NCBI GenBank assembly: GCA_029262415.1
Contig: JAJCZL010000057.1
Span: 1 to 64,000 of the forward strand
Direction of reading: 5' to 3'
From: Deltaproteobacteria bacterium
Lineage (GTDB): Bacteria > Desulfobacterota > Binatia > UBA1149 > JAJCZL01
Length of the DNA stretch: 64,000 bases
Positions 1-64,000 of this stretch are shown piece by piece; the stretch's first letter is position 1, and every line of letters starts with the position of its first letter. Both the position numbers and the translations under genes were made by a program. Below the pieces are notes generated by a model. It saw nothing but the letters and a program-made list of their open reading frames with translations. It was not told the origin of the DNA and did no database searches.

Positions 1-1
1 T

Positions 2-67
2 CGAGACGAGTTCCTCACGCTCGACCGGCGAGACGGTCAGCGGAGCCAGGGGTCTACCTTGGGCCAT
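2..67 (-). CDS. IS630-family transposase, N-terminus only (runs off window)
   Basis: The first 22 codons of an ORF that leaves the window at its left edge. The visible peptide begins MAQGRPLAPLTVSPVEREEL, which has the form of the N-terminal helix-turn-helix entry of IS630-type DDE transposases (a short basic lead, then an 'L..ERE.L' helix). A strong Shine-Dalgarno (AAAAGGAGG) lies 8 bases upstream of the ATG, which supports this start. The bases between it and hflC are noticeably more AT-rich than the rest of the window, as expected next to an insertion element. The family call rests on a short stretch, and the inverted repeats were not located. Confidence 0.5.
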   Translation of the reverse strand, partial: MAQGRPLAPLTVSPVEREELVS

Positions 68-166
68 GGGCTGCCTCCTTTTGCTGGAAGACAGCCTATT
101 TTAGTCCAATTAAATACGCAAGATATTCCTGGGACAATACACTAGCGGCTTTGCGGTGCGAAGCGC

Positions 167-1036
167 TTACTTGGGAACCTCGGAGTTCTGCAGCAGTCTG
201 AAGAACTCCGAGTCGGGGCTCAATACGATGGTTGTCCCTTCAAGCATGCTCTTCTCGTAGGCTTCGAGGGTCCGTAAGAACCGGTAAAACCCTGCGTTTT
301 TGTTGTACGCGTCCGCGTAGATCTTCGTCGCTTCGGCGTCGCCCTCACCGCGGATGATGTCGGCCTTACGTGAGGCTTCCGCGAGGATTACGCGCTGTTC
401 TTTCTCGGCGAGCGAGCGGATCTTGCGCGATTCTTCTTCACCCTCGGCCCTGAACCTCTTGGCTTGGCGTTCGCGTTCGGTACGCATACGGCTGAAAACG
501 TTGGCTTCGTTCTTGGCGGGAAGCTCGGTACGTTTGATACGTACATCGACGATCTCGACGCCGTAGGCTACCGCTCTTTCATTCGACTTTCGGGTTATTT
601 CTGCGAGCAACTTATCGCGGTCGCCCGATACGACGTCTCGCAAGGTCACCCGCCCGAGTTCTTCGCGAAGCGTCGAGTAGATGATGTCGTCGAGCCGTGA
701 TTGCGCACCGGCCTCATTGGTGACCGATTCGTAGAACTTCTGTGCGTCGACGATTCGCCAACGTGAGAAGTTGTCGACTACCAGCTGTTGCTTGTCCAGA
801 GTTATCAGTTCTTTGGGGGTAGCGTCGTATTCGAGAAGGCGTTTCTCGATGAACTCGGCGTTTTGCACGAAGGGCAGCTTCCAATGCAGTCCCGGCGCGG
901 TAACCGTCCGTACCGGACGACCGAACTGCAGCAGAATCGCCTGTTGCCATTGACCAACCTGGAACGTGACCGCTGAGAAGCCGAGGTAGCTGATCACCCC
1001 GAGTGCCAAGACAATTGCAGGGAGTAGCCTGATCAT
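167..1036 (-). CDS. hflC: HflC, SPFH/band 7 regulator of FtsH protease
   Basis: Inner-membrane SPFH protein that assembles with HflK into a periplasmic cage around the FtsH (HflB) protease and tunes its degradation of membrane proteins. The 289-residue length is normal. A single N-terminal membrane anchor (residues 4-24) is followed by the band 7 domain, with the family pattern 'ILLQFGRPVRTVTAPGLHWKLPF' near residues 34-56 seen in pieces, then the long charged coiled coil (residues 185-235, rich in E/R/A). Its ATG overlaps the hflK stop by 4 bases, so the two are translationally coupled. No hflX, hfq or ftsH gene is nearby. Confidence 0.93.
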   Translation of the reverse strand: MIRLLPAIVLALGVISYLGFSAVTFQVGQWQQAILLQFGRPVRTVTAPGLHWKLPFVQNAEFIEKRLLEYDATPKELITLDKQQLVVDNFSRWRIVDAQKFYESVTNEAGAQSRLDDIIYSTLREELGRVTLRDVVSGDRDKLLAEITRKSNERAVAYGVEIVDVRIKRTELPAKNEANVFSRMRTERERQAKRFRAEGEEESRKIRSLAEKEQRVILAEASRKADIIRGEGDAEATKIYADAYNKNAGFYRFLRTLEAYEKSMLEGTTIVLSPDSEFFRLLQNSEVPK

Positions 1037-2091
1037 CGCGTGCCTCCTTGCGCCGCGGCAGCCGCCGCGCCAATCGCGTTACGTTCCATCACGCGGTCGA
1101 GAGAGAGCAGCGGAAGCGCACCTCCACCGCGAGAGTCGACAACGACCTTATTCGCGTTCTTCATCACCTTCTCCATGGTTTCGAGGTACAGACGGCGCCG
1201 GGTAACCTCCGGGGCCACGCGGTAAGCCTCGTAGACGAGCGCGAAGCTCTGCGCGGCACCATCTGCCAGCTTCACCTGTGATTCCGCGTAGCCTTCGGCC
1301 TCGTTGGTCTTCTGGGCCGCGCTCCCGCGCGCCTTTGGAAGAATGTCGTTGCGGAACCCTTCGGCTTCGTTGATCATTCTCTCCTTGTCCTGCTCCGCAT
1401 TGATCACGTCCTTGAATGCGTCTTGTACCGGGCCTGGGGGGACGACGTCTTGAAGCTTTACCGTGTTGACGTGCATGCCCGCGTCGTAGTGGTCTAGGTA
1501 CCCTTGCAGCAGATCCTGGGTCAGGTTCTGAACCTCGAGACGGCCCTCGGTCAATGCGCTGTCGATAGTGCTCGATCCGATCACGCTACGCATCGCGGCC
1601 TCGGCCAAGTCGTGCAGCGTCTCGCGAGGTTCGCGGACATTGAACAGATATTTGGTTGCGTCGCTGATTGTGTATTGCACGATGAAGTCGACATCGACGA
1701 TGTTGCCGTCGGCGGTCAGCATTCGCGATTCTTGTACGTCATCGCGGTAGCGGGCCGGGGGTCCGACCGCAATAGTCTCAAAGCCGACTTCTTCCTTCAG
1801 GACCCGCGCGATGGGTACCTTGTAGACTTGCTCCACAGGGGTGGGGAACTTCCAGTGCAGCCCCGGCGGGGTGGTTTTCATCACCTCGCCGAATCGTGTG
1901 ACGACGCCGACTTCGCTCGGATTGATCTGGTAGATACCGGTGGCGAGCCACCCGAGAAGCGCGACACCTGCGACGATGGCCGCGAGACCGCCCCCGCTGG
2001 CTCCGCTGTTTCTGATGCGGTTGAAAACTTCGTTTAGAATTTCGTCGGGCTGCGGCGTGCGGCCGCGTCCGTTCGGAAAACCGTTAGCCAT
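1033..2091 (-). CDS. hflK: HflK, SPFH/band 7 partner of HflC
   Basis: The larger subunit of the HflKC complex, 352 residues. The cytoplasmic N-terminus is short (about 35 residues, Gly/Arg/Pro-rich), as in non-enterobacterial HflK. It is followed by one membrane helix (residues 36-54) and the band 7 domain, which starts with 'INPSEVGVVTRFGEV'. A charged coiled coil follows, containing the family motif 'NAEQDKERMINEAEG'. It is first in the hflK-hflC operon and 105 bases downstream of a sensor kinase gene on the same strand. Two small hairpins lie in that gap (2125-2135 and 2143-2156), so co-transcription with the kinase is uncertain. Confidence 0.94.
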   Translation of the reverse strand: MANGFPNGRGRTPQPDEILNEVFNRIRNSGASGGGLAAIVAGVALLGWLATGIYQINPSEVGVVTRFGEVMKTTPPGLHWKFPTPVEQVYKVPIARVLKEEVGFETIAVGPPARYRDDVQESRMLTADGNIVDVDFIVQYTISDATKYLFNVREPRETLHDLAEAAMRSVIGSSTIDSALTEGRLEVQNLTQDLLQGYLDHYDAGMHVNTVKLQDVVPPGPVQDAFKDVINAEQDKERMINEAEGFRNDILPKARGSAAQKTNEAEGYAESQVKLADGAAQSFALVYEAYRVAPEVTRRRLYLETMEKVMKNANKVVVDSRGGGALPLLSLDRVMERNAIGAAAAAAQGGTR

Positions 2092-2124
2092 GCTTTGCCT
2101 CCAGTTGGAAATATAGCGAGATTG

Positions 2125-2156
2125 CCCGAAACGGGTACGGAGACCGGAAAACCGGT
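2125..2156 (-). other. Two tandem small hairpins between kinase gene and hflK
   Basis: CCCG-AAA-CGGG at 2125-2135 and ACCGG-AAAA-CCGGT at 2143-2156, both perfect. They lie in the only gap between the upstream sensor kinase and hflK on the same strand. Neither is followed by a T-run, so they are weak candidates for a processing or pausing site rather than a clear terminator. Confidence 0.3.
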
Positions 2157-2196
2157 ACTCATGCGGCTAGTAGCGTGTCAGCCTGCGGTGGTGCTG

Positions 2197-3921
2197 TCAA
2201 CAAGGCGCGGGTGCGATCTCGGTGGTCTGTTGATCCGGGCGGGTACGTTCCTGGGTCAGAGGGACTACAAAAATCATTTTCGCGCCGCCGCCGTCAGCCG
2301 CTTCCGCCCAGATTTTGCCCGAGTGGTAGGCGACGACTTCGCGGCAGATCGCGAGTCCCAGACCGGTTCCTTTCGGTTTGTTGGTGTTGATTGACTCTTT
2401 CACCTGGTGAAAGCGCTCGAAAATGTGTTCGAGCTGGTCGGCTGGGATCCCGAGACCGTTGTCCTGAACGGCAAACATCACTCCGGGTTGCCCCTCAACC
2501 TCTCCCGGGCCGGCGATCAGCCGTACGCGGCCGTTGGGAGGGGTATATTTCATCGCATTGCTGCACAGATTGGCGGCGACCTGTATGATCCGGTCGCGGT
2601 CGCCAATGAACGGCCCGGCTGGTTGCTCGACACAGATCTCTAAGGCGATGCCGCGTTCGTCGAACATCGGCCCGAATGCCATCGAGACGTGGTCAAGGAT
2701 CTCGGCCGCATCGTCGATTGTCTCCATGGCCCATTCAACCCGTCCGGCTTCTATCTTTGCGAGGTCGAGTAGGTCGTCAATGAGGCGACCGAGGCGGCGT
2801 GCCTCTTCGATGATGACAGAGCTGAACTGCTTATCGCCGTTTCTGTTGGCGTCGCCGTAGCGCGAGATAATCTTGGCGGCCGACGAGATCGCCGCAAGCG
2901 GGCTACGCAGCTCATGTGAGACGTTCGAAAGGAATTCGGATTTGAGACGGTCGTACTCTTGAAGCTGTTGGTTGATCGCTTCGAGTTCGAAAGTACGCTC
3001 GCGGACTTTGATTTCGAGGATTTGCGAGTGACTCTGGATCTCGGAACGAAGTCGTTGCTCCTCTGCGGTTGCGGCTTCGGCTTTCTGTCGTTCGATGACG
3101 AGTTCGCCTACGTATTTCTTGATCGAGCGGCGCATCAGCTCGAACCGTCGCGCCAGCATCCCGAATTCGTCCTTGGACTCGACGGCGTGGATTTCGTGGT
3201 CGAGATCACCTTCGGCGATCAGTTCTGCGTCTCGCGCAAGTTTGTCTATGGGGCGCAACAGCCGCCGTGTAATCACGCTCGACAACACTAATCCGGCGAC
3301 GCCAACCAAGAGTGCGAGGCCGACCGCGAGGCTTGTCGATGCAGCAATCTGCTTCGACCCCCAAAGGAGGTCGGATTCGGAGTGGCGGGCTAGGCCGCGT
3401 AGGTCGTAGCGTACGAGGACGCTTCCCCAGCTCTGGGTACCACTAGTCACGCTCTGTGCGATCTCGAGGTACTCAGAGCGGGTGTGGTCTTTGTGTAGCC
3501 GGTGGCGGCCTGCTTCTAGAGCGCTGGGTGGCTCTAGGCGTCCCGGCTCACCGCTAAGCGCCAGCACCGCGCCCCGGTCGTCGAGCAGAAACATGGCGGC
3601 GATGTCGCTGTCGCGGCGGCGCTGGTTGTCGAGCAATAGGGTCAGACCCTCCGCGTCGGTGCCATCGATTGTCGCGGATAGCTCTGCGGCGAGATCTTCG
3701 GAGTAGAGTTCTCCGTGACCGACGAGTTGTTCGAGTAGCCGTTTGGTCGCGAGGCTGGTCTGGGTCTGGAGGATCGTGGTTTGACGCTCGACTAAGACGC
3801 CGGCGATCGTGGCCAGAGAGATGCCGATGGTGACGACAGCGGTGATGATAAGTTTGAAGTGGAGGCTCAGCAGGCGTGCTGAGCCTCTCGCTGTCAATCC
3901 CTTACCGGTAACTTCGTTCAT
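2197..3921 (-). CDS. Membrane sensor histidine kinase (HAMP, HisKA, HATPase)
   Basis: Two-component sensor, 574 residues. The order is TM1 (about 22-45), a periplasmic sensor of about 145 residues with no obvious named fold, TM2 (about 193-217), HAMP, a coiled coil (about 270-325), HisKA and HATPase_c. The phospho-acceptor box reads 'SNVSHELRSPLAAI' with His at residue 336. The ATP lid has an N box 'LCSNAMKYTPP', G1 'DNGLGIP' and G2 'GTGLGLAI', so this copy looks fully active. It is transcribed divergently from a second, related kinase. No response regulator is adjacent, so the partner must be encoded elsewhere. The ligand is unknown. Confidence 0.9.
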   Translation of the reverse strand: MNEVTGKGLTARGSARLLSLHFKLIITAVVTIGISLATIAGVLVERQTTILQTQTSLATKRLLEQLVGHGELYSEDLAAELSATIDGTDAEGLTLLLDNQRRRDSDIAAMFLLDDRGAVLALSGEPGRLEPPSALEAGRHRLHKDHTRSEYLEIAQSVTSGTQSWGSVLVRYDLRGLARHSESDLLWGSKQIAASTSLAVGLALLVGVAGLVLSSVITRRLLRPIDKLARDAELIAEGDLDHEIHAVESKDEFGMLARRFELMRRSIKKYVGELVIERQKAEAATAEEQRLRSEIQSHSQILEIKVRERTFELEAINQQLQEYDRLKSEFLSNVSHELRSPLAAISSAAKIISRYGDANRNGDKQFSSVIIEEARRLGRLIDDLLDLAKIEAGRVEWAMETIDDAAEILDHVSMAFGPMFDERGIALEICVEQPAGPFIGDRDRIIQVAANLCSNAMKYTPPNGRVRLIAGPGEVEGQPGVMFAVQDNGLGIPADQLEHIFERFHQVKESINTNKPKGTGLGLAICREVVAYHSGKIWAEAADGGGAKMIFVVPLTQERTRPDQQTTEIAPAPC

Positions 3922-3982
3922 CCTCGACCCTAGCCCTCACCGCGATCCGTTCATTATCCATGCTGAGGACGGGCTCCGCAGC

Positions 3983-3994
3983 AATTCATGAATT
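3983..3994. promoter_or_regulatory. 12-bp perfect palindrome in divergent kinase promoter region
   Basis: AATTCATGAATT, a perfect 12-base palindrome in the roughly 310-base gap between two divergently transcribed sensor kinase genes. It is AT-rich in otherwise GC-rich DNA and 62 bases upstream of the minus-strand kinase start, the right place for an operator. The binding protein is unknown. Confidence 0.35.
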
Positions 3995-4039
3995 TGCGCG
4001 TGGTTGTAAAGCGTCAGCCGGGGGAATGGGGGGAACTTA

Positions 4040-4054
4040 GCGTATGGCATACGC
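4040..4054. promoter_or_regulatory. 15-bp inverted repeat in divergent kinase promoter region
   Basis: GCGTATG-G-CATACGC, a perfect 7-bp inverted repeat around a single base, about midway between the two divergent kinase starts. This is the usual form of a dimeric regulator's operator. Together with the palindrome at 3983 it suggests shared control of both genes. This is inference from shape and position only. Confidence 0.4.
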
Positions 4055-4229
4055 CACTGCGGATACTCTGCAAACCGGCGGCGGCGGCGCGATGACGCCG
4101 AAACCGTAACACTTTGGGGTGCCGCGGCGCCGGCGAGATCTCCGAACGAGCAGCGGAAATATGGCGATTTGCGGACTCGTACTACATGGAACGCCACTTG
4201 CAGTTGTGCGGTCTGAGGTATTCCTACTG

Positions 4230-6413
4230 ATGGACAAGTCCGCCCCCAAAGAGAAGAAGACCCGCCGCGGGAGTTGGGTAGGAGTTACTCCCACGCTTCT
4301 CATTCATCGCGTCGGCGCTGGTATGTCAGTGTCGCGATGGCACTTCGGCGTGCTTTCGCTGCTTTTAGTTCTCGGAGTGACTGGTTCTCTCGTCACCCAC
4401 GTGGTCGTAAAGGGCTGGGAAACCGAGCGGATACACAGCGACTTCGACCGTCGATTTGAGAGTGTGTTGACGGCGTTCAACCGCCGGATGGATGCCAATC
4501 TGGCGATCCTGAACTCGATTGTGGGTCTGCAGGGCGTACAAAACGGTGTCAGTCGCGACAGTTTCCAAGCCATGGTGTCGGCCGCGTGGACCGGCCAATC
4601 CAGTATCCAGGCCCTCGGATGGGCGCCCCGCGTAGACCGCCGCGATCTCGACCGCCATGTGCGACTGGAAGTACGCGACGGCATGGCCGACTACCAGGTT
4701 TACGAACACGATGTGGAGACTGGGGAGCGCGTACTTGCGGGAGAGCGTTCCGAGTACTTCCCGATCTCGTATATCGAACCCGGCGACGTCAACCTTCCTC
4801 TTCATGGATTAGATCTCGGTATGGAGACGTCGCTTCGGGTAGCGATGAGCCGCGTTCTGGCTACAGGTAAATCGTCGGCTACGCGCAAACTCTCAATCCC
4901 AACGGATGCTGGGGATATCGATGCGGTTGTTGTCTTGGTGCCTGTCCACACCCCTGGGACCACGATTCCTACACCTGCGGTTCCTGTGGTGGATGGCGAA
5001 GGGGCCGCGCATTTCTCGCGCAAGGTAAAGGGCCTTGCGGTCGGAGTGTTTCGTGTGGATGAGTTGCTTCGTTCTGCTCGTGAGGGCACCGAAGGGATCA
5101 TGGAGGTCTCGATCGCGGACAATACTGATGGCACCTCCGCCGGGAACCGGTGGGTCGTCGGATCTCAACTGGAAGTGGCGACGGGCGATGCCTCTTACGG
5201 TTTCTTGGCAAGCAACGTGACGTCTGTCGGTGGCCGTGAGTGGGTACTATCAGCCAAGCCGACGAGTGCGTATCTGACCTCGCAACGGACTTGGCAGGCC
5301 GAGGGTCTGCTGGTGGCTGGATTGCAGTTCGTGGCGTTGTTCGTTGCTTATTTACGTTTGATTTTCAGCCGCAGCGCAGAAGTCGAGCGTCTCGTCGAGC
5401 AGCGGACTGCCGAGTTGATGCGCACGTCCCGCCGGCTCAAGCGCGAGATGATCAACCGTCGTACTAGCGAACGCGCGTTGCACAACAACGAAGAACGTAT
5501 CAAGGCGCTGTTTGATATCGGCACCGGGAGGATCGACTTGGCGACACCGGGAGGCACTGACGTCTTCAGCATCGCCCGACAGGCGTGGGCGAATCAAGGG
5601 CCGCCTCTCGAAGCCGAGGCTGAAGTGCAGCCGGAGGGGTTTGCCGAGAGTGCCGAGAGCGCCGGTAACGCCGGTAACGCCGCTGATGGCGGCGCTACCG
5701 AAGAGCGGATCTTCGAACAGATGTCGACCGAAATACGTTCGCCAATCGCAGCGATGGTCTGTGCCGCCAAGATTCTCGGCAGGCACAAAACAATGACACC
5801 CGAGAAGGTATCCAAGTTCGCCGACATCGTTGTGAACGAAGGAGAGCGACTCAGATGTCTGATCAACGAGACTCTCGAACTTTCGAGCCTGGAGGCGGCG
5901 CGTGAGCGTGCACTGGCTCTCGAGCCGGTTGCATGCGAGCGCTTGTTCAAACGTGTGACCTCCGTAGTGGGGGCGTACGCAGCCCGTAAGCTCATTAAGC
6001 TCACGGTGCTCACCGACGAAGAGGTTCAGCCGGTGGCGGCCGATGAAGATCGTATCGTGCAAGTACTCGTCGACTTGGCCGAAAACGCCGTCAAATTCAC
6101 CCCGCCTCGTGGAACGGTGAAGCTCTCGGTAAGCCGTCACAACCACAACTACATGCGTTTCAGCGTGACCGACACCGGGTTAGGCATGTTGATTGCGGAC
6201 CAGAAGCGCGTGTTCTCGGCGTTCTCCGCAGATGCGGACCAATTGCGCGAGCCTCACGACGAACGCGGTGTCGGTTTGGCAGTTTGTAAAGAGATCGTCG
6301 AACGTCACGGCGGCACGATCTGGGTGGACAGCAAGCGTGGCTTCGGTAGCACGTTCAGCTTCACGTTGCCGGTGGTGAGCAAGCACCAGGCAACGGGTAC
6401 CGACCCGGCCTGA
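4230..6413 (+). CDS. CHASE-domain sensor kinase with degenerate phospho-acceptor box
   Basis: A 727-residue membrane protein: TM1 (about 35-57), a periplasmic CHASE domain (about 75-300, with 'RMDANLAILNSIVGLQGVQ' and 'EYFPISYIEPGDVN'), TM2 (about 355-378), a coiled coil, a low-complexity Ala/Gly/Asn linker, then HisKA and HATPase_c. The H box reads 'MSTEIRSPIAAM' where its neighbour has 'VSHELRSPLAAI': the phospho-accepting His is Thr500 (codon 5727-5729). The N box (LAENAVKFTPP), G1 (DTGLGM) and G2 (GVGLAVCKE) are kept, so ATP binding probably survives while autophosphorylation at the usual site cannot occur. The start is taken at the ATG preceded by GAGG; an in-frame ATG at 4161 is also possible. 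Confidence 0.85.
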   Translation: MDKSAPKEKKTRRGSWVGVTPTLLIHRVGAGMSVSRWHFGVLSLLLVLGVTGSLVTHVVVKGWETERIHSDFDRRFESVLTAFNRRMDANLAILNSIVGLQGVQNGVSRDSFQAMVSAAWTGQSSIQALGWAPRVDRRDLDRHVRLEVRDGMADYQVYEHDVETGERVLAGERSEYFPISYIEPGDVNLPLHGLDLGMETSLRVAMSRVLATGKSSATRKLSIPTDAGDIDAVVVLVPVHTPGTTIPTPAVPVVDGEGAAHFSRKVKGLAVGVFRVDELLRSAREGTEGIMEVSIADNTDGTSAGNRWVVGSQLEVATGDASYGFLASNVTSVGGREWVLSAKPTSAYLTSQRTWQAEGLLVAGLQFVALFVAYLRLIFSRSAEVERLVEQRTAELMRTSRRLKREMINRRTSERALHNNEERIKALFDIGTGRIDLATPGGTDVFSIARQAWANQGPPLEAEAEVQPEGFAESAESAGNAGNAADGGATEERIFEQMSTEIRSPIAAMVCAAKILGRHKTMTPEKVSKFADIVVNEGERLRCLINETLELSSLEAARERALALEPVACERLFKRVTSVVGAYAARKLIKLTVLTDEEVQPVAADEDRIVQVLVDLAENAVKFTPPRGTVKLSVSRHNHNYMRFSVTDTGLGMLIADQKRVFSAFSADADQLREPHDERGVGLAVCKEIVERHGGTIWVDSKRGFGSTFSFTLPVVSKHQATGTDPA
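5643..5678 (+). repeat. Four tandem 9-bp units inside the kinase linker
   Basis: GCCGAGAGT, GCCGAGAGC, GCCGGTAAC, GCCGGTAAC in frame, coding AES-AES-AGN-AGN immediately before the degenerate H box. The units look like two successive 9-bp duplications and would lengthen a flexible linker between the transmembrane half and the kinase core. Confidence 0.6.
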
Positions 6414-6443
6414 AGCTGTATGCGAGGCCCTTCCGGTCTCTTC

Positions 6444-7052
6444 CTATTCGCCGCGGGGCCGGTGAGAGCGGAACATCAGGTGAATCGTGATCGGCCCCGT
6501 GCGGACCCGCCGGATCCGTTCGTAGCCGAAGTGTTCGTACATACGGAAATTGTTTGGATTCTCCGTTTGTAGGAGTACGCCTGTGGAATAAGGGTCGGCG
6601 TCGGACTGGCGGTGGATCTCATCCAGCAGTACGCGTGCTAGTCCGTGGCTCTTCATGCTCGGGTGCACACCGAGCAACGCAACCACATAGTGCGGTTCTT
6701 TGGGCAGGTAGCGCTGGATGGCACGGGTGTTGCGCCAGGTCCGCCAAGCGGAGATCACTCCCGAGCCCCACGCGACACGAAGCAACCATCCATAAATCTG
6801 GCGTCGCGTAAAACCCGTCCACGGCGGGAGCGCGACCGCCGAGGCCAGCACGCGGTCGCCTTGGGTGATGCCGTACACAGGTGTCCCGGCGGCCTTGATC
6901 ATCGGCCACGAAGCCGCCAGCCATGCCCGTAGTTGGCGTCTGAAATCGCGGCCGCGTTCGAAGATGAAGTAGCGGGCTCCGTGGTCGTTGTAGAAAGCGA
7001 GCGTCAGTAGATCGGTGATCTGCGGAAGGTGTTCAGCGCCGAGTTTGCGCAC
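6444..7052 (-). CDS. GNAT-family N-acetyltransferase
   Basis: Acyl-CoA-dependent acetyltransferase of unknown substrate, about 202 residues. The C-terminal half carries the GNAT core: beta-4 'HYVVALLGVHPSMKSHGLA', the acetyl-CoA loop following it, and 'NPNNFRMYEHFGYERI' as the typical end. The open frame extends upstream to 7304, but that part is Arg/Ser-rich and lies over the 3' end of the YdbL-like gene in another frame, so I place the start at the GTG at 7052. No good Shine-Dalgarno decides it. It converges on the CHASE kinase with a 30-base gap. Confidence 0.7.
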   Translation of the reverse strand: MRKLGAEHLPQITDLLTLAFYNDHGARYFIFERGRDFRRQLRAWLAASWPMIKAAGTPVYGITQGDRVLASAVALPPWTGFTRRQIYGWLLRVAWGSGVISAWRTWRNTRAIQRYLPKEPHYVVALLGVHPSMKSHGLARVLLDEIHRQSDADPYSTGVLLQTENPNNFRMYEHFGYERIRRVRTGPITIHLMFRSHRPRGE

Positions 7053-7131
7053 CGGTCCATCGGCCGCGAGCGGCAGGCCGGAGTCGAAGTGGAGACCGCT
7101 GTCAGCACCCAGAACTGAAGCGGAGGAGGGG

Positions 7132-7725
7132 TCAGTGCGTTTGTCGCCAGGTCCCGTTCGAATCCTGGGTCCACCAACCGTTCTCAGCCTTCTCCCGCCA
7201 CGTCTCCGCGAAGATCGCTTGGATGTCGTCGACACGTTCTTCCTCGAAGTTGTTCGCTTTTGCGATTTCTTTGTACAGACTGCGCCGGTCGCGGTTCTCC
7301 GCATCGACCAACCTGCGTATCTCTGCCTGCTCGCGAAGACCGAGTCCGCTCAGATCGCGAACCGCGAGCATTCCGTCCTTTCCCAGTCCGAGCTTGCCTG
7401 CGCCGAGGTGAGGCTTGAGCGTGCCCGAACGTGCTTTCATCGATTCTTTGAGCGCACGAATCGCAGCCGTCGAGACGTTGATGTCCGCCTCGGCTGCGTG
7501 CGCACTTGCCGGGCTGACCGTATCAGCCAGCCAGGCGGCGAATCGCGCCGGGAGGCGGTTGTCGAGCTGACTCGAACGCGCGGGATCGTTGTTTCCCCAA
7601 GTCTCTTCGACAATTTCTTCGGCTGCCGCACGTACCTCCGGTGCGGGGAAGTAGATGTTGACTGTGATGCAAGCGGCCATAGACACGGCGCACGCTGCCA
7701 TTGTCGAAACCATCGGTCTTCTCAT
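7132..7725 (-). CDS. YdbL-like DUF1318 lipoprotein with YnbE-like strand
   Basis: A 197-residue exported protein, probably a lipoprotein: an N-terminal hydrophobic stretch ends in 'SMAAC', and the mature part begins 'CITVNIYFPAPEV'. The C-terminal two-thirds matches the DUF1318/YdbL pattern (Arg/Lys-rich helices, 'RDLSGLGLREQAEIRRLVDAENRDRRSLYKEIA' region near 135-167, ending in a Trp-rich tail). Its ATG overlaps the stop of the AsmA/YdbH-like gene by 4 bases. In E. coli ydbH-ynbE-ydbL form an operon whose products make an outer-membrane lipid bridge. Here there is no separate ynbE, and the strand right after the Cys resembles the YnbE beta strand, so a fusion is possible (inference). Confidence 0.72.
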   Translation of the reverse strand: MRRPMVSTMAACAVSMAACITVNIYFPAPEVRAAAEEIVEETWGNNDPARSSQLDNRLPARFAAWLADTVSPASAHAAEADINVSTAAIRALKESMKARSGTLKPHLGAGKLGLGKDGMLAVRDLSGLGLREQAEIRRLVDAENRDRRSLYKEIAKANNFEEERVDDIQAIFAETWREKAENGWWTQDSNGTWRQTH

Positions 7726-10121
7726 TTCTCCACCGGCTCCTTTACTCGCGGCGATCCCGCGGTCCGAATTCTCGTCAGCCGGCGCACCATTTCTGAAAAC
7801 GCGATCACCTGGCTGTGACTGATCACGTTGACCGTCGGTGGAAATATCGACCCGACGACCAGGAAATCCTTCCCATCATATTGCTCGACTCCGCGCACGG
7901 TAAAACGATCGTTCCGCAGGCGCGCCGAAAAACCCATCTTCGCATATCGGTAGTTGTCGAAAAAGCTTAAAAGTCCTCTACTTATGGGATCCGAGCCGGA
8001 ACCGCCGAGAATCGATATCTGATTGATCGCAGCGACACTGATGTTTTGGGGCACACCCCTTCGGGGGGTGGTTTGTATGCGCGCCTCCATCGCTACCGGC
8101 TGACCGTCGACTATTTCGAGGGCGGCGATCTCGCCCTCGAGCAGTCCTGAGATGTGACCGGCCTCAAAAGCGGCTGAAAGTGTGGCCAGGTTGAGGTCAC
8201 GAAAGCGTAGGTCGGTGCTGAACGCCGGTACCGGCGAGAACAACTCGGAGATGCCGATGTTGCCTGCCTCGAAGGTGCCGCCGAAAGCTTTGGCGCTCAG
8301 CGTTCCCTGCGATGTAATTCTCCCCTCAGTGTAGACCAGCGGATCGAGTCGGCCTCGCAGTGCGCCGCCGGTGTAGGTGAGGCCGAGTCCGCTGAGTAGT
8401 GCGGAGAGGTTGACGTCCGCGAGGGCCATTGAAGTTTCCATCCGCGCCCCGTGCAGGATGTGATCCGCGCTCAGGCGTCCAAGCGTGACGGTCCCATCGT
8501 GGAATTCTGCGCGGATCTCTGTGTCGATTGAGAAAGCGTTGGCACGTGTGGTAATCGGCGCTTGGATATCGACCATCCGCGTCCCCATCGCCTCGATGAC
8601 GCCGATGCGAAACTTTCCGTGCCGTTCTCGATCCTTGACCGGAGCAGTCCCGAGTGCGATCGGGAGGTTGAAGGAAACGTCCTTCAGCTTAAACGGCGGA
8701 TCCTGCCACTCGAGTTTGCCGCCTGAAAGCTTAGCCTCTCCGTAGACCGAAAAGCGGCCGTCGCCGTAGACGGTGGAAGAGAGGTCGCCTTTCAATTCGC
8801 CTTCGGCCAGTGCAGCGGCCAGAGCCGGGAAGCTTTCTTTGAACGGCTCGCGCACCGCTATCTCGAGGAAACGTCCAATATGGACGATCTCGAATCGGCC
8901 GGTTGCGTCGTAACGGCCGCCTGCGGGGTCGATACGCGCATCGCCTGTCCACCCGCCTACGCCTCTGACCGTCAAACGTGCCTCGTCGAGCCGGACGACG
9001 TCGTCGGTGGTGTCGATTTTGGATGATGCCGAGACAATGAAGCGTTTTAGGTCGATGTAGAACTTGTCCCAGAGCGCCTCACCGCTCTCGATATTGACAG
9101 CGACGGTACCCATTATCGCATCGCTGTTTTCCTCGCCCCGCGCGTTCTTCACCTCGGCGATGACGATATTCAGATCAACGTTGCCTGCGAGTTTCTCTGC
9201 GAGACGTGAGTATGATGGGTCGTTGGCCGAGACCTCACGCGCGCGAACCTGCACGTCCACAGTAAGCGAGCCGGCGCCGTTGCTTAACAGCCGGCCTTGA
9301 AGACCGAGTTCTTTGGCTCGGATTGCAGCGCCCTCATGTTCGAGGGTGGTGTCGCGCAGCGTGACGCCGTCTGTGTCGGCTTCGACCGTGACGCCTTCTG
9401 CATCGGCGTGTAGACGGACGCGTGCGTCGAAACGTCCACTCGCGTGGGTAGGAATGATCCGTTCGACGAACTCTGCGACCGCGTCGAGCGGTACGTCTTC
9501 CCATTCGAGTTCGAGATCGATGGCGGGGGTTATCCCACCTGGGTTGTGTAAGGTTCCGGTGGCGTGAACGATCGGTGTCCGCGCTATGAGCGTTGCGCTC
9601 GCGCGTAAACCGATTGTACGCTCGCCACGGTCGTTGATCACTGCGTCGATCGGGCCGATCCGGCGGCGTGCTCCTGCGATCGTCGCGTGAATGACGGCAC
9701 CGTGTAGTAGCGCATCGGAGAAGGCAATGCCGGTGGTTTTCGCAGGTCCGTCATCGACGGTTTCCGTCGTATTGGTAGTCGGCAACCTATCGAGGTCGAG
9801 CTCGGCGTCGCTCAAGACGATCCGGCCGAGTTTATAGCCAAACCTGTCGGGGCGGACCCATGGCGTCGATATCCTAAACTCACCTGCCGACAGAAAAGGT
9901 TCATGGCCGGGTTCGGCGATCGAGACTCCGGTGGCCGTTAGAGCCAAGCCGTAGCCGATATGGAGCTGCTCTAAGGTGATTTCCCAGCCGGTCCGGTCGC
10001 GTGCCAGCGACAGAACAGCCTTGCGGAAGCCGGGCGATGAAGTGACCGCGGGAAGCGCCAGATAAGCCGCAAGCATGAGCGCGGCTGCGATGGCAATCAG
10101 TACGGCTAAGGTACGGCGCAT
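7722..10121 (-). CDS. AsmA/YdbH-like intermembrane bridge protein
   Basis: A 799-residue protein with one N-terminal inner-membrane anchor (about residues 5-27, 'LAVLIAIAAALMLAAYLAL'), followed by a long stretch of alternating short hydrophobic strands and turns with no catalytic motif. This is the beta-taco architecture of AsmA-like phospholipid carriers. The C-terminus, 'FDNYRYAKMGFSARLRNDRF' then 'SIFPPTVNVISHSQV', resembles the C-terminal AsmA/YdbH portion. Coupling by a 4-base overlap to the DUF1318 gene supports YdbH rather than AsmA or TamB. Its predicted role is moving glycerophospholipids to the outer membrane. Confidence 0.68.
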   Translation of the reverse strand: MRRTLAVLIAIAAALMLAAYLALPAVTSSPGFRKAVLSLARDRTGWEITLEQLHIGYGLALTATGVSIAEPGHEPFLSAGEFRISTPWVRPDRFGYKLGRIVLSDAELDLDRLPTTNTTETVDDGPAKTTGIAFSDALLHGAVIHATIAGARRRIGPIDAVINDRGERTIGLRASATLIARTPIVHATGTLHNPGGITPAIDLELEWEDVPLDAVAEFVERIIPTHASGRFDARVRLHADAEGVTVEADTDGVTLRDTTLEHEGAAIRAKELGLQGRLLSNGAGSLTVDVQVRAREVSANDPSYSRLAEKLAGNVDLNIVIAEVKNARGEENSDAIMGTVAVNIESGEALWDKFYIDLKRFIVSASSKIDTTDDVVRLDEARLTVRGVGGWTGDARIDPAGGRYDATGRFEIVHIGRFLEIAVREPFKESFPALAAALAEGELKGDLSSTVYGDGRFSVYGEAKLSGGKLEWQDPPFKLKDVSFNLPIALGTAPVKDRERHGKFRIGVIEAMGTRMVDIQAPITTRANAFSIDTEIRAEFHDGTVTLGRLSADHILHGARMETSMALADVNLSALLSGLGLTYTGGALRGRLDPLVYTEGRITSQGTLSAKAFGGTFEAGNIGISELFSPVPAFSTDLRFRDLNLATLSAAFEAGHISGLLEGEIAALEIVDGQPVAMEARIQTTPRRGVPQNISVAAINQISILGGSGSDPISRGLLSFFDNYRYAKMGFSARLRNDRFTVRGVEQYDGKDFLVVGSIFPPTVNVISHSQVIAFSEMVRRLTRIRTAGSPRVKEPVEK

Positions 10122-10250
10122 GAGGCGTTTCCGGAGTACCGCTGGGGCTGCTCCGGCGCAACGCCGGGCGCCATGCGCTTTCTCACCACGGCTGCGGCGG
10201 CGCGAGAGATATCGCAGAAGGTGTCGGATGCCTGTCGTATCATAGTCGGG

Positions 10251-11129
10251 ATGTGGAGCTTGTTGGCCGGAGCCGCAGAGTATGCACCCGAGGTGTGTCT
10301 CGCCGGTATTGTGCTGCTATTGGCGGCGTTGTACTGGCGCGATCATGTGAAGCGCAGGCGTGCCGAGAGGGCCTTTGCGGAGAGTTCTGTCGAAAACGCG
10401 ACAATCAGCGCGCGCAGCGTAGAGATGGAGCGTTCGCTCGATCATCTCAAGGCTCGCATCTTGATGGGAGTCGCGGCGCGCATGGAAGAACCGGTTGTCG
10501 CGATCGCGAGAAAAGCGAGTGCGCTCAAGCACGCGGCCGAAGGTGGCTCGCGCACAGATTCGGTCAATGAGATCCTCGCGGAGACCGCTAAGCTCGAGGG
10601 ATTGATCGACGACTTTCTCGAGCTGGGACGCTTGGAGTGCGGTGCCATCGAGTGGGCCGAGAGCGATGTCGAGACCGAGAGCCTGATGGGGCGTGCGCTC
10701 GCGAGCGCCGAGGGTGCCGCGATGCGGTGCGGGATTCGCTTGCAGTCGCGCACCCAAGGCGCGCCGGTGAGGATACGCGGTAACGAGGAGCGTCTTGCAC
10801 AGGTGTTGGGACATCTTCTCGATAATGCAATCAAGTTCTCCCCACGCGGGGCCGTTGTCAGCGCGCGTGCGTACCGCGAGGGCGAGGAGATCGTCTTTGC
10901 GGTGAAAGATTCGGGTGGCGGGATGGCAGAGGCTGAACTCGACCGTTTGCTTGAGAACCTCGCTACCATCGGGGCGTCCTTTTCCACCGACCCCGGGTCG
11001 CTCGGCCTCGGGCTAGGGCTCTCGATCTGTCGCGAGATCATCAAGCGCCATGGAGGGCGCCTGTGGGCCGAGACGCGCGCCGGATCCGGATCGGAATTCG
11101 GTTTCGCATTGCGCTGCGGCTCATCCTGA
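10251..11129 (+). CDS. Short membrane histidine-kinase homologue lacking the acceptor His
   Basis: About 292 residues from the ATG at 10251 (an in-frame ATG at 10173 would add 26 residues; neither has a good Shine-Dalgarno). One membrane helix (about 12-30) leads into a HisKA-like helical pair and HATPase_c, with no periplasmic sensor. The H-box region reads 'MGVAARMEEPVVAI': Ala76 (codon 10476-10478) stands where the related kinase at 2197-3921 has its acceptor His, and the following Glu and Arg are changed too. The N box 'LDNAIKFSPR', G1 'DSGGGM' and G2 'LGLGLSICREI' are intact. Shared signatures such as 'IEWAES' versus 'VEWAME' mark it as a paralogue of the 2197-3921 kinase. Confidence 0.8.
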   Translation: MWSLLAGAAEYAPEVCLAGIVLLLAALYWRDHVKRRRAERAFAESSVENATISARSVEMERSLDHLKARILMGVAARMEEPVVAIARKASALKHAAEGGSRTDSVNEILAETAKLEGLIDDFLELGRLECGAIEWAESDVETESLMGRALASAEGAAMRCGIRLQSRTQGAPVRIRGNEERLAQVLGHLLDNAIKFSPRGAVVSARAYREGEEIVFAVKDSGGGMAEAELDRLLENLATIGASFSTDPGSLGLGLGLSICREIIKRHGGRLWAETRAGSGSEFGFALRCGSS

Positions 11130-11274
11130 GCGTTCGCTACTGTTCCGCGCCAACCTGTCGCCTCGGGCAACTATTCGCCGGCCCCATCCCCAATCGGGGG
11201 CGCGACGTACGCAATGGTAAAACGTTACGCACACCCGCTTGCCGGCCGACTCGCAACCGCATTCGGGTTCGGTT

Positions 11275-11280
11275 TATACT
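11275..11280 (+). promoter_or_regulatory. Possible -10 element upstream of yhcB/zapG
   Basis: TATACT, one base off the sigma-70 consensus, in the 218-base gap before yhcB/zapG and about 68 bases upstream of its start. No convincing -35 at normal spacing is visible. The rest of the gap shows no ORF or clear hairpin. Confidence 0.3.
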
Positions 11281-11347
11281 AGCGTTGTAAACGCGCCGCA
11301 CGCCCGCGTTGTGCGCTGGCGTGCCGGGTTCTGCGGAGGGCGACCAC

Positions 11348-11800
11348 ATGGATGAAGTAGTACTGTCGGTAACCGCTTTCGGAGGAGCTATATTCGCTGC
11401 CGGGATGGCTTTCGGTGGTTTGCTCGGTTACCTCCTGCTGCCCGGCGAGCGCCGTGCGCGTAAGCTTCAGTTCGAACTGGACGAGGTCCGGCGTGACTCA
11501 GCCAGCTACAAAGCGAACGTGTCCAAACATTTCCACCGTACCGCTGAACTCGTGTCCGGGCTCACCAACAGCTACAAAGCGGTCTACGACCATCTAGCCG
11601 GCGGTGCCCAGGATCTGGCCGAGATGCCTATAGGTGGCCACGCGATCCGTTTCGCCGAAACCAAGCTTTTGGTCGAGGATACCGACCCGGCCGCTGTAGC
11701 TGCGGCTCCTGCTGCGGCCGCAAACGCCGCCGAAAAGCCGATGGCGAACCCGCGCGACGACGAAGCGAGCACGCCACAAGACGGTGCGAAAGCCGCCTGA
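11348..11800 (+). CDS. YhcB/ZapG-family DUF1043 inner-membrane protein
   Basis: A 150-residue protein with one N-terminal membrane helix (about 3-27, with 'GGLLGYLLLPGERRARKLQ'), a cytoplasmic coiled coil (about 30-65, 'LDEVRRDSASYKANVSKHF'), the family segment 'HRTAELVSGLTNSYKAVYDHLA', and an Ala/Asp/Glu-rich disordered tail. YhcB/ZapG proteins act in coordination of envelope growth and division. The start is the ATG following GGAGGG at 11335-11340. It has its own upstream gap and converges on the WS/DGAT gene 79 bases away. Confidence 0.82.
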   Translation: MDEVVLSVTAFGGAIFAAGMAFGGLLGYLLLPGERRARKLQFELDEVRRDSASYKANVSKHFHRTAELVSGLTNSYKAVYDHLAGGAQDLAEMPIGGHAIRFAETKLLVEDTDPAAVAAAPAAAANAAEKPMANPRDDEASTPQDGAKAA

Positions 11801-11879
11801 CGGCGTATCTCCCGACTCCAGCTATTGCGGAGATGATTTTGCAGAGCCCGGGTGTTCGGTGCCGCGACCGGACGACGGT

Positions 11880-13415
11880 TTAGGTGTCGCCGGGACGGGT
11901 TGGAACACCGTTGCCGGTGGACCCGGACGCAAGCGGTTGTTGCGGTGCGGGCTGACGGGAATCGTCCGACTCGATCGCCGCTGTCTGTACGCAAGCGTCT
12001 GGTGTCACGCCCGCCGCCTGACACAGCTCCAAAAATGATATCCTCACCGCTTCGACCATGTCGTGGAGGTCGGGCATGACGTCGTAGTCGGCATTGAAGC
12101 CCCAATACAGTCCGCCTGCGTAGCTGAACAGTGCAATATTCAGCCCCTGGTTGCGGAACAACGGCGCCATTGGATAGGTCTGCAACATTTTCGCGCCCTG
12201 CATGTAGAGTGGGATCTGCGGTCCGGGCACGTTGGTGACGACGAGGTTGTAGACGCGCGTTTCGGTCGCCAACCGTGCGCTCAATGAAAGCAACGTCGGT
12301 GTCGTCCATTCGCTGACGGCTGCCAGCACCTCGGCGCCGAGCGCCTGTTTGGATTCCTTCACCCCTCGGGTGTTGCTGATGATCTGCTTGATTCGCCGCC
12401 GCGCGTCGCTCTCGTAGATGGGCAAATCGATGACCATACCCGAGATCCGGTTGCCGAGCGCGCCGCGTTCGGATTCCGAGCGTACACTAACAGGGCAGAA
12501 GGCTTTGATCTCCATCTCTTCTTGGATGCTCTGGGTGACCCCGCGCCGAGCGAGAAAGCGCCCGAGCGCTCCGCTAACCGTTGCGAGAACCACATCGTTT
12601 ACCGTGCCACCGAGAGCGTTCTTGACCGCCTTCACGTCGTCGAGCCGGAACTCGAGCCAGTCAAAGCGGCGATGCGGGCCGATGTTGCGGTTCAACGGTG
12701 TATCGGACGCACGGTGTGAAGTTGCGCTCAATGTCTCTCCAAGCGCGCTGATGCTTTGCACAATGGTACGTGCGCTGTGGATCGGGTTGTGCAGCGAGGC
12801 ACACACGCCGCGCACTGCCTCAATGGGAGTTGCCGCGCGGTGCAGCAGTTCGTTGCCGAGCACTTCCCACGGGCCGGGTTCGCGCTCCGGTGTCCAATGC
12901 GGGGCGTCCTTGACCTCTTCTTCGGGGAACGGACTGAGCAGCACGGCCATCAGGTCAACACCGGATATACCGTCGATCATGCAGTGGTGAGTCTTGGAGA
13001 TCATTGCCCAACGTCCGTCTTCGAGTCCTTCAATGACCCAGCACTCCCACAGCGGTTTTCCGCGATCGAGCTGCTGCGACATGATGCGTCCCGAGAGCCG
13101 TTTGAGCAGGCGATCGTCACCGGGTTTGGGCAGGCCGGCGTGGCGTACGTGGTAGTTGATGTTGAAGCTGCTGTCGTCCACCCACACGGCCTCGCCGGTG
13201 ATTGGGGCGACGATGAGTTTTTGCCGGTAGCGGGGGATCAGGTGGAGGCGTGAGGCGATCTGTTCGCGCACGCGGTCGATGTCGATGCCGCCTTCGCGGG
13301 TGGCCAACGGCCCGGCTTCGAAGATCATCGTCGCGGCCACGTGCATATGGCTGTTGCCGCTCTCGATGTCGAGGAAGACGCGGTCCATCGGGGTCAATTT
13401 TTGATAGCTGGCCAT
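11880..13415 (-). CDS. Wax ester synthase / diacylglycerol O-acyltransferase (WS/DGAT)
   Basis: A 511-residue acyltransferase that joins acyl-CoA to fatty alcohols or diacylglycerol to make storage neutral lipid. The catalytic HHxxxDG motif is present as 'KTHHCMIDGISG' (about residues 144-155), with the second family signature 'GTVNDVVLATVSGAL' and the C-terminal 'VTNVPGPQIPLY'. Reading opens upstream to 13793, but the conserved N-terminus (MASYQKLTPMDRVFLDIES) and a GAAGGAAG Shine-Dalgarno fix the start at 13415. It is divergent from the phosphofructokinase gene, with a palindromic site in the gap. Confidence 0.93.
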   Translation of the reverse strand: MASYQKLTPMDRVFLDIESGNSHMHVAATMIFEAGPLATREGGIDIDRVREQIASRLHLIPRYRQKLIVAPITGEAVWVDDSSFNINYHVRHAGLPKPGDDRLLKRLSGRIMSQQLDRGKPLWECWVIEGLEDGRWAMISKTHHCMIDGISGVDLMAVLLSPFPEEEVKDAPHWTPEREPGPWEVLGNELLHRAATPIEAVRGVCASLHNPIHSARTIVQSISALGETLSATSHRASDTPLNRNIGPHRRFDWLEFRLDDVKAVKNALGGTVNDVVLATVSGALGRFLARRGVTQSIQEEMEIKAFCPVSVRSESERGALGNRISGMVIDLPIYESDARRRIKQIISNTRGVKESKQALGAEVLAAVSEWTTPTLLSLSARLATETRVYNLVVTNVPGPQIPLYMQGAKMLQTYPMAPLFRNQGLNIALFSYAGGLYWGFNADYDVMPDLHDMVEAVRISFLELCQAAGVTPDACVQTAAIESDDSRQPAPQQPLASGSTGNGVPTRPGDT

Positions 13416-13459
13416 TGATTGCTTCCTTCGGCGTCCCAGGCTTTGCAGGGAGCCGCATC

Positions 13460-13471
13460 TGTTAGCTAACA
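13460..13471. promoter_or_regulatory. 12-bp palindrome upstream of WS/DGAT gene
   Basis: TGTTAGCTAACA, a perfect palindrome 45 bases upstream of the WS/DGAT start, in the 274-base gap shared with the divergent phosphofructokinase gene. The half-site spacing suits a TetR- or FadR-type dimer. A TATAAG box on the minus strand near 13552-13558 could be the -10 it would control, but at that distance this is weak. Confidence 0.4.
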
Positions 13472-13689
13472 ACTTCCCGACAGAACTGTAAAACGGTTTC
13501 TCTGTGCGCTCGAGGGGGCGGCGTTCCCGCATGCCCGAACTAGCCGTTATCCTTATAGGTTGATGCGATCGGTGCGTGTGCGGCAGGCAGCGGGTCGTTG
13601 AAGAGCGCAAGCGGCAAGCTCGCATCAAGTAGCGCCAGGCGTTAGAGTCCGCACGTGTATGAGTCGGCGGGCGCGCGAATCCTATAGCC

Positions 13690-14964
13690 ATGAGCGATAG
13701 CAAGAAACTCGGTATTCTCGTCGCGGGCGGACCCGCGCCCGGCATTAACAGCGTGATCAGCGCTGCGGCGATCCGCTCAAACCTTGCAGGCATCGAGGTT
13801 GTCGGTATTCAAGACGGCTTCGAGAATCTGATGAAGGGCAACGCGGGCGCCGCGCGACCGCTCTCGATCGGCGAAGTCAGTCGTATCCACTTCCGCGGTG
13901 GATCGATCATCGGTATCTCGCGAGCGAATCCGACCACCGATCCAAAGCTCCTCGATACGTGTCTGCAATCGCTCGAAAAGCTGGGTATCAGCCAGTTGAT
14001 TACCATCGGTGGAGACGACACTGCGTTCTCAGCCATGAACCTGGAGCAACGAAGCCGGGGGAGTTTGCGCGTCGTGCACGTGCCAAAAACCATCGACAAC
14101 GATCTCGACCTGCCCGAGTACGTCGACACCTTCGGCTTCAAGTCGGCGCGTCACGTCGGATGTGAGATCGTGAAGAACCTGATGGTTGATGCCTACACGA
14201 CGTCGCGTTGGTATATTGTGATCGCGATGGGCCGTAGCGCAGGGCATCTCGCGCTTGGCATTGGGAAGTCGGCCGGTGCAACCGTGACGATGATTCCCGA
14301 GGAGTTTCCGGCCGGGCCCCTTCGTTTCAAAGGTCTAGTTGACACTCTTGCGGGCGCGGTGATCAAGCGCCTCGCCGAAGGACGTCGACACGGCGTTGCG
14401 GTAGTCGCCGAAGGGATCGTGCTCAAAATCGACCCTGCCGATTTCGAGGGTATGGACGACGTTGAACGTGATGAGCACGGGCACATCCGAATCGCGGAAG
14501 TCGATCTCGGGAGCATTTTGAAAAAGGCGGTTAGGGCGAGACTGCGCGAATTCAGTCTCAATACAACCATTGTAGATAAGAATATCGGCTACGAGCTGCG
14601 CTGTGCAGACCCGATTCCGAGCGATATGGAATACACCCGCGATCTCGGCTATTGCGCAGCTGAGTATCTTATCGACGGTGGCAACGGCGTGATGGTCTCT
14701 GTACAGGCGGGTCGCTTTGTCGCAATACCGTTTAGCGATCTCATTAACCCGGAGACCGGCCGAACCCGTATCCGGCTGGTTGACGTTGAGAGTACACGCT
14801 ATCTAGTCGCACGTCAGTACATGATTCGCTTGCGTCGTGATGATTTCGAGAACCGCGAAAAACTCGGCAAACTCGCCGCTGTAGCCGGCGTCTCCTGCGA
14901 ACACTTCCGCGACCAGTTTGAGTACGTAACTGAAATCGAGCCACCACCCCTCCGTGTGCGCTGA
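13690..14964 (+). CDS. 6-phosphofructokinase with pyrophosphate-type signature
   Basis: A 424-residue phosphofructokinase of the PfkA superfamily, phosphorylating fructose 6-phosphate (reversibly if PPi-linked). The donor-site motif reads GGDDT with Asp at residue 110, and the TIDND catalytic loop is preceded by Lys133 (PKTIDND, catalytic Asp136). ATP-dependent enzymes have Gly at both positions (GGDGS and GTIDND), so by the known rule this enzyme should use pyrophosphate. 'MGRSAGHLALGIG' forms the substrate loop. There is no Shine-Dalgarno before the ATG. The next gene starts 30 bases downstream on the same strand. Confidence 0.9.
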   Translation: MSDSKKLGILVAGGPAPGINSVISAAAIRSNLAGIEVVGIQDGFENLMKGNAGAARPLSIGEVSRIHFRGGSIIGISRANPTTDPKLLDTCLQSLEKLGISQLITIGGDDTAFSAMNLEQRSRGSLRVVHVPKTIDNDLDLPEYVDTFGFKSARHVGCEIVKNLMVDAYTTSRWYIVIAMGRSAGHLALGIGKSAGATVTMIPEEFPAGPLRFKGLVDTLAGAVIKRLAEGRRHGVAVVAEGIVLKIDPADFEGMDDVERDEHGHIRIAEVDLGSILKKAVRARLREFSLNTTIVDKNIGYELRCADPIPSDMEYTRDLGYCAAEYLIDGGNGVMVSVQAGRFVAIPFSDLINPETGRTRIRLVDVESTRYLVARQYMIRLRRDDFENREKLGKLAAVAGVSCEHFRDQFEYVTEIEPPPLRVR

Positions 14965-14994
14965 GAGCGTTCTTGAATTGGCGATGATTCCCTT

Positions 14995-15834
14995 ATGAGC
15001 GACTCGAACGACTACGCCGAAGTTATCTACGAGGTCAGCGATCACATCGCCACTGTCACGCTGAACCGCCCCGAGCGGCTCAACGCGCTGACTGCGGTGA
15101 TGATGCTCGAACTACAGGACGCCATGGTGCGTGCGGGAGAAGATCCGGACGTTGGTGCGGTGGTCCTCACCGGAGCGGGCCGCGGGTTTTGCGCCGGTGC
15201 CGACATGGACATGCTCAAGGCCGTGGGCGGCGACAGCCGTGCTTCGGACGGTAGCGAGACGCCGCTCGAGCCGCGTGCGCCGTCTGCCGAGGCACTCGAA
15301 GACTTCCGCAGGCAGAACGCGTATTTCCCTTCGATTCCGAAGCCCGTGGTTTGCGCTGTGAACGGGCCATCGGCTGGGCTCGGGTTCGTGCTGACCCTGT
15401 ATTGCGACATCCGAGTTGCCAGTACCACGGCACGGATGGGGACGATATTTTCTCGCCGTGGGTTGGTTGCCGAGTACGGGGTCGGGTGGTTACTGCCGCG
15501 TATGATCGGAATTGCCAATGCCGCAGACCTGCTGTTTTCCGGACGCATGATCGATCCCCAAGAGGCTTTGCGCATGGGACTGGTCAGTCGTGTTGTCGAA
15601 GCGGACGGGCTTGCGGCATCGGTGCGCGATCAGGTCTTAGAAATGGTCAACCTGGCCTCTCCGCGTTCGATCGCGGTGATGAAAAAGCAGATCTACGAAG
15701 GCTTGCTCCAGCCGTTGGGCGAGCACCTGGATAGCGCCCACGGCGAGATGCTCGAGAGTCTGAAGAGCCAGGACTTCAAAGAGGGCGTTGCCCATTTTTT
15801 GGAGAAGCGTCCACCTAAGTTCACCGGAAAGTAG
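14995..15834 (+). CDS. Enoyl-CoA hydratase/isomerase family protein
   Basis: A crotonase-fold acyl-CoA enzyme of 279 residues. The first oxyanion-hole segment is 'GAGRGFCAGADMDML' (about 58-72) and the second 'NGPSAGLGFVLTLYCDIRVA' (about 123-142). The position of the usual first catalytic Glu is occupied within 'SAGLG', while 'TIFSRRGLVAEYGVGWLLPR' carries the Glu of the second site (about 155). This is as in 'enoyl-CoA hydratase-related' or isomerase-type members rather than classical FadB. C-terminal 'FKEGVAHFLEKRPPKF' is the family ending. The substrate is unknown. Probably co-transcribed with the phosphofructokinase gene. Confidence 0.88.
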   Translation: MSDSNDYAEVIYEVSDHIATVTLNRPERLNALTAVMMLELQDAMVRAGEDPDVGAVVLTGAGRGFCAGADMDMLKAVGGDSRASDGSETPLEPRAPSAEALEDFRRQNAYFPSIPKPVVCAVNGPSAGLGFVLTLYCDIRVASTTARMGTIFSRRGLVAEYGVGWLLPRMIGIANAADLLFSGRMIDPQEALRMGLVSRVVEADGLAASVRDQVLEMVNLASPRSIAVMKKQIYEGLLQPLGEHLDSAHGEMLESLKSQDFKEGVAHFLEKRPPKFTGK

Positions 15835-15870
15835 CCGCGCGGACAATGCGAGCGGCGCAATTCGTGGCGC

Positions 15871-16698
15871 TCAGGGCAAGACGATCTGGCCCGTCATGTA
15901 CAGGACACACCTACCGCTGAGTGCGACGCGGTTGCCGTCGACGGTACAACGGAGTTCGCCGCCGCGTCGCGAAATCTGTAGTGCGGCTAGTACTGGTTTG
16001 CCGAGACGCTCGGACCAATACGGCGCGAGCGCGCAGTGCGAGGAACCGGTGACAGGGTCTTCGTCAATCCCGTGCGCTGGTGCGAAATAGCGGGAAACAA
16101 AATCGACTGATGTCCCTCGAGCTGTTGCGACGATCGCCCGCGGGGCAAGGCGGGCGAGCGTAGCAAAGTCGGGTTGGAGCTCGGCGATATCGTGTTCATT
16201 GTCGAAGACCGCGATGTAGTGAGACTCGTTTTCGAGTGTTTCCACCGGCGTCGCGCCCAGCCCTACAGCGAGGTCTATCGGTGCGAAACACACCGTCGAG
16301 GTCGTCGCTGGAAAGTCCATCGAAAGCAGTTTGCCATGGCGTTCGACACCTAGATCGCCGCGCGTCCGTGTCGAGAATACCACCCGCTTTGCCGACGACC
16401 CCATGCATTCGAAAATTACGAATGCCGAAGCCAGAGTGGCGTGGCCGCACAGTTCTACTTCGCAGGTCGGCGTAAACCAGCGGATCTCGAACGCCGCAAT
16501 ACGGTCTTGCCCTGATGTCGCGGCTTCACCGGTGGTGTCGGAGGGGACGAAGAATGCCGTCTCCGACAGATTGTTCTCCGCCGCGACGGCTTGCATGACG
16601 TCGTCGTCGAGCCAGTCGCGCAACGGACATACCGCCGCCGGATTGCCACGAAACAGCGAGTTCGTGAACGCGTCGATCTGATAGATCGGGATTTGCAT
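15871..16698 (-). CDS. PhzF-family isomerase/epimerase-like protein
   Basis: A 275-residue member of the PhzF / diaminopimelate-epimerase fold. The start 'QIPIYQIDAFTNSLFRGNPAAVCPL' and the catalytic Glu in 'NNLSETAFFV' (about residue 46) are typical, as are the second-half motifs 'CGHATLASAFVIF' and 'DPVTGSSHCALAPYW'. Members isomerise small metabolites such as dihydro-hydroxyanthranilate, but most genomic copies, including those outside phenazine clusters, have no known substrate. It follows egtB on the same strand with an 11-base gap, so probable co-transcription. Confidence 0.9.
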   Translation of the reverse strand: MQIPIYQIDAFTNSLFRGNPAAVCPLRDWLDDDVMQAVAAENNLSETAFFVPSDTTGEAATSGQDRIAAFEIRWFTPTCEVELCGHATLASAFVIFECMGSSAKRVVFSTRTRGDLGVERHGKLLSMDFPATTSTVCFAPIDLAVGLGATPVETLENESHYIAVFDNEHDIAELQPDFATLARLAPRAIVATARGTSVDFVSRYFAPAHGIDEDPVTGSSHCALAPYWSERLGKPVLAALQISRRGGELRCTVDGNRVALSGRCVLYMTGQIVLP

Positions 16699-16709
16699 GA
16701 CGGTATTGG

Positions 16710-18062
16710 TCAGTTTGCCGGAACGTCACGCGCGAGGCGTAATCCACTGAACTGCCAACGTGCGTCGGGAGGAAAGAAGTTCCGGTAGGTCCGCCGAATA
16801 TGCGAACGGGGGGTAACGCAAGAGCCACCGCGTAGCACCATCTGGTTGCTCATGAACTTGCCGTTGTACTCACCTAGGGCACCTTCGGGAGCCGCGTAGC
16901 CAGGGTAGGGCGTGTAAGGCGAGCCGGTCCATTCCCAAACCCCACCGTACATCTGCGAGAGCGCGTTGGTCGGTAACGGTTCCAACGGCGCACACGGGTG
17001 AAACAGCCCGTCCTCAACAAAGTTCCCCTCAATCGTCCCGGAGTTCTCGACGTCGTGGTCGTGCGCGGCAATCTCCCATTCAGCCTCCGTGGGTAGTCGC
17101 GCTCCCGCCCAGCGAGCGTAGGCGTCGGCCTCATAGTGACTGATGTGGCAAACCGGATCGGCGTTGTTGACTTCGGCCTCGCCGCTCAGGGTGAACATGA
17201 ACCAGCATCCGTTGCGCTTGGACCAGTACATCGGCGCGTTCCAGCCGAGCCCGCCGATGGTGTTCCAGCCGTCGGATAGCCACAGTTCGGGACGCCGGTA
17301 GCCGCCGTCCTCAATGAACTCAATGTATTCGCCCGCGGTTACCTCACGCGTCGCGATCTGAAAGGCGTTGTGGAAGATCTTGTGTCGCGGCCGTTCGTTG
17401 TCGTAAGTGAATTCTTCGCCGCTGGTGCCGATCCACGCGATCGCTTCGGCAAACTCGACCCAAGCGGACTTCGCAGTTGCATTGCGATTGCCTCGGTTGG
17501 TCGCACGGTAGGCAGGACGTAGCGGGTTGCACGACAGAACGTGCTTGATGTCGGTCAGGATAAGTTCTTGGTGCTGTTGCTCGTGGTGCAGTCCGATCTC
17601 AATCAAGCGTTCGATCCGCTTGAAAGCTTCGGCATCTGTAGAAAGGAGCAGTTCACCGATACGTTGGTCAATCTCGGCGCGGTAGGCATAGACTTCGCGT
17701 ACCGAGGGCCGAGAGAGTAGTCCGCGCAGCGGCCGTGGGTGCATCTTGCCGACGGTGTTGTAGTAGGAGTTGAACAGGTGCCCGTACATCGGGTGATGAA
17801 CGCGTCCGTCGCCGTCTGCACCTTGCAGTACAAACGTTTCGAAAAACCACGTGGTGTGGGCGAGATGCCATTTCGAAGGGCTGACGTCGGGCATCGACTG
17901 CACCACGTAGTCTTCAACCGAAAGCGGCGCGCACAGCGCTTCTGAACGCCTTCGTATCGACTTGAATACTGAGGTCAGACCTGAGGGGGAAAGGCCGAGA
18001 ACGGTCTTGCCGGGCTCGGTTTCGGTGAGGGCCGGGAGGGTCGGGCTTGCCTGCGCATCCAT
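16710..18062 (-). CDS. egtB: EgtB-like sulfoxide synthase (ergothioneine biosynthesis)
   Basis: A non-haem iron enzyme of 450 residues that joins hercynine to a thiol with O2. The N-terminal DinB-like half carries the iron ligands H160-x3-H164-x-E166 in 'HHEQQHQELILTD'. The C-terminal half is an FGE-sulfatase fold, with 'YADAYARWAGARLPTEAEWE'-type motif pieces (about residues 318-338), 'GGVWEWTGSPYTPYPGY' and 'MVLRGGSCVTPRSH'. There is no C-terminal methyltransferase domain, so it is not OvoA. The start is the ATG at 18062, where homology begins. EgtD, the methyltransferase that supplies its substrate, is not in the window. Confidence 0.9.
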   Translation of the reverse strand: MDAQASPTLPALTETEPGKTVLGLSPSGLTSVFKSIRRRSEALCAPLSVEDYVVQSMPDVSPSKWHLAHTTWFFETFVLQGADGDGRVHHPMYGHLFNSYYNTVGKMHPRPLRGLLSRPSVREVYAYRAEIDQRIGELLLSTDAEAFKRIERLIEIGLHHEQQHQELILTDIKHVLSCNPLRPAYRATNRGNRNATAKSAWVEFAEAIAWIGTSGEEFTYDNERPRHKIFHNAFQIATREVTAGEYIEFIEDGGYRRPELWLSDGWNTIGGLGWNAPMYWSKRNGCWFMFTLSGEAEVNNADPVCHISHYEADAYARWAGARLPTEAEWEIAAHDHDVENSGTIEGNFVEDGLFHPCAPLEPLPTNALSQMYGGVWEWTGSPYTPYPGYAAPEGALGEYNGKFMSNQMVLRGGSCVTPRSHIRRTYRNFFPPDARWQFSGLRLARDVPAN

Positions 18063-18203
18063 CGTCTTGCGTCTCGGCTGCAGCGACCGCACCAATGCTT
18101 TTTGGGCCCGGGCGCAGCGCAGAGTGCCTGTGTCGGTGTGTATAGGCCTGGGTTGGTCTTCGCAACCCTGGGCGCTCAACGCCGCTTTTTGCGGGAGTGG
18201 GGC

Positions 18204-19028
18204 TTAGGTGACCTCGATGTACATTCGGTACTCGCTCGGCGCGATGAATCCCATCTTGCGGTACAGCCCGAAGCCCATCGGCGATGCCTGCAGATTGGCG
18301 AATTCCGCACCGCGGGACAAACCTTCGCGGGTTGCAGCCCACACCACTGCTTCGGCGTGGCCCTTTCCGCGAGCGGCGGGGATCGAGCCTACCCAGTTGA
18401 TTCCGGCGACACCGTGCGTGACGCAGACCACAGCGGCAGCGGTAGGTTTGCCCGCATGGTAACCGACGAATCCTTGGATGTGTGGAGCGCATAGTGCACT
18501 GAGGTCGGCGAAGAGTGCTTCCGCCACTTCGGGGGGTTGACCGAAAACGGCGTAAGACTCGGCGATAACTCGAGTGTATGCGGCGAGCCCGGCACGGTCG
18601 CTGACCGGGCGAATTTCCAAGCCCTCGGGTTCGCGGCGTGTGCCGGGGTCGTTGAGCAGCGCCATCGCCGGCAGTGAAACGTTGGTCTTGTAGCCGCGCT
18701 CTCTCAACTTGTGTTCGAGCTTCAGGTCGGCATGTGCACGAATCCATACGCTGAATCCGGGGCCTTCTTCTCCGTAGAACAGCGCTGCTGCGTCGAGCAG
18801 GGCGTCGAGTTCGATCTTGTCGCGTACCAGAACTGAGTTATGGAACTGCATCGCGCTCGGCAAGACGACGAAGGTGGCCCCGCGCGTATCGAACACGGTT
18901 CCGTCACGCGACCCGCGGGCGTTCTCACGCCACATCTCCCACATGTTGAGGTCCATTCGTTCAAGCAGTCGCGCGCGCGTCGCAGCGTCGAGTCTGTCGT
19001 CGCCTGCTGCGGTGCCGAGCGGAATCAT
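18204..19028 (-). CDS. GNAT-family N-acetyltransferase
   Basis: A 274-residue protein with a C-terminal GNAT domain: 'INWVGSIPAARGKGHAEAVVWAATREG' region (about 211-237) has the acetyl-CoA R/Q-x-x-G-x-G/A form, and 'SPMGFGLYRKMGFIAPSEYRMY' is the usual end. The N-terminal half ('ARGSRDGTVFDTRGATFVVLP') looks like a second, degenerate GNAT-like or substrate domain. Its ATG overlaps the CoA-binding gene by 4 bases, giving a coupled trio with aroG. The substrate is unknown. Confidence 0.82.
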   Translation of the reverse strand: MIPLGTAAGDDRLDAATRARLLERMDLNMWEMWRENARGSRDGTVFDTRGATFVVLPSAMQFHNSVLVRDKIELDALLDAAALFYGEEGPGFSVWIRAHADLKLEHKLRERGYKTNVSLPAMALLNDPGTRREPEGLEIRPVSDRAGLAAYTRVIAESYAVFGQPPEVAEALFADLSALCAPHIQGFVGYHAGKPTAAAVVCVTHGVAGINWVGSIPAARGKGHAEAVVWAATREGLSRGAEFANLQASPMGFGLYRKMGFIAPSEYRMYIEVT

Positions 19029-19483
19029 TTGCTGGGCTCTGTGTCGATGCGGATAGTTTCCTTGAGGATGCAGCGGTCTATCACTACGTCGAGACCTGCG
19101 CGTTGTGCGATATCCGCCGCCTCTTCGCTGATTACACCTTCCTGTAGCCACAACGCGCAGGCACCGATGCGCACGGCTTGTTCGGCGATCGCGGGTGCGG
19201 CCTCCGGGCGGCGGAACACATCGACGACGTCGACCCGCTCGGGTAGGTCGTCGAGGCTTGCGTATGCGCGCTCACCGAGCACCGAGTCGAGCGCCGGGTT
19301 GACCGGAAGAATACTAATCTTGTGGCCCTGGAGGAAGGCGGCCACACGGTAGCTGTCACGGGCCGGGTTCGCGGAAATCCCCACCACCGCGACAGATTTC
19401 ATCTGCGCGAGGATCTTGCGGATGGTGTCGTCTTCCGCGCGCGACCGCGGCGGCGGAAGCGGCGGCGGGATGTTTTGGCTCAT
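19025..19483 (-). CDS. Small CoA-binding (Rossmann) protein
   Basis: A 152-residue CoA_binding_2 protein of the YccU type. 'SVAVVGISANPARDSYRVAAFL' (about 29-50) is the nucleotide loop; 'RVDVVDVFRRPEAAPAIAEQAV' and 'GACALWLQEGVISEEAADIA' follow in family order, ending in 'DRCILKE'. The N-terminus is Pro-rich. The start at 19483 overlaps the aroG stop by 4 bases, and its own stop overlaps the GNAT start by 4 bases. Its role is not established in any organism I know; pairing with an acetyltransferase suggests acyl-CoA handling. Confidence 0.87.
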   Translation of the reverse strand: MSQNIPPPLPPPRSRAEDDTIRKILAQMKSVAVVGISANPARDSYRVAAFLQGHKISILPVNPALDSVLGERAYASLDDLPERVDVVDVFRRPEAAPAIAEQAVRIGACALWLQEGVISEEAADIAQRAGLDVVIDRCILKETIRIDTEPSK

Positions 19484-20574
19484 GCCTCCGGGTGTGCCTC
19501 CGCGCCGCTCTGCGCGCGCATCGTGCGCCGCGAGCGCGTCGCGATGGCGAGTTCGTCTAACAACGGCACGGTGGCATCCCAGGAGATGCACGCGTCGGTG
19601 ATGCTTTGTCCATACATGAGCGGCTTGCCCGGTTCTTGGCTTTGGCGGCCCTCGATCAGGTGGCTTTCGATCATCAAGCCGAACACCAGAGTGCTGCCGC
19701 CGGTGATCTGCTCTGCGATGTGACGAACGACTTCCAGTTGACGCCGGTAGTCTTTTTGCGAGTTACCGTGACTGGCGTCAATCATGACGCTTTCTTGAAG
19801 TTTCGCGCGGCGCAGGCTGGTAGCGACAGCTTCAAGGCTCGCTTCGTCGTAGTTTGGCCCTGAGTGCGACCCACGCAGAATCACGTGGCAGTCTTCGTTT
19901 CCCTTGGTGCTTACAATTGCGCTCAGTCCCTGCTTGGTAACCGACAGGAAGTGGTGTGCCCTACGCGCCGCAGCGATCGCGTCGATGGCGATTTGGGTGT
20001 TACCGTCTGTTCCGTTCTTGAAGCCGACGGGTACCGATAGTCCCGAAGCCAGTTCTCGGTGTATCTGGCTCTCGGTCGTGCGCGCTCCGATCGCACCCCA
20101 CGCAACCAGATCGGCGATGTACTGGGGGCTGATGGTGTCGAGAAACTCGGTTCCCGCCGCGACGTTGAGCTCGCCGAGCTGTAACAGCAACCTGCGTGCT
20201 TTGTGCAGGCCCTGGTTGATGTTGAAGCTGCCGTCGAGATCCGGGTCGTTGATCAGGCCCTTCCAGCCGACCGTCGTGCGCGGCTTCTCGAAGTACACGC
20301 GCATGATGATGCAAAGATCGTCGGCAAGCCGCTCGGCTTGCTTGGCGATCCGGGCCGCGTAGTCGAGCGCAGCCTCGGTGTCGTGGATTGAGCATGGACC
20401 CACGACCACCAGTAGACGGTCGTCGTTGCCGTGGATGATGTCGGTGGCCTCTTCGCGTCCACGTGTTACAGTTCTCGCCACCCGCTCGGTGATGGGCAGT
20501 TCTTCCATCAGGATTGCAGGGGGTATGAGTGGGCGCAGGCCCTCGATTCTTAAATCGTCGGTGACTCCGAACAT
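19480..20574 (-). CDS. aroG: DAHP synthase, class I (first step of aromatic biosynthesis)
   Basis: 3-deoxy-7-phosphoheptulonate synthase, 364 residues, condensing phosphoenolpyruvate with erythrose 4-phosphate. The family motifs appear in order: 'LRIEGLRPLIPP', 'GNDDRLLVVVGPCSIHD' (metal-binding Cys), 'YFEKPRTTVGWKGLINDP', 'GARTTESQIHRELASGLS', 'GFKNGTDG', 'LRGSHSGPNYD', 'DASHGNSQKDYRRQ'. The N-terminal extension is the one seen in feedback-regulated AroF/G/H types. The start at 20574 gives this N-terminus; the longer frame to 20790 lies antisense to the sulfatase-like gene. It heads a three-gene overlapping operon. Confidence 0.95.
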   Translation of the reverse strand: MFGVTDDLRIEGLRPLIPPAILMEELPITERVARTVTRGREEATDIIHGNDDRLLVVVGPCSIHDTEAALDYAARIAKQAERLADDLCIIMRVYFEKPRTTVGWKGLINDPDLDGSFNINQGLHKARRLLLQLGELNVAAGTEFLDTISPQYIADLVAWGAIGARTTESQIHRELASGLSVPVGFKNGTDGNTQIAIDAIAAARRAHHFLSVTKQGLSAIVSTKGNEDCHVILRGSHSGPNYDEASLEAVATSLRRAKLQESVMIDASHGNSQKDYRRQLEVVRHIAEQITGGSTLVFGLMIESHLIEGRQSQEPGKPLMYGQSITDACISWDATVPLLDELAIATRSRRTMRAQSGAEAHPEA

Positions 20575-20590
20575 GATTATCTTGCAGAAT

Positions 20591-22066
20591 ATGCAGAAAT
20601 CTCGCCAAAGAAAACGGGAAAACAGCACCGGCGACGGCCGGCGCGAATGGGTGGCCGTTGGTCGGGTATCGGCGGCGGTGGGACTGGCGGCGATGGTGGC
20701 CACGACCGTCGGCCTGCAAGGCTGTACAGATAAGCCGGCGCGGGCACCAGCGCGACCGTTTGGGGTTTTATTGGTCACGATCGACACCATGCGTGCAGAT
20801 CACCTTTCGGCCTACGGCTACCAGAAGCCGACCTCACCGGTGCTTGAGGCACTGGCTGAACGAGGGACGCGTTTTGCCAAGGCTTATGCGACGTTTCCGG
20901 GGACCGACGCGTCCCATACCTCGATGTTGACGGGCCAGTACCCACGGTCGCACGGGCTGCGGCGCAACGGCGCTCGCACCGCAGCCCCGCAGAATACCGA
21001 CACTTTGGCGTTGCGGCTGCGCGCGGCGGGTTATTCGACGGCCTCGATTACGGCGCGGGTCGGCCTCGATCCGGCCAAACGCGGCATCCGCGGCTTTGAT
21101 GCAACGGATGCGCCGACCGCGTCGCAGAAATGGCGCAAGGCGCAGACGATCGTCAAACACGCCTCATCCCACCTTGAGGACCACGGCGACTCGCCGTGGT
21201 TCTTGTGGGTGCACCTGTGGGAGCCGCACAAGCCGTATGCGCCGTCCACTGCGGCACGCCTAAGGTTCTACACCGGCGGGGACCCCCCGGCGGGTGATGT
21301 TGCCGATCCTCCGCGTTTTCTCGACGCGCCGGCCGAAGTGCCGGTGATCGGCCGCGAAAAAATCGCGCAGAGCACTGCCCTATATGACGCCGAGATTTCC
21401 GAAGCCGATGTGGCGCTGGGGCATATTTTGGAGGTCGCGCGGGCCCATATCCCCGAGGGCAAAGGGCTGCTTACGGTAGTGACTTCGGATCACGGCGAAA
21501 CCCTCGGTGAACGTCAGCTCGTCGGTGAGGGTTTCGGCCATGGTTCGAGCCTGTATGAAGAGGCGATGCGTGTGCCTTGGGTGGCAGTCTGGGAGGGGGT
21601 GATACGCCGGCAAGTCGTTGCCCCTCGGGTTTCGCTTGTTGATCTCGCCCCGACGCTTGTTGACCTGCTCGGCATCGGTGCGATTGAGGGGGCGCAGGGG
21701 CGCAGCCTCGCCGCTACACTGCGCGACGGCGCCGTTCCTCAGCCGCGGCCGGTGTTTTTGGAGCGCCTTGGTACCAAGTACTCGCAGATCGAGTCTTTGT
21801 CCGAACCCGAAGACGGGGTGATTGACGGCAACTGGAAGCTGCTTCGCGACCCCGCCGGAAAACGCTTGAGGTTGTTCAACTTGGCCTTCGATCCTCTTGA
21901 GAGCAAAGACCTGGCGGGATCTAAGCCCGAAAAGGTCGCCGTATTGGAGACGCTGCTCGAGCGCTTCCACGAGCGTGCACCGTTGGCCGCCGGCTCCGAG
22001 GGTGGTGAGAGCCCCGAGCAAGAACGCGAGCGCGAGGCCCTGCGCTCACTCGGCTACCTCGACTAA
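20591..22066 (+). CDS. Sulfatase-fold lipoprotein with Thr nucleophile
   Basis: A 491-residue alkaline-phosphatase-superfamily enzyme exported as a lipoprotein: a basic N-terminus, a hydrophobic segment (about 25-40), then the lipobox 'VGLQGC'. Metal residues sit in 'LLVTIDTMRADHLSAYGY' and 'VVTSDHGETLGE'. The nucleophile segment is 'PGTDASHTSMLTG': Thr105 and His109 stand where true sulfatases have the formylglycine Cys/Ser and the Arg of CxPSR. It therefore cannot be matured by a formylglycine-generating enzyme and is more likely a phospho- or phosphoglycerol-transferase/hydrolase type. The start is uncertain: a GTG at 20652 would leave more room for divergent promoters with aroG. Confidence 0.82.
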   Translation: MQKSRQRKRENSTGDGRREWVAVGRVSAAVGLAAMVATTVGLQGCTDKPARAPARPFGVLLVTIDTMRADHLSAYGYQKPTSPVLEALAERGTRFAKAYATFPGTDASHTSMLTGQYPRSHGLRRNGARTAAPQNTDTLALRLRAAGYSTASITARVGLDPAKRGIRGFDATDAPTASQKWRKAQTIVKHASSHLEDHGDSPWFLWVHLWEPHKPYAPSTAARLRFYTGGDPPAGDVADPPRFLDAPAEVPVIGREKIAQSTALYDAEISEADVALGHILEVARAHIPEGKGLLTVVTSDHGETLGERQLVGEGFGHGSSLYEEAMRVPWVAVWEGVIRRQVVAPRVSLVDLAPTLVDLLGIGAIEGAQGRSLAATLRDGAVPQPRPVFLERLGTKYSQIESLSEPEDGVIDGNWKLLRDPAGKRLRLFNLAFDPLESKDLAGSKPEKVAVLETLLERFHERAPLAAGSEGGESPEQEREREALRSLGYLD

Positions 22067-22193
22067 TAGTATTTTTGGGCTGCTGCTAGCAGCTCTGAAA
22101 CTCGCTGATAACATTACTTTTTCGTCCGTCGTGGGGAAACAGGAGGCGGTGCCCCGGCGATGCCTTCTTGGTCAAGGTTAATAATCAATCATT

Positions 22194-22204
22194 TGTTTGA
22201 AACA
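22194..22204. promoter_or_regulatory. Inverted and direct repeats upstream of tetR, probable operator
   Basis: TGTTT-G-AAACA is a perfect inverted repeat 28 bases upstream of the tetR GTG. It overlaps two 9-base direct repeats, TTGTTTGAA (22193-22201) and TTGCTTGAA (22206-22214). The block is AT-rich and stands in the only gap before the tetR-RND operon, as expected for autoregulation by the first gene. The remainder of the 166-base gap holds a GCTGCTAGCAGC palindrome at 22082-22093 with no T-run. Confidence 0.45.
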
Positions 22205-22232
22205 CTTGCTTGAATAGGCCAAGCTGGCGCTT

Positions 22233-22928
22233 GTGGATACACCAGAAAAAATCCTTGAAGCGGCCGAGCAACTCTTTGCCGACAAGGGCTTCGGCGCGAC
22301 CTCGCTGCGTAGCGTTGTCGCCGCGGCCGGGGTGAATGTCGCTGCGATCCACTACCACTTCGGCTCGAAAGAAGGCCTCATCCGCGCAGTCTTCGCACGC
22401 CGCCTCGGCCCGATAAACGCTGCGCGCATCGAGCTACTTGATAAGTACTCGGCTGCTGCTGCGCCACAACCGGTACCAGTCGAAGAGATCGTCGAGGCAT
22501 TCATTCGCCCAGCGTTCGCGATCACAAGCCGTGAGGCGAAACAGTCGGTTCTGGCGCGAATGTTTGGACGTCTTCATACCGAAGCAGGAGGCACGGTTCA
22601 CGCAATCCTCCTCGAAGAGATTCGTGAACTGCTCGTGCGCTTTCACACGGTTTTGAGACAGACACTTCCCGAACTCAGCGAAACAGAGCGTGTTTACCGG
22701 TTTAGCTTTGTGATTTCGGCGATGGCGGCGGTACTGATGGCGCCGGAGCGGATTGCCATGCTTTCGCAGGGGCGGGTTCCGGTAGGGAACCCGGAGGCGA
22801 CGATTTCATACTTGCTGAGATTTTGTTCGGCGGGATTGCGCGCCCCGGCCTCGGATCGGGTCTCATCCGATAGCGTGCAGGTCGCGGGTGGGGAACCCGC
22901 GAACGCGGGAGAAAGTACCCGTGCATAG
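22233..22928 (+). CDS. TetR-family repressor of the RND efflux operon
   Basis: A 231-residue TetR protein. The N-terminal DNA-binding domain reads 'ILEAAEQLFADKGFGATSLRSVVAAAGVNVAAIHYHFGSKEGLIRAVFARR' in standard order (about 6-56). The C-terminal ligand-binding half resembles the AcrR/DUF1956 type. The start is GTG. It is the first gene of a co-directional operon, overlapping the outer-membrane factor gene by 8 bases, and a palindromic site lies just upstream. The most likely role is a repressor of its own operon, released by a pump substrate (inference from position). Confidence 0.9.
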   Translation: MDTPEKILEAAEQLFADKGFGATSLRSVVAAAGVNVAAIHYHFGSKEGLIRAVFARRLGPINAARIELLDKYSAAAAPQPVPVEEIVEAFIRPAFAITSREAKQSVLARMFGRLHTEAGGTVHAILLEEIRELLVRFHTVLRQTLPELSETERVYRFSFVISAMAAVLMAPERIAMLSQGRVPVGNPEATISYLLRFCSAGLRAPASDRVSSDSVQVAGGEPANAGESTRA

Positions 22929-24435
22929 CTGCTCGTCGCGTCTTGGGCGCACCGTTTCGGCTTCTACAATCGCGTTGCTGGCGCTGGTGCTTGTCGGCTG
23001 TGCCGCCTCCGCACCGCGGGTATCCCCACAGACGGGATTTGAAGTTCCGCGCGGGTGGACCTCGCTAGGCGAGGTCGCCCGGCGCGCCGGCGCGGGGACG
23101 GCGCTGCCCGCGAGATGGTGGCGGGAATTCGACGACGCTGCGCTTGACGTGGTGATTGAAGAGGCGCTCCTTAACAACCACGATATTCTGGCGGCCGCCG
23201 CACGCGTCGATAGCGCGGCGGCGACGGCGCGCATAGCGGGGGCAGACGCGCTACCCTCGGTCGACGTTTCACTCGACGGCGCTCGCTCGCAGCGAGCGTT
23301 TATCGGGTTTCCGATCGAGGGGCAGGCCGACAGCGGCCGGCAAGTGCTGAGCACAAAGTCCGACCAGTTCGGCGTCTCGGTTGGGGTGTCATGGGAGTTG
23401 GATTTGTGGGGGCGTGTGCGCGCGGCGAAGAAAGCGGCGCGCGCCGAGTACCAAGCCGCCCAGGCAGATCTGGATGCTGCCGAGTTGTCGATTGCGGCAC
23501 AGACGGCAAAAGCGTGGTTCGCGGCGGTTGAGGCTGCCCGCCAACTCGGCCTCGCCCAACGCACGGTCGCCAACTACCAATCATCGCTCGATCGCGTCGA
23601 TCAGCGCTACAAGCGCGGCCTGCGTAGTTCGCTCGACGTGCATCTGGCACGCTCCGAACTTGAACGCGCACGGGCCCAGACGTTCGCTCGGCGAAGTGCG
23701 GCCGACCGCGCGCATCGACAACTCGAGATTCTACTCGGCCGCTATCCCGCTCGTGAAATCGAGACCGCGCAGTCGTTGGCTGAACCTGTTGGTGCGGTTC
23801 CGGCCGGACTCCCCGCCGACCTGGTCGCGCGACGTCCCGACGTCGTCGCAGCCGAGCGCAGGCTGGCGGCTGCAGGGGCGAGCGTCGATGAGGCGCGAGC
23901 AGCGCTGCTCCCGCGGCTAAGCCTGACCGGCAGCTACGGCACTGCGACCGAGGCTTTTTCTGATGTGCTCGATACCGGGTTCGAAGTTTGGGACATTGCC
24001 GGACGTTTGCTCCAGCCGGTTTTTCAGGGCGGACGGCTTCGCGCCGGTCTTCGACGGGCGGGAGCACGCGAAAAGGAACTGCTTGCCGCTTATGCCTCGG
24101 CGTTGTTGCGTGCGTTTGCCGAGGTCGAATCTCTACTCGCGGATGAGGGCTACTTTGCAGCGCAAACAGGGGCACTGGCCGCTTCGGCAAAGCACGCCGA
24201 GGCCTCACGTCGTCTTTCGGAAAGTCGCTACCTCGAAGGACTCGAGGATTACATAACAGTTCTTTCTTCCCAGCGCGCCGCGTTCGATGCGCAAAGTGCG
24301 CTACTCGATGCACGTCGCCGTCGGCTCGACACGCGCCTCGACCTCTATCTGGCGCTCGGCGGCGGGTTCTCTGATCAAGGCCGAGTGATATCGGGTGGAG
24401 TCGGCCCGCGTAGCACGCAGGGAGGCGCGTCGTGA
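22921..24435 (+). CDS. TolC/OprM-type outer-membrane efflux lipoprotein
   Basis: The outer-membrane channel of an RND tripartite pump, 504 residues. A signal sequence (about 8-25) ends in the lipobox 'LVLVGC'. Two OEP repeats of long amphipathic helices follow, with NodT-family signatures 'WWREFDDAALDVVIEEAL' (about 61-78), 'VSWELDLWGRVRAAKKAARAEY'-type segment near 158-179, 'DLVARRPDVVAAERRLAAAGA' near 300-320, and 'EGLEDYITVLSSQRAAF' near 440. The GTG at 22921 is preceded by GGGAGAAAG and lies inside the end of tetR. The stop overlaps the next gene by 4 bases. Confidence 0.92.
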   Translation: MHSCSSRLGRTVSASTIALLALVLVGCAASAPRVSPQTGFEVPRGWTSLGEVARRAGAGTALPARWWREFDDAALDVVIEEALLNNHDILAAAARVDSAAATARIAGADALPSVDVSLDGARSQRAFIGFPIEGQADSGRQVLSTKSDQFGVSVGVSWELDLWGRVRAAKKAARAEYQAAQADLDAAELSIAAQTAKAWFAAVEAARQLGLAQRTVANYQSSLDRVDQRYKRGLRSSLDVHLARSELERARAQTFARRSAADRAHRQLEILLGRYPAREIETAQSLAEPVGAVPAGLPADLVARRPDVVAAERRLAAAGASVDEARAALLPRLSLTGSYGTATEAFSDVLDTGFEVWDIAGRLLQPVFQGGRLRAGLRRAGAREKELLAAYASALLRAFAEVESLLADEGYFAAQTGALAASAKHAEASRRLSESRYLEGLEDYITVLSSQRAAFDAQSALLDARRRRLDTRLDLYLALGGGFSDQGRVISGGVGPRSTQGGAS

Positions 24436-25622
24436 ATGTCTCGATGAAGAAAGCAGCTCCGGTTCTGATCCTCGCGCTGGGTTTCCTCGCTGCCGTGTCT
24501 GCGTATGTGTCGAGGCCGCAGGCTGCACCGGAGGTGCGTGAGACTCCGGCACCGCTTATCCGCGTGATCGCGGCGAGACCACAGACGGTCCAACTGACGG
24601 TCGGTGCGCAAGGAACGGTACAGCCGAGTACACAGATCGAGCTGGTAGCTGAGGTTGCAGGCCGTGTCGTCGAGACTGGCGGCGCGCTGGTGGCGGGGGG
24701 CTTCTTCTCGGAAGGCGACTTGTTGGTGCGCATCGACCCCCGCGACTATGACCTCGCAGCGCAGAGCGCAAGAGCGGAGGTCGCGCGCGCCCAAGTTGCG
24801 CTTCAGCGTGAGAAGGCCGAGGCCGAGGTCGCCGGACGTGAGTGGCGCAGCCTTCATGGGAAGCGTGAAGCGCCGCCCCTGGTCGTGCGCGCTCCGCAGC
24901 TCGCCGAAACCGAAGCTGCGTTGGCGGCCGCGCAGGCCGGGCTCGAGAAGGCCCTGCTTGACGTAGAGCGCACCGAGATCCTCGCACCCTTTGACGGGCG
25001 TGTGCGCGAGGAAACGACTGATCTGGGCGCATTCGTTTCGCGCGGGGTAGTGCTCGCTAAACTTTACGCAATCGACAAAGCCGAGGTTCGGCTGCCGCTG
25101 CCTGACAGCGAACTCGCGTTCCTCGATCTACCGCTTGGGTTCGCTGCTGCGACTGAGGCCGGCGTTCATCCAGCGGTAAGACTGTCGGCCGATTTCGCCG
25201 GCGAGCGGCGCACGTGGAACGGTCGTATCGTGCGTACCGAGGGCGAGCTCGACCCGCGCACGCGAATGGTGCACGTCGTTGCCGAAGTTCCAGATCCCTA
25301 TCGCCGCTACGCGCCCGGAGACGCACCACTCTCGGTCGGGATGTTTGTGCGCGCAGAGATCCTGGGCCGCACATTGCATGGGGTGTATGTCCTTCCACGC
25401 GAGACCCTGCGCAACGGCAACGAGGTGCTCGTTGTCGAGGACGGCGAGCGCTTGAGTTTCAGAACCGTCGGGATCATTCGCCGGGAGAGCGAGCGGGTGA
25501 TCGTCGGCACCGGACTCGTGCCTGGTGAGCGCATTTGCGTATCACCGCTCGAAGTGGCGGTTGACGGTATGCGCATTCGCGTCCACACCGGAGAAGAAGG
25601 TGGGGAGCGCGCGTCGCGTTGA
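24432..25622 (+). CDS. RND efflux periplasmic adaptor (membrane fusion protein)
   Basis: A 396-residue HlyD/AcrA-type adaptor. The N-terminal membrane anchor is at about 8-24. Then come the barrel-sandwich/lipoyl half 'GTVQPSTQIELVAEVAGRVVE', an alpha-hairpin (about 110-180, 'AEVARAQVALQREKAEAEVAGREW'), the second lipoyl half 'TEILAPFDGRVREETTDLGAFVSRG', a beta-barrel and a membrane-proximal domain. The start is GTG, overlapping the preceding stop by 4 bases; the stop overlaps the pump gene by 4 bases. Confidence 0.93.
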   Translation: MNVSMKKAAPVLILALGFLAAVSAYVSRPQAAPEVRETPAPLIRVIAARPQTVQLTVGAQGTVQPSTQIELVAEVAGRVVETGGALVAGGFFSEGDLLVRIDPRDYDLAAQSARAEVARAQVALQREKAEAEVAGREWRSLHGKREAPPLVVRAPQLAETEAALAAAQAGLEKALLDVERTEILAPFDGRVREETTDLGAFVSRGVVLAKLYAIDKAEVRLPLPDSELAFLDLPLGFAAATEAGVHPAVRLSADFAGERRTWNGRIVRTEGELDPRTRMVHVVAEVPDPYRRYAPGDAPLSVGMFVRAEILGRTLHGVYVLPRETLRNGNEVLVVEDGERLSFRTVGIIRRESERVIVGTGLVPGERICVSPLEVAVDGMRIRVHTGEEGGERASR

Positions 25623-28600
25623 AAAGTATCATCGAATGGTTCGCCGACAACGGCGTTGCGGCCAACCTCCTTATGGCCTTAGTCGTCGTTGGCGGTCTCC
25701 TGACGGCGCCGCGGATACTGCAGGAGGTCTTCCCAGAGATCGCGACCGACATGGTGACCGTCAGTGTTGTGTATCCCGGCGCGACCCCCGAAGAGGTTGA
25801 GGAGTCGATAAACCGCCGGATCGAAGATCGTATTGCGTCGATTGACGGCGTCAAGAAGATCTCGTCGACGGCGACCGAAGGTGTCGGCGCAGTGACGATC
25901 GAGGCGCTGCGTGGTACCGACGTCCGCGCGCTGCTCGACGATGTGAAGTCTGAAGTCGATGCGATCGACACGTTTCCCGAGGAGGCCGAGCAACCGCTGG
26001 TGCGCGAGGTCACGCTGCGCGACTTCGTGATCGGTGTCACGATATCCGGCGATGTCGGGGAAGCGGTACTCAAGCGATTGGGGGAGCTTACCCGCGATGA
26101 ATTGACGGCTCTGCCCGGCCTTACGCAGGCCGAACTGGTAGGCGTGCGTCCCTACGAGATCGCGGTGGAGGTTTCTGAGGAGACGTTGCAGCGATACGGG
26201 CTGACCTTCACGGAGGTTGCCGATTCGATTAGACGCTCGTCGCTCGACCTGCCGGCGGGGTCGCTGGAGACTTCGAGCGGCGAGGTGTTGCTACGTTCAA
26301 AGGGGCAGGCCTATCGGGCTCCGGACTTCGGTCGGATTGTACTGCGCAGTCCCAGCGACGGTTCGCGTGTGCTTCTAGGTGACGTTGCACGGGTTATCGA
26401 TGGCTTTGCCGATACCGACCAGAGATCGTTCTTCAACGGCAAACCCTCGGCCACGATCAAGATTTTCCGGGTCGGTGAGCAAAGTTCTCTGGTACTCGCG
26501 CAGACCGTTAAGGATTACGTAGCCAAAACCGCATCGCGGATGCCGCCCGGCGTCTCGATAACGACGACCCGCGACGTCACGCAGGTTCTACGTGACCGGC
26601 TGGATACGCTGACGCGCAACGGCCTGCAGGGACTCGTCCTGGTGTTTATCGTGCTCGCGTTGTTCCTTCAGTTCCGACTCGCGCTGTGGGTCACTGTCGG
26701 CATACCGGTCTCGTTTCTCGGTACGTTGTTCCTCATGCCGAGCTTGGGCGTTTCGATTAACGTGCTTTCGTTGTTCTCGTTCATCCTGGTACTCGGCATC
26801 GTCGTTGATGACGCGATCGTGATCGGTGAAAACGTATACAAGAAGAGCGAATCCGGGCTAAGCGGGCGTGAAGCTGCGGTGCGCGGCACCCAACAGGTTT
26901 CGGTACCAGTGGTCTTCGGAGTCCTGACGACGATTGCGGTGTTTATCCCCATGCTGGTGATTCCGGGAACCATCGGACGCATTATGCGGGTGTTTCCGCT
27001 GGTTGTGATTCCGACATTGCTGTTCTCTCTGGTCGAGTCGCAACTGATTCTGCCCTCGCATCTTCGCCACGCACTGGCCGACGACGACCGCGTGCCGGGA
27101 GCGGTGGCAAGCCTGTGGATGCGCGTGCAAAAACGTGTCTCCGCAGGTCTACAGGCGTTCTCTGATCGAGCCTACGCTCCGGTTCTACGGATCGCTGCTG
27201 CAAATCGCTATGTGACGGCGGCGTCCGCTATCGCGGTGGTGATGTTTACGTTTGCACTGGTCGGATCAGGGTGGGTGGGGGTCAGGTTCTTCCCGGACGC
27301 CGAAGCCGACAACGTTGCCGCTACGCTGACGATGCCGCAGGGGACGCCGGTTGCGCGGACCACGGACGCAGTCGCCGGTATTGAAGCCGCTGCGCGTTCG
27401 CTCCAAGCAGAACTCGAACGCGAGAAACGTCCGGGACGCCCTAATCCGATCTTGCAGATCTCGACTTCGATCGGAGATCAACCCTACAAGAGTGACCAGT
27501 CCCACAACGGTGGCCGGGTCGGTTCCGCTTTCAGTGGGGCGCATCTAGGCGAAGTTAGCTTGCAACTGGCAAGCGCGGCTGACCGCGCACAAACGAGTGC
27601 GGAGATTGGAAAGCGCTGGCGTGAAAAAGTTGCACCGATTCCTGATGTCGTTGAACTCGACTTCACTTCTTCTTTGTTCTCGGCCGGGCCTGCAATCCAG
27701 GTTGAGCTCTCCAGCGCAGACGTTGAGCAGTTGCGCGAAGCCGCCGACCGTCTCAAGCGTGTTGTAGCGACCTATCCGGGAGTATACGACGTTGCCGATT
27801 CGTTCAGGGCCGGCAAGCAGGAACTCACCATGCGGATCAAGCCCGAAGGCGAGGCTTTGGGCTTGACGTTGTCCGATCTTGGCAGGCAGGTACGCCAAGC
27901 CTTTTACGGTGAAGAGGTGCAGCGCGTTCAGCGCGGCCGTGAAGACGTCAAGGTCATGGTTCGCTACACCGAGGCCGAGCGCAAGAGCTTAGCGACGATC
28001 GAGAATATGCGAATTCGCACGGCTGACGGTGGCGAGGTTCCGCTTGAGACTGTTGCGGCGGTGGAAAGCGGCCGTGGGTATTCGACGATCACGCGTTCGG
28101 ACCGTCGGCGTATCATTGACGTAACCGGCGAGGTCGATGCAAGCTCGGGGAACGCGAACCAGATGTTGGCTGACATACGTCAGAACGTCTTGCCCCGGCT
28201 GCTGATTGAGTATCCTGGCCTGTCGTATTCGTTCGAGGGCGAGCAGCGTGAGCAGGCCGATACCTACGGCGCACTGGGGCGTGGGTTTCTCGTCGCGCTG
28301 GTGGCCATCTATGCATTGCTAGCGATTCCACTCGGCTCGTACGTGCACCCATTGGTGGTCATGTCGGCGATCCCGCCGGGTATCGCCGGCGCCGTATGGG
28401 CTCATATTATGTTTGGTATGGATCTGAGTTTTCTCTCGATGTTCGGGATCATCGCGCTGACGGGGGTCGTCGTAAACGACAGCTTGGTACTGGTTGAGTA
28501 CATCAACCGCCGGCGTGCCCGCGGCGAGGACATTCTAGAAGCCGTGCTGGGAGCCGGAACCGCCCGCCTAAGACCCATCCTGCTGACTTCGCTCACGACC

Positions 28601-28861
28601 TTTGCGGGACTCACCCCGCTGCTTTTGGAGAGGAGCTTCCAGGCGCAATTCCTCATCCCCATGGCTGTATCGCTGGGGTTTGGCGTGATGTTCGCGACCT
28701 TGGTCTCATTGGTTCTGGTGCCCACGGGCTACCTGATCCTAGAAGATCTACGACTGCTTGGCAGACGCGACGCACGTTTGGGCGAGTTTGCCGGGATGCA
28801 AGCCGAGCCGTCGGCCAATCGCGAGGAGGTCGGCACCGCGCGGAGCCGGCCGTCGGTCTAG
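25619..28861 (+). CDS. RND-family multidrug efflux pump
   Basis: An inner-membrane proton-driven exporter of 1080 residues, with the full duplicated architecture: TM1 (about 11-30), a large periplasmic loop, TM2-6 (about 335-470), TM7 (about 530-550), a second loop, and TM8-12 (about 880-1040). The TM4 proton-relay motif appears in 'ILVLGIVVDDAIVIGENVYK' (paired Asp), and the second-half signature in 'ALTGVVVNDSLVLVEYINRRRARG'. It resembles the AcrB/HAE-1 superfamily, more like the VexF/MdtB-style or 'efflux RND permease' group than AcrB itself. The start is TTG, overlapping the adaptor stop. The substrate is unknown. Confidence 0.93.
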   Translation: MKSIIEWFADNGVAANLLMALVVVGGLLTAPRILQEVFPEIATDMVTVSVVYPGATPEEVEESINRRIEDRIASIDGVKKISSTATEGVGAVTIEALRGTDVRALLDDVKSEVDAIDTFPEEAEQPLVREVTLRDFVIGVTISGDVGEAVLKRLGELTRDELTALPGLTQAELVGVRPYEIAVEVSEETLQRYGLTFTEVADSIRRSSLDLPAGSLETSSGEVLLRSKGQAYRAPDFGRIVLRSPSDGSRVLLGDVARVIDGFADTDQRSFFNGKPSATIKIFRVGEQSSLVLAQTVKDYVAKTASRMPPGVSITTTRDVTQVLRDRLDTLTRNGLQGLVLVFIVLALFLQFRLALWVTVGIPVSFLGTLFLMPSLGVSINVLSLFSFILVLGIVVDDAIVIGENVYKKSESGLSGREAAVRGTQQVSVPVVFGVLTTIAVFIPMLVIPGTIGRIMRVFPLVVIPTLLFSLVESQLILPSHLRHALADDDRVPGAVASLWMRVQKRVSAGLQAFSDRAYAPVLRIAAANRYVTAASAIAVVMFTFALVGSGWVGVRFFPDAEADNVAATLTMPQGTPVARTTDAVAGIEAAARSLQAELEREKRPGRPNPILQISTSIGDQPYKSDQSHNGGRVGSAFSGAHLGEVSLQLASAADRAQTSAEIGKRWREKVAPIPDVVELDFTSSLFSAGPAIQVELSSADVEQLREAADRLKRVVATYPGVYDVADSFRAGKQELTMRIKPEGEALGLTLSDLGRQVRQAFYGEEVQRVQRGREDVKVMVRYTEAERKSLATIENMRIRTADGGEVPLETVAAVESGRGYSTITRSDRRRIIDVTGEVDASSGNANQMLADIRQNVLPRLLIEYPGLSYSFEGEQREQADTYGALGRGFLVALVAIYALLAIPLGSYVHPLVVMSAIPPGIAGAVWAHIMFGMDLSFLSMFGIIALTGVVVNDSLVLVEYINRRRARGEDILEAVLGAGTARLRPILLTSLTTFAGLTPLLLERSFQAQFLIPMAVSLGFGVMFATLVSLVLVPTGYLILEDLRLLGRRDARLGEFAGMQAEPSANREEVGTARSRPSV

Positions 28862-28886
28862 GTGGCGTTACAGACCCACGGCTGAT

Positions 28887-31118
28887 CTATTCGTCGCGCG
28901 TCAAGCGGACCTCGATGGGTGAGAGGCTGTCCAAGTGGACGTCGCGCTGCGGGAAGGCGATCACGATTCCGTTTTCGCGGAAAAGTTCATCGACGCGAAA
29001 ACGCAGTCGGCTCATCACCCGCCGCATCTCCATCGGTGAGCGGGCGTGCACCCAAACGTAGGTGTCGAAGGTGAGCGCGTCGTTTCCAAAGTCTTCGAAG
29101 ATCACCACCGGCTCGGGGCGTTTGAGTACGCCGGGCTCTTCCGCGACGATCTGCTGTAATAGTTTCTCGACCACCAGTGTCGGGGCCCCGTATACGACGC
29201 CGACGGTCAGCTTCCCGCGCAGCAAATCATCCGACAGCGTCCAGTTGACGACGTTGTTTTCGAGGAAAAAACTGTTGGGAACAATCATCTGACGCCCATC
29301 GGTTGAGCGGATCTGCGTACTGCGTGCGCCGATGTGCTCAACGACTCCGTGGGTGCCGTCTATCTCAACGAGATCGCGTACACGAATCGGTCGTTCGAGC
29401 ATCAACAGCAGTCCCGAGATGAAGTTGTTCATCACGTTCTGGCTGCCGAATCCGACACCTATCGCGAGCGCACCACCGAGGACGGTAAAGGCTGTCAGTG
29501 GGAAATTGACCATGCGCAGCGCGAGCAGGGTGAAACCGACAAACAGCGCGTAGAACGCGATCGTTTGTAACGCAGCAGAAGCGCCCCGGTCGAGGCTGAA
29601 ACGGTGCTCCGCGGTAGCGCCGACGACTCCGGATATGCGTCTTGAGAAAAAGATGCCGGCTGCGCCAAGCAAGATCGCCAGACACAGTGATCCTATCGTG
29701 ATCGGTTCGTCATCGATGGAGGTCAGCTCGTAACGCCAAACGTCGCGGGCGGCACCGATCGCCCCCACTACATACTCGACCGGGTCGAAGATCCCGGTCA
29801 GGTCACGTAGCTCCGCCAGGTAGCGCTCGGTCAGCCGTCGGTGGTTTGCGAGCGATCGTGCGTCGTCGGTATGGGCCTGAAGCTGGTTTTGTAAGGCAGT
29901 GCGCTGCTGCTCAAGCAGGCGTCGCGTGGCCGGCTCGACGTCTAGTTGGTTCATCTGCGCGGTAACGGCATCGAGCCTGTCGCGCAAATCGGCGATCCGA
30001 CCTTTCTTGCGCACATCCGCTTGGTCGAGTTCGTCCAGATTCTCGGAAGCCGCGGTTCTCCACTGGTGCAGCAGCTCGCGGGAAACTTCCCCGGCGATGG
30101 CAGTCTGCCACTTCGTGTACGTGTCGTCCGCCGTCTTGAGGCGTATGAGCTCGGCATCGATCATCACGATCCGCTGCCGGATCGCATCGCGGTCGAACGT
30201 GAGCACCTCGACTTCTTTGATTAACTGCGCAGGAGGTTCGTTTTGCTTGGAATAGCGCGCTTGTACCGCGTTCAGACGGAGTTCGGCGGTGGAAAGCTCC
30301 CGTTCGAGCGCTTCGCGTCGGCGCCGGGCCTGTCCCTCCGCAGCGGCAAGCGAAGCATCGTGGGCCCCTTGAGTTGCCCCATCGCCAGCGATTGCTTTAC
30401 GCATCGCCGCAATCCGTTCCTCGAGCCCTGGTGCCTCGCCGTTGCCGCTCTCGAGTTCGGCTTTGCGTTGCCTCACCCGCAGCGTCCGCAGATTCAGTCG
30501 CTCGCGTGCTTCGAGGCTCTTTATCTCGAGTAGATCGTAGGCCTGCTGCTGGTCGCGCGAGGCTTGCATTCCTGCCGATTCCAGCTGCCCTTTGGCTTCG
30601 CGCCGCTCGCGTTCCGCCTTTGCCAGTACTTCTTTCGCCTGGTCGAGCGCTTGGCGTGCGGTTTCGAGTTCAGTGGTTTTTCTTTCGTTGCTGCGCTTGG
30701 CCTGCCAGGTCCGCTCGAGGAGTTCGTTGAGTGCGAACGCTGATCTGTCCTCGAGCGTGGTTGATCCTTCCTCCACGTGGTCTGAGGGAGGTTGGCCCTG
30801 CCCCGCAAGTAGCGCCGTTTCCTGCTGCTGCAGAAGCGCTTGGACTCCGTCGATACCGTCTTGGAGTCGCCCAAAGTGAGTGCGTTCGGCAGGCTCGAGC
30901 GCGGCGTTCAGTTGCGCCGATATTCTGCCGCTTCGTGCTGTCAGTCCGGCGATACGCGCTTTGATCTGCTCAAGCGTGAGCGGGTCGGGTTGGCTTTCCT
31001 TAGCGGGTTTCGCAGGGGTCAATCCGAGCGGATTTTGCGCATGCAACTCCGGAGCCGTTAGCGAAACGACGGTGATTGCGGCAGCAAGTGCGAAGAGTCG
31101 CTTGCCGGTCAAATCCAT
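28887..31118 (-). CDS. Large MscS-family mechanosensitive channel with coiled-coil N-terminus
   Basis: A 743-residue protein: signal peptide (about 1-27), a long periplasmic charged helical domain (about 50-420, repeated 'RRREALERELSTAELRL'-type heptads), several membrane helices (about 465-580) and the C-terminal MscS core. The pore helix 'VLGGALAIGVGFGSQNVMNNF' is followed by the beta domain 'RPIRVRDLVEIDGTHGVVEHIGARSTQIRS' region (about 571-600) and the cytoplasmic cage. The size and layout are those of MscK/MscM-type channels, which open under membrane tension in hypo-osmotic shock. It ends 25 bases from the convergent RND gene and overlaps the PPOX gene by 10 bases at its start. Confidence 0.9.
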   Translation of the reverse strand: MDLTGKRLFALAAAITVVSLTAPELHAQNPLGLTPAKPAKESQPDPLTLEQIKARIAGLTARSGRISAQLNAALEPAERTHFGRLQDGIDGVQALLQQQETALLAGQGQPPSDHVEEGSTTLEDRSAFALNELLERTWQAKRSNERKTTELETARQALDQAKEVLAKAERERREAKGQLESAGMQASRDQQQAYDLLEIKSLEARERLNLRTLRVRQRKAELESGNGEAPGLEERIAAMRKAIAGDGATQGAHDASLAAAEGQARRRREALERELSTAELRLNAVQARYSKQNEPPAQLIKEVEVLTFDRDAIRQRIVMIDAELIRLKTADDTYTKWQTAIAGEVSRELLHQWRTAASENLDELDQADVRKKGRIADLRDRLDAVTAQMNQLDVEPATRRLLEQQRTALQNQLQAHTDDARSLANHRRLTERYLAELRDLTGIFDPVEYVVGAIGAARDVWRYELTSIDDEPITIGSLCLAILLGAAGIFFSRRISGVVGATAEHRFSLDRGASAALQTIAFYALFVGFTLLALRMVNFPLTAFTVLGGALAIGVGFGSQNVMNNFISGLLLMLERPIRVRDLVEIDGTHGVVEHIGARSTQIRSTDGRQMIVPNSFFLENNVVNWTLSDDLLRGKLTVGVVYGAPTLVVEKLLQQIVAEEPGVLKRPEPVVIFEDFGNDALTFDTYVWVHARSPMEMRRVMSRLRFRVDELFRENGIVIAFPQRDVHLDSLSPIEVRLTRDE

Positions 31119-31645
31119 GACGCTGGTATCGGCAGTGCGTTGCGGATCCGCATGAACAACCTTAAAGGTGCGCCGATCATCTTGTGGTTGTCAAAACCGC
31201 GCACGCGTGTCGGCTCGAAAATCAGCAGCGTGAGTCCTGTCTTCTCTGCCTCTTCTCGCGCCATCTTCTCATACTCGCGGCCGCCGAGTTTGCCGAAGTA
31301 GCGCGTGGCGAGACGACTCGATATTCCACCTTCGATCGGCGCCGGCGCCTGCGTTACTTCGCCGTCCATGACCACGGCACGGTATGGAGGCACTTCGTCT
31401 TGAATGGTCAGGCAGGCTTTCCGTGAGCGTGCCAGCGCCTTGGCCTTTGCCGAGACGCTCGACGTTGTCATATAGAAACGGCCGTCGGCGTACTCGTACC
31501 AGATGGGAAACTGTGTGGGCGTCCCGTCGCGGCGCGTGTAGGCCAGTATGGCGATACGTGGGGCGGCGACGAACGATTCAAGCGCGGTCTTGTCAAAAGC
31601 CGGTGAAGGATGCATCGCCTCGAAGTTCAGATCTATCAGTGCCAT
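31109..31645 (-). CDS. Pyridoxamine 5'-phosphate oxidase-like (PPOX) flavin/F420 protein
   Basis: A 178-residue split-barrel protein. 'FDKTALESFVAAPRIAILAYTRRDGTPTQFPIWYEYADGRFYMTT' regions (about 18-62) carry the PPOX substrate/cofactor strands; 'KAKALARSRKACLTIQDE' and 'YRAVVMDGEVTQA' follow as in F420/FMN-binding members. The C-terminus lacks the PdxH signature, so this is a PPOX-class oxidoreductase of unknown substrate rather than the vitamin B6 enzyme. It is upstream of, and overlaps by 10 bases, the MscS gene. Confidence 0.85.
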   Translation of the reverse strand: MALIDLNFEAMHPSPAFDKTALESFVAAPRIAILAYTRRDGTPTQFPIWYEYADGRFYMTTSSVSAKAKALARSRKACLTIQDEVPPYRAVVMDGEVTQAPAPIEGGISSRLATRYFGKLGGREYEKMAREEAEKTGLTLLIFEPTRVRGFDNHKMIGAPLRLFMRIRNALPIPASWI

Positions 31646-31804
31646 GGGATACCGGCCTCCTTTCGACGTACCATGGTCCCATTCACAGCACGCCCGGCGA
31701 GCTTGTCAAGATCAAGACGCACACCAAGAGAAACGCTCGCAGGTGCTCTCGCAGACGCGCGTCCGCGCCGTTGGCCGGCAATGCATCGAGACGATAGGAA
31801 CAGT

Positions 31805-31832
31805 TTGTCCTGTGGGACTCCCGCGCTAGAAT
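31805..31832 (+). promoter_or_regulatory. Sigma-70-like promoter of the di-heme peroxidase gene
   Basis: TTGTCC at 31805-31810 and TAGAAT at 31827-31832 with 16-base spacing, 42 bases upstream of the peroxidase ATG, which has its own AAGGAG at 31859-31864. This is the best-formed promoter I see in the window. The rest of the 229-base divergent gap (31646-31804) shows no ORF. Confidence 0.55.
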
Positions 31833-31874
31833 TGCCGCACTTCGTCGGCCCGCGCGGCAAGGAGTGGTCGCTTT

Positions 31875-32924
31875 ATGAATTATTCTAGGTTCTTAGTTGC
31901 TATTGCCTTAACCATCGTCTCGGTTGCTGGTTGTGCTGCAATTCGCGACATGACGTCGGCGATGCCTTCTTCAGACCCGATCGAACCGGCGATGCCTCTC
32001 GGCCTCGATATCGATTTGTTTCAGGTGCCGGAGGACAACCCGATCACGCCCGCGAAGATCGAACTCGGCAAGTTGCTGTATTTCGACGAGCGCTTGTCGG
32101 CCGACGGTACCGTCAGTTGCGCCACTTGCCACGATCCGGTCAAGGGCTTTACCGACCAGGCTCCGGTTTCCACCGGCATCCGTGGGCAGAAAGGGGGGCG
32201 AAGTGCACCCACCGTGATCAACACCGCTTTTAACTATTTCCAGTTCTGGGACGGCCGTTCTCCGTCCCTTGAGGACCAAGCCACGGGCCCGGTCGGCAAC
32301 CCGATAGAAATGGGGAGTACGATGATGGATGCGGTCGCGGCAATCGCTGCGGTTCCCGGCTATGCCAAGTACTTCAAGGCGGCCTATGGCGACCCGCAGG
32401 TGAGCGAAGATAGGATTGCGAAAGCGATCGCTACCTTTGAACGTACCGTGCTGTCGGGCAACTCGAAATGGGACCGCTACGTCTACGCCGACGAAGAGAA
32501 CGCGCTGAGTGAATCGGCCAAACGAGGTCTAGAACTGTTCGAAGGCAAGGCTCTTTGCACGCGCTGTCACGCGGGTTTTAATCTGAGCGACAGCCTCTTT
32601 CACAACCTTGGTGTGGGCATGGACACGGCGAAACCTGATCTCGGCCGCTACGGCGTAACCAAAGACGAGAAAGACAAGGGCGCGTTCAAGACGCCGACCC
32701 TTCGCGACATCCAGAAGACGGCGCCGTATATGCATGACGGCAGCGTTGCGACTCTTGAAGAGGTCGTTGAGCTCTACAACAAGGGTGGCGAGCCGAACCC
32801 GTGGCTCAGTAGCAAAATGGAGCCTCTCAACTTGGACGGGGCCGAGAAAGCCGATCTGTTGGCTTTTCTACTTTCACTTGAGGGAGATTGGCAGCCGATG
32901 GTGCCACCTCGGCTTCCGCAGTAA
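31875..32924 (+). CDS. Di-heme cytochrome c peroxidase/MauG-family lipoprotein
   Basis: A periplasmic H2O2-reducing or MauG-like enzyme of 349 residues. The signal peptide ends in the lipobox 'VSVAGC', so it is probably membrane-anchored. The two c-type haem sites are C82-AT-C85-H86 and C228-TR-C231-H232. Other family segments are 'GGRSAPTVINTAFNYFQFWDG', 'GPVGNPIEMG' and 'FKTPTLRDIQKTAPYMHDGSVATLEEVVELYNKGG' (about 269-303). Electrons would come from a small cytochrome. It is monocistronic by position, with a clear promoter and Shine-Dalgarno. Confidence 0.93.
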   Translation: MNYSRFLVAIALTIVSVAGCAAIRDMTSAMPSSDPIEPAMPLGLDIDLFQVPEDNPITPAKIELGKLLYFDERLSADGTVSCATCHDPVKGFTDQAPVSTGIRGQKGGRSAPTVINTAFNYFQFWDGRSPSLEDQATGPVGNPIEMGSTMMDAVAAIAAVPGYAKYFKAAYGDPQVSEDRIAKAIATFERTVLSGNSKWDRYVYADEENALSESAKRGLELFEGKALCTRCHAGFNLSDSLFHNLGVGMDTAKPDLGRYGVTKDEKDKGAFKTPTLRDIQKTAPYMHDGSVATLEEVVELYNKGGEPNPWLSSKMEPLNLDGAEKADLLAFLLSLEGDWQPMVPPRLPQ

Positions 32925-32972
32925 ACTGCGCGCCCGCGGGTGCCGCGCGGTTGGGTGACGGCTTTCGATCTT

Positions 32973-34163
32973 ATGATCCATTCTAGAACCAAGGCCGCGC
33001 CTATCCCTACGGAGATCGCAACGAGCCCACTGCCGGCCGAGCTTTCACCCGCTCGGGTTGCGCGTGAGTTCCGTGCACTGCTCGACGACGGCGTTGCTCT
33101 GCGGCCCGCAGGCGAGGCCGGGGACGATCCCGAGCAGCTTCTCCGACGTGGTTACACGCCGAAGCACAAGGTCGAGCTGTTCGGCAATGTATTCTACCTG
33201 ACCAACGCGCTGCAGAATCCGGCGCTCCGCTTCGTCGTCGCGTACGTCCTACCGCCCGGCAGCGGCCGGACACGCGCCATCTACCCTCGGATCTTTTACA
33301 AGGACGTGTCGCTGATTTGGCGAGCCGTATCGCATGTGGTTTGGAATGACGAGGAGTTTTGGATCGGCAAGGGCGACATCACCGTCGTAACGCGCGGAAG
33401 CGAGGAGGATGTATTCTCCGCTGAGGAGACCACAGATCTACCGCTTGAGTTGAACGCGGCGCTTGAGCTCATCAACCGCGGTACTACCAACGTACGCACG
33501 GATACCGTTGCGCTCGAGTTGGTGGTGCGCAACGCGCCGACTGGACGCCTCGAGGCTTACGCCGATTTCACCTCGCCGCGCCGGCGCGCCCGGGCAGACC
33601 GTCGTAATTTGGTAAACGGCGGGCGCAGTATCGCGCGTTTCACGCGCCGCGACGATCCCGCGTCGCTTCATTTTGTACGCGGCTATGAGCCCGACTTTAA
33701 GTCCGGGTTGATCGAAGCCATACCCTCGCGGAGTTCGATGTACGGCGGCGTCTTGTGCCGGTACAGGATACTTTCGCGCAACCGCCGGGTGCAGTACATG
33801 TTCTTCGATACCAACACGCACGTATGGCTTATTCCTGCGCAGGCGTTGACCACCGAGCTTTCCACCTTTGGAGTTCGCACCATCGACGTGATTGCCGACG
33901 AGCGCTTGTATGTGCCGGGCTTCGAGTACCACTACACGGATGACGAATCCGACCCGCCGGAACTCGTTTCGCAGATCCCCGCCGGCTTTGCCGGCGCGCA
34001 AAGCGTTCACGACGACTCCCGCGCAGATGCCTCGGCCTGGATCGAACGCCTGCCGGTGGTCCGCGAGTTCCGGCGCAACCTTCCGCGGCTACGCGCCCAG
34101 GTCGCGGTGTGGCGGCCTTCCGGCCGCCACAGAACTTCCCCCCGAGCGCAAAGCGAATGCTAA
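32973..34163 (+). CDS. Uncharacterised protein
   Basis: About 396 residues, no recognised domain. No signal peptide or membrane helix is visible. The sequence is a mix of strands and short helices with conserved-looking aromatic segments: 'GNVFYLTNALQNPALRFVVAYVL' (about 69-91), 'YPRIFYKDVSLIWRAVSHVVWNDEEFW', then 'GVLCRYRILSRNRRVQYMFFDTNTHVW'. The C-terminus is Arg-rich. The start is taken at the ATG at 32973; a GTG at 32940 is possible and neither has a strong Shine-Dalgarno. It lies between the peroxidase gene and ppk1 on the same strand. I cannot assign a function. Confidence 0.75.
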   Translation: MIHSRTKAAPIPTEIATSPLPAELSPARVAREFRALLDDGVALRPAGEAGDDPEQLLRRGYTPKHKVELFGNVFYLTNALQNPALRFVVAYVLPPGSGRTRAIYPRIFYKDVSLIWRAVSHVVWNDEEFWIGKGDITVVTRGSEEDVFSAEETTDLPLELNAALELINRGTTNVRTDTVALELVVRNAPTGRLEAYADFTSPRRRARADRRNLVNGGRSIARFTRRDDPASLHFVRGYEPDFKSGLIEAIPSRSSMYGGVLCRYRILSRNRRVQYMFFDTNTHVWLIPAQALTTELSTFGVRTIDVIADERLYVPGFEYHYTDDESDPPELVSQIPAGFAGAQSVHDDSRADASAWIERLPVVREFRRNLPRLRAQVAVWRPSGRHRTSPRAQSEC

Positions 34164-34219
34164 GCTGGATGACGGCTGGCCTCGCGAAGGCCTGCGCAGA
34201 CCGCTAAGGTTTGGTGCTC

Positions 34220-36364
34220 ATGCAAGCTATTGGAGATATGGATCTGGAGAATCCAGAGCTTTATATCAACCGGGAGTTGAGCCTCCTGGCTTTTCATCGC
34301 CGTGTCCTCGATATGGCTAGCGATACCGAGACGCCGCTGCTCGAACGTCTCAAGTTTCTTTGCATCTCATGTTCAAATCTCGATGAGTTCTTCGAGGTCC
34401 GTGTGGCCGGACTCATCCAGCAAGTCGATTTTGGGAGCCAGCAGACCGGCCCCGACAAGATGTCGCCGCAAGAACAGCTGAAGCGAATCAGCGAAGAAGC
34501 GCATGCAATCGTCGAGGAGCAATACCGTGTTCTTAACGAAGAGCTCTTGCCGGCGCTCGAAGCCGACGGGATCCGCTTCTTGCGCCGCGATCAGTGGACA
34601 AAGAAACAGGCCTCGTGGATCCAGAAATATTTTGATGAGCAGGTGCTGCCGATTGTAAGTCCGGTCAGGCTTGATCCCGCACATCCGTTTCCGCGTGTCC
34701 AAAACAAGGGCTTGCACTTTATCGTTGTACTCGACGGTGAGGACGCGTTCGGCCACACCGGCGGCATGGCGGTCATTCAAGCTCCGCGGCCGTTGCCACG
34801 ACTTATCGCGTTGCCGTCTGGGCTGAGCGAGGAGGGCAGCCAGTGTTTTGTATTTCTGTCTTCGGTTATCCACGCCCACATGAACGATCTGTTTCCGGGG
34901 ATGGAAGTGCGCGGGGGATACCAGTTCCGTGTTACTCGCAACAGCGATCTCTTCGTCGATCCCGAAGAGACCGAGGATCTGTTGCGAGCGTTGCAGGGCG
35001 AACTGCCGTCGCGGCGCTATGGAGAAGAGGTGCGACTGGAGGTAGCCGAGAACTGTCCGGAAGACCTGACTGCGTTCTTGCTCGGCAAATTCGGTTTAGA
35101 ACACGAAGCCCTCTACAAAGTAGCCGGCCCGGTCAATCTGCACCGGCTGATGGCGCTGCCCGACCTGGTCGATCGGCCTACACTCAAGTACCCCGCGTTC
35201 GTCCCTGGACTGCCGCATGGGGTGGCCCAGGGCAGTGATATCCTCGACGTTATCGCCAACGGTGATGTCTTGCTCCATCACCCGTTTCAGTCGTTTGCGC
35301 CGGTACAGGACCTCGTCCGTCAAGCCGCGGCCGATCCGAACGTGCTCGCGATCAAGCAAACGCTCTACCGTACTGGTTCGGATTCGCTTCTCGTCGATTC
35401 TTTAGTCTCAGCGGCGCGCGCCGGAAAAGAAGTGACCGTTGTCATTGAGCTGCGTGCACGCTTCGACGAAGAGGCTAATATCTCGCTCGCGGCGCGCCTG
35501 CAGGAAGCCGGTGCTCAAGTCGTCTACGGAGTGGTCGGATACAAGACCCACGCTAAGATGCTGTTGGTCGTGCGCAAAGAGGGAAGTCGTCTCAAACGCT
35601 ACGTGCATCTGGGCACCGGTAACTATCACTCGGGTACTGCTCGTCTCTACACCGACTACGGACTGCTCACCGCTGACCCGGCTATCGGTGAAGACGTGCA
35701 CCGGATGTTCATGCAGCTTACCAGCCTCGGAAGCGCGCCTGGACTCTCGCGGCTACTGCAGGCGCCGTTCGGAATGCACAAGGCGATGCTCAAGTACATC
35801 GATGGCGAAGCTGCCGCAGCACGCGCAGGCAAGCCCGCGTGTATCATCGCCAAGATGAACGCTCTGACCGACCCGCGGATAATTCGCGCACTGTATCAGG
35901 CTTCGAGTGACGGCGTTGAGATCGACCTGGTCATACGCGGGGTGTGTTCTTTACGGCCGGGGATGGCGGGTGTGTCGGATAACATCCGCGTACGTTCCGT
36001 TGTCGGACGCTTTCTCGAGCACACGCGGATCTTTTACTTCGAGAACGGCGGTGACCCCCGCGTGCTTTGTTCGAGCGCGGATTGGATGACACGCAACCTA
36101 GCGCAGAGAGTCGAGCTCTGCTTCCCGATTCTTGACGAGAAGCTGCGTAAGCGCGTGATCCAGGATGGACTCAAGCCTTACCTCGCCGAGAACAAGCAGG
36201 CGTGGTGTCTGCAGTCAGACGGACAATACCGGCGCGTCGATTCGCAACAGGACGCGCCCGAGCGCGCCCACGATGTTCTTCTTGCACGACTCTCCGAGCA
36301 GTTCCCGGTGATGAAAGGCAAGAAGGGGAAGCCCAAAAAGGGCGATAAAAAGCGCGCGGCCTGA
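34220..36364 (+). CDS. ppk1: Polyphosphate kinase 1
   Basis: Makes inorganic polyphosphate from ATP reversibly; 714 residues in four domains. The N-terminal helical domain starts 'LYINRELSLLAFHRRVLDMA'. 'SCSNLDEFFEVRVAGL' is the family signature. The first phospholipase D-like domain holds the HxK motif 'GYKTHAKMLLVVRKEG' whose His is the phospho-intermediate in known enzymes, followed by 'VHLGTGNYHSGTARLYTDYGLLTAD'. The tail is unusually Lys-rich (KGKKGKPKKGDKKRAA). It faces a CYTH-CHAD gene tail-to-tail with a 17-base gap. The start is the ATG at 34220; the ATG at 34238 is an alternative. Confidence 0.95.
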   Translation: MQAIGDMDLENPELYINRELSLLAFHRRVLDMASDTETPLLERLKFLCISCSNLDEFFEVRVAGLIQQVDFGSQQTGPDKMSPQEQLKRISEEAHAIVEEQYRVLNEELLPALEADGIRFLRRDQWTKKQASWIQKYFDEQVLPIVSPVRLDPAHPFPRVQNKGLHFIVVLDGEDAFGHTGGMAVIQAPRPLPRLIALPSGLSEEGSQCFVFLSSVIHAHMNDLFPGMEVRGGYQFRVTRNSDLFVDPEETEDLLRALQGELPSRRYGEEVRLEVAENCPEDLTAFLLGKFGLEHEALYKVAGPVNLHRLMALPDLVDRPTLKYPAFVPGLPHGVAQGSDILDVIANGDVLLHHPFQSFAPVQDLVRQAAADPNVLAIKQTLYRTGSDSLLVDSLVSAARAGKEVTVVIELRARFDEEANISLAARLQEAGAQVVYGVVGYKTHAKMLLVVRKEGSRLKRYVHLGTGNYHSGTARLYTDYGLLTADPAIGEDVHRMFMQLTSLGSAPGLSRLLQAPFGMHKAMLKYIDGEAAAARAGKPACIIAKMNALTDPRIIRALYQASSDGVEIDLVIRGVCSLRPGMAGVSDNIRVRSVVGRFLEHTRIFYFENGGDPRVLCSSADWMTRNLAQRVELCFPILDEKLRKRVIQDGLKPYLAENKQAWCLQSDGQYRRVDSQQDAPERAHDVLLARLSEQFPVMKGKKGKPKKGDKKRAA

Positions 36365-36381
36365 GCGGTCGCGTCGACGGT

Positions 36382-38016
36382 TCAGCGCCAGAACGGCACC
36401 ACCCCTTTGAATTTCCGCCAGCGCTTGCTCAGCTTCTTCAACTCTCGATCAGCCTGGTATGTCACGTGGGACACGATATCTCCTGCAGCACGGAAGTGAT
36501 CGGGTCCAGCCTCGGGTCCCAGGCGCTGGAGAAGCGCGGTCAGCAGAACGCGTGAGATCGCAGCGTCGTTGAGGTGACCGAGAACGTCCTGCAAACCCTT
36601 GAGCCGCGCGATGTAGCTGCGCACTCCCTTACGCTGGAACGCAGGGGCCGCAGCTTCGCAGCCGTAGCGCAGCGTCTTTAGACGGATACGCAACTTGTGG
36701 AGGCTTTCAGTCGAAAGTTTGCGGGCGTCGCTGACCGTGTCGATGGCTTTCGCATGTTTGCGTTCCAGCAAGCGTGCTTCCTGGCGATCGGCGGGTTCGT
36801 AAAAGCGCGCCACGCGCGGCGACAGCGGCTGAGCGAGCCAACTCTGCGACGCCGTCCAGCGCCCAAGCAGCAAAAGCAGCCGGCAGTAGCGTGGACCGTC
36901 AAGCAGCGCGACCAGATCGCGATAGGCCTCCGCGCGTAGCTGCTGAGCAGCTTCGTACAGACCCGTCAGGCCGGGCGCACGTTTGTCCGACACCAGCAGC
37001 GGGCCGAGGGTCTCGGTGAGAAAAACATCGGAGTTACGTGCTGCACCCAGTTCACGTCCGAGCCAGCTGAGTTCGTCAGCGAGCCGCTTCGCGCTTTCTT
37101 GTGGCAGCAGCTTAGCGTGAACCTTGAGGACGCCGCGCAAGCTGCGGGCGGCTACTCTCATCTGATGAACGCCTTCGATGTCCTTGCCTTCGCGCATAAC
37201 CGTTTCGTAGCGGTCAAATGACGCGCAGCTTGTCCGTATCGCCGCCGCGAGAAGTTCGCTCACGGTCGCATCGCGGCCAAGCTTGGTGCTGCGGTCGTCG
37301 TCGCGGTGTTGGTGGGGCGCTACGCCAAGCAAAGCGAACCCGAGGTCGACCTTACCGGTTTGTGCGGGCCGCAGCGGTGTGTCTTCGGATATCGCGAGCG
37401 CGAGATCGTAAAGGTCGCCAGCTTGGCCGGAAATAAGTTCGAGTTCGACCTCGGCGATCGGGGCTCGACCTTTTTCTGTACGGACTTCGCCGGCATCGAT
37501 CTCCAGGCGTATTTCTGAGGTGCCGTACGATACCGTTCTCGACGTGCGTCGAAAATCTGTTTCGACGACCGGCGCAAGTGGCTCGCCGTTGATGAGCGAT
37601 GTGAGGCGGCTTTGCAGTTCAGGATCATCGACGGCGTCCAGCCGTGGCAATTGCGATGCCACCGGACTTTCGAACTCGGGGCGCACAAACAGCCCCAAGG
37701 CACCGTTACCCCGTAGTTTTACGCATTGAATCAGCTGCCCTCCGACCTCGCGGATGCGCAACGCGACGCCCGATTCGCGAAGCGCGAGCGCGGCGGTGTC
37801 GAAATAGGTCGAATGGAGCCTGCGTGTCACCGGCCGCACGTCGGAAAGCTCGCGCACCAGAGGACTACGTCGCAGGTGTTCCAGTGCCTGCGGCGTGGTG
37901 CACAGTTTTAGTTCGATCTCGGTGTTGTCGGCGGCTCCAGAGAGCCCCGACGAGATTGGGACGACGCCTGCCAGAGGCAGGGGAAGTTGCGAGGCCGGGG
38001 GTAGGATTGTGCGCAT
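36382..38016 (-). CDS. CYTH-CHAD domain protein (polyphosphate-associated)
   Basis: A 544-residue two-domain protein. The N-terminal CYTH (triphosphate tunnel metalloenzyme) domain begins with the ExExK signature in 'NTEIELKL' (about 31-38) and continues with 'STYFDTAALALRESGVALRIRE' and 'RLEIDAGEV', ending about 235. The C-terminal CHAD domain (about 255-540) is helical and His/Arg/Lys-rich, with 'GVHQMRVAARSLRGVLKVH' and 'LHKLRIRLKTLRYGCEA'. CHAD domains bind polyphosphate and CYTH domains hydrolyse triphosphates. Its place opposite ppk1 supports a role in polyphosphate turnover or binding. Confidence 0.92.
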   Translation of the reverse strand: MRTILPPASQLPLPLAGVVPISSGLSGAADNTEIELKLCTTPQALEHLRRSPLVRELSDVRPVTRRLHSTYFDTAALALRESGVALRIREVGGQLIQCVKLRGNGALGLFVRPEFESPVASQLPRLDAVDDPELQSRLTSLINGEPLAPVVETDFRRTSRTVSYGTSEIRLEIDAGEVRTEKGRAPIAEVELELISGQAGDLYDLALAISEDTPLRPAQTGKVDLGFALLGVAPHQHRDDDRSTKLGRDATVSELLAAAIRTSCASFDRYETVMREGKDIEGVHQMRVAARSLRGVLKVHAKLLPQESAKRLADELSWLGRELGAARNSDVFLTETLGPLLVSDKRAPGLTGLYEAAQQLRAEAYRDLVALLDGPRYCRLLLLLGRWTASQSWLAQPLSPRVARFYEPADRQEARLLERKHAKAIDTVSDARKLSTESLHKLRIRLKTLRYGCEAAAPAFQRKGVRSYIARLKGLQDVLGHLNDAAISRVLLTALLQRLGPEAGPDHFRAAGDIVSHVTYQADRELKKLSKRWRKFKGVVPFWR

Positions 38017-38090
38017 CTACCAACAATTTTACCGCCCGCAGCCTGCCATGAACAACGACCCCCCCAACCGGGCTAGTCGGGCGACTGAGC

Positions 38091-38470
38091 CAAGACTGCC
38101 CAAAGTTTCAGAGGCGCAGATGTAGACTCGTCGGCATGAGCGAGGCGGAGCGGTTCAAGCGGTACGATCAGGATCAAGGTCAGCTATTGCCTGCGCATCT
38201 GAGCGAGGGGCTCGACACGGGCGATCCGGTCTTCTCCCTCGTCCGGACTTCGGCACGATCAATGGTTTCCGAGCACGCCACGCGGCGGACTTCGCGGATT
38301 TATTCAAACAGACGGTGCGCATGGACCGCACGCTGACAGGCCCGGCCGGCCGCCGCACATTCCGCGCGGAATGTGGGTAACCTCCATGACCCGCCGCGCA
38401 GCCTTGCTCGACGATCTCTCGCTCGATTTCGCCACATCACTGACCAACTCGCCCGGGCGGGTGAGTCTTG
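38091..38470. mobile_element. Decayed IS1182-like element, copy A (non-autonomous)
   Basis: About 380 bases bounded by CAAGACT (38091-38097) and its inverse AGTCTTG (38464-38470). It contains the start of a transposase-like frame (plus strand from 38136: 'RFKRYDQDQGQLLPAHLSEG', the N-terminal pattern of IS1182-family transposases) that soon becomes meaningless. It carries the perfect 20-bp palindrome CACATTCCGCGCGGAATGTG at 38356-38375. Both ends and the palindrome recur in copy B at 61317-61674, with a different internal deletion. It fills the gap upstream of mutS2 and leaves no intact transposase. Confidence 0.7.
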
Positions 38471-38535
38471 AGTCGGTCTCCTCGCGGATATAGCCGGGTT
38501 GACGCACCCGGCTGCGCCGCTTAGCAGTGGTAGCG

Positions 38536-40932
38536 ATGCAGCTTGAGGCATACATAGCACTGGATTGGCCTTACCTCCTTGCTGCCCTTGCCGGGTTCAC
38601 CCGGACTGCGCGCGGCAAAGCCGCGGCGCTCTCACGTCCTCTGCTCAGCGACCCTGCGGCCATTGCCGACGAGCTCGACACGGTCGATGAGTTGATACTG
38701 CTGCGCGAGGTGACCGGGCAGCACGTGCCGGTTGCCGGCGTCCAAGAGATTGCGTTGCTGGTGGTCGCGGCCGGACGCGGCGAATCGCTGGACGGCGAGC
38801 AGCTGCGCGAGGTCGCCGAATCCGTCGTCGCGCTCGCGCGCCTGAGTGACTATTTCGGTGGGGCAGGTAGGCATGCCCCGGTTCTTGCGCGCCGGGCCGA
38901 GGCGCTTGCCGTCGATCCGGTTCTTCATAGCACACTTGCAGTAGCGTTCGATGAACGCGGTGAGCTTTCCGGCAAGGTCTACCCCAAACTGGAGAAACTT
39001 CGCGTTTCAATTGCGGCGCTTGATCGACGCGTGCGTGGCGTTCTTGAAGGCGTGCTCGGTGCCGAAGCCTGGGCCGACGTTCTACAAGACCGCTACATTA
39101 CACTAAGTAACGATCGTTTTGTCCTGCCGGTCAAAGCCGATGCGGGGCATCGCGGTCTCGGGATAGTCCACGACGCATCACGGCGTGGACAAACCGTGTA
39201 TGTCGAGCCACACGAGGCTGTGCCGCTCAACAACGACAGGCGTATTGCCGAGGCCGAACTCATCGAGGAACAAAGACGCATCCTCGCCGAGCTCTCGCGG
39301 CTGGTCGGTGTCCACGCAGCAAACCTCGAAACCGCGCTCGATGCTGCCGCAGAGATCGACGTCGCCTGTGCACGCAAAACTCTTTCGGAGAGACTCGATG
39401 CGACGCGACCTAAAGTCGCGAGCGACGGAATCATCGACCTGCGCGGGGCGCGTCACCCGCTTCTTGCTTTGCAGGGGACCAACGTCGTCGCCAACGATGT
39501 CGGTGTCAACGTCGCCGGGCCGGTTCTGGTATTGACGGGGCCCAACGCGGGCGGTAAGACCGTCGCGCTAAAGACCATCGGGTTGTGCGCGCTGTTGGTC
39601 CGTATCGGTTGTTTTGTCCCGGCTGCTCCAGGTTCACGGGTCGATGTCTTCGCTCACCTCGCAGTGGATATCGGCGATCAACAGACGGTTCACGAGGGAC
39701 TCTCAAGTTTCTCGGGCCATCTGAAAACCCTACACGCGATGCTCGAGAGTGCAGGGCCGCAGTCTTTGTTGCTGCTCGACGAGCTTTGTTCGGGTACCGA
39801 TCCGGCCCAGGGCGGTCCACTCGCACGTGCGTTGCTCGAACACTTTGCCGATCTCGGTGCGCGCGTTGTTACTACGACCCACTATGCTCAGGTCAAGGCG
39901 ATGGCGGCGGCCGACGACCGCGTCAAGATGGCAGCCATGGAGTATAGCGACGGGCGCCCGACGTTTCGCGTTGTCGCGGGCGTCGCCGGCGAGAGCCACG
40001 CATTGTCGGCCGCTAGGCACGCAGGGTTGCCGCCCGCACTCATCGAGCGCGCCCGAGCGTTGATGGACGAGGGCGAGCGCGCGCTTTCCGACGCGGTACA
40101 GGCCCTGGAGGAAGAACGTACGCGTTCGCACGGCCTGGCGCTGCGCGCAGAGCAAGCCGCCCGAGCGGCCGAGGAACGAGAACGCTCGCTACGGATTCGT
40201 GAAGACCTGTTGAAGCGCAACGTCCGCGAACTGGAGAAAGAAGCAGCGGCGGCATTCACCACACGGCTGCGCGATGCCGAGCGTGAGATCGCGCATATTA
40301 TAACCTCGCTACGCGAGTCACCGGACCAACAATCGGCACGGCGCGCACGCGAACAGGTTGTTGCGATGCGGGCCTTGCCCGAGACCGTAGCCGAAGAACT
40401 CGGTAAGGCTGTCGAGCCCAAGGCGGCCTCCCATGCACCGCGCGTCGGTGATCGTGTCCGAGTCAAACGGCTCGGCACCACCGGAGAGGTCACAGCCGTC
40501 GACGGGAAAGCCCTCGAGGTCGCCGCCGGCAGTATGACCGTTCGCGTCGGCCTCGACGATGTCGAGCTTGCAGAGCGAGATCCGACGGTTGGCTCGGCCG
40601 GCCGGGCGCGTCGAGGGCCCGCCGGCGCGAAAGCCCGGACTCGCCAGGCGCGCAGCGCCGAAGGTGGGCGTGGGTTGATGCGCATGGAGTCGAATACTCT
40701 CGACCTTCGCGGCGAGCGCGTCGAAGCCGGGCTTCGTCGCCTAGAAGCGTTCCTGGACGGCGCCGTCCTTAACGGTCACGACGGTATTTTTGTGCTCCAC
40801 GGCCACGGCACCAATGCCATGAAAGACGCGGTTCGTAAACAGTTACGCGTCTCCCCTTACGTCGCCTCGTCGGGTCCGGCGGCCGAGGATCAGGGCGGCG
40901 ATGCGTTTACCGCGGTGGTTCTTCGCGGCTGA
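38536..40932 (+). CDS. mutS2: MutS2, ABC-type DNA/ribosome-associated ATPase
   Basis: A 798-residue MutS2. Core and clamp helices precede the ATPase domain: Walker A 'TGPNAGGKTVALKTIGL' (about 334-350), 'ISSF'-like 'GLSSFSGHLKTL', Walker B 'LLLLDELCSGTDP', H-loop 'VVTTTHYAQVKA'. A coiled coil (about 520-610), the KOW-like beta segment 'GDRVRVKRLGTTGEVTAVDG' and the C-terminal Smr nuclease-like domain ('LDLRGERVEAGLRRLEAFL', 'VLHGHGTNAMKDAVR') follow. MutS2 suppresses recombination and in Bacillus acts in rescue of collided ribosomes. The 3' end overlaps the convergent DUF3179 gene by 26 bases. The start is the ATG at 38536 (GTG at 38527 possible). Confidence 0.95.
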   Translation: MQLEAYIALDWPYLLAALAGFTRTARGKAAALSRPLLSDPAAIADELDTVDELILLREVTGQHVPVAGVQEIALLVVAAGRGESLDGEQLREVAESVVALARLSDYFGGAGRHAPVLARRAEALAVDPVLHSTLAVAFDERGELSGKVYPKLEKLRVSIAALDRRVRGVLEGVLGAEAWADVLQDRYITLSNDRFVLPVKADAGHRGLGIVHDASRRGQTVYVEPHEAVPLNNDRRIAEAELIEEQRRILAELSRLVGVHAANLETALDAAAEIDVACARKTLSERLDATRPKVASDGIIDLRGARHPLLALQGTNVVANDVGVNVAGPVLVLTGPNAGGKTVALKTIGLCALLVRIGCFVPAAPGSRVDVFAHLAVDIGDQQTVHEGLSSFSGHLKTLHAMLESAGPQSLLLLDELCSGTDPAQGGPLARALLEHFADLGARVVTTTHYAQVKAMAAADDRVKMAAMEYSDGRPTFRVVAGVAGESHALSAARHAGLPPALIERARALMDEGERALSDAVQALEEERTRSHGLALRAEQAARAAEERERSLRIREDLLKRNVRELEKEAAAAFTTRLRDAEREIAHIITSLRESPDQQSARRAREQVVAMRALPETVAEELGKAVEPKAASHAPRVGDRVRVKRLGTTGEVTAVDGKALEVAAGSMTVRVGLDDVELAERDPTVGSAGRARRGPAGAKARTRQARSAEGGRGLMRMESNTLDLRGERVEAGLRRLEAFLDGAVLNGHDGIFVLHGHGTNAMKDAVRKQLRVSPYVASSGPAAEDQGGDAFTAVVLRG

Positions 40933-42316
40933 CGACGGAAAGTATGACGACGCGATGGTCGCTGAACACAGGGATCTCGCTGCCGACGAACGCCATCCGA
41001 AATGTGTCGGTGCCGCCGTGTGGAATAGCGGCGGTGCATATGCTGCCGGTGGGCTCGGTGCCGCCGAATGCCGCGGTATCGAGAATGCGCTCCGCGGACC
41101 GGTTGATTCCTTCTTCGAAGTAAACCACGCGGCCCTCACTATCGAGCAGTTCGAACCGCAGTGTTACGTAATTGACGGCGTTGTCGGTCTCGTTACGCAC
41201 GAAGCCGCGCACGATAAACAACCCTTGCGGTCCCACGCCTTCGCCGGCCGTGCCACCGATCGATGCCGCGGAAAGACTGGTCCAGTAGCCTTCGACATCT
41301 GATAGAGACGCCTTAGCCGTTTCGCGCGGATCCGCCGTCGATGCATCAGCCCCGCCGGTCCACAATTCGGTGTCTGGGTGGAACGCCGACCATGCAAACC
41401 AGTAGGCTAGGGTAAGCGGTACCGGTTGTCCGTCGATGGTTGCGCGGCCTCCGCCGGGTTCGGCCTCAATGATGGCTGTGTGTCCCGCAAGGTTGCGGCG
41501 CAGCGGTGATTTTCGCGCGTGCAATGAATCGAAGGCGTGTGCGTATGCTTTGCCCTCAACCACCAGTCCCAGCACGCGTGACTTTGGTGTGTAGCGTGTA
41601 TCGAGACTACCGACCGGAAACATCAAGGATTGTGACTGTGCGTAGGACTCGTAGGGGTCGCGGGTGTAGTCGCGTCGGTGGCCTGTTGTCGCCGACAGCA
41701 CGCGTGTATTTGGATGCCGGTCGCGCCAGTTTCGCCAAGTCGTCAGGGCGCTTGGTATGGGCCGGAGTTTATTACCGGTGTTTTCGCCGGTAACGGCCAT
41801 TTGCGCGAGTTGCGACCATAGGCTCTCTGTCTCGCGGTCGAACATCAGTACGTTACTTCGATAGAGCCGTCCCGATACGCCGAAGCTGAGTTCGCGGCCA
41901 TCGACCTTGCGATCGAAGACCACCGCACTTGCCGTCAGTGGGCAGTAAGTGACGGCCACGGTGCTGTCGCCGATTTTATCGTTGACTATTTCGTGCCAGT
42001 TGAGAATCCGCAGCGGATAGGCCGAGGACTGTCCTTTCTCTTCGACACCGACCACGAGGTCGTCGTCAGCGAGAAACGCCGCCTCGTCAGCTGAGGTCAT
42101 GCGCGGGGAGTCTAAGGCTGGGATGCCGTCTTTGGGCGGGCCGCCCGATAAGATCTGCTCCGGCGGTATGGAATGTTTGGACAGGTCAAAGCCGCCTGAT
42201 ACGCGGATCCTCTCGGTTCGGGTCAGTTCGGGCTGATCGGCCCTACAGCCTGAAGGCGCCAAGACCAGGCCGGCCGAAAGCGCGAGACACAGGCAAACCG
42301 AGCGTAGACCGACCAT
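40907..42316 (-). CDS. DUF3179 domain-containing lipoprotein
   Basis: A 469-residue exported protein: the signal segment (about 4-24) ends in 'LAPSGC', a plausible lipobox. The DUF3179 core holds 'DDDLVVGVEEKGQSSAYPLRILNWHEIVND', 'VAVTYCPLTASAVVFDR' (the conserved YCPLT), 'FGVSGRLYRSNVLMFDRETESLWSQ' and 'YESYAQSQSLMFPV', seen in pieces between about 85 and 235. A C-terminal region of about 120 residues adds an immunoglobulin-like strand pattern. Biochemical function of the family is unknown. Its stop lies inside the end of mutS2. Confidence 0.86.
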   Translation of the reverse strand: MVGLRSVCLCLALSAGLVLAPSGCRADQPELTRTERIRVSGGFDLSKHSIPPEQILSGGPPKDGIPALDSPRMTSADEAAFLADDDLVVGVEEKGQSSAYPLRILNWHEIVNDKIGDSTVAVTYCPLTASAVVFDRKVDGRELSFGVSGRLYRSNVLMFDRETESLWSQLAQMAVTGENTGNKLRPIPSALTTWRNWRDRHPNTRVLSATTGHRRDYTRDPYESYAQSQSLMFPVGSLDTRYTPKSRVLGLVVEGKAYAHAFDSLHARKSPLRRNLAGHTAIIEAEPGGGRATIDGQPVPLTLAYWFAWSAFHPDTELWTGGADASTADPRETAKASLSDVEGYWTSLSAASIGGTAGEGVGPQGLFIVRGFVRNETDNAVNYVTLRFELLDSEGRVVYFEEGINRSAERILDTAAFGGTEPTGSICTAAIPHGGTDTFRMAFVGSEIPVFSDHRVVILSVVSREEPPR

Positions 42317-42421
42317 CCCCCTACATACGCAACGGAGCGGAATCGTTACACGCCTCGACCTGTCCGGCCGGTGCTACCAGGCCGAGACGATAAAACCCCA
42401 GCTAAGCCGCGTCCGCTACTC

Positions 42422-43315
42422 CTAATTGAAGGCCAAATACGCAGCCGATACATGCGCGTCGAGATTGGCAGTGTCGAGCAGCGGTACGCCGGCATCGTCG
42501 TGACCGTATGCCGTGATCCAATCGCGAATCCATTCGGGGTCTTCAATGTCGCGGGGGTTGTGCCTAGGTGCGCAGCAGCGCAGCATGTGCGGGACAACGC
42601 GAGACAGAAAGCGCGAGGTCATGCGCCAGAGTCGAATTCTCGACCACGGGTTGTTCCACAGCCCGTCCTTCTTGAGCATCGACTTGTAGGCGTTGTGGCT
42701 GCGTAACATTACGTGGAAGCTTGCACAGAACAGCCCGTAGATACGCAGCGGGTATTTGCCGACGACGGCCTGATAGACGTCGAACGCGGTGTTTTTGTGT
42801 TCGACCTCCTCGACGAAGTGCCAGAGGATGAGCGAGGCAACCACAGGATCGGCACCGCCGAACAGGCGCTTGCGTTCATCGGTCAGCCAGTGCCCGACCG
42901 ACAGCGCCATGGTCTCGAAACCCGCGGTGTAGGCGAGGCGCTTCTCCATCGACCAGTCTGAAAGTCTGCCCGCATAGTCGCGTTCCATCCGTGCTTCGAC
43001 GCTGCGCAGGCCGTCGTAGCCCTGCTCGATGAGACGGTCGTTGAAGAGTCGGTGTTGGCGGTAGTGCTGGCCTTCTTGGGCGCAGTAGTCCCTAGCCTCG
43101 GCCTGTAGTTGGGGATCATCGATCTGCGCAAGCGCGGCGCGAACGGTCTTGATCAGGTACGGTTCGAGGTACGGCATCGCCAACGAGGCGCCGTTGACCA
43201 TGTGACCCCACTCGATCTTGCCGGGGTTCCAGTGCGCGGGGATGTCGGCGGGGAACTCAAACGGGGCGCGTCTCACCGTCAGGCTCGACTGCGATCGATC
43301 TCCCTGCGTCGTCAT
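42422..43315 (-). CDS. PF10118-type metal-dependent hydrolase family protein
   Basis: A 297-residue all-helical protein. Conserved features are 'FPADIPAHWNPGKIEWGHMVN', 'YLEPYLIKTVRAAL', and the ferritin-like metal-ligand segments 'EARDYCAQEGQHYRQHRLFN' (ExxxH form) and 'LWHFVEEVEHKNTAFDVYQ' (ExxEHK). These fit a di-metal site, as in families annotated 'predicted metal-dependent hydrolase' that occur widely in lipid-rich proteobacteria and actinobacteria. The reaction is unknown. The 105-base gap before the DUF3179 gene shows nothing notable. Confidence 0.85.
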   Translation of the reverse strand: MTTQGDRSQSSLTVRRAPFEFPADIPAHWNPGKIEWGHMVNGASLAMPYLEPYLIKTVRAALAQIDDPQLQAEARDYCAQEGQHYRQHRLFNDRLIEQGYDGLRSVEARMERDYAGRLSDWSMEKRLAYTAGFETMALSVGHWLTDERKRLFGGADPVVASLILWHFVEEVEHKNTAFDVYQAVVGKYPLRIYGLFCASFHVMLRSHNAYKSMLKKDGLWNNPWSRIRLWRMTSRFLSRVVPHMLRCCAPRHNPRDIEDPEWIRDWITAYGHDDAGVPLLDTANLDAHVSAAYLAFN

Positions 43316-43508
43316 CTTGCGTTATGCCTTGCCGCGACTTACCAGTCGGGTCGCGTCGGCGGCCAGTCTCTCAGCAGTCCCGACCTGAGTGAGCAAGCGT
43401 GTCCGTTACGGCGCCTTAGCGCAAGAATAGTCGAGAAAAGCGCCCGCTGCCTGCCAACCAGGCATCGGGCGCTTCCCCGGAATTCTTAGCTACCGGGATG
43501 GGGTCGGA

Positions 43509-44855
43509 TCAGGATGCGTTTGCGGTGTTGCGCGGACGCGGCCGCCTTCCTTTGGGGCCCGCGCCGTTGCCGGCACCTTCATTGCCGCGGCTGTGTCGCC
43601 GCGGGTGAGTCGGCTTCTTACCCGGCCCGGCGGGACCCGCACTGGTACGAATGCCCCTCGGGTTTCTGCCCTCGCGTTGGGGATGCACGTAGCGTGCTTC
43701 GTCGTCCGGCCCGATCGCGAAACCGGCTACCACTCGTCGTTCGATCTTGGCGCCGAGCTTTCTCTCGATTGCCCGGACCTGTTCGGCGTCTTCACGTGCA
43801 ATGAGCGTGAACGCTTTGCCGCTGCACTCTGCGCGACCGGTACGGCCGATCCTATGGGTGTAGGCATCGGGCGTGTTTGGAACATCGAAGTTGATCACGT
43901 GCGAGATGTCTTTGACGTCGATGCCGCGCGCAGCGATGTCGGTTGCCACCAGGATGCTGAAGCGTCCGCCTCGGAAACCTTTCATCGCGCGATCACGTTG
44001 GGCTTGTGACATGTTGCCCTGCAGCGCCACGGCTTCGTGGCCGATACGGCAAAGCTGCTGGGCGAGTTTCTTGGCCCTGTGCTTGGTGCGCAGGAATACG
44101 ATCGCCGAGGTTACGTTCTCATGTTTGAGCAGGTGCTCGAGCAACTCGACCTTGCGCGCCGTGGCGACCGGATACAGAGCATGTTCGATCGTCTCCGCAG
44201 GTTTGGAGTGCGCAAGCTCGACGACCTTCGGATGGTCGAGGACCTTGTCGGCGAGCTGCCGGATCTCGGCCGGCATCGTCGCTGAGAACATCAGGTTTTG
44301 CCGGTCTTTGGGCAACGCGGCGAGAACCTTACGAATCGCGGGAAGGAAACCCATGTCGAACATGTGATCGGCTTCGTCGAGCACCAATGTCTCGACGTTC
44401 CTGAGATCAACGAAGCCGCGGTCCATCAGGTCGAGCAAGCGTCCGGGGCAGGCGACGATGATGTCGGGCTTGCCTTTGAGGCCGCGGATCTGCGGACCCG
44501 CGGAGACGCCGCCGAAGATGGTCATGACCTTTGCATGTGTGAACCTGGCAAGCAGACGGGTTTCTGCGTCGATCTGTATCGCGAGTTCGCGCGTCGGCGC
44601 CAAGATCAGTGCACGTGGCCCGGGCCGACTCGAGGAGACCAGCTGTTGCAGGATAGGGAGTACGAAAGCTGCCGTCTTGCCGGTGCCGGTTTGCGCCAGG
44701 CCGAGGACGTCGCGGCCCTCGAGCGCGGCAGGGATAGTCGCGGCCTGGACAGGACGGGGGACGACGAAGCCGGTGGCTTCAATACCACGATGGATCGTGG
44801 CGTCGAGAGGGAGCCGCTGGAAGCCTGCGGCGGTATCAGAAGAACTAGGATTCAT
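43509..44855 (-). CDS. rhlE: RhlE-type DEAD-box RNA helicase
   Basis: An ATP-dependent RNA helicase of 448 residues for RNA decay and ribosome assembly. Motifs in order: Q motif 'FQRLPLDATIHRGIEATGFVVPRPVQ' region, I 'AQTGTGKTAAF', Ia 'PTRELAIQI', II 'DEAD' in 'VLDEADHMFDMGF', III 'SAT', IV-VI 'IVFLRTKHRAKKLA', 'LVATDIAARGIDV', 'HRIGRTGRA'. The C-terminal tail (about 385-448) is basic and Gly/Pro/Arg-rich, as in RhlE. The 5' untranslated region has a hairpin and a poly-T tract immediately before the ATG. Confidence 0.94.
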   Translation of the reverse strand: MNPSSSDTAAGFQRLPLDATIHRGIEATGFVVPRPVQAATIPAALEGRDVLGLAQTGTGKTAAFVLPILQQLVSSSRPGPRALILAPTRELAIQIDAETRLLARFTHAKVMTIFGGVSAGPQIRGLKGKPDIIVACPGRLLDLMDRGFVDLRNVETLVLDEADHMFDMGFLPAIRKVLAALPKDRQNLMFSATMPAEIRQLADKVLDHPKVVELAHSKPAETIEHALYPVATARKVELLEHLLKHENVTSAIVFLRTKHRAKKLAQQLCRIGHEAVALQGNMSQAQRDRAMKGFRGGRFSILVATDIAARGIDVKDISHVINFDVPNTPDAYTHRIGRTGRAECSGKAFTLIAREDAEQVRAIERKLGAKIERRVVAGFAIGPDDEARYVHPQREGRNPRGIRTSAGPAGPGKKPTHPRRHSRGNEGAGNGAGPKGRRPRPRNTANAS

Positions 44856-44879
44856 TAAAAAAATTCACTCGTCGGTAGA

Positions 44880-44898
44880 CGTGCACGATAGGTGCACG
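44880..44898 (-). promoter_or_regulatory. Perfect hairpin in the rhlE 5' leader
   Basis: CGTGCAC-GATAG-GTGCACG: a perfect 7-bp stem with a 5-base loop, ending 24 bases upstream of the rhlE ATG and separated from it by a run of seven T on the coding strand. Cold-shock helicase genes often carry structured leaders, so this may control translation or transcription into the gene. The rest of the 227-base gap (44899-45082) shows no ORF. Confidence 0.4.
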
Positions 44899-45082
44899 CA
44901 CCGGTAGTTTGCAGACCCATACAACAGTAATAGGTGTGGATTGTGAGAAACGCGGCGCGATCTTCGTAAAAGCTGGAACCTGCTGTGCGCCGCCGGCCGC
45001 CAAGGAAGCGACCATTCAATAAACGAGCATATCACATAACACGGCGGCTCGGTGGACGCGAATCGCGTGGTAGCGCCGGGTC

Positions 45083-46138
45083 TCAGGCGCCGCGGGCGGG
45101 AACCAAGCCGTGCTCAATCAACGAGTAGCCTGTCTCTCGCAGAGTTCGGTCGATCGGGCGCATCGCCCAGCCGAGCTCGTGTACGGCCTTCGCGCAGCTG
45201 ACCTCCTCTTTACGGCCGACGTACTGAAGGGCAAGACGAAGCGCCTTATCGAAGCGCGCGGCCAGCCACATGACCGGATAGGGGAGGCGGCCGGTGGGCA
45301 CCCGGTAGCCCCTCGGATTGAACTCGTCGGCAAGTATCTTGGCCATATCTTCAACCCACAGGTGGTCTCCGGCACAGATGTAGCGGTTTCCAGCTGCGGC
45401 TGGTTGCTCCATCGCCAGTCGGTGCGCGATGGCGATGTCGCGAACATCGACCGGGGCGAACCCGATGCGCGGACAGGCGGGCATATCGCGTTTGAGCAGC
45501 TTGCAGATGATCTCGACGGAGGTCCCGGCATCGGCGTTCATTACCGGCCCGAGTACGAAACCAGGGTTGATGACTGCCAGCTCAAAGCGTTTGTCGGCAG
45601 GTAGAGCCTTGACGAAATCCCACGCGGCTTTCTCTGCGAGCGTTTTGCTCTTCGGATAAGGATCGCAGTTGTCAGCGTTTGACCAGTCCTTTTCACTATA
45701 GACTTCAGTCGCGTCTTTATCGTGGCCGAAGGCGACCGCGGCGACTGAAGAGGTCTGGACAACGCGTTTTACCGTGCCGCTTTGCGCGCAAGCCTTGAGC
45801 ACGCGAGTGGTACCATCGACTGCAGGTCGGATCAGGTCGTCTTCGTGCTTGGGCACTTCCAGGGGGAACGGCGAAGCGACATGAAGTACGTAGTCACAAC
45901 CGGTTACCGCCTGTTTCCAGCCGTCGTCACGCGAGAGGTCTGCTTCGACAAATTCGAGCGAGCCGCCGAGACTGTCCGCCAGCGCGGTCAGGTGCGCGGT
46001 CTTGCCGGCAGCCTTAAGGCTGCGGACGGTACCGCGAACCTTGTAGCCGTTCTCGAGGAGTTCTCTGACGCAGTGGCCTGCGATGAAACCAGATGCCCCA
46101 GTGACCAAAACCGTCTTGTTCTTTGCCGCTACCGCCAT
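45083..46138 (-). CDS. NAD(P)-dependent epimerase/reductase (extended SDR, DFR/CCR-like)
   Basis: A 351-residue Rossmann protein. 'KTVLVTGASGFIAGHCVRELLENG' (about 7-30) gives the GxxGxxG nucleotide loop. 'TSSVAAVAFG' and 'DPYPKSKTLAEKAAW' carry the active-site Ser and YxxxK-like 'YPKSK'. The pattern matches dihydroflavonol/cinnamoyl-CoA-reductase-like bacterial enzymes acting on aldehydes or ketones; the substrate is unknown. The start is the ATG following GGAG at 46138; a longer frame to 46171 is unlikely. Divergent from the tandem glutaredoxin-fold gene. Confidence 0.88.
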   Translation of the reverse strand: MAVAAKNKTVLVTGASGFIAGHCVRELLENGYKVRGTVRSLKAAGKTAHLTALADSLGGSLEFVEADLSRDDGWKQAVTGCDYVLHVASPFPLEVPKHEDDLIRPAVDGTTRVLKACAQSGTVKRVVQTSSVAAVAFGHDKDATEVYSEKDWSNADNCDPYPKSKTLAEKAAWDFVKALPADKRFELAVINPGFVLGPVMNADAGTSVEIICKLLKRDMPACPRIGFAPVDVRDIAIAHRLAMEQPAAAGNRYICAGDHLWVEDMAKILADEFNPRGYRVPTGRLPYPVMWLAARFDKALRLALQYVGRKEEVSCAKAVHELGWAMRPIDRTLRETGYSLIEHGLVPARGA

Positions 46139-46214
46139 CGTTGTCTCCTGCCAATAGTTTGGTTTGCCCAAGTGCTTAGTTGACAGTCTGACCGGATATT
46201 ATCAAGCTCGCCCG

Positions 46215-46982
46215 ATGGATCTCCCCCGTTTCTTTGACGTAGGCACCTCGTTGCTGGCCAGCTCGGCGGCAATGTGGCGCGGCACGGCATCTTTTAGCCC
46301 GGCCGCTACTCAGCCCGAACAAGCGCTTGTCCTCTACGACTTCGAAGCGTGTCCGTTTTGTCGGCTTGTTCGCGAAGCGCTGAGCGAGATGGACCTTGAT
46401 GCGCAGGTCCGTCCTTGTCCAAAGGGCGGTACAAGGTTCCGCCCGCAAGCTGCGCGTGTCGGCGGCAAAATGCAGTTTCCGTACTTGATCGATGCTAATA
46501 CGGATGCCGCGCTGTACGAATCGGCCGAGATCATCGAGTATCTGGCGCACACCTACGGAGCACCGACTCGCAACCTCAATGTCGCAGTGCAGGCGCTGCG
46601 CACCGCCGGGGCACAACTGGCCAGCGGCGTGCGACTTCTGCGCGGTATGAACGCACGTCCGTCACGGGCGCCCGAGCAGCCGCTCGAGCTTTACAGTTTC
46701 GAGTCGAGCCCGTACTCGCGTCTCGTGCGCGAGGTGCTGTGCGAGCTGGAGATCCCTTATCGGCTGCGCAACACGGCCAAGGCGGTATGGCCCGACATGG
46801 GGCCACCGTGGGTGCGCGCGCGTTTGTTTCCGAATACTCCGGTTACGGGCCGCAACCGGACGCGTCTGTTCGAGTTGACCGGTCGCGTGCAGGTGCCGTA
46901 CTTAATTGATCCCAACACCGGACAAGAAATGTTCGAATCGCAGCGTATCGTCAGTTATCTCGAAAACACCTACGCTCTATAG
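46215..46982 (+). CDS. Tandem glutaredoxin-fold (GST N-domain) protein
   Basis: A 255-residue protein with two consecutive thioredoxin-fold domains. The first (about 38-115) has an intact C46-PF-C49 motif in 'LVLYDFEACPFCRLVREALSEM' (about 36-57), 'MQFPYLIDANT' (cis-Pro) and 'LYESAEIIEYLAHTYG'. The second (about 158-255) repeats the plan with 'LELYSFESSPYSRLVREVL', 'VQVPYLIDPNTGQEMFESQRIVSYLENTY'-type segments, but its CxxC is changed to SPYS. One active and one inactive copy suggests a redox enzyme with a built-in binding domain. It is 11 bases upstream of the thioesterase gene. Confidence 0.85.
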   Translation: MDLPRFFDVGTSLLASSAAMWRGTASFSPAATQPEQALVLYDFEACPFCRLVREALSEMDLDAQVRPCPKGGTRFRPQAARVGGKMQFPYLIDANTDAALYESAEIIEYLAHTYGAPTRNLNVAVQALRTAGAQLASGVRLLRGMNARPSRAPEQPLELYSFESSPYSRLVREVLCELEIPYRLRNTAKAVWPDMGPPWVRARLFPNTPVTGRNRTRLFELTGRVQVPYLIDPNTGQEMFESQRIVSYLENTYAL

Positions 46983-46993
46983 AGGGGACGGCC

Positions 46994-47785
46994 GTGACCG
47001 AGGCTATTTTCATCCCCGACGGCGACCTGATGATCGCAACCGACTTCGCGCGCGGACCTTGGACCCCCGATGCACAGCACGGAGGGCCGGTGGGCGCGAT
47101 TCTTACACGGGCGCTGGCTTTGTTCGAAGATGGCGAGCGCATGAATATCGCGCGGATTACATGTGAGCTTTTGCGGCCGGTACCGATTGCGGCGCTCAGC
47201 ATCGAGACGCGTTGGAGCCGGCCCGGAAAGAAGGTGCAGTTGGTCGAGGCTTCGATGCGCGCGGGGGATAAAGAAGTTGCACGTGCGACCGGCCTGCGCA
47301 TCCGCAAAGCCGACGTCTCTATGCCGGCCGAGATCGATATCGAAGCTCCGCCACCCGGTCCCGAAGACGGCGCTGGGAGTCTGCCTCCTTGGGCTACGAC
47401 GCTTGACTACCAAGCTTTCCATCGCGACGGAGTGGAACACCGCTTCGTCAAGGGCACGTTTGAGCAGGCGGGGCCCGCGAGTGATTGGATCCGGTTGCGC
47501 GTCCCGTTGGTCGCCGGTGAGGAGACGCTGCCCGTCTGTAGGGCGGTCGCGGCCGCCGACTTCGGCAACGGCGTCAGTTGGGTGCTCAGCCGCAACGACG
47601 GCTATCAATTCATCAACCCTGACCTGACGGTTTACTTTAACAGGGAGCCGGTCGGTGAATGGATCTGCCTCGAAGCGCGCACGACCCCGGGTGAAACTGG
47701 CTCGGGTTTGGCTGAGAGCCGCTTGTGGGACACGCAGGGGCCGATCGGCCGCTCGTTGCAGAGCCTACTTATCGACCGTATCTGA
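46994..47785 (+). CDS. Acyl-CoA thioesterase-like (double hot-dog) protein
   Basis: A 263-residue protein of the TesB-like 4HBT_3 type. 'WTPDAQHGGPVGAILTRALALF' (about 22-43) is the N-terminal hot-dog helix signature; 'RITCELLRPVPIAALSIETRW' and 'EASMRAGDKEVARATGLRIRK' follow. The second half has 'VAAADFGNGVSWVL' and 'YFNREPVGEWICLEARTTPG', as in thioesterase II. Members hydrolyse acyl-CoA, though several are of unknown substrate. The GTG start follows the previous gene closely; co-transcription is likely. Confidence 0.85.
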   Translation: MTEAIFIPDGDLMIATDFARGPWTPDAQHGGPVGAILTRALALFEDGERMNIARITCELLRPVPIAALSIETRWSRPGKKVQLVEASMRAGDKEVARATGLRIRKADVSMPAEIDIEAPPPGPEDGAGSLPPWATTLDYQAFHRDGVEHRFVKGTFEQAGPASDWIRLRVPLVAGEETLPVCRAVAAADFGNGVSWVLSRNDGYQFINPDLTVYFNREPVGEWICLEARTTPGETGSGLAESRLWDTQGPIGRSLQSLLIDRI

Positions 47786-47847
47786 TTGTTCAGAACGTCA
47801 ACGTCGATCTCGGCTATACGGGTGACGTCGGCTCTGTCGCTGTTTCT

Positions 47848-48750
47848 TTATCCGACCTCGTCCATCCCTGGGACGAACAGCGCTTCGATTCCGTGGCCCG
47901 TTAGGTCGGCGCGGAGCGCCGCCTCGGCGTGAGCGGCGTTGGCTGTGGGGGTGTGTCGATCGGCAGCTTCGAGTGTGCAGCGCAGCAGCGTTGCGTCACT
48001 CGACGTGTTTAGAAACACCTGTCCTCGATCGAGCACGTAGCTGACGGCACGTGCGATGGCATCTTCGTCGCGCAAGGGCTCGTACCAGCTGAACCGCCGT
48101 TCGGGGGCCTCTCGCCAGCGCCTGCGCGCAATGGCCTTGATGGTTTGTACTGCTACGCCACGCCGGGCGCACAGCTCGAGGAGGGCCGCGAATTCAGCGG
48201 CGTAGCCGGGCTGCGACATCATCGTGTAGTTGTAGGGAAGCAGCACCGAGTCGAAAGGGTAATGCTGCAAACTCTGCAGGTGCATCCGCGCGACGCCGGT
48301 ACCGTGGCCGGTGACGCCGATAAAACGGGTCAGGCCTTCCTCTTTGGCTTTGTGCAAGGCGTCAACGGCGCCACCCGGGCCGAACGCGGTCTGCCAGCCT
48401 TCTTCGTCGACCAAGTGATGAAGCTGGACCATATCGACGTGATCGACTTTCATGCGTTCGAGCGAGCGTTCTAGGCTTGCGCGAGCGGCGTCACCGCCGC
48501 GCTCGCCGGTCTTGGTGGCCAGGAAGTACCGGCTTCGATGCGTCGCAAGGATCGGTGCGAGACAGACTTCCGCCTGGCCGTACGATGCCGCGACGTCGAT
48601 GTGATTGATGCCGAACGTGCTTAGGGTCTCGAAGATCTTCCAGGCGCGGCCCTCGTGACCACTAAAAAGTGCGGCCGCACCAAAGATAACACGGCTACTT
48701 TCGTGACCGGTGCTGCCGAACGGGGCGCGTGCTATCATGTGGTTTGCCAT
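47848..48750 (-). CDS. Aldo/keto reductase
   Basis: A 300-residue TIM-barrel oxidoreductase, NAD(P)H-dependent. 'STFGINHIDVAASYGQAE' holds the catalytic Asp-Tyr region, 'YFLATKTGERGGDAAR' the Lys, and 'VDHVDMVQLHHLVDEEGW' the His. The C-terminal cofactor region is less typical ('LDRGQVFLNTSSDATLLRCTLEAAD'). It resembles the YghZ-distant 'aldo/keto reductase, putative' group; the substrate is unknown. I chose the ATG at 48750 over a TTG at 48768. It follows srkA on the same strand by 30 bases and converges on the thioesterase gene. Confidence 0.87.
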   Translation of the reverse strand: MANHMIARAPFGSTGHESSRVIFGAAALFSGHEGRAWKIFETLSTFGINHIDVAASYGQAEVCLAPILATHRSRYFLATKTGERGGDAARASLERSLERMKVDHVDMVQLHHLVDEEGWQTAFGPGGAVDALHKAKEEGLTRFIGVTGHGTGVARMHLQSLQHYPFDSVLLPYNYTMMSQPGYAAEFAALLELCARRGVAVQTIKAIARRRWREAPERRFSWYEPLRDEDAIARAVSYVLDRGQVFLNTSSDATLLRCTLEAADRHTPTANAAHAEAALRADLTGHGIEALFVPGMDEVG

Positions 48751-48780
48751 TGGTATCGCCACCGACAAATGCGCGCAGCG

Positions 48781-49812
48781 TCAGACGTACGCGAGTTCTT
48801 GGATGAGTGCGTACTGTTCGCGCAGGTCTTGTAGTTGTTCGTGCCAGTAGCGTTCACTGCCGAAGTCGTGAAAGACGCGCTTGAAGGCCGGGTCGTCCCA
48901 GCGTTTTGCGATCCACGCACTGAAGTGAATGTAACGCAGGGTGCGCAGCGGCTCGATGAGTCGCAGTGTGCTGCGGTCAAAGGCGCGCAGTTGTTCGTAG
49001 GAGGATAACAAGACGTCTCGTTGCCGCGCGGCCGCGGCGTCGCGGCCGGGTACCAGCAGCCAGATGTCTTGCACGCACGGCCCCCGCACCATATCGTCAA
49101 AGTCGACCAGAAACGCGCCTTGTGCGCCCCAAAGTACGTTGCCGAGGTGGCAATCGCCGTGGATACGTTGGACGCCGGCTTGCGCGAACCACGGTTCGAC
49201 CATCGTGCAGATTCCTTCGACCAAACCGCGATAGCCATCGACCATAGAGTCGGGCAGGGTTCCCGAATCGAGGATACCTGCGAGGTTGTCGCGGCCGTAG
49301 GTCTGCGGGTCGAGCTTGATACGTGCGTCGGCCTCGCGAGACGCACCGACTTGGTGCAGCCGCGCGAGCAGCCGTCCGAGCTGTTCGAGCTGGTCGTCAC
49401 CCATCTCGTCGGGGGCGCGTCCGCCGATACGCGGGAATAAGGAATAGAAGATGTCGGCGTCGGGCATCCTGGTAAGTGTCGTGCCATTGCCGAATTTGAC
49501 GGGAGCGACTACTGGGATTTCTTCTTCGACCAGGTCTAACAGAAACGTGTGTTCTTCGAGGATCTGTTTCTTGCTCCAGCGTCCAGGGCGATAAAACTTG
49601 GCGACACGAAACTTTTCGGAGAGCGGGGCGTCCTCCTCGTCGCACTCAACCTCGACCTGGTAGACGCGGTTCTCCATGCTGTTGAGTTGAAGAACGCGAC
49701 CGGTGCAGAGGACGCCGGCTGTTTCGACTGCATCGAGGATGCGTTCGGGGGTCAGCTCGTAAAAGAAACGGGTTTCGGTGTCGCCCCATGCGTGTTCGGA
49801 GTCGTTGCCCAC
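48781..49812 (-). CDS. srkA: SrkA/RdoA-like stress-response kinase
   Basis: A 343-residue protein kinase-like enzyme (aminoglycoside phosphotransferase fold) related to E. coli YihE, which protects against envelope and oxidative stress. 'FFYELTPERILDAVETAGVLCTGRVLQLNSMENRVYQVEVE' region opens the fold (about 16-56, with the SMENRVY loop). The catalytic segment is 'RIHGDCHLGNVLWG' and the metal Asp is in 'FLVDFDDMVRGPCVQDIW'. In E. coli the gene precedes dsbA; here no dsbA is adjacent. Confidence 0.92.
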   Translation of the reverse strand: MGNDSEHAWGDTETRFFYELTPERILDAVETAGVLCTGRVLQLNSMENRVYQVEVECDEEDAPLSEKFRVAKFYRPGRWSKKQILEEHTFLLDLVEEEIPVVAPVKFGNGTTLTRMPDADIFYSLFPRIGGRAPDEMGDDQLEQLGRLLARLHQVGASREADARIKLDPQTYGRDNLAGILDSGTLPDSMVDGYRGLVEGICTMVEPWFAQAGVQRIHGDCHLGNVLWGAQGAFLVDFDDMVRGPCVQDIWLLVPGRDAAAARQRDVLLSSYEQLRAFDRSTLRLIEPLRTLRYIHFSAWIAKRWDDPAFKRVFHDFGSERYWHEQLQDLREQYALIQELAYV

Positions 49813-49824
49813 TCGTGTGCGTGC

Positions 49825-50180
49825 CTAGCCGTCGTTCCAGTCGTACATCAACCCCCAAGTATCAGGATGTTGCCTCTGTTCCGAACCGGCGTGTCGGAGC
49901 GCGTACTCAACGCCACACAGGTAGGAACTCGTGTATTGGGGGCCGATCGTGCGCGGGAAGTCGGGCGCCTCGCTGCCACCAACGACGTCGTGGTTGCCGT
50001 CGCGATCAATCGCGACGTTGCGTGGCTGGCTGTTGCCGCTGCCGCCGAGTTGGGTTGTCCATTGTGCGGCCTGTACCGGCGCTGCTACCAACGCAGCGAG
50101 CGAGAAGGTTGTAAAGATGGTGATCCGGGCGATGTCTGCCGCCGCTGGAGGCGCGCTCGAGTTTACCTTGAAGAACGCAT
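49825..50180 (-). pseudogene. Remnant of a secreted SBBP beta-propeller protein
   Basis: On the minus strand a short frame (stop at 49825) encodes 'QWTTQLGGSGNSQPRNVAID' followed by 'RDGNHDVVGGSEAPDFPRT', which matches the repeating unit of SBBP (PF06739) seven-bladed propellers. It is directly preceded by signal-peptide-like 'FTTFSLAALVAAPVQA'. No ATG or GTG opens this frame: the nearest ATG (50180) is in another frame and stops after five codons at 50163. I read it as a gene broken by a frameshift and truncated to one repeat. A rare TTG start at 50091 would give an 88-residue product with half a signal peptide. The remaining bases to 50317 show nothing. Confidence 0.45.
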
Positions 50181-50317
50181 GAAGTTCTCTTCTAGTTTAG
50201 TGACTTAGGTCAGGTTTCCTCATGTGGGGGATACGAAGAGCTGGAGTTGCCTTCTTGCAGCTGACACCATGCGCCGCCCGGTCACCTGCCATCGGCGTGA
50301 GCGGTGCAAGGGGCCCC

Positions 50318-51598
50318 ATGATCCAAGGAACCGTCGATCCGAACTTCTGGTACGTCGCCCGTTCGCTTCAACGTCAACTCTCTTCCGGCGGTGGTGGGGC
50401 TGCTGTCTGTGTATACCACCAAGGCCGTAAGGTCGTCGATATATGGGCGGGTACGCGAGACGATCAGGACAACCCATGGCGCGAGAACACCATGGCTATG
50501 TCGTTCTCCACTTCGAAGGGAGTGGTCTCGACGTTAATCCATATTCTTGTCGACAAGGGGCTGTTGGATTACGATACGCCGGTCGCGGAGTATTGGACGG
50601 AGTTCGCCCAGGAAGGGAAGGAGGCGATCACCGTCCGCGATGTCCTCACCCATCGTGCCGGCCTTCCGCGCTTGACCGATGTTGTCGATGCTGGGCATCG
50701 AATGCTCGACTGGGACCACATGGTCGATGCGCTTGAACGCGCGCGTCCTTGCCCGCACCTGGTCGGACGCCCTTCGTATCATGCGCTTACTTACGGTTGG
50801 CTGGCGGGCGAACTCATCCGCCGGGTAACCGGTAAGCGCATCCAGCGTGTTTTGCGCGAGGAACTGACCGAACCGCTTGGACTCGACGGTCTGTGCATCG
50901 GCGCTACGGCAAAAGAGCAGAAGCGCGCTGCTGTCTTGGGCGGCCACGGCGCCGGCGCTTTCGGTATCGGGGCATTGATTCGAGCCGGGGGACTGTTGGG
51001 CGGTTTGCGTCCACTGGTCGGCCCCATCGGGTTCCCCCTCGATTTAGCGCTGTTGCGTGAATCCCTGTTGCCACCCGACGGAGTGGGTGTCTATTCGGAC
51101 CCGCGAATTCTCGACAACCCGGTGCCCGCGGCCAACGGACTTTTCACCGCGCGCTCGCTTGCCAGGGTTTATGCGATGATCGCTGAGGGTGGGGTGCTCG
51201 ACGGCGTTGAAGTGTTGTCGCGCGCGAGAGTCAGCGAACTCTCGGAGGTGCAAACCCGAGAACGCGACCGTGTTCTGGTCTTCCCGATGCATTGGCGGCT
51301 CGGCTACCACAGTGCCTTTACCACACGGGGCCGTGTTGCCAGCGGATTTGGACACTTCGGCTACGGAGGCTCGGGAGCCTGGACCGACCCGCAGCGTCGG
51401 CTCTCGGTTGCGATGATCAACAACCGGCTTGGCGGCGGCCCGTTCGGTGACTACCGGATGGCCGAACTCGGCAACGCGGCCATGCGCGGCGCGCGCATGG
51501 CCGTGGGCGCGGGCGAAACTGTCACCGCTCGTCTATGGGATACTGCGATCTCGTCGAATCCGTTGCTGCGAATCGCGACGTCGAGTTTACAAGGCTGA
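50318..51598 (+). CDS. Serine hydrolase, beta-lactamase family (EstB-like esterase)
   Basis: A 426-residue penicillin-binding-fold hydrolase. The catalytic SxxK is 'SFSTSKGVVSTLIH' (about residue 70), and the Tyr of the second motif lies in 'YHALTYGWLAGELIRRVTG'. 'HRAGLPRL' and the C-terminal 'GFGHFGYGGSGAWTDPQRRLSVAMINNRLG' (in pieces) are typical of family VIII esterases and class C-like serine hydrolases. There is no signal peptide, so it is cytoplasmic and more likely an esterase than a beta-lactamase. The start is the ATG after GCAAGGGG. Confidence 0.88.
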   Translation: MIQGTVDPNFWYVARSLQRQLSSGGGGAAVCVYHQGRKVVDIWAGTRDDQDNPWRENTMAMSFSTSKGVVSTLIHILVDKGLLDYDTPVAEYWTEFAQEGKEAITVRDVLTHRAGLPRLTDVVDAGHRMLDWDHMVDALERARPCPHLVGRPSYHALTYGWLAGELIRRVTGKRIQRVLREELTEPLGLDGLCIGATAKEQKRAAVLGGHGAGAFGIGALIRAGGLLGGLRPLVGPIGFPLDLALLRESLLPPDGVGVYSDPRILDNPVPAANGLFTARSLARVYAMIAEGGVLDGVEVLSRARVSELSEVQTRERDRVLVFPMHWRLGYHSAFTTRGRVASGFGHFGYGGSGAWTDPQRRLSVAMINNRLGGGPFGDYRMAELGNAAMRGARMAVGAGETVTARLWDTAISSNPLLRIATSSLQG

Positions 51599-51619
51599 GC
51601 CGTCCGCAAGCCGAGCGGC

Positions 51620-52018
51620 TCAGGCGCCGGTTTCGAGGTTCTTCAAGGCCTCGCCCATCATTCGATGGAGCAGGTTCACCGCCTTGAGCGGCCGGATCAT
51701 GACCTTGAAGTCGTCGATCCGCCCGTCTTTATTCCAGTGGATCAGATCGATGCCGTTGATCTGGATACCGTTGATTTCGGCGGCGAACTCAAGCGCTGCA
51801 TTGTCCTCGCCGACGATCTCGCGCACATAGTGGAAGCCGTTGTCGAACAGCACATAGAACGCGCCGGTCAGGTAGAACCTGGTGAGCTCTTTGCCCACTT
51901 GCGGTGTGTGCACGACAGGCGAGTGAAAGACCGCATCGTCGGCAATGAGCCGGTCGAGTCCGGAAAGGTCGCGGCTCTCCAGAAGTGCGTGCCAGTTCTT
52001 GATGGTGTCGCTCTGCAT
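51620..52018 (-). CDS. SnoaL/NTF2-like small protein
   Basis: A 132-residue cone-shaped NTF2-fold protein: 'NWHALLESRDLSGLDRLIADDAVFHSPVV' helices then strands (about 8-36), 'FHYVREIVGEDNAALEFAAEING', and 'IDLIHWNKDGRIDDFKVMIRP', which is the typical 'W..DG.I....V..RPL' ending. Such proteins include small isomerases, hydratases and many of unknown role. The start is the ATG at 52018; the frame to 52171 runs antisense into dacB. It converges with the serine hydrolase gene and is divergent from dacB. Confidence 0.82.
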   Translation of the reverse strand: MQSDTIKNWHALLESRDLSGLDRLIADDAVFHSPVVHTPQVGKELTRFYLTGAFYVLFDNGFHYVREIVGEDNAALEFAAEINGIQINGIDLIHWNKDGRIDDFKVMIRPLKAVNLLHRMMGEALKNLETGA

Positions 52019-52103
52019 GGTGCAGCGAGGTTCGCGTTTGTCCGGACGTGAGTCAAGGCAAAGGCGGTCGCAGCCCGGCCCGGAGCGTGTCACACTGAGC
52101 CGC

Positions 52104-53387
52104 ATGCGGTTATCTCGTACTTTTGCACCCCTCGTACTTTGTCTCCTTGTCGCCCAGCCGCTTGCCGCCATGGAGCCTGGTGCGATGCACGCGCGTGGAG
52201 CCTTCCAGGCACTTGTGGAAAAGGTCGTGGGAGGTGGGCAAGGGGTCTACATGCAAGCCGCCGACGGCACCGTATTGGCCACTGCGAATGCAAACCGCGC
52301 GGTTCATCCGGCTTCGGTGACCAAGATCGCGACGACGCTGGCGCTACTCGCCGAACTCGGCCCTGCCTATCGGTTCAAAACTACATTCTCAGCCGGTGGC
52401 CCGTTGCGCGCAGATGGAACCCTAGATGGCGACCTCATTGTCGATGCCTCCGGCGATCCGTTCCTGATCTCCGAATCGGCGCTCTTGATCATGGCGGAGC
52501 TGCACCGTTTTGGAGTTAAACGCGTGCGTGGGCGCGTGCGTGTGAACGGACGGCTGCTTTACAACTGGCGCGAAGACGACGGCGCCCGGTTGGCACGTGG
52601 GTTTGCCGGCTACGGTTCGGGTGCGGCGTGGGCTGCTGTGCAAGGTTGGCGGATGGAACTGGCAGGGACCCCGGTTGCACGTCATGCCGTGCGTTTTGAG
52701 AATCAAGCGGTCCTCATGCTGGAAGACGGCCTTGGAGCCTCGACACGTGCGTCTGCCGGCGCCACGGTGACCGCATTGGTATCCTACGAATCGCCGCCGC
52801 TGTCGGTGATGCTGAAGTCTCTCAACTCCTATTCGAACAACGTCTTGCAGGAACTGTCGTTTGCGATCGGCGGGCCTGAGGCTGTTGAGCGCATCGCACG
52901 TGAGCGGGTTCCCGAGGCTATGCGTGCGGAGATTACCATAACCGATGCGTCCGGGCTCGGAACGACCAACCGGATGAGTCCGCGTGCTGCTGTGGCGATC
53001 CTACACGCATTGCACGAAGAGGCGGGTCGCCACCGGCTTCAACTCCACGATCTGTTACCGGTAACGGCCAAGGACGTGGGAACTTTGCGCGGCCGCCTAC
53101 GCGAAAAGTCCGGGCGCGGGGTGGTCGTCGGCAAAACCGGGACCTATCCTTCACTCGGGATCTCGGCGATAGCGGGTGTTATCCGCACCGAACAGATGGG
53201 CGACGTATACTTTGCCGTCCACAACACCGGAATTGCTGTGGGTGAAGCGCGGCGCAGGCAGGACGCGCTACTGCGAGCAGTGATTCGCGAGGCCGGCTCG
53301 ATTCCCTTCCCATACGAAGCGCCGATGGATACGCCGGTACGCATGGCGCGGGTACGACGGGTGCACGCGCCACTGTCGGTCGACTGA
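52104..53387 (+). CDS. dacB: D-alanyl-D-alanine carboxypeptidase/endopeptidase (PBP4-like)
   Basis: A periplasmic peptidoglycan peptidase of 427 residues. Signal peptide (about 1-23, 'FAPLVLCLLVAQPLAAMEP'). Active-site motifs: SxxK in 'HPASVTKIATTLALL', SxN in 'LNSYSNNVLQELSF', KTG in 'VVVGKTGTYPSLG'. The PBP4-specific inserted domain is shorter than in E. coli (477 residues), as in many class C DacB proteins. It trims peptide cross-links or stems. Confidence 0.92.
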   Translation: MRLSRTFAPLVLCLLVAQPLAAMEPGAMHARGAFQALVEKVVGGGQGVYMQAADGTVLATANANRAVHPASVTKIATTLALLAELGPAYRFKTTFSAGGPLRADGTLDGDLIVDASGDPFLISESALLIMAELHRFGVKRVRGRVRVNGRLLYNWREDDGARLARGFAGYGSGAAWAAVQGWRMELAGTPVARHAVRFENQAVLMLEDGLGASTRASAGATVTALVSYESPPLSVMLKSLNSYSNNVLQELSFAIGGPEAVERIARERVPEAMRAEITITDASGLGTTNRMSPRAAVAILHALHEEAGRHRLQLHDLLPVTAKDVGTLRGRLREKSGRGVVVGKTGTYPSLGISAIAGVIRTEQMGDVYFAVHNTGIAVGEARRRQDALLRAVIREAGSIPFPYEAPMDTPVRMARVRRVHAPLSVD

Positions 53388-53398
53388 GCCGGGGACGC

Positions 53399-54175
53399 CT
53401 AGGCTTTTGTCCACGAGGGTGGGCGTTTCTCGACGAACGCCGTCATCCCTTCGGCGGCTTCTGCGGAGGCGAACAGCGCGGCGATTCGCTCCTCAGCGTA
53501 AGCGAAGGCTTGGTCTTCGTCGAGTCTGGCGACGGTACGAACCAGTTTCTTCGCTTCGCTGACGGCGACAGGGCCGCCGAGCGCGATCGCATCGACGTCC
53601 TCCTGCACCGCCGCCTCTAGGTCGGCGGCTGCAACCACGCGGTGGAGTAGTCCGTACTCGAGCGCGCGCGGGGCAGCGAAGCGTTCACCGGTGAGGAACA
53701 AGCGCATGGTCTGGTGTTCACCCAGCTTGGGTAGCACAATCACCGAAATCATCGCCGGGATGACGCCGATGCGGACCTCGCTGAAGCTGAACTTGGCCTC
53801 GCTGACGGCGATGGCGATGTCGCAGGCCGCGATCAAGCCGAGCCCGCCGCCGAAAGCCGCACCATTAACCGCCGCTATCACCGGCTTGGGGCCGTCGCGC
53901 AGGGCGAGCATGAGATCGACGAACGGATTGCCGCCGCGTTTGCCGGGGGTGCCCATTTTGCCGCTGTTCTTTAGATCGGCCCCGGCGCAAAACGCCGGCC
54001 CGTTGCCGGTCAAGACCACCGCACGCACGCCGTCGTCGGCGTAGGCGGCCTCCAGGTATGTGCCGAGTGTTTGTACCAACTCGGCGGTGAGCGCATTACG
54101 CTTCTCCGGATTGTTTAACGTGATCCACGCGGCTAGGCCGCGTTTTTCGTAGAGGACGACTTGGTGTTCGCTCAT
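53399..54175 (-). CDS. Enoyl-CoA hydratase/isomerase family protein
   Basis: A 258-residue crotonase-fold enzyme. Oxyanion segments are 'GNGPAFCAGADLKNSGKMG' (about 56-74) and 'NGAAFGGGLGLIAACDIAIA' (about 103-122). 'SFSEVRIGVIPAMISVIVLPKLG' has Glu at the second catalytic position, and the ending is 'EGMTAFVEKRPPSW'. It resembles methylglutaconyl-CoA hydratase-type members. It is 30 bases downstream of the acyl-CoA dehydrogenase gene on the same strand, so probably the next step of one acyl-CoA breakdown route such as branched-chain amino-acid or fatty-acid oxidation. Confidence 0.9.
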   Translation of the reverse strand: MSEHQVVLYEKRGLAAWITLNNPEKRNALTAELVQTLGTYLEAAYADDGVRAVVLTGNGPAFCAGADLKNSGKMGTPGKRGGNPFVDLMLALRDGPKPVIAAVNGAAFGGGLGLIAACDIAIAVSEAKFSFSEVRIGVIPAMISVIVLPKLGEHQTMRLFLTGERFAAPRALEYGLLHRVVAAADLEAAVQEDVDAIALGGPVAVSEAKKLVRTVARLDEDQAFAYAEERIAALFASAEAAEGMTAFVEKRPPSWTKA

Positions 54176-54205
54176 CGTTGTTCAGTCACGGTCGGGGCGT
54201 TACGG

Positions 54206-55351
54206 CTAGAAACCGAGAATCTTTGCGAGGTAGTGGATCATGGTCTCGTCGGATCCGCCGCCGATGCTGATCAGGCGTGTATCCACGAAAGCGCGGCCGG
54301 CTACGCTTTCGCGCATGTAGCCGAGCCCGCCGTGCATCTGCATGCATTCGTCGGCTACGTAGCGGCCCATGCGACCGCAGAACAGCTTCGCCATCGAAAT
54401 TTCCTTGGTTGCGTCCTCGCCGGCGATGCACTTGCGCACGCATGCCAGGCTCAGCTCTTTCGCAGCGGTGATCTGCGTCATCATCTCGACGAACTTGAAC
54501 TGCGTGACTTGCATTTTAGAGAGAGGCTTGCCGAATAGAACCCGGTTCTCGGCCCACTCGCGCGTTTGCTCCCACAGCAGCTGAGCGCCTGCGTAAGCGC
54601 CCACGCAGGCGAGTAAACGTTCGTCTTGAAACTGCATCATCTGCTGCTGAAAGCCGCGGCCGATGTCGCCGATGGTGTTCGCGACGGGTACGCGCGCGTC
54701 TTCGAAGAACAGCAGGCCGGTATCCGAACCGCGATTGCCGATCTTGTCGAGCAGGTCGTACTTGAAGCCGGGGGTATCGGTCGGGAATAGGATCTGCGAG
54801 AAGCCACCGTAGCCCGCCTCAGGATCGGTCACGGCCAGCAAGCAGACCCAATCCGCAGTAGCCGCGTTGGTGATGTAGGTTTTCGAACCGTTGATCACCC
54901 AGTCGTCGCCGTCACGGACGGCGCGGGTTTTGATGCCGGCAACATCGGAGCCGGCATCCGGTTCGGTCACGCCGATCGCCGATACCATCTCGCCCTTGAT
55001 AGAAGGTACCAGGTATTTCTGTTTCAGTTCTTCACTGCCGAACGCGTGCAACGACGGGGTCGCCATGTCGGTGTGCACGGCGATACCCATGGTGACGCCC
55101 GCGTTATCGGCGCGTGCGAGTTCCTCGTAGAGTATCGCCGAGTAAGACCAGTCGAGTCCGCTGCCGCCGTACCGCGGGTCATAGCGCAGCCCGAGCATGC
55201 CGAGCTCACCCATTTTTGGATACAGCGATTTGTCGAACCTGCCCATCTCGTCGAACTCACGGGCGCGCGGAGCGATCTCGTTTTCGACGAAACGGCGGAC
55301 GGTGCTGCGAAAAGCTTTGTGTTCGGTGGTCGAGTAGATTTCTTCTGACAA
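54206..55351 (-). CDS. Acyl-CoA dehydrogenase
   Basis: A FAD flavoprotein of 381 residues that makes trans-2-enoyl-CoA. Signature 1 is 'VSAIGVTEPDAGSDVAGIKT' (about 128-147); 'VINGSKTYITNAATADW' is the FAD/substrate strand. The C-terminal 'QMHGGLGYMRESVAGRAFVD' leads to 'ISIGGGSDETM', the LCAD/IVD-like form in which the catalytic Glu lies elsewhere. It starts at TTG behind GGGAG. Electrons would pass to ETF. Pairs with the downstream enoyl-CoA hydratase. Confidence 0.92.
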   Translation of the reverse strand: MSEEIYSTTEHKAFRSTVRRFVENEIAPRAREFDEMGRFDKSLYPKMGELGMLGLRYDPRYGGSGLDWSYSAILYEELARADNAGVTMGIAVHTDMATPSLHAFGSEELKQKYLVPSIKGEMVSAIGVTEPDAGSDVAGIKTRAVRDGDDWVINGSKTYITNAATADWVCLLAVTDPEAGYGGFSQILFPTDTPGFKYDLLDKIGNRGSDTGLLFFEDARVPVANTIGDIGRGFQQQMMQFQDERLLACVGAYAGAQLLWEQTREWAENRVLFGKPLSKMQVTQFKFVEMMTQITAAKELSLACVRKCIAGEDATKEISMAKLFCGRMGRYVADECMQMHGGLGYMRESVAGRAFVDTRLISIGGGSDETMIHYLAKILGF

Positions 55352-55464
55352 AAGCGTATCTCCCTATCGCGGGTGCGTGTGTTGCGGCGGCGCAACCCGG
55401 CTAAGCCTTATCGAAGTTCATGGTCACGGCAAGCGGCGGCAGGGCCCGGCCTCGGGCTCATGCT

Positions 55465-55481
55465 CGTCCCGGGAAGGGACG
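55465..55481 (-). terminator. Hairpin downstream of glnN
   Basis: CGTCCC-(5)-GGGACG, a perfect 6-bp stem 15 bases after the glnN stop on the minus strand, without a following T-run. It is the only candidate for the end of the nth-icd-glnN transcript before the acyl-CoA dehydrogenase gene. Weak as an intrinsic terminator. Confidence 0.3.
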
Positions 55482-55495
55482 GGTATTGCGTGGCT

Positions 55496-57673
55496 CTACT
55501 TGATGAACAGCATCTCCTGGTAAGTCGCCAGCGGCCACAGATCGTCGGCTACCATGCCTTCAAGGCGGTCGGCAGCACTGCGCACCGCCAGCATCGCCGG
55601 TAGAACCGCGTTCCGCCCGTGCCTGGCGTGGTCCAGCGTTGACGCAAAATCGTGCTCGCAAATCGCGGATTCAAGCTCACCACAGGCCCTCTGTAGCTCG
55701 GCAATGCCGTCGGTTACCGCGTCCAGGGTCGCAGTATCGAAACTATGACCGATCGCTTTCAGGCTCGCGTATGTCGAGGCCAGCTCGCCCTGGTAGCGAA
55801 CGGCGGCGGGAAAGACGATGGTCCGGGCCATCTCAATCGTCGTTCGCGCTTCGACCGCGATGCTCAATAGGTACTGTTCGAGATAGACTTCGACCCGGCT
55901 CTTCATCTCCCGTTTGCTGAGCACTCCGTACTTCTCGAAAACCGCGATCGCTTCCGGTGACTCCAGCGCGGGTATAGCGTCTACAGTGCTCAAGAGGTTG
56001 GGCAGCCCACGTTTTGCCGCTTCGGCCTGCCACTCTTCGTTGTAGCCGTCGCCGTTAAAGATAACGCTGCCATGCTCCTTTATGATTTCTTGGAGCAGCG
56101 TTTGTACTTCACCGAGCAGATCTCCGTCCCCAGCCACGCTCTCGAGACGCGTAGCTATGTAGTCGAGCGATTCAGCGAGGATTGTGTTTATCGCGACAAG
56201 TGGGCCCGCGATCGACTGGTTCGACCCGACCGCGCGGAATTCAAAACGATTGCCGCAAAATGCGAAAGGACTGGTGCGGTTCCGGTCGCCTGCATCTTTG
56301 GGTAGGTTAGGAAGTGTGTCTACGCCGACCGTTAAGCTGCCTTTCTCTTTCGAACTGGTGGCACCCCCGCCTGCGATTTGCTCGAACACGTCGGTAAGTT
56401 GCCCACCGAGGAAGATAGAAAGGATCGCCGGTGGTGCCTCGTTGGCGCCGAGCCTGTGGTCGTTTCCTGCCGAAGCGACAACCGCGCGCAGAACGCTCGA
56501 GTGCTTGTGGACCGCGCGGATCACCGCGGCGCAAAAGACCAAGAACTGCGCGTTCTTATGCGGGGTATCCCCGGGGTCGAGGAGATTGCCCGCGGTCGCG
56601 TTGCCGATTGAGAAATTCACGTGCTTGCCCGAACCGTTGAGACCCGCGAACGGCTTCTCGTGCGTCAGGCACGACATTCCGTATTGCTCGGCGACACGAC
56701 GAAGGGTAACCATCGTCAGTTGTTGATGGTCGGTGGCGATGTTTGAGGTCTCAAACACCGGTGCCAGCTCATACTGGCCTGGCGCGACTTCGTTGTGTCT
56801 GGTCTTGACTGGAATGCCCAGCTTGAACAGCTCGCGCTCCGACTCGAGCATGAAGGCGAGAACGCGTCCCGGAATCGCCCCGAAGTAGTGATCGTCGAAC
56901 TCCTGACCCTTAGGTGGTGCTGCGCCGAACAGCGTCCGACCGCTCGCGATGAGATCGGGGCGAGAGAAATAGAAGTGGCGGTCGATCAGGAAGTACTCTT
57001 GTTCGGCACCGGCGAATGAGAAAACGAACCCCGGGTCGGTGTGACCGAACACGCGCAACACGCGCTGGGCCTGCTGGTTGAGCGTCTTCATCGACCTAAG
57101 TAATGGCGTCTTTTTGTCTAAAGCCTCGCCCGTCCAGGAGACGAACGCGGTGGGGATACACAGCGTCGTGCCGTTGGGGTTCTCGAGAATATAGGCCGGG
57201 CTGGTTACATCCCACGCGGTGTAGCCACGCGCCTCGAACGTAGAGCGGATGCCGCCGTTGGGGAAACTCGAAGCATCGGGCTCACCCTGTATCAGCGTCT
57301 TGCCCGTGAACTCGGTGAGCGCGCCTCCCTCACCGTCGGGACTCAAAAAACTGTCGTGCTTCTCGGCCGTCGAGCCGGTCAAAGGAAAGAAGACGTGTGC
57401 GTAGTGCGTCGCACCTTTCTCGATCGCCCAACCCATCATCGCGCTCGCGACACTGTCGGCGATCGATGGGTCGAGCGTTGATCCGCTCTCGATCGTTTGC
57501 AGCACAGACTGATAGACATCCTTCGGTAGGTGCTGCTTCATCGCCGACTTGCCGAAGACGTTTACGCCGAAGAGTTCCTCTGCGGAGACCTCTGAGAACG
57601 ATAGCGGGGCGGAGATGGGTTTGTAGCCGGTCACCGCCTCGATGGCCCGGAGCCGTTCGGTGGTTCCGCTCAT
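55496..57673 (-). CDS. glnN: Type III glutamine synthetase
   Basis: ATP-dependent glutamine synthesis from glutamate and ammonia; 725 residues, the size of GSIII (GSI is about 470). The family N-terminus '[20 protein letters not shown]' (about 34-53) is present. Other segments are '[20 protein letters not shown]', '[10 protein letters not shown]', '[19 protein letters not shown]', '[18 protein letters not shown]', and '[21 protein letters not shown]' with the active-site Arg/Glu. There is no adenylylation loop. It follows icd by 50 bases with a good GGAGATAA Shine-Dalgarno; the nth-icd-glnN run suggests ammonia capture. Confidence 0.95.
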
Positions 57674-57723
57674 TTACTTATCTCCTTAGAACCTAACGAC
57701 GCGAACTGCATGCCGCCGCGGCT

Positions 57724-59961
<2,238 letters not shown>

Positions 59962-60011
59962 TCACCCGCGGTTGGTCCAAGGTCAAGCCAACGCCGTCCG
60001 TTTTCCATCGG

Positions 60012-60623
60012 CTACTCTCTCGACGTCACAACCGAGACCAGCGCGATACCGATCATGGCTTCGCGCGTGACGGTCTCGGCAAGCTGCTCCTCGCTCCAGT
60101 CTTCAGTCCCCGCCGGGCGCAGCGGCAGCACCATGTAGCGGGTCTCTGCTGTGGTATCCCAAACGCGGATCGACACGCTCTTGGGTAGATCGAGTCCCAT
60201 TTCATGCAGTACGCGCCGCGGTTCGCGCACGACCCGCGCGCGGTACTCGGGGCTCTTGTACCAGTCCGGTGGCAGACCGAGCACCGGCCAAGCGGTGCAC
60301 GAGCATTGCGTGCACACGATAACGTTGTGCAGGGCAGGGGTGTCTTCGAGCGCAACCATATACTCGCCCTGCGGGCCCGCGTAGCCCAGTTCGGCGCAGG
60401 CGGTGGTAGCGTCAGCCAGCAACCGCTTGCGATATTCCGGGTCAACCCAAGCGCGCGCGACTACGCGCGCGCCGTTTCGCGGACTCCATTCGTGTTCTGC
60501 GTTGGTGGCTACGGCGTCGAGGAACCCGGCAGGGATCAGGCGTTTTTCATCGAGCAGTTCGGCGAGTGCGTTTGCTCGCGCCTCGGGTGGGGCGGGTGGC
60601 TGCGAGCGGCGAGGGTTGCTCAT
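60012..60623 (-). CDS. nthA: Nitrile hydratase alpha subunit
   Basis: The metal-binding subunit that hydrates nitriles to amides; 203 residues. The claw motif is V-C104-T-Q-C107-S108-C109-T, then '[20 protein letters not shown]', '[17 protein letters not shown]' and '[23 protein letters not shown]'. The first Thr is the Co-type form (VCTLCSC), but the residue after the last Cys is Thr as in Fe-type, and Leu is replaced by Gln, so the metal cannot be read off safely. The start is the ATG at 60623 with GGAGG upstream; ATGA overlap with nthB. No activator gene (p14K/p47K type) follows. Confidence 0.92.
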
Positions 60624-61249
60624 CGTGCCTCCAAGTAACTGTCCCAAAGGTCGACGACGACGGACTCGTCATTCCCAGCTGAGTCGGCCCAGAGTTCGCG
60701 CGCGGGAAACTCGACGTGATAGGTATGTTCGCTGCGCGCAGACAGACCGTGTGCGGATCCGTCAGGAAACGAGAACGCGGGGGCGATGTGCAACACGACG
60801 CCGCGTTTCCCGCGTACGTAACGTGGGGCGCGGGTGTGACCGGCCGGGAACACGTTGCGGACGACGACTCGGTCGCCGACTTTGAATCGGGCTTGCGTCT
60901 GCGGCTTCAAGTCGGCCGTTGGGTTCTCCGCCACCGGCTGCGCGAGCGGGAACAGGCCACCAGCGCCTGACTCGAGTTCGTGGTGCGTGACAATCCGTTT
61001 TTCTACCAACAATGTCGCGGCGCCGGTGAGTACACGCTCGTAGTAGCTCGCCGCCAGATAGTGAGCCGGGTCCATCCGTTCGACCGCGTGTCGGTACTCA
61101 TCGGCGTTGTATGCGCCGATGGCGGTAATGCCGAGGATATTCAGCGCGAACGCGAGCCTTTCCCAAGGCTCATGAAATACCGGCTCGTCGCGCTCGACCT
61201 CAATCGGGCCGAATCCGCCCATGCCGCCTAGATCGTGAATACCGTCCAT
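60620..61249 (-). CDS. nthB: Nitrile hydratase beta subunit
   Basis: Partner subunit forming the active-site channel, 209 residues. '[30 protein letters not shown]' opening pieces (about 1-30) are diagnostic. '[26 protein letters not shown]' follows. The SH3-like C-terminal domain has '[31 protein letters not shown]' and '[33 protein letters not shown]' (in pieces). The beta-before-alpha order is the one usual in Co-type operons. A strong hairpin lies 25 bases upstream of the start. Confidence 0.93.
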
Positions 61250-61274
61250 AGGCTTTCTCTACACCAAATCTGCG

Positions 61275-61303
61275 GCCGGCTACATCCCGAGGAGGTAGCC
61301 GGC
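61275..61303 (-). promoter_or_regulatory. 9-bp perfect hairpin in the nthB leader
   Basis: GCCGGCTAC and GTAGCCGGC separated by 11 bases, a perfect 9-bp stem ending 25 bases before the nthB ATG on the minus strand. It stands between the decayed IS copy and nthB. The loop (CTCCTCGGGAT on the minus strand) contains an anti-Shine-Dalgarno-like CTCCTC. It may be a translation or transcript-stability element. There is no T-run. Confidence 0.4.
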
Positions 61304-61316
61304 TAGGCGACTGACC

Positions 61317-61674
61317 CAAGACTGCTCAAAGTTTCAGAGGCGCTGATGTCGACTCGTCGGCATCAGCGAGGTGGAGCGGTTCAAGAGGTGGAGCGGTTCA
61401 AGCGGTACGATCAGGATCAAGGTCAGCTATTGCCTGCGCATCTGAGCGAGGGGCTCGACGCGGGCGATCCGGTCTTCTTCATTGGCGGTGCGCGACATTG
61501 GCGAGCTGGTGCCGATGGCCGGCGCAAGACCCAGGGAGAGAGAATGACAGGCCCGGCTGCACATTCCGCGCGGAATGTGGGTAACCTCCAGGACCCGCCG
61601 CGCAGCCTCGCTCGACGGTCTTTCGCTCGATTTCGCCAGATCACTGCCCAACTCGCCCGGGCGGGTGAGTCTTG
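61317..61674. mobile_element. Decayed IS1182-like element, copy B (non-autonomous)
   Basis: About 358 bases bounded by CAAGACT (61317-61323) and AGTCTTG (61668-61674), homologous to copy A at 38091-38470. The transposase N-terminal pattern 'RFKRYDQDQGQLLPAHLSEG' appears in a plus-strand frame. The middle is deleted differently from copy A, and the 20-bp palindrome recurs at 61560-61579. A 17-base tandem duplication (AGGTGGAGCGGTTCAAG at 61369-61385 and 61386-61402) is private to this copy. It separates nthB from the structured RNA region. Confidence 0.7.
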
Positions 61675-61687
61675 AGTCCTAGCCGCC

Positions 61688-61756
61688 GAAAGAAAAACCC
61701 CGGTAGCACTTCCAGCGCGATGCGCCGGCTCGCCGGTGAGAGCGAGACTACCGGGG
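61688..61756 (-). terminator. Intrinsic terminator of the small minus-strand transcript
   Basis: On the minus strand CCCCGGTAG (61756-61748) pairs perfectly with CTACCGGGG (61706-61698) across a 41-base loop that itself can form a CCGG-CTCG-CCGG hairpin. It is followed at once by TTTTTCTTTC (61697-61688). The T-tract occurs only on this strand, which shows the direction of transcription through 61700-61950. Confidence 0.6.
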
Positions 61757-61821
61757 ATCGGTGACGTCTGGGCCCCGCATAGGGGGTCGACCCAGCGACA
61801 TCTGTCAATGGGGTCCCTCGC

Positions 61822-61866
61822 TTACGAGGACGCCACCTCACAAGTCACCTGATAAAAATAGATCAC
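61822..61866 (-). CDS. 14-codon small ORF with extended Shine-Dalgarno
   Basis: GTG-start frame encoding MIYFYQVTCEVASS (GTG read as Met), stop TAA. It is preceded 7 bases away by AAAAGGAGGTGATC, which is complementary to nearly the whole 3' end of 16S rRNA, much longer than any other ribosome site in this window. The Shine-Dalgarno lies in the closing stem of the adjoining three-way junction, so translation should depend on that stem opening. The Tyr-Phe-Tyr cluster and downstream terminator recall a leader peptide, or it may be a genuine micro-protein. It is too short for homology judgement. Confidence 0.45.
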   Translation of the reverse strand: MIYFYQVTCEVASS

Positions 61867-61868
61867 TA

Positions 61869-61933
61869 GATCACCTCCTTTTGCGGCGATGGACCCATCG
61901 AGTGGTCCCGTAAACCACTACCGCGAGGTGATC
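61869..61933 (-). ncRNA. Candidate cis-regulatory RNA: three-way junction burying a Shine-Dalgarno
   Basis: 65 bases whose every segment pairs. The outer stem is GATCACCTC (minus strand 61933-61925) with GAGGTGATC (61877-61869), 9 bp perfect. An inner extension is GCGG (61924-61921) with CCGC (61886-61883). Two arms are AGTGGT/ACCACT (61919-61901, 7-base loop) and CGATGG/CCATCG (61900-61887, 2-base loop). A 5-base AAAAG bulge sits on one side. The outer stem holds the Shine-Dalgarno of the 14-codon ORF. Flanking bases up to 62040 form further hairpins, for example GCCGG/CCGGC at 61934-61953. I match it to no riboswitch I know. On the plus strand the same fold can form, but the terminator indicates the minus strand. 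Confidence 0.5.
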
Positions 61934-62142
61934 GCCGGTTACCACCCCCCGGCCTCGGTCATCGCGAAAGGACGACTGAGAAGCGTGTGTGCGCCTCGAC
62001 CGAGCTGACTGCGCTCAGGATAAGCGCGAAGCGCACGCTTGTCGACAACTTTGCCGCGGTTTTCCATGACGCGCTTGGTTAAAAGGCGTCAGCCGGGCGG
62101 CCGCCGTTTCGCTAAGCACAGTCCGCCAGCTAAAAAAGACAG

Positions 62143-63027
62143 ATGATCTCCACAGACGAGCGATACACGAAGAGCACCGCCACCGTCAACGGCAAGAAGA
62201 TGGCCTACGTTGAGACCGGCCAGGGCGACCCGATCGTATTTCTGCACGGCAACCCGACCTCTTCGTATCTGTGGCGCAACATCATTCCGTACCTCGAAGG
62301 CCAAGCGCGCTGCATCGCCCCCGACCTGATCGGAATGGGTGACTCAGAGAAGCTCGACGACCCCGGCCCCGACTCGTATCGCTTCGTCGAGCATCGCCGA
62401 TACCTGCACACGCTTCTCGACCAACTCGGCGTCGGCAAAGACGCAACCTTCGTCATCCACGACTGGGGTTCGGCGCTCGGTTTCGATTGGATCAACTCAA
62501 ACCCCGGCAAAGCCAAAGGCGTCGCCTACATGGAGGCCATTGTTCAGACGTTAACGTGGGAGGACTGGCCACCACCGGTTAAACCGGTGTTCCAAGGCTT
62601 CCGCTCGCCGGCCGGCGACGAGATGATTTTACAGGGCAACGTGTTCGTCGAACAGGTGCTCCCCGGCGCAGTGCTGCGCGGGCTGACCGACGAGGAGATG
62701 GCCGTGTATCGAAGGCCGTTCACCGCGCCTGGCGAAAGTCGCCGCCCTACGCTTACCTGGCCGCGGCAGCTCCCGATCGAGGGCGAACCCGCCGATGTCA
62801 CCAAGATCGTCGAAGAATACGGAGCCTGTATGGCGCAGGCAGCCGACCTGCCCAAGCTGTTCATCAACGCAGATCCCGGCGCTATCCTGCGCGGTAAGGC
62901 ACGTGAGTTCTGCCGGAGCTGGCCGAATCAGCAAGAGATCACCGTCAAGGGCTCGCATTTCATCCAAGAAGACTCCCCCGACGAGATCGGCGCAGCGATC
63001 AGCGCTTGGTACAACAAACTAGGCTGA
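62143..63027 (+). CDS. Haloalkane dehalogenase (LinB-like)
   Basis: An alpha/beta hydrolase of 294 residues that removes halide from haloalkanes. The full catalytic set of the LinB type is visible: nucleophile D107 in 'HDWGSALGF' followed by halide-binding W108, second halide residue N37 in '[13 protein letters not shown]', acid E131 in 'AYMEAIVQT', and base H272 in 'KGSHFIQED'. These fall within one residue of the LinB numbering, so it is haloalkane dehalogenase subfamily II rather than an epoxide hydrolase. The natural substrate is unknown. The weak start context is 'AAAAAAGACAG'. Confidence 0.93.
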
Positions 63028-63059
63028 CGCCGCAGGGCATTGCCGCTAGTCTAAGGGTC

Positions 63060-63911
63060 GTGACCGAGAGCGAATCCGAGCATACGCATTTGGCGACTTT
63101 CGATGCCGGCGGCGTCGAGATCTCATACCGCAGCCGCGGACGCCGCGAAGACCCGGCCGTGACCCTGATGCACGGCTTCACCGGCAACGTCCGTAACTTC
63201 AACTTCAATTTCAACGCTATTGGGGATGCCGGATTTCGCGTGTTGGCTTCGGACCATCCGGGTCACGGGCGCTCGGGAGCACCAGACGATCCCTCTTTCT
63301 ACCAAATGCCCGCTCTCGCGCGGATCCAGCGCGACCTGGCCGAGCACACCGGGTTCACACCGACAGTGCTGGTCGGCCACTCGATGGGCGCGGCTGTAGC
63401 CGAGGAGTTTGCTATTGCCTATCCGGAGCAGGTACGCGCGTTGGTTTTGGTCGACAGTGCCGGCGGTAGCTACAAGGAGTCTTGGCGCAAGACTCTGGAG
63501 ATATACTGCGAAGACGAACCACGCCGCGTCGCTTTCGATCACGGAATGAAGGCGTTGTTTGACTACCAGATCGAACGTGGCTGGCGGCAGCTGGATCACC
63601 TCCCCGAGGAGATCCAGATACTCGCACGCGATGAGTTCGCCCGCACCTCGGCGGTCGGCTACTTCCACGCCGCGGGCGGGCTGATCTCCCGCCGATCTAC
63701 GCTCGACGCGCTACGCAGCTTCGATAAGCCCGCGCTGGTTGTGCACGGCGAGAACGAAGACCGTGGCTTTGTTAAGGGCTCGCAGGAACTGGCCGCGGCT
63801 CTACCCAACGCCCGCCTCAAGGTGGTCGCCGGCGCGGGGCACAGCCCGCCGTTCGAAGCGCCGCTTGCGTTCAATGAACTGCTGATAAGCTTTCTGAACG
63901 GGCTCGACTGA
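63060..63911 (+). CDS. Alpha/beta hydrolase
   Basis: A 283-residue alpha/beta hydrolase of unknown substrate. 'VTLMHGFTGNVRNF' is the oxyanion HG segment, 'VLASDHPGHGRSG' follows, the nucleophile elbow is 'VGHSMGAAVAEEFA' (Ser), the acid lies near 'VVHGENEDRG', and the base His in 'VAGAGHSPPFEAP'. The size and cap are those of MhpC/BphD-like hydrolases and general esterases. The GTG start 32 bases after the dehalogenase stop suggests one transcript; a frame running further upstream overlaps the dehalogenase and is not needed. Confidence 0.85.
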   Translation: MTESESEHTHLATFDAGGVEISYRSRGRREDPAVTLMHGFTGNVRNFNFNFNAIGDAGFRVLASDHPGHGRSGAPDDPSFYQMPALARIQRDLAEHTGFTPTVLVGHSMGAAVAEEFAIAYPEQVRALVLVDSAGGSYKESWRKTLEIYCEDEPRRVAFDHGMKALFDYQIERGWRQLDHLPEEIQILARDEFARTSAVGYFHAAGGLISRRSTLDALRSFDKPALVVHGENEDRGFVKGSQELAAALPNARLKVVAGAGHSPPFEAPLAFNELLISFLNGLD

Positions 63912-63938
63912 TAAGCTCAGTCGATCTACGTCCGCAGC

Positions 63939-64000
63939 CTAGGGCCGCTCCGCGGTGACCAGCCAGCACGACGAATCCATGAGTACACCCTGCGGCGTCG
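63939..64000 (-). CDS. C-terminal end of an unidentified protein (runs off window)
   Basis: The minus strand reads '..TPQGVLMDSSCWLVTAERP' to a TAG at 63939, entering from beyond the right edge. The ending resembles the last strand of class I SAM-dependent methyltransferases, but 20 residues are too few to be sure it is coding. Confidence 0.25.
   Translation of the reverse strand, partial: TPQGVLMDSSCWLVTAERP

Follow-up and report, generated by a model that had tools for sequence, protein, structure and literature searches.

The first 11 kb of the window (the whole stretch of DNA analysed here, 64,000 nucleotides) encodes three histidine kinase homologues, HK1, HK2 and PSK3. The last of these has neither a sensor nor the phospho-acceptor His, which raises the question of whether PSK3 still serves a function and, if so, by what means. 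We consider it reasonably probable that PSK3 is a pseudo-histidine kinase that acts by binding and not by phosphotransfer, and the evidence for and against this reading is set out below.

PSK3 encodes a sensorless transmitter without the acceptor histidine

PSK3 (10173..11129, + strand) encodes a protein of 318 amino acids from its first ATG, or 292 from the in-frame ATG at 10251, and its open reading frame includes the peptide 'ILMGVAARMEEPVVAI'. The frame has a coding signature, with a codon-usage log-odds of 0.152 per codon that falls within the range of 32 neighbouring genes and a GC content of 0.65/0.51/0.73 by codon position; the chance of a frame of this length arising from base composition alone was 4.6e-5. 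No stops or frameshifts were found, and neither the frame nor the coding signature resembled that of a decaying pseudogene. Promoter and terminator scans gave no match above chance. A Pfam scan of the protein matched a single domain, HATPase_c (10779..11111, + strand; 80 bits, E 2.1e-22), and found no HisKA, HAMP, PAS or other sensor or input domain, so that PSK3 lacks the input module of an active HisKA-type kinase. The only strongly hydrophobic stretch, at approximately residues 35-55 (10275..10337, + strand), reached a Kyte-Doolittle maximum of 1.74 over 19 residues and overlaps a predicted helix at 39-71. The first-pass annotation, which had described a single membrane helix in place of a sensor, was correct on this point.

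The acceptor-His column was placed by three alignments (a profile, a MAFFT alignment of 28 sequences and a profile of approximately 100 transmitter domains), all of which assigned it to the second Ala of 'VAARMEEP', encoded by the GCG codon at 10476-10478 (+ strand). An Ala in place of the acceptor His, as first proposed, was thus confirmed, although the number given to it, Ala76, holds only when counting from the ATG at 10251 and becomes Ala102 from the first ATG. The H box S-H-E-L-R-T-P reads A-A-R-M-E-E-P in PSK3, with the Glu that follows the His replaced by Arg, the Arg of HELRTP by Glu (both losses had also been noted at first pass) and the T/S by Glu. As a result, the residues for autophosphorylation and those for transmitter phosphatase activity are both missing. 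An active HisKA-type kinase carries the acceptor His where PSK3 has Ala102, and from the sequence it is close to certain that PSK3 would perform no catalysis through a His of its own; with the E-x-x-T/S after the His gone, it is probably no transmitter phosphatase either.

The ATP-binding region has fared better. The ATP lid had been described as intact, and this holds for G1 (DSGGGM), G2 (GLGLGL) and the second Asn of the N box; it does not hold for the first N-box Asn, which is His, or for the two F-box Phe (FERF), both of which are Leu (LLENL). Columns were scored as conserved where 85% or more of 28 related His-bearing kinases shared a residue, and PSK3 retains 34 of the 55 columns so defined. 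By region, the H box keeps 2 of its 6, DHp helix 2 keeps 10 of 14, the N/G1/G2 region 15 of 19 and the F box none of 3. An AlphaFold model built from a 28-row alignment predicted a two-helix DHp domain (helices 78-121 and 128-155) and a CA domain with pLDDT of approximately 96, the lid at approximately residues 265-278 falling below 50. In a Foldseek comparison with the PDB, the top matches of the model included structures of ZraS, DivL (4q20; ranked second), HK853 and RetS; these are ordinary histidine-kinase folds and would not on their own prove kinship with DivL. Pseudo-histidine kinases are described as homologues of transmitters in which the loss of key residues has removed at least one kinase function and which remain part of a signalling network (PMC12632262); PSK3, with the His, Glu and T/S of its H box gone and a DHp-CA fold predicted, shows the former and is probably a member of this known kind.

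The retention of the N, G1 and G2 boxes alongside the loss of the acceptor could also be read as a half-kinase, which would form a heterodimer with another kinase and use its own ATP-binding domain to phosphorylate the partner's His in trans. In many histidine kinases, phosphorylation in trans between dimer subunits is established. However, the F-box Phe and the first N-box Asn of PSK3 have been replaced and no partner with a matching DHp domain was found, and we regard this as a very improbable explanation.

PSK3 has no orthologue among the sampled genomes of its order and lies on a long branch

PSK3 orthologues were sought in the order (13 genomes, that of PSK3 among them), in 148 genomes of the class, and in GTDB r220 contigs by means of short peptide patterns. 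Apart from the genome of PSK3 itself, neither the 12 genomes from the order nor the 147 from the class contained one, and no relative in these genomes or in the contigs exceeded 38% identity over the transmitter. The contig scan returned distant kinases alone, including two alphaproteobacterial DivL-like proteins with Tyr. The best match, at 36-38% over the transmitter, was a hybrid kinase from another family (G002, L051:8764-10749), which, unlike PSK3, carries a receiver domain. The branch leading to PSK3 is very long, at 2.2 changes per column. In approximately unbiased (AU) tests, its placement beside a group of hybrid kinases (L051, L076 of its own genome and L049 of G001), all of which, unlike PSK3, keep the acceptor His, was tolerated (p 0.39), as was a clade of PSK3 with all of the HK2 family, the His-bearing members of family f4 included (p 0.14). 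Rejected were PSK3 as a sister or recent duplicate of the HK2 of the window (p 0.0015), as a sister to both HK2s of its family (p 0.0099), and as derived from HK1 by recent duplication or sister to the two HK1s of the family (p 0.0012).

The surroundings of PSK3 were uninformative as to a partner. In the sister genus, the only other member of the family, the HflC-HflK-HK1, HK2, ECH, ZapG-like and WES/DGAT genes lie in one stretch, and PSK3 is absent from the syntenic site, where an alpha/beta-hydrolase-like gene stands between ECH and the ZapG-like gene, directly before the latter. Within the window, an AsmA-like gene is divergent from PSK3 and an AsmA-DUF1318 pair separates PSK3 from HK2; since the same pair occurs without any kinase in the neighbouring family f3, it offers no guilt-by-association for PSK3. 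No PF00072 receiver or response regulator was found on the whole 176,590-base contig (G000:C57), although all three kinase homologues lie within 11 kb of its start; the genome as a whole gave 34 PF00072 matches. Thus the partner of PSK3, if there is one, would be encoded elsewhere, and synteny made none evident.

These observations bear on a second explanation, the early decay of a kinase that was orphaned recently: once PSK3 had lost its sensor and the genes of its partners, selection would have relaxed and the H and F boxes drifted, with stops yet to come. The want of an orthologue in the order, the very long branch, a 176.6-kb contig free of response regulators, a HisKA domain that Pfam no longer recognises and the frequency of His loss in the family (see below) would all suit such a history, and weak constraint on the gene would likewise be compatible with the long branch. 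On the other hand, the frame is open with normal codon usage, 15 of 19 residues of the N/G1/G2 region survive, and stops would be expected on a neutral branch this long. The conservation of ATP-site motifs and the lack of stops over so long a branch argue against neutral drift through most of the history of PSK3. In agreement with the first-pass annotation, PSK3 is not obviously decaying and random decay appears unlikely, and we give early decay a minor though real share of the probability, below that of a pseudo-histidine kinase.

The neighbouring kinase HK2 lost its histidine separately

HK1 (2197..3921, - strand) is a HAMP-HisKA-HATPase kinase with an intact His (VSHELRSP). HK2 (4119..6413, + strand) is a CHASE-HisKA-HATPase homologue in which Thr537 (codon 5727-5729) replaces the His. 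The H box of HK2 reads MSTEIRSP in the window (Thr), MSRDMRSP in the sister genus (Arg) and VSHEMRTP (His) in three orthologues from family f4. With His in f4 and Arg or Thr in the family of the window (f1), the residue was lost once or twice within f1. The HK2 loss is separate from that in PSK3, and the two look independent from their sequences; the AU rejection of PSK3 and the HK2 of the window as sisters (p 0.0015, above) bore out the original proposal that the residue had been lost by different routes. HK2 thus shares with PSK3 the lost acceptor but differs from it, apart from the separate event, in keeping a CHASE sensor, an E-x-x-S phosphatase-type motif and an F box.

Full-length HK2, CHASE sensor included, is conserved in the two f1 genera at 42-44% identity, and both proteins retain the E/D-x-x-S after the lost His as well as the F box. 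From these residues, a phosphatase-only role is conceivable for the f1 HK2s; the His is not essential for the phosphatase activity of HisKA proteins, yet phosphatase activity is disfavoured as a general role of pseudo-histidine kinases (PMC12632262). For HK2, the orthologue check suggested at first pass turned up a single intact orthologue without the His, in the sister genus, together with His-bearing orthologues in the next family. The dN/dS between the genera was 0.29 for HK2, 0.17 for HK1 and 0.13 for HflK, values that are suggestive at most with pS at approximately 0.70, near saturation. Relaxed constraint on the DHp relative to the CA domain was also considered as a mark of His-less kinases. 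Orthologue pairs had hinted at it (DHp versus CA, 0.88 versus 0.60 for HK1 and 0.52 versus 0.57 for HK2), but PSK3 ranked 23rd of 100 and the signal faded once the H-box columns were removed, and the idea was rejected.

The linkage of HK1 and HK2 is conserved across f1 and f4. Between the two kinases, the f1 sister genus and the f4 genomes carry TonB receptor, ABC_sub_bind and Phosphonate-bd genes (L050:7606-11516 and L046:9033-13077), those of f4 having been assigned by resemblance and not by a Pfam scan of their own. These genes are missing between HK1 and HK2 in the window, where the two are divergent neighbours; a search of the rest of that genome yielded no ABC_sub_bind gene either.

Histidine loss appears frequent in the family and the three kinases cluster

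The published rate of HisKA domains without an acceptor His is 0.9% (722/76,471; PMC12632262). Among alignable transmitters, His-less members numbered 2 of 23 in the genome of the window and 4 of 25 in that of the sister genus, compared with 1 of 25 for an f3 and none of 29 for an f2 genome, the window and sister genomes sharing one His-less locus, HK2. The two losses in the genome of the window, in PSK3 and HK2, are more than chance would give at the published rate (P 0.02), and for the sister genome the corresponding P was 9e-5. The 6 of 48 kinases in family f1 compare with 1 of 54 in the neighbouring families f2 and f3 (Fisher P 0.04, or 0.07 with HK2 counted once). As the published survey used other detection methods than ours and a contamination of 9% is listed for the sister assembly, this enrichment serves as a lead only; going by the sequences, His loss may be unusually frequent in f1.

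Three further His-less kinase homologues of the sister genome, L112, L115 and L124 (G001 C171, C35 and C299, with Lys, Arg and Arg, respectively), are unlinked to its HK1-HK2 locus. Another kinase homologue, L184:596-2410 (G005), has Asn for the acceptor His (VSNGLRAP). A kinase of G002, L051:6108-8639, keeps its His and has ruined N and G1 boxes; it directly precedes the complete hybrid kinase at 8764-10749, and the pair is a possible converse case of a pseudokinase with its partner.

The first-pass annotation had proposed a deliberate pseudokinase arrangement of the three kinases. A further explanation that we considered makes PSK3 and HK2 dedicated modulators of HK1, the active kinase linked to them, forming a unit of one catalytic and two pseudokinase members. 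All three genes do lie within 9 kb, HK1-HK2 linkage is conserved in f1 and f4, and HK2 stays His-less in two genera. The trio also holds both His-less kinases among the 23 of the genome, a coincidence with a chance of 0.012 had the trio been named beforehand, whereas it was picked after the fact. Against this, the sister genus has the unit without PSK3, the DHp helices are dissimilar (32% identity between PSK3 and HK1, 24% between PSK3 and HK2), and the AsmA-DUF1318 pair, kinase-free in f3, stands between PSK3 and HK2. With frequent His losses in f1, the closeness of PSK3 and HK2 becomes less telling and their clustering may be incidental. The absence of PSK3 from the sister-genus site and of any orthologue from the order, the contig free of response regulators and the unlinked His losses of the sister genome leave the arrangement as originally put without support, and we rate the unit as unlikely. 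Slightly less likely still is a combined version, in which f1 repeatedly makes pseudokinases and two of them were recruited here to tune HK1, without a linked response regulator.

Discussion

As a pseudo-histidine kinase, PSK3 would be a membrane-anchored DHp-CA module, unable to autophosphorylate or donate phosphate because the acceptor His is missing. It would most likely still fold and, we infer, dimerise, and it may bind nucleotide through the retained N, G1 and G2 boxes, which is likely though made uncertain by the loss of the F box. By pairing with or docking on a partner encoded at another locus, either an active kinase or a receiver in its phosphorylated state, PSK3 would alter the activity of that partner in the manner of DivL. 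By analogy, the retention of PSK3 and the precedents of DivL, RetS and the pseudokinase ChrS (PMC9491836) point to a regulatory role for PSK3.

DivL carries Tyr at the acceptor position, or Ala in Magnetospirillum as in PSK3, and works without kinase activity (PMC4211667). The protein of Caulobacter crescentus (4q20) is, like PSK3, a His-less DHp-CA transmitter with the N, G1 and G2 boxes kept. However, most species carry Tyr in their DivL, which also has several PAS domains, an intact F box, an alphaproteobacteria-wide distribution and known partners, while PSK3 lacks PAS domains, an F box and a known orthologue or partner and has hybrid kinases of its own order as closest relatives. With no PAS, Ala in place of Tyr and no alphaproteobacterial orthology, PSK3 was rejected as a member of the DivL family. 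RetS of Pseudomonas aeruginosa, in which the ATPase domain is degenerate, inhibits the kinase GacS (PMC5992135). In our reading PSK3 resembles it as a kinase homologue that would act on another kinase and not by autophosphorylating itself, and RetS structures align with the PSK3 model at a TMt of up to 0.80. RetS, however, has a degenerate ATPase and retains two receivers and the motif for transmitter phosphatase activity, whereas PSK3 shows the reverse, the H box being lost and more of the ATPase kept. The 7TM sensor, the two receivers and the HExxT phosphatase motif of RetS are all absent from PSK3, which was rejected as a RetS as well.

Few His-less HisKA proteins have a known role. With approximately one kinase in eight His-less, arising from about five separate events in two genomes, family f1 would be a natural place to study the function of dead kinases, and the HK2 series, which has His in f4, Arg in one f1 genus and Thr in the other, provides a before-and-after comparison for the loss of the histidine.
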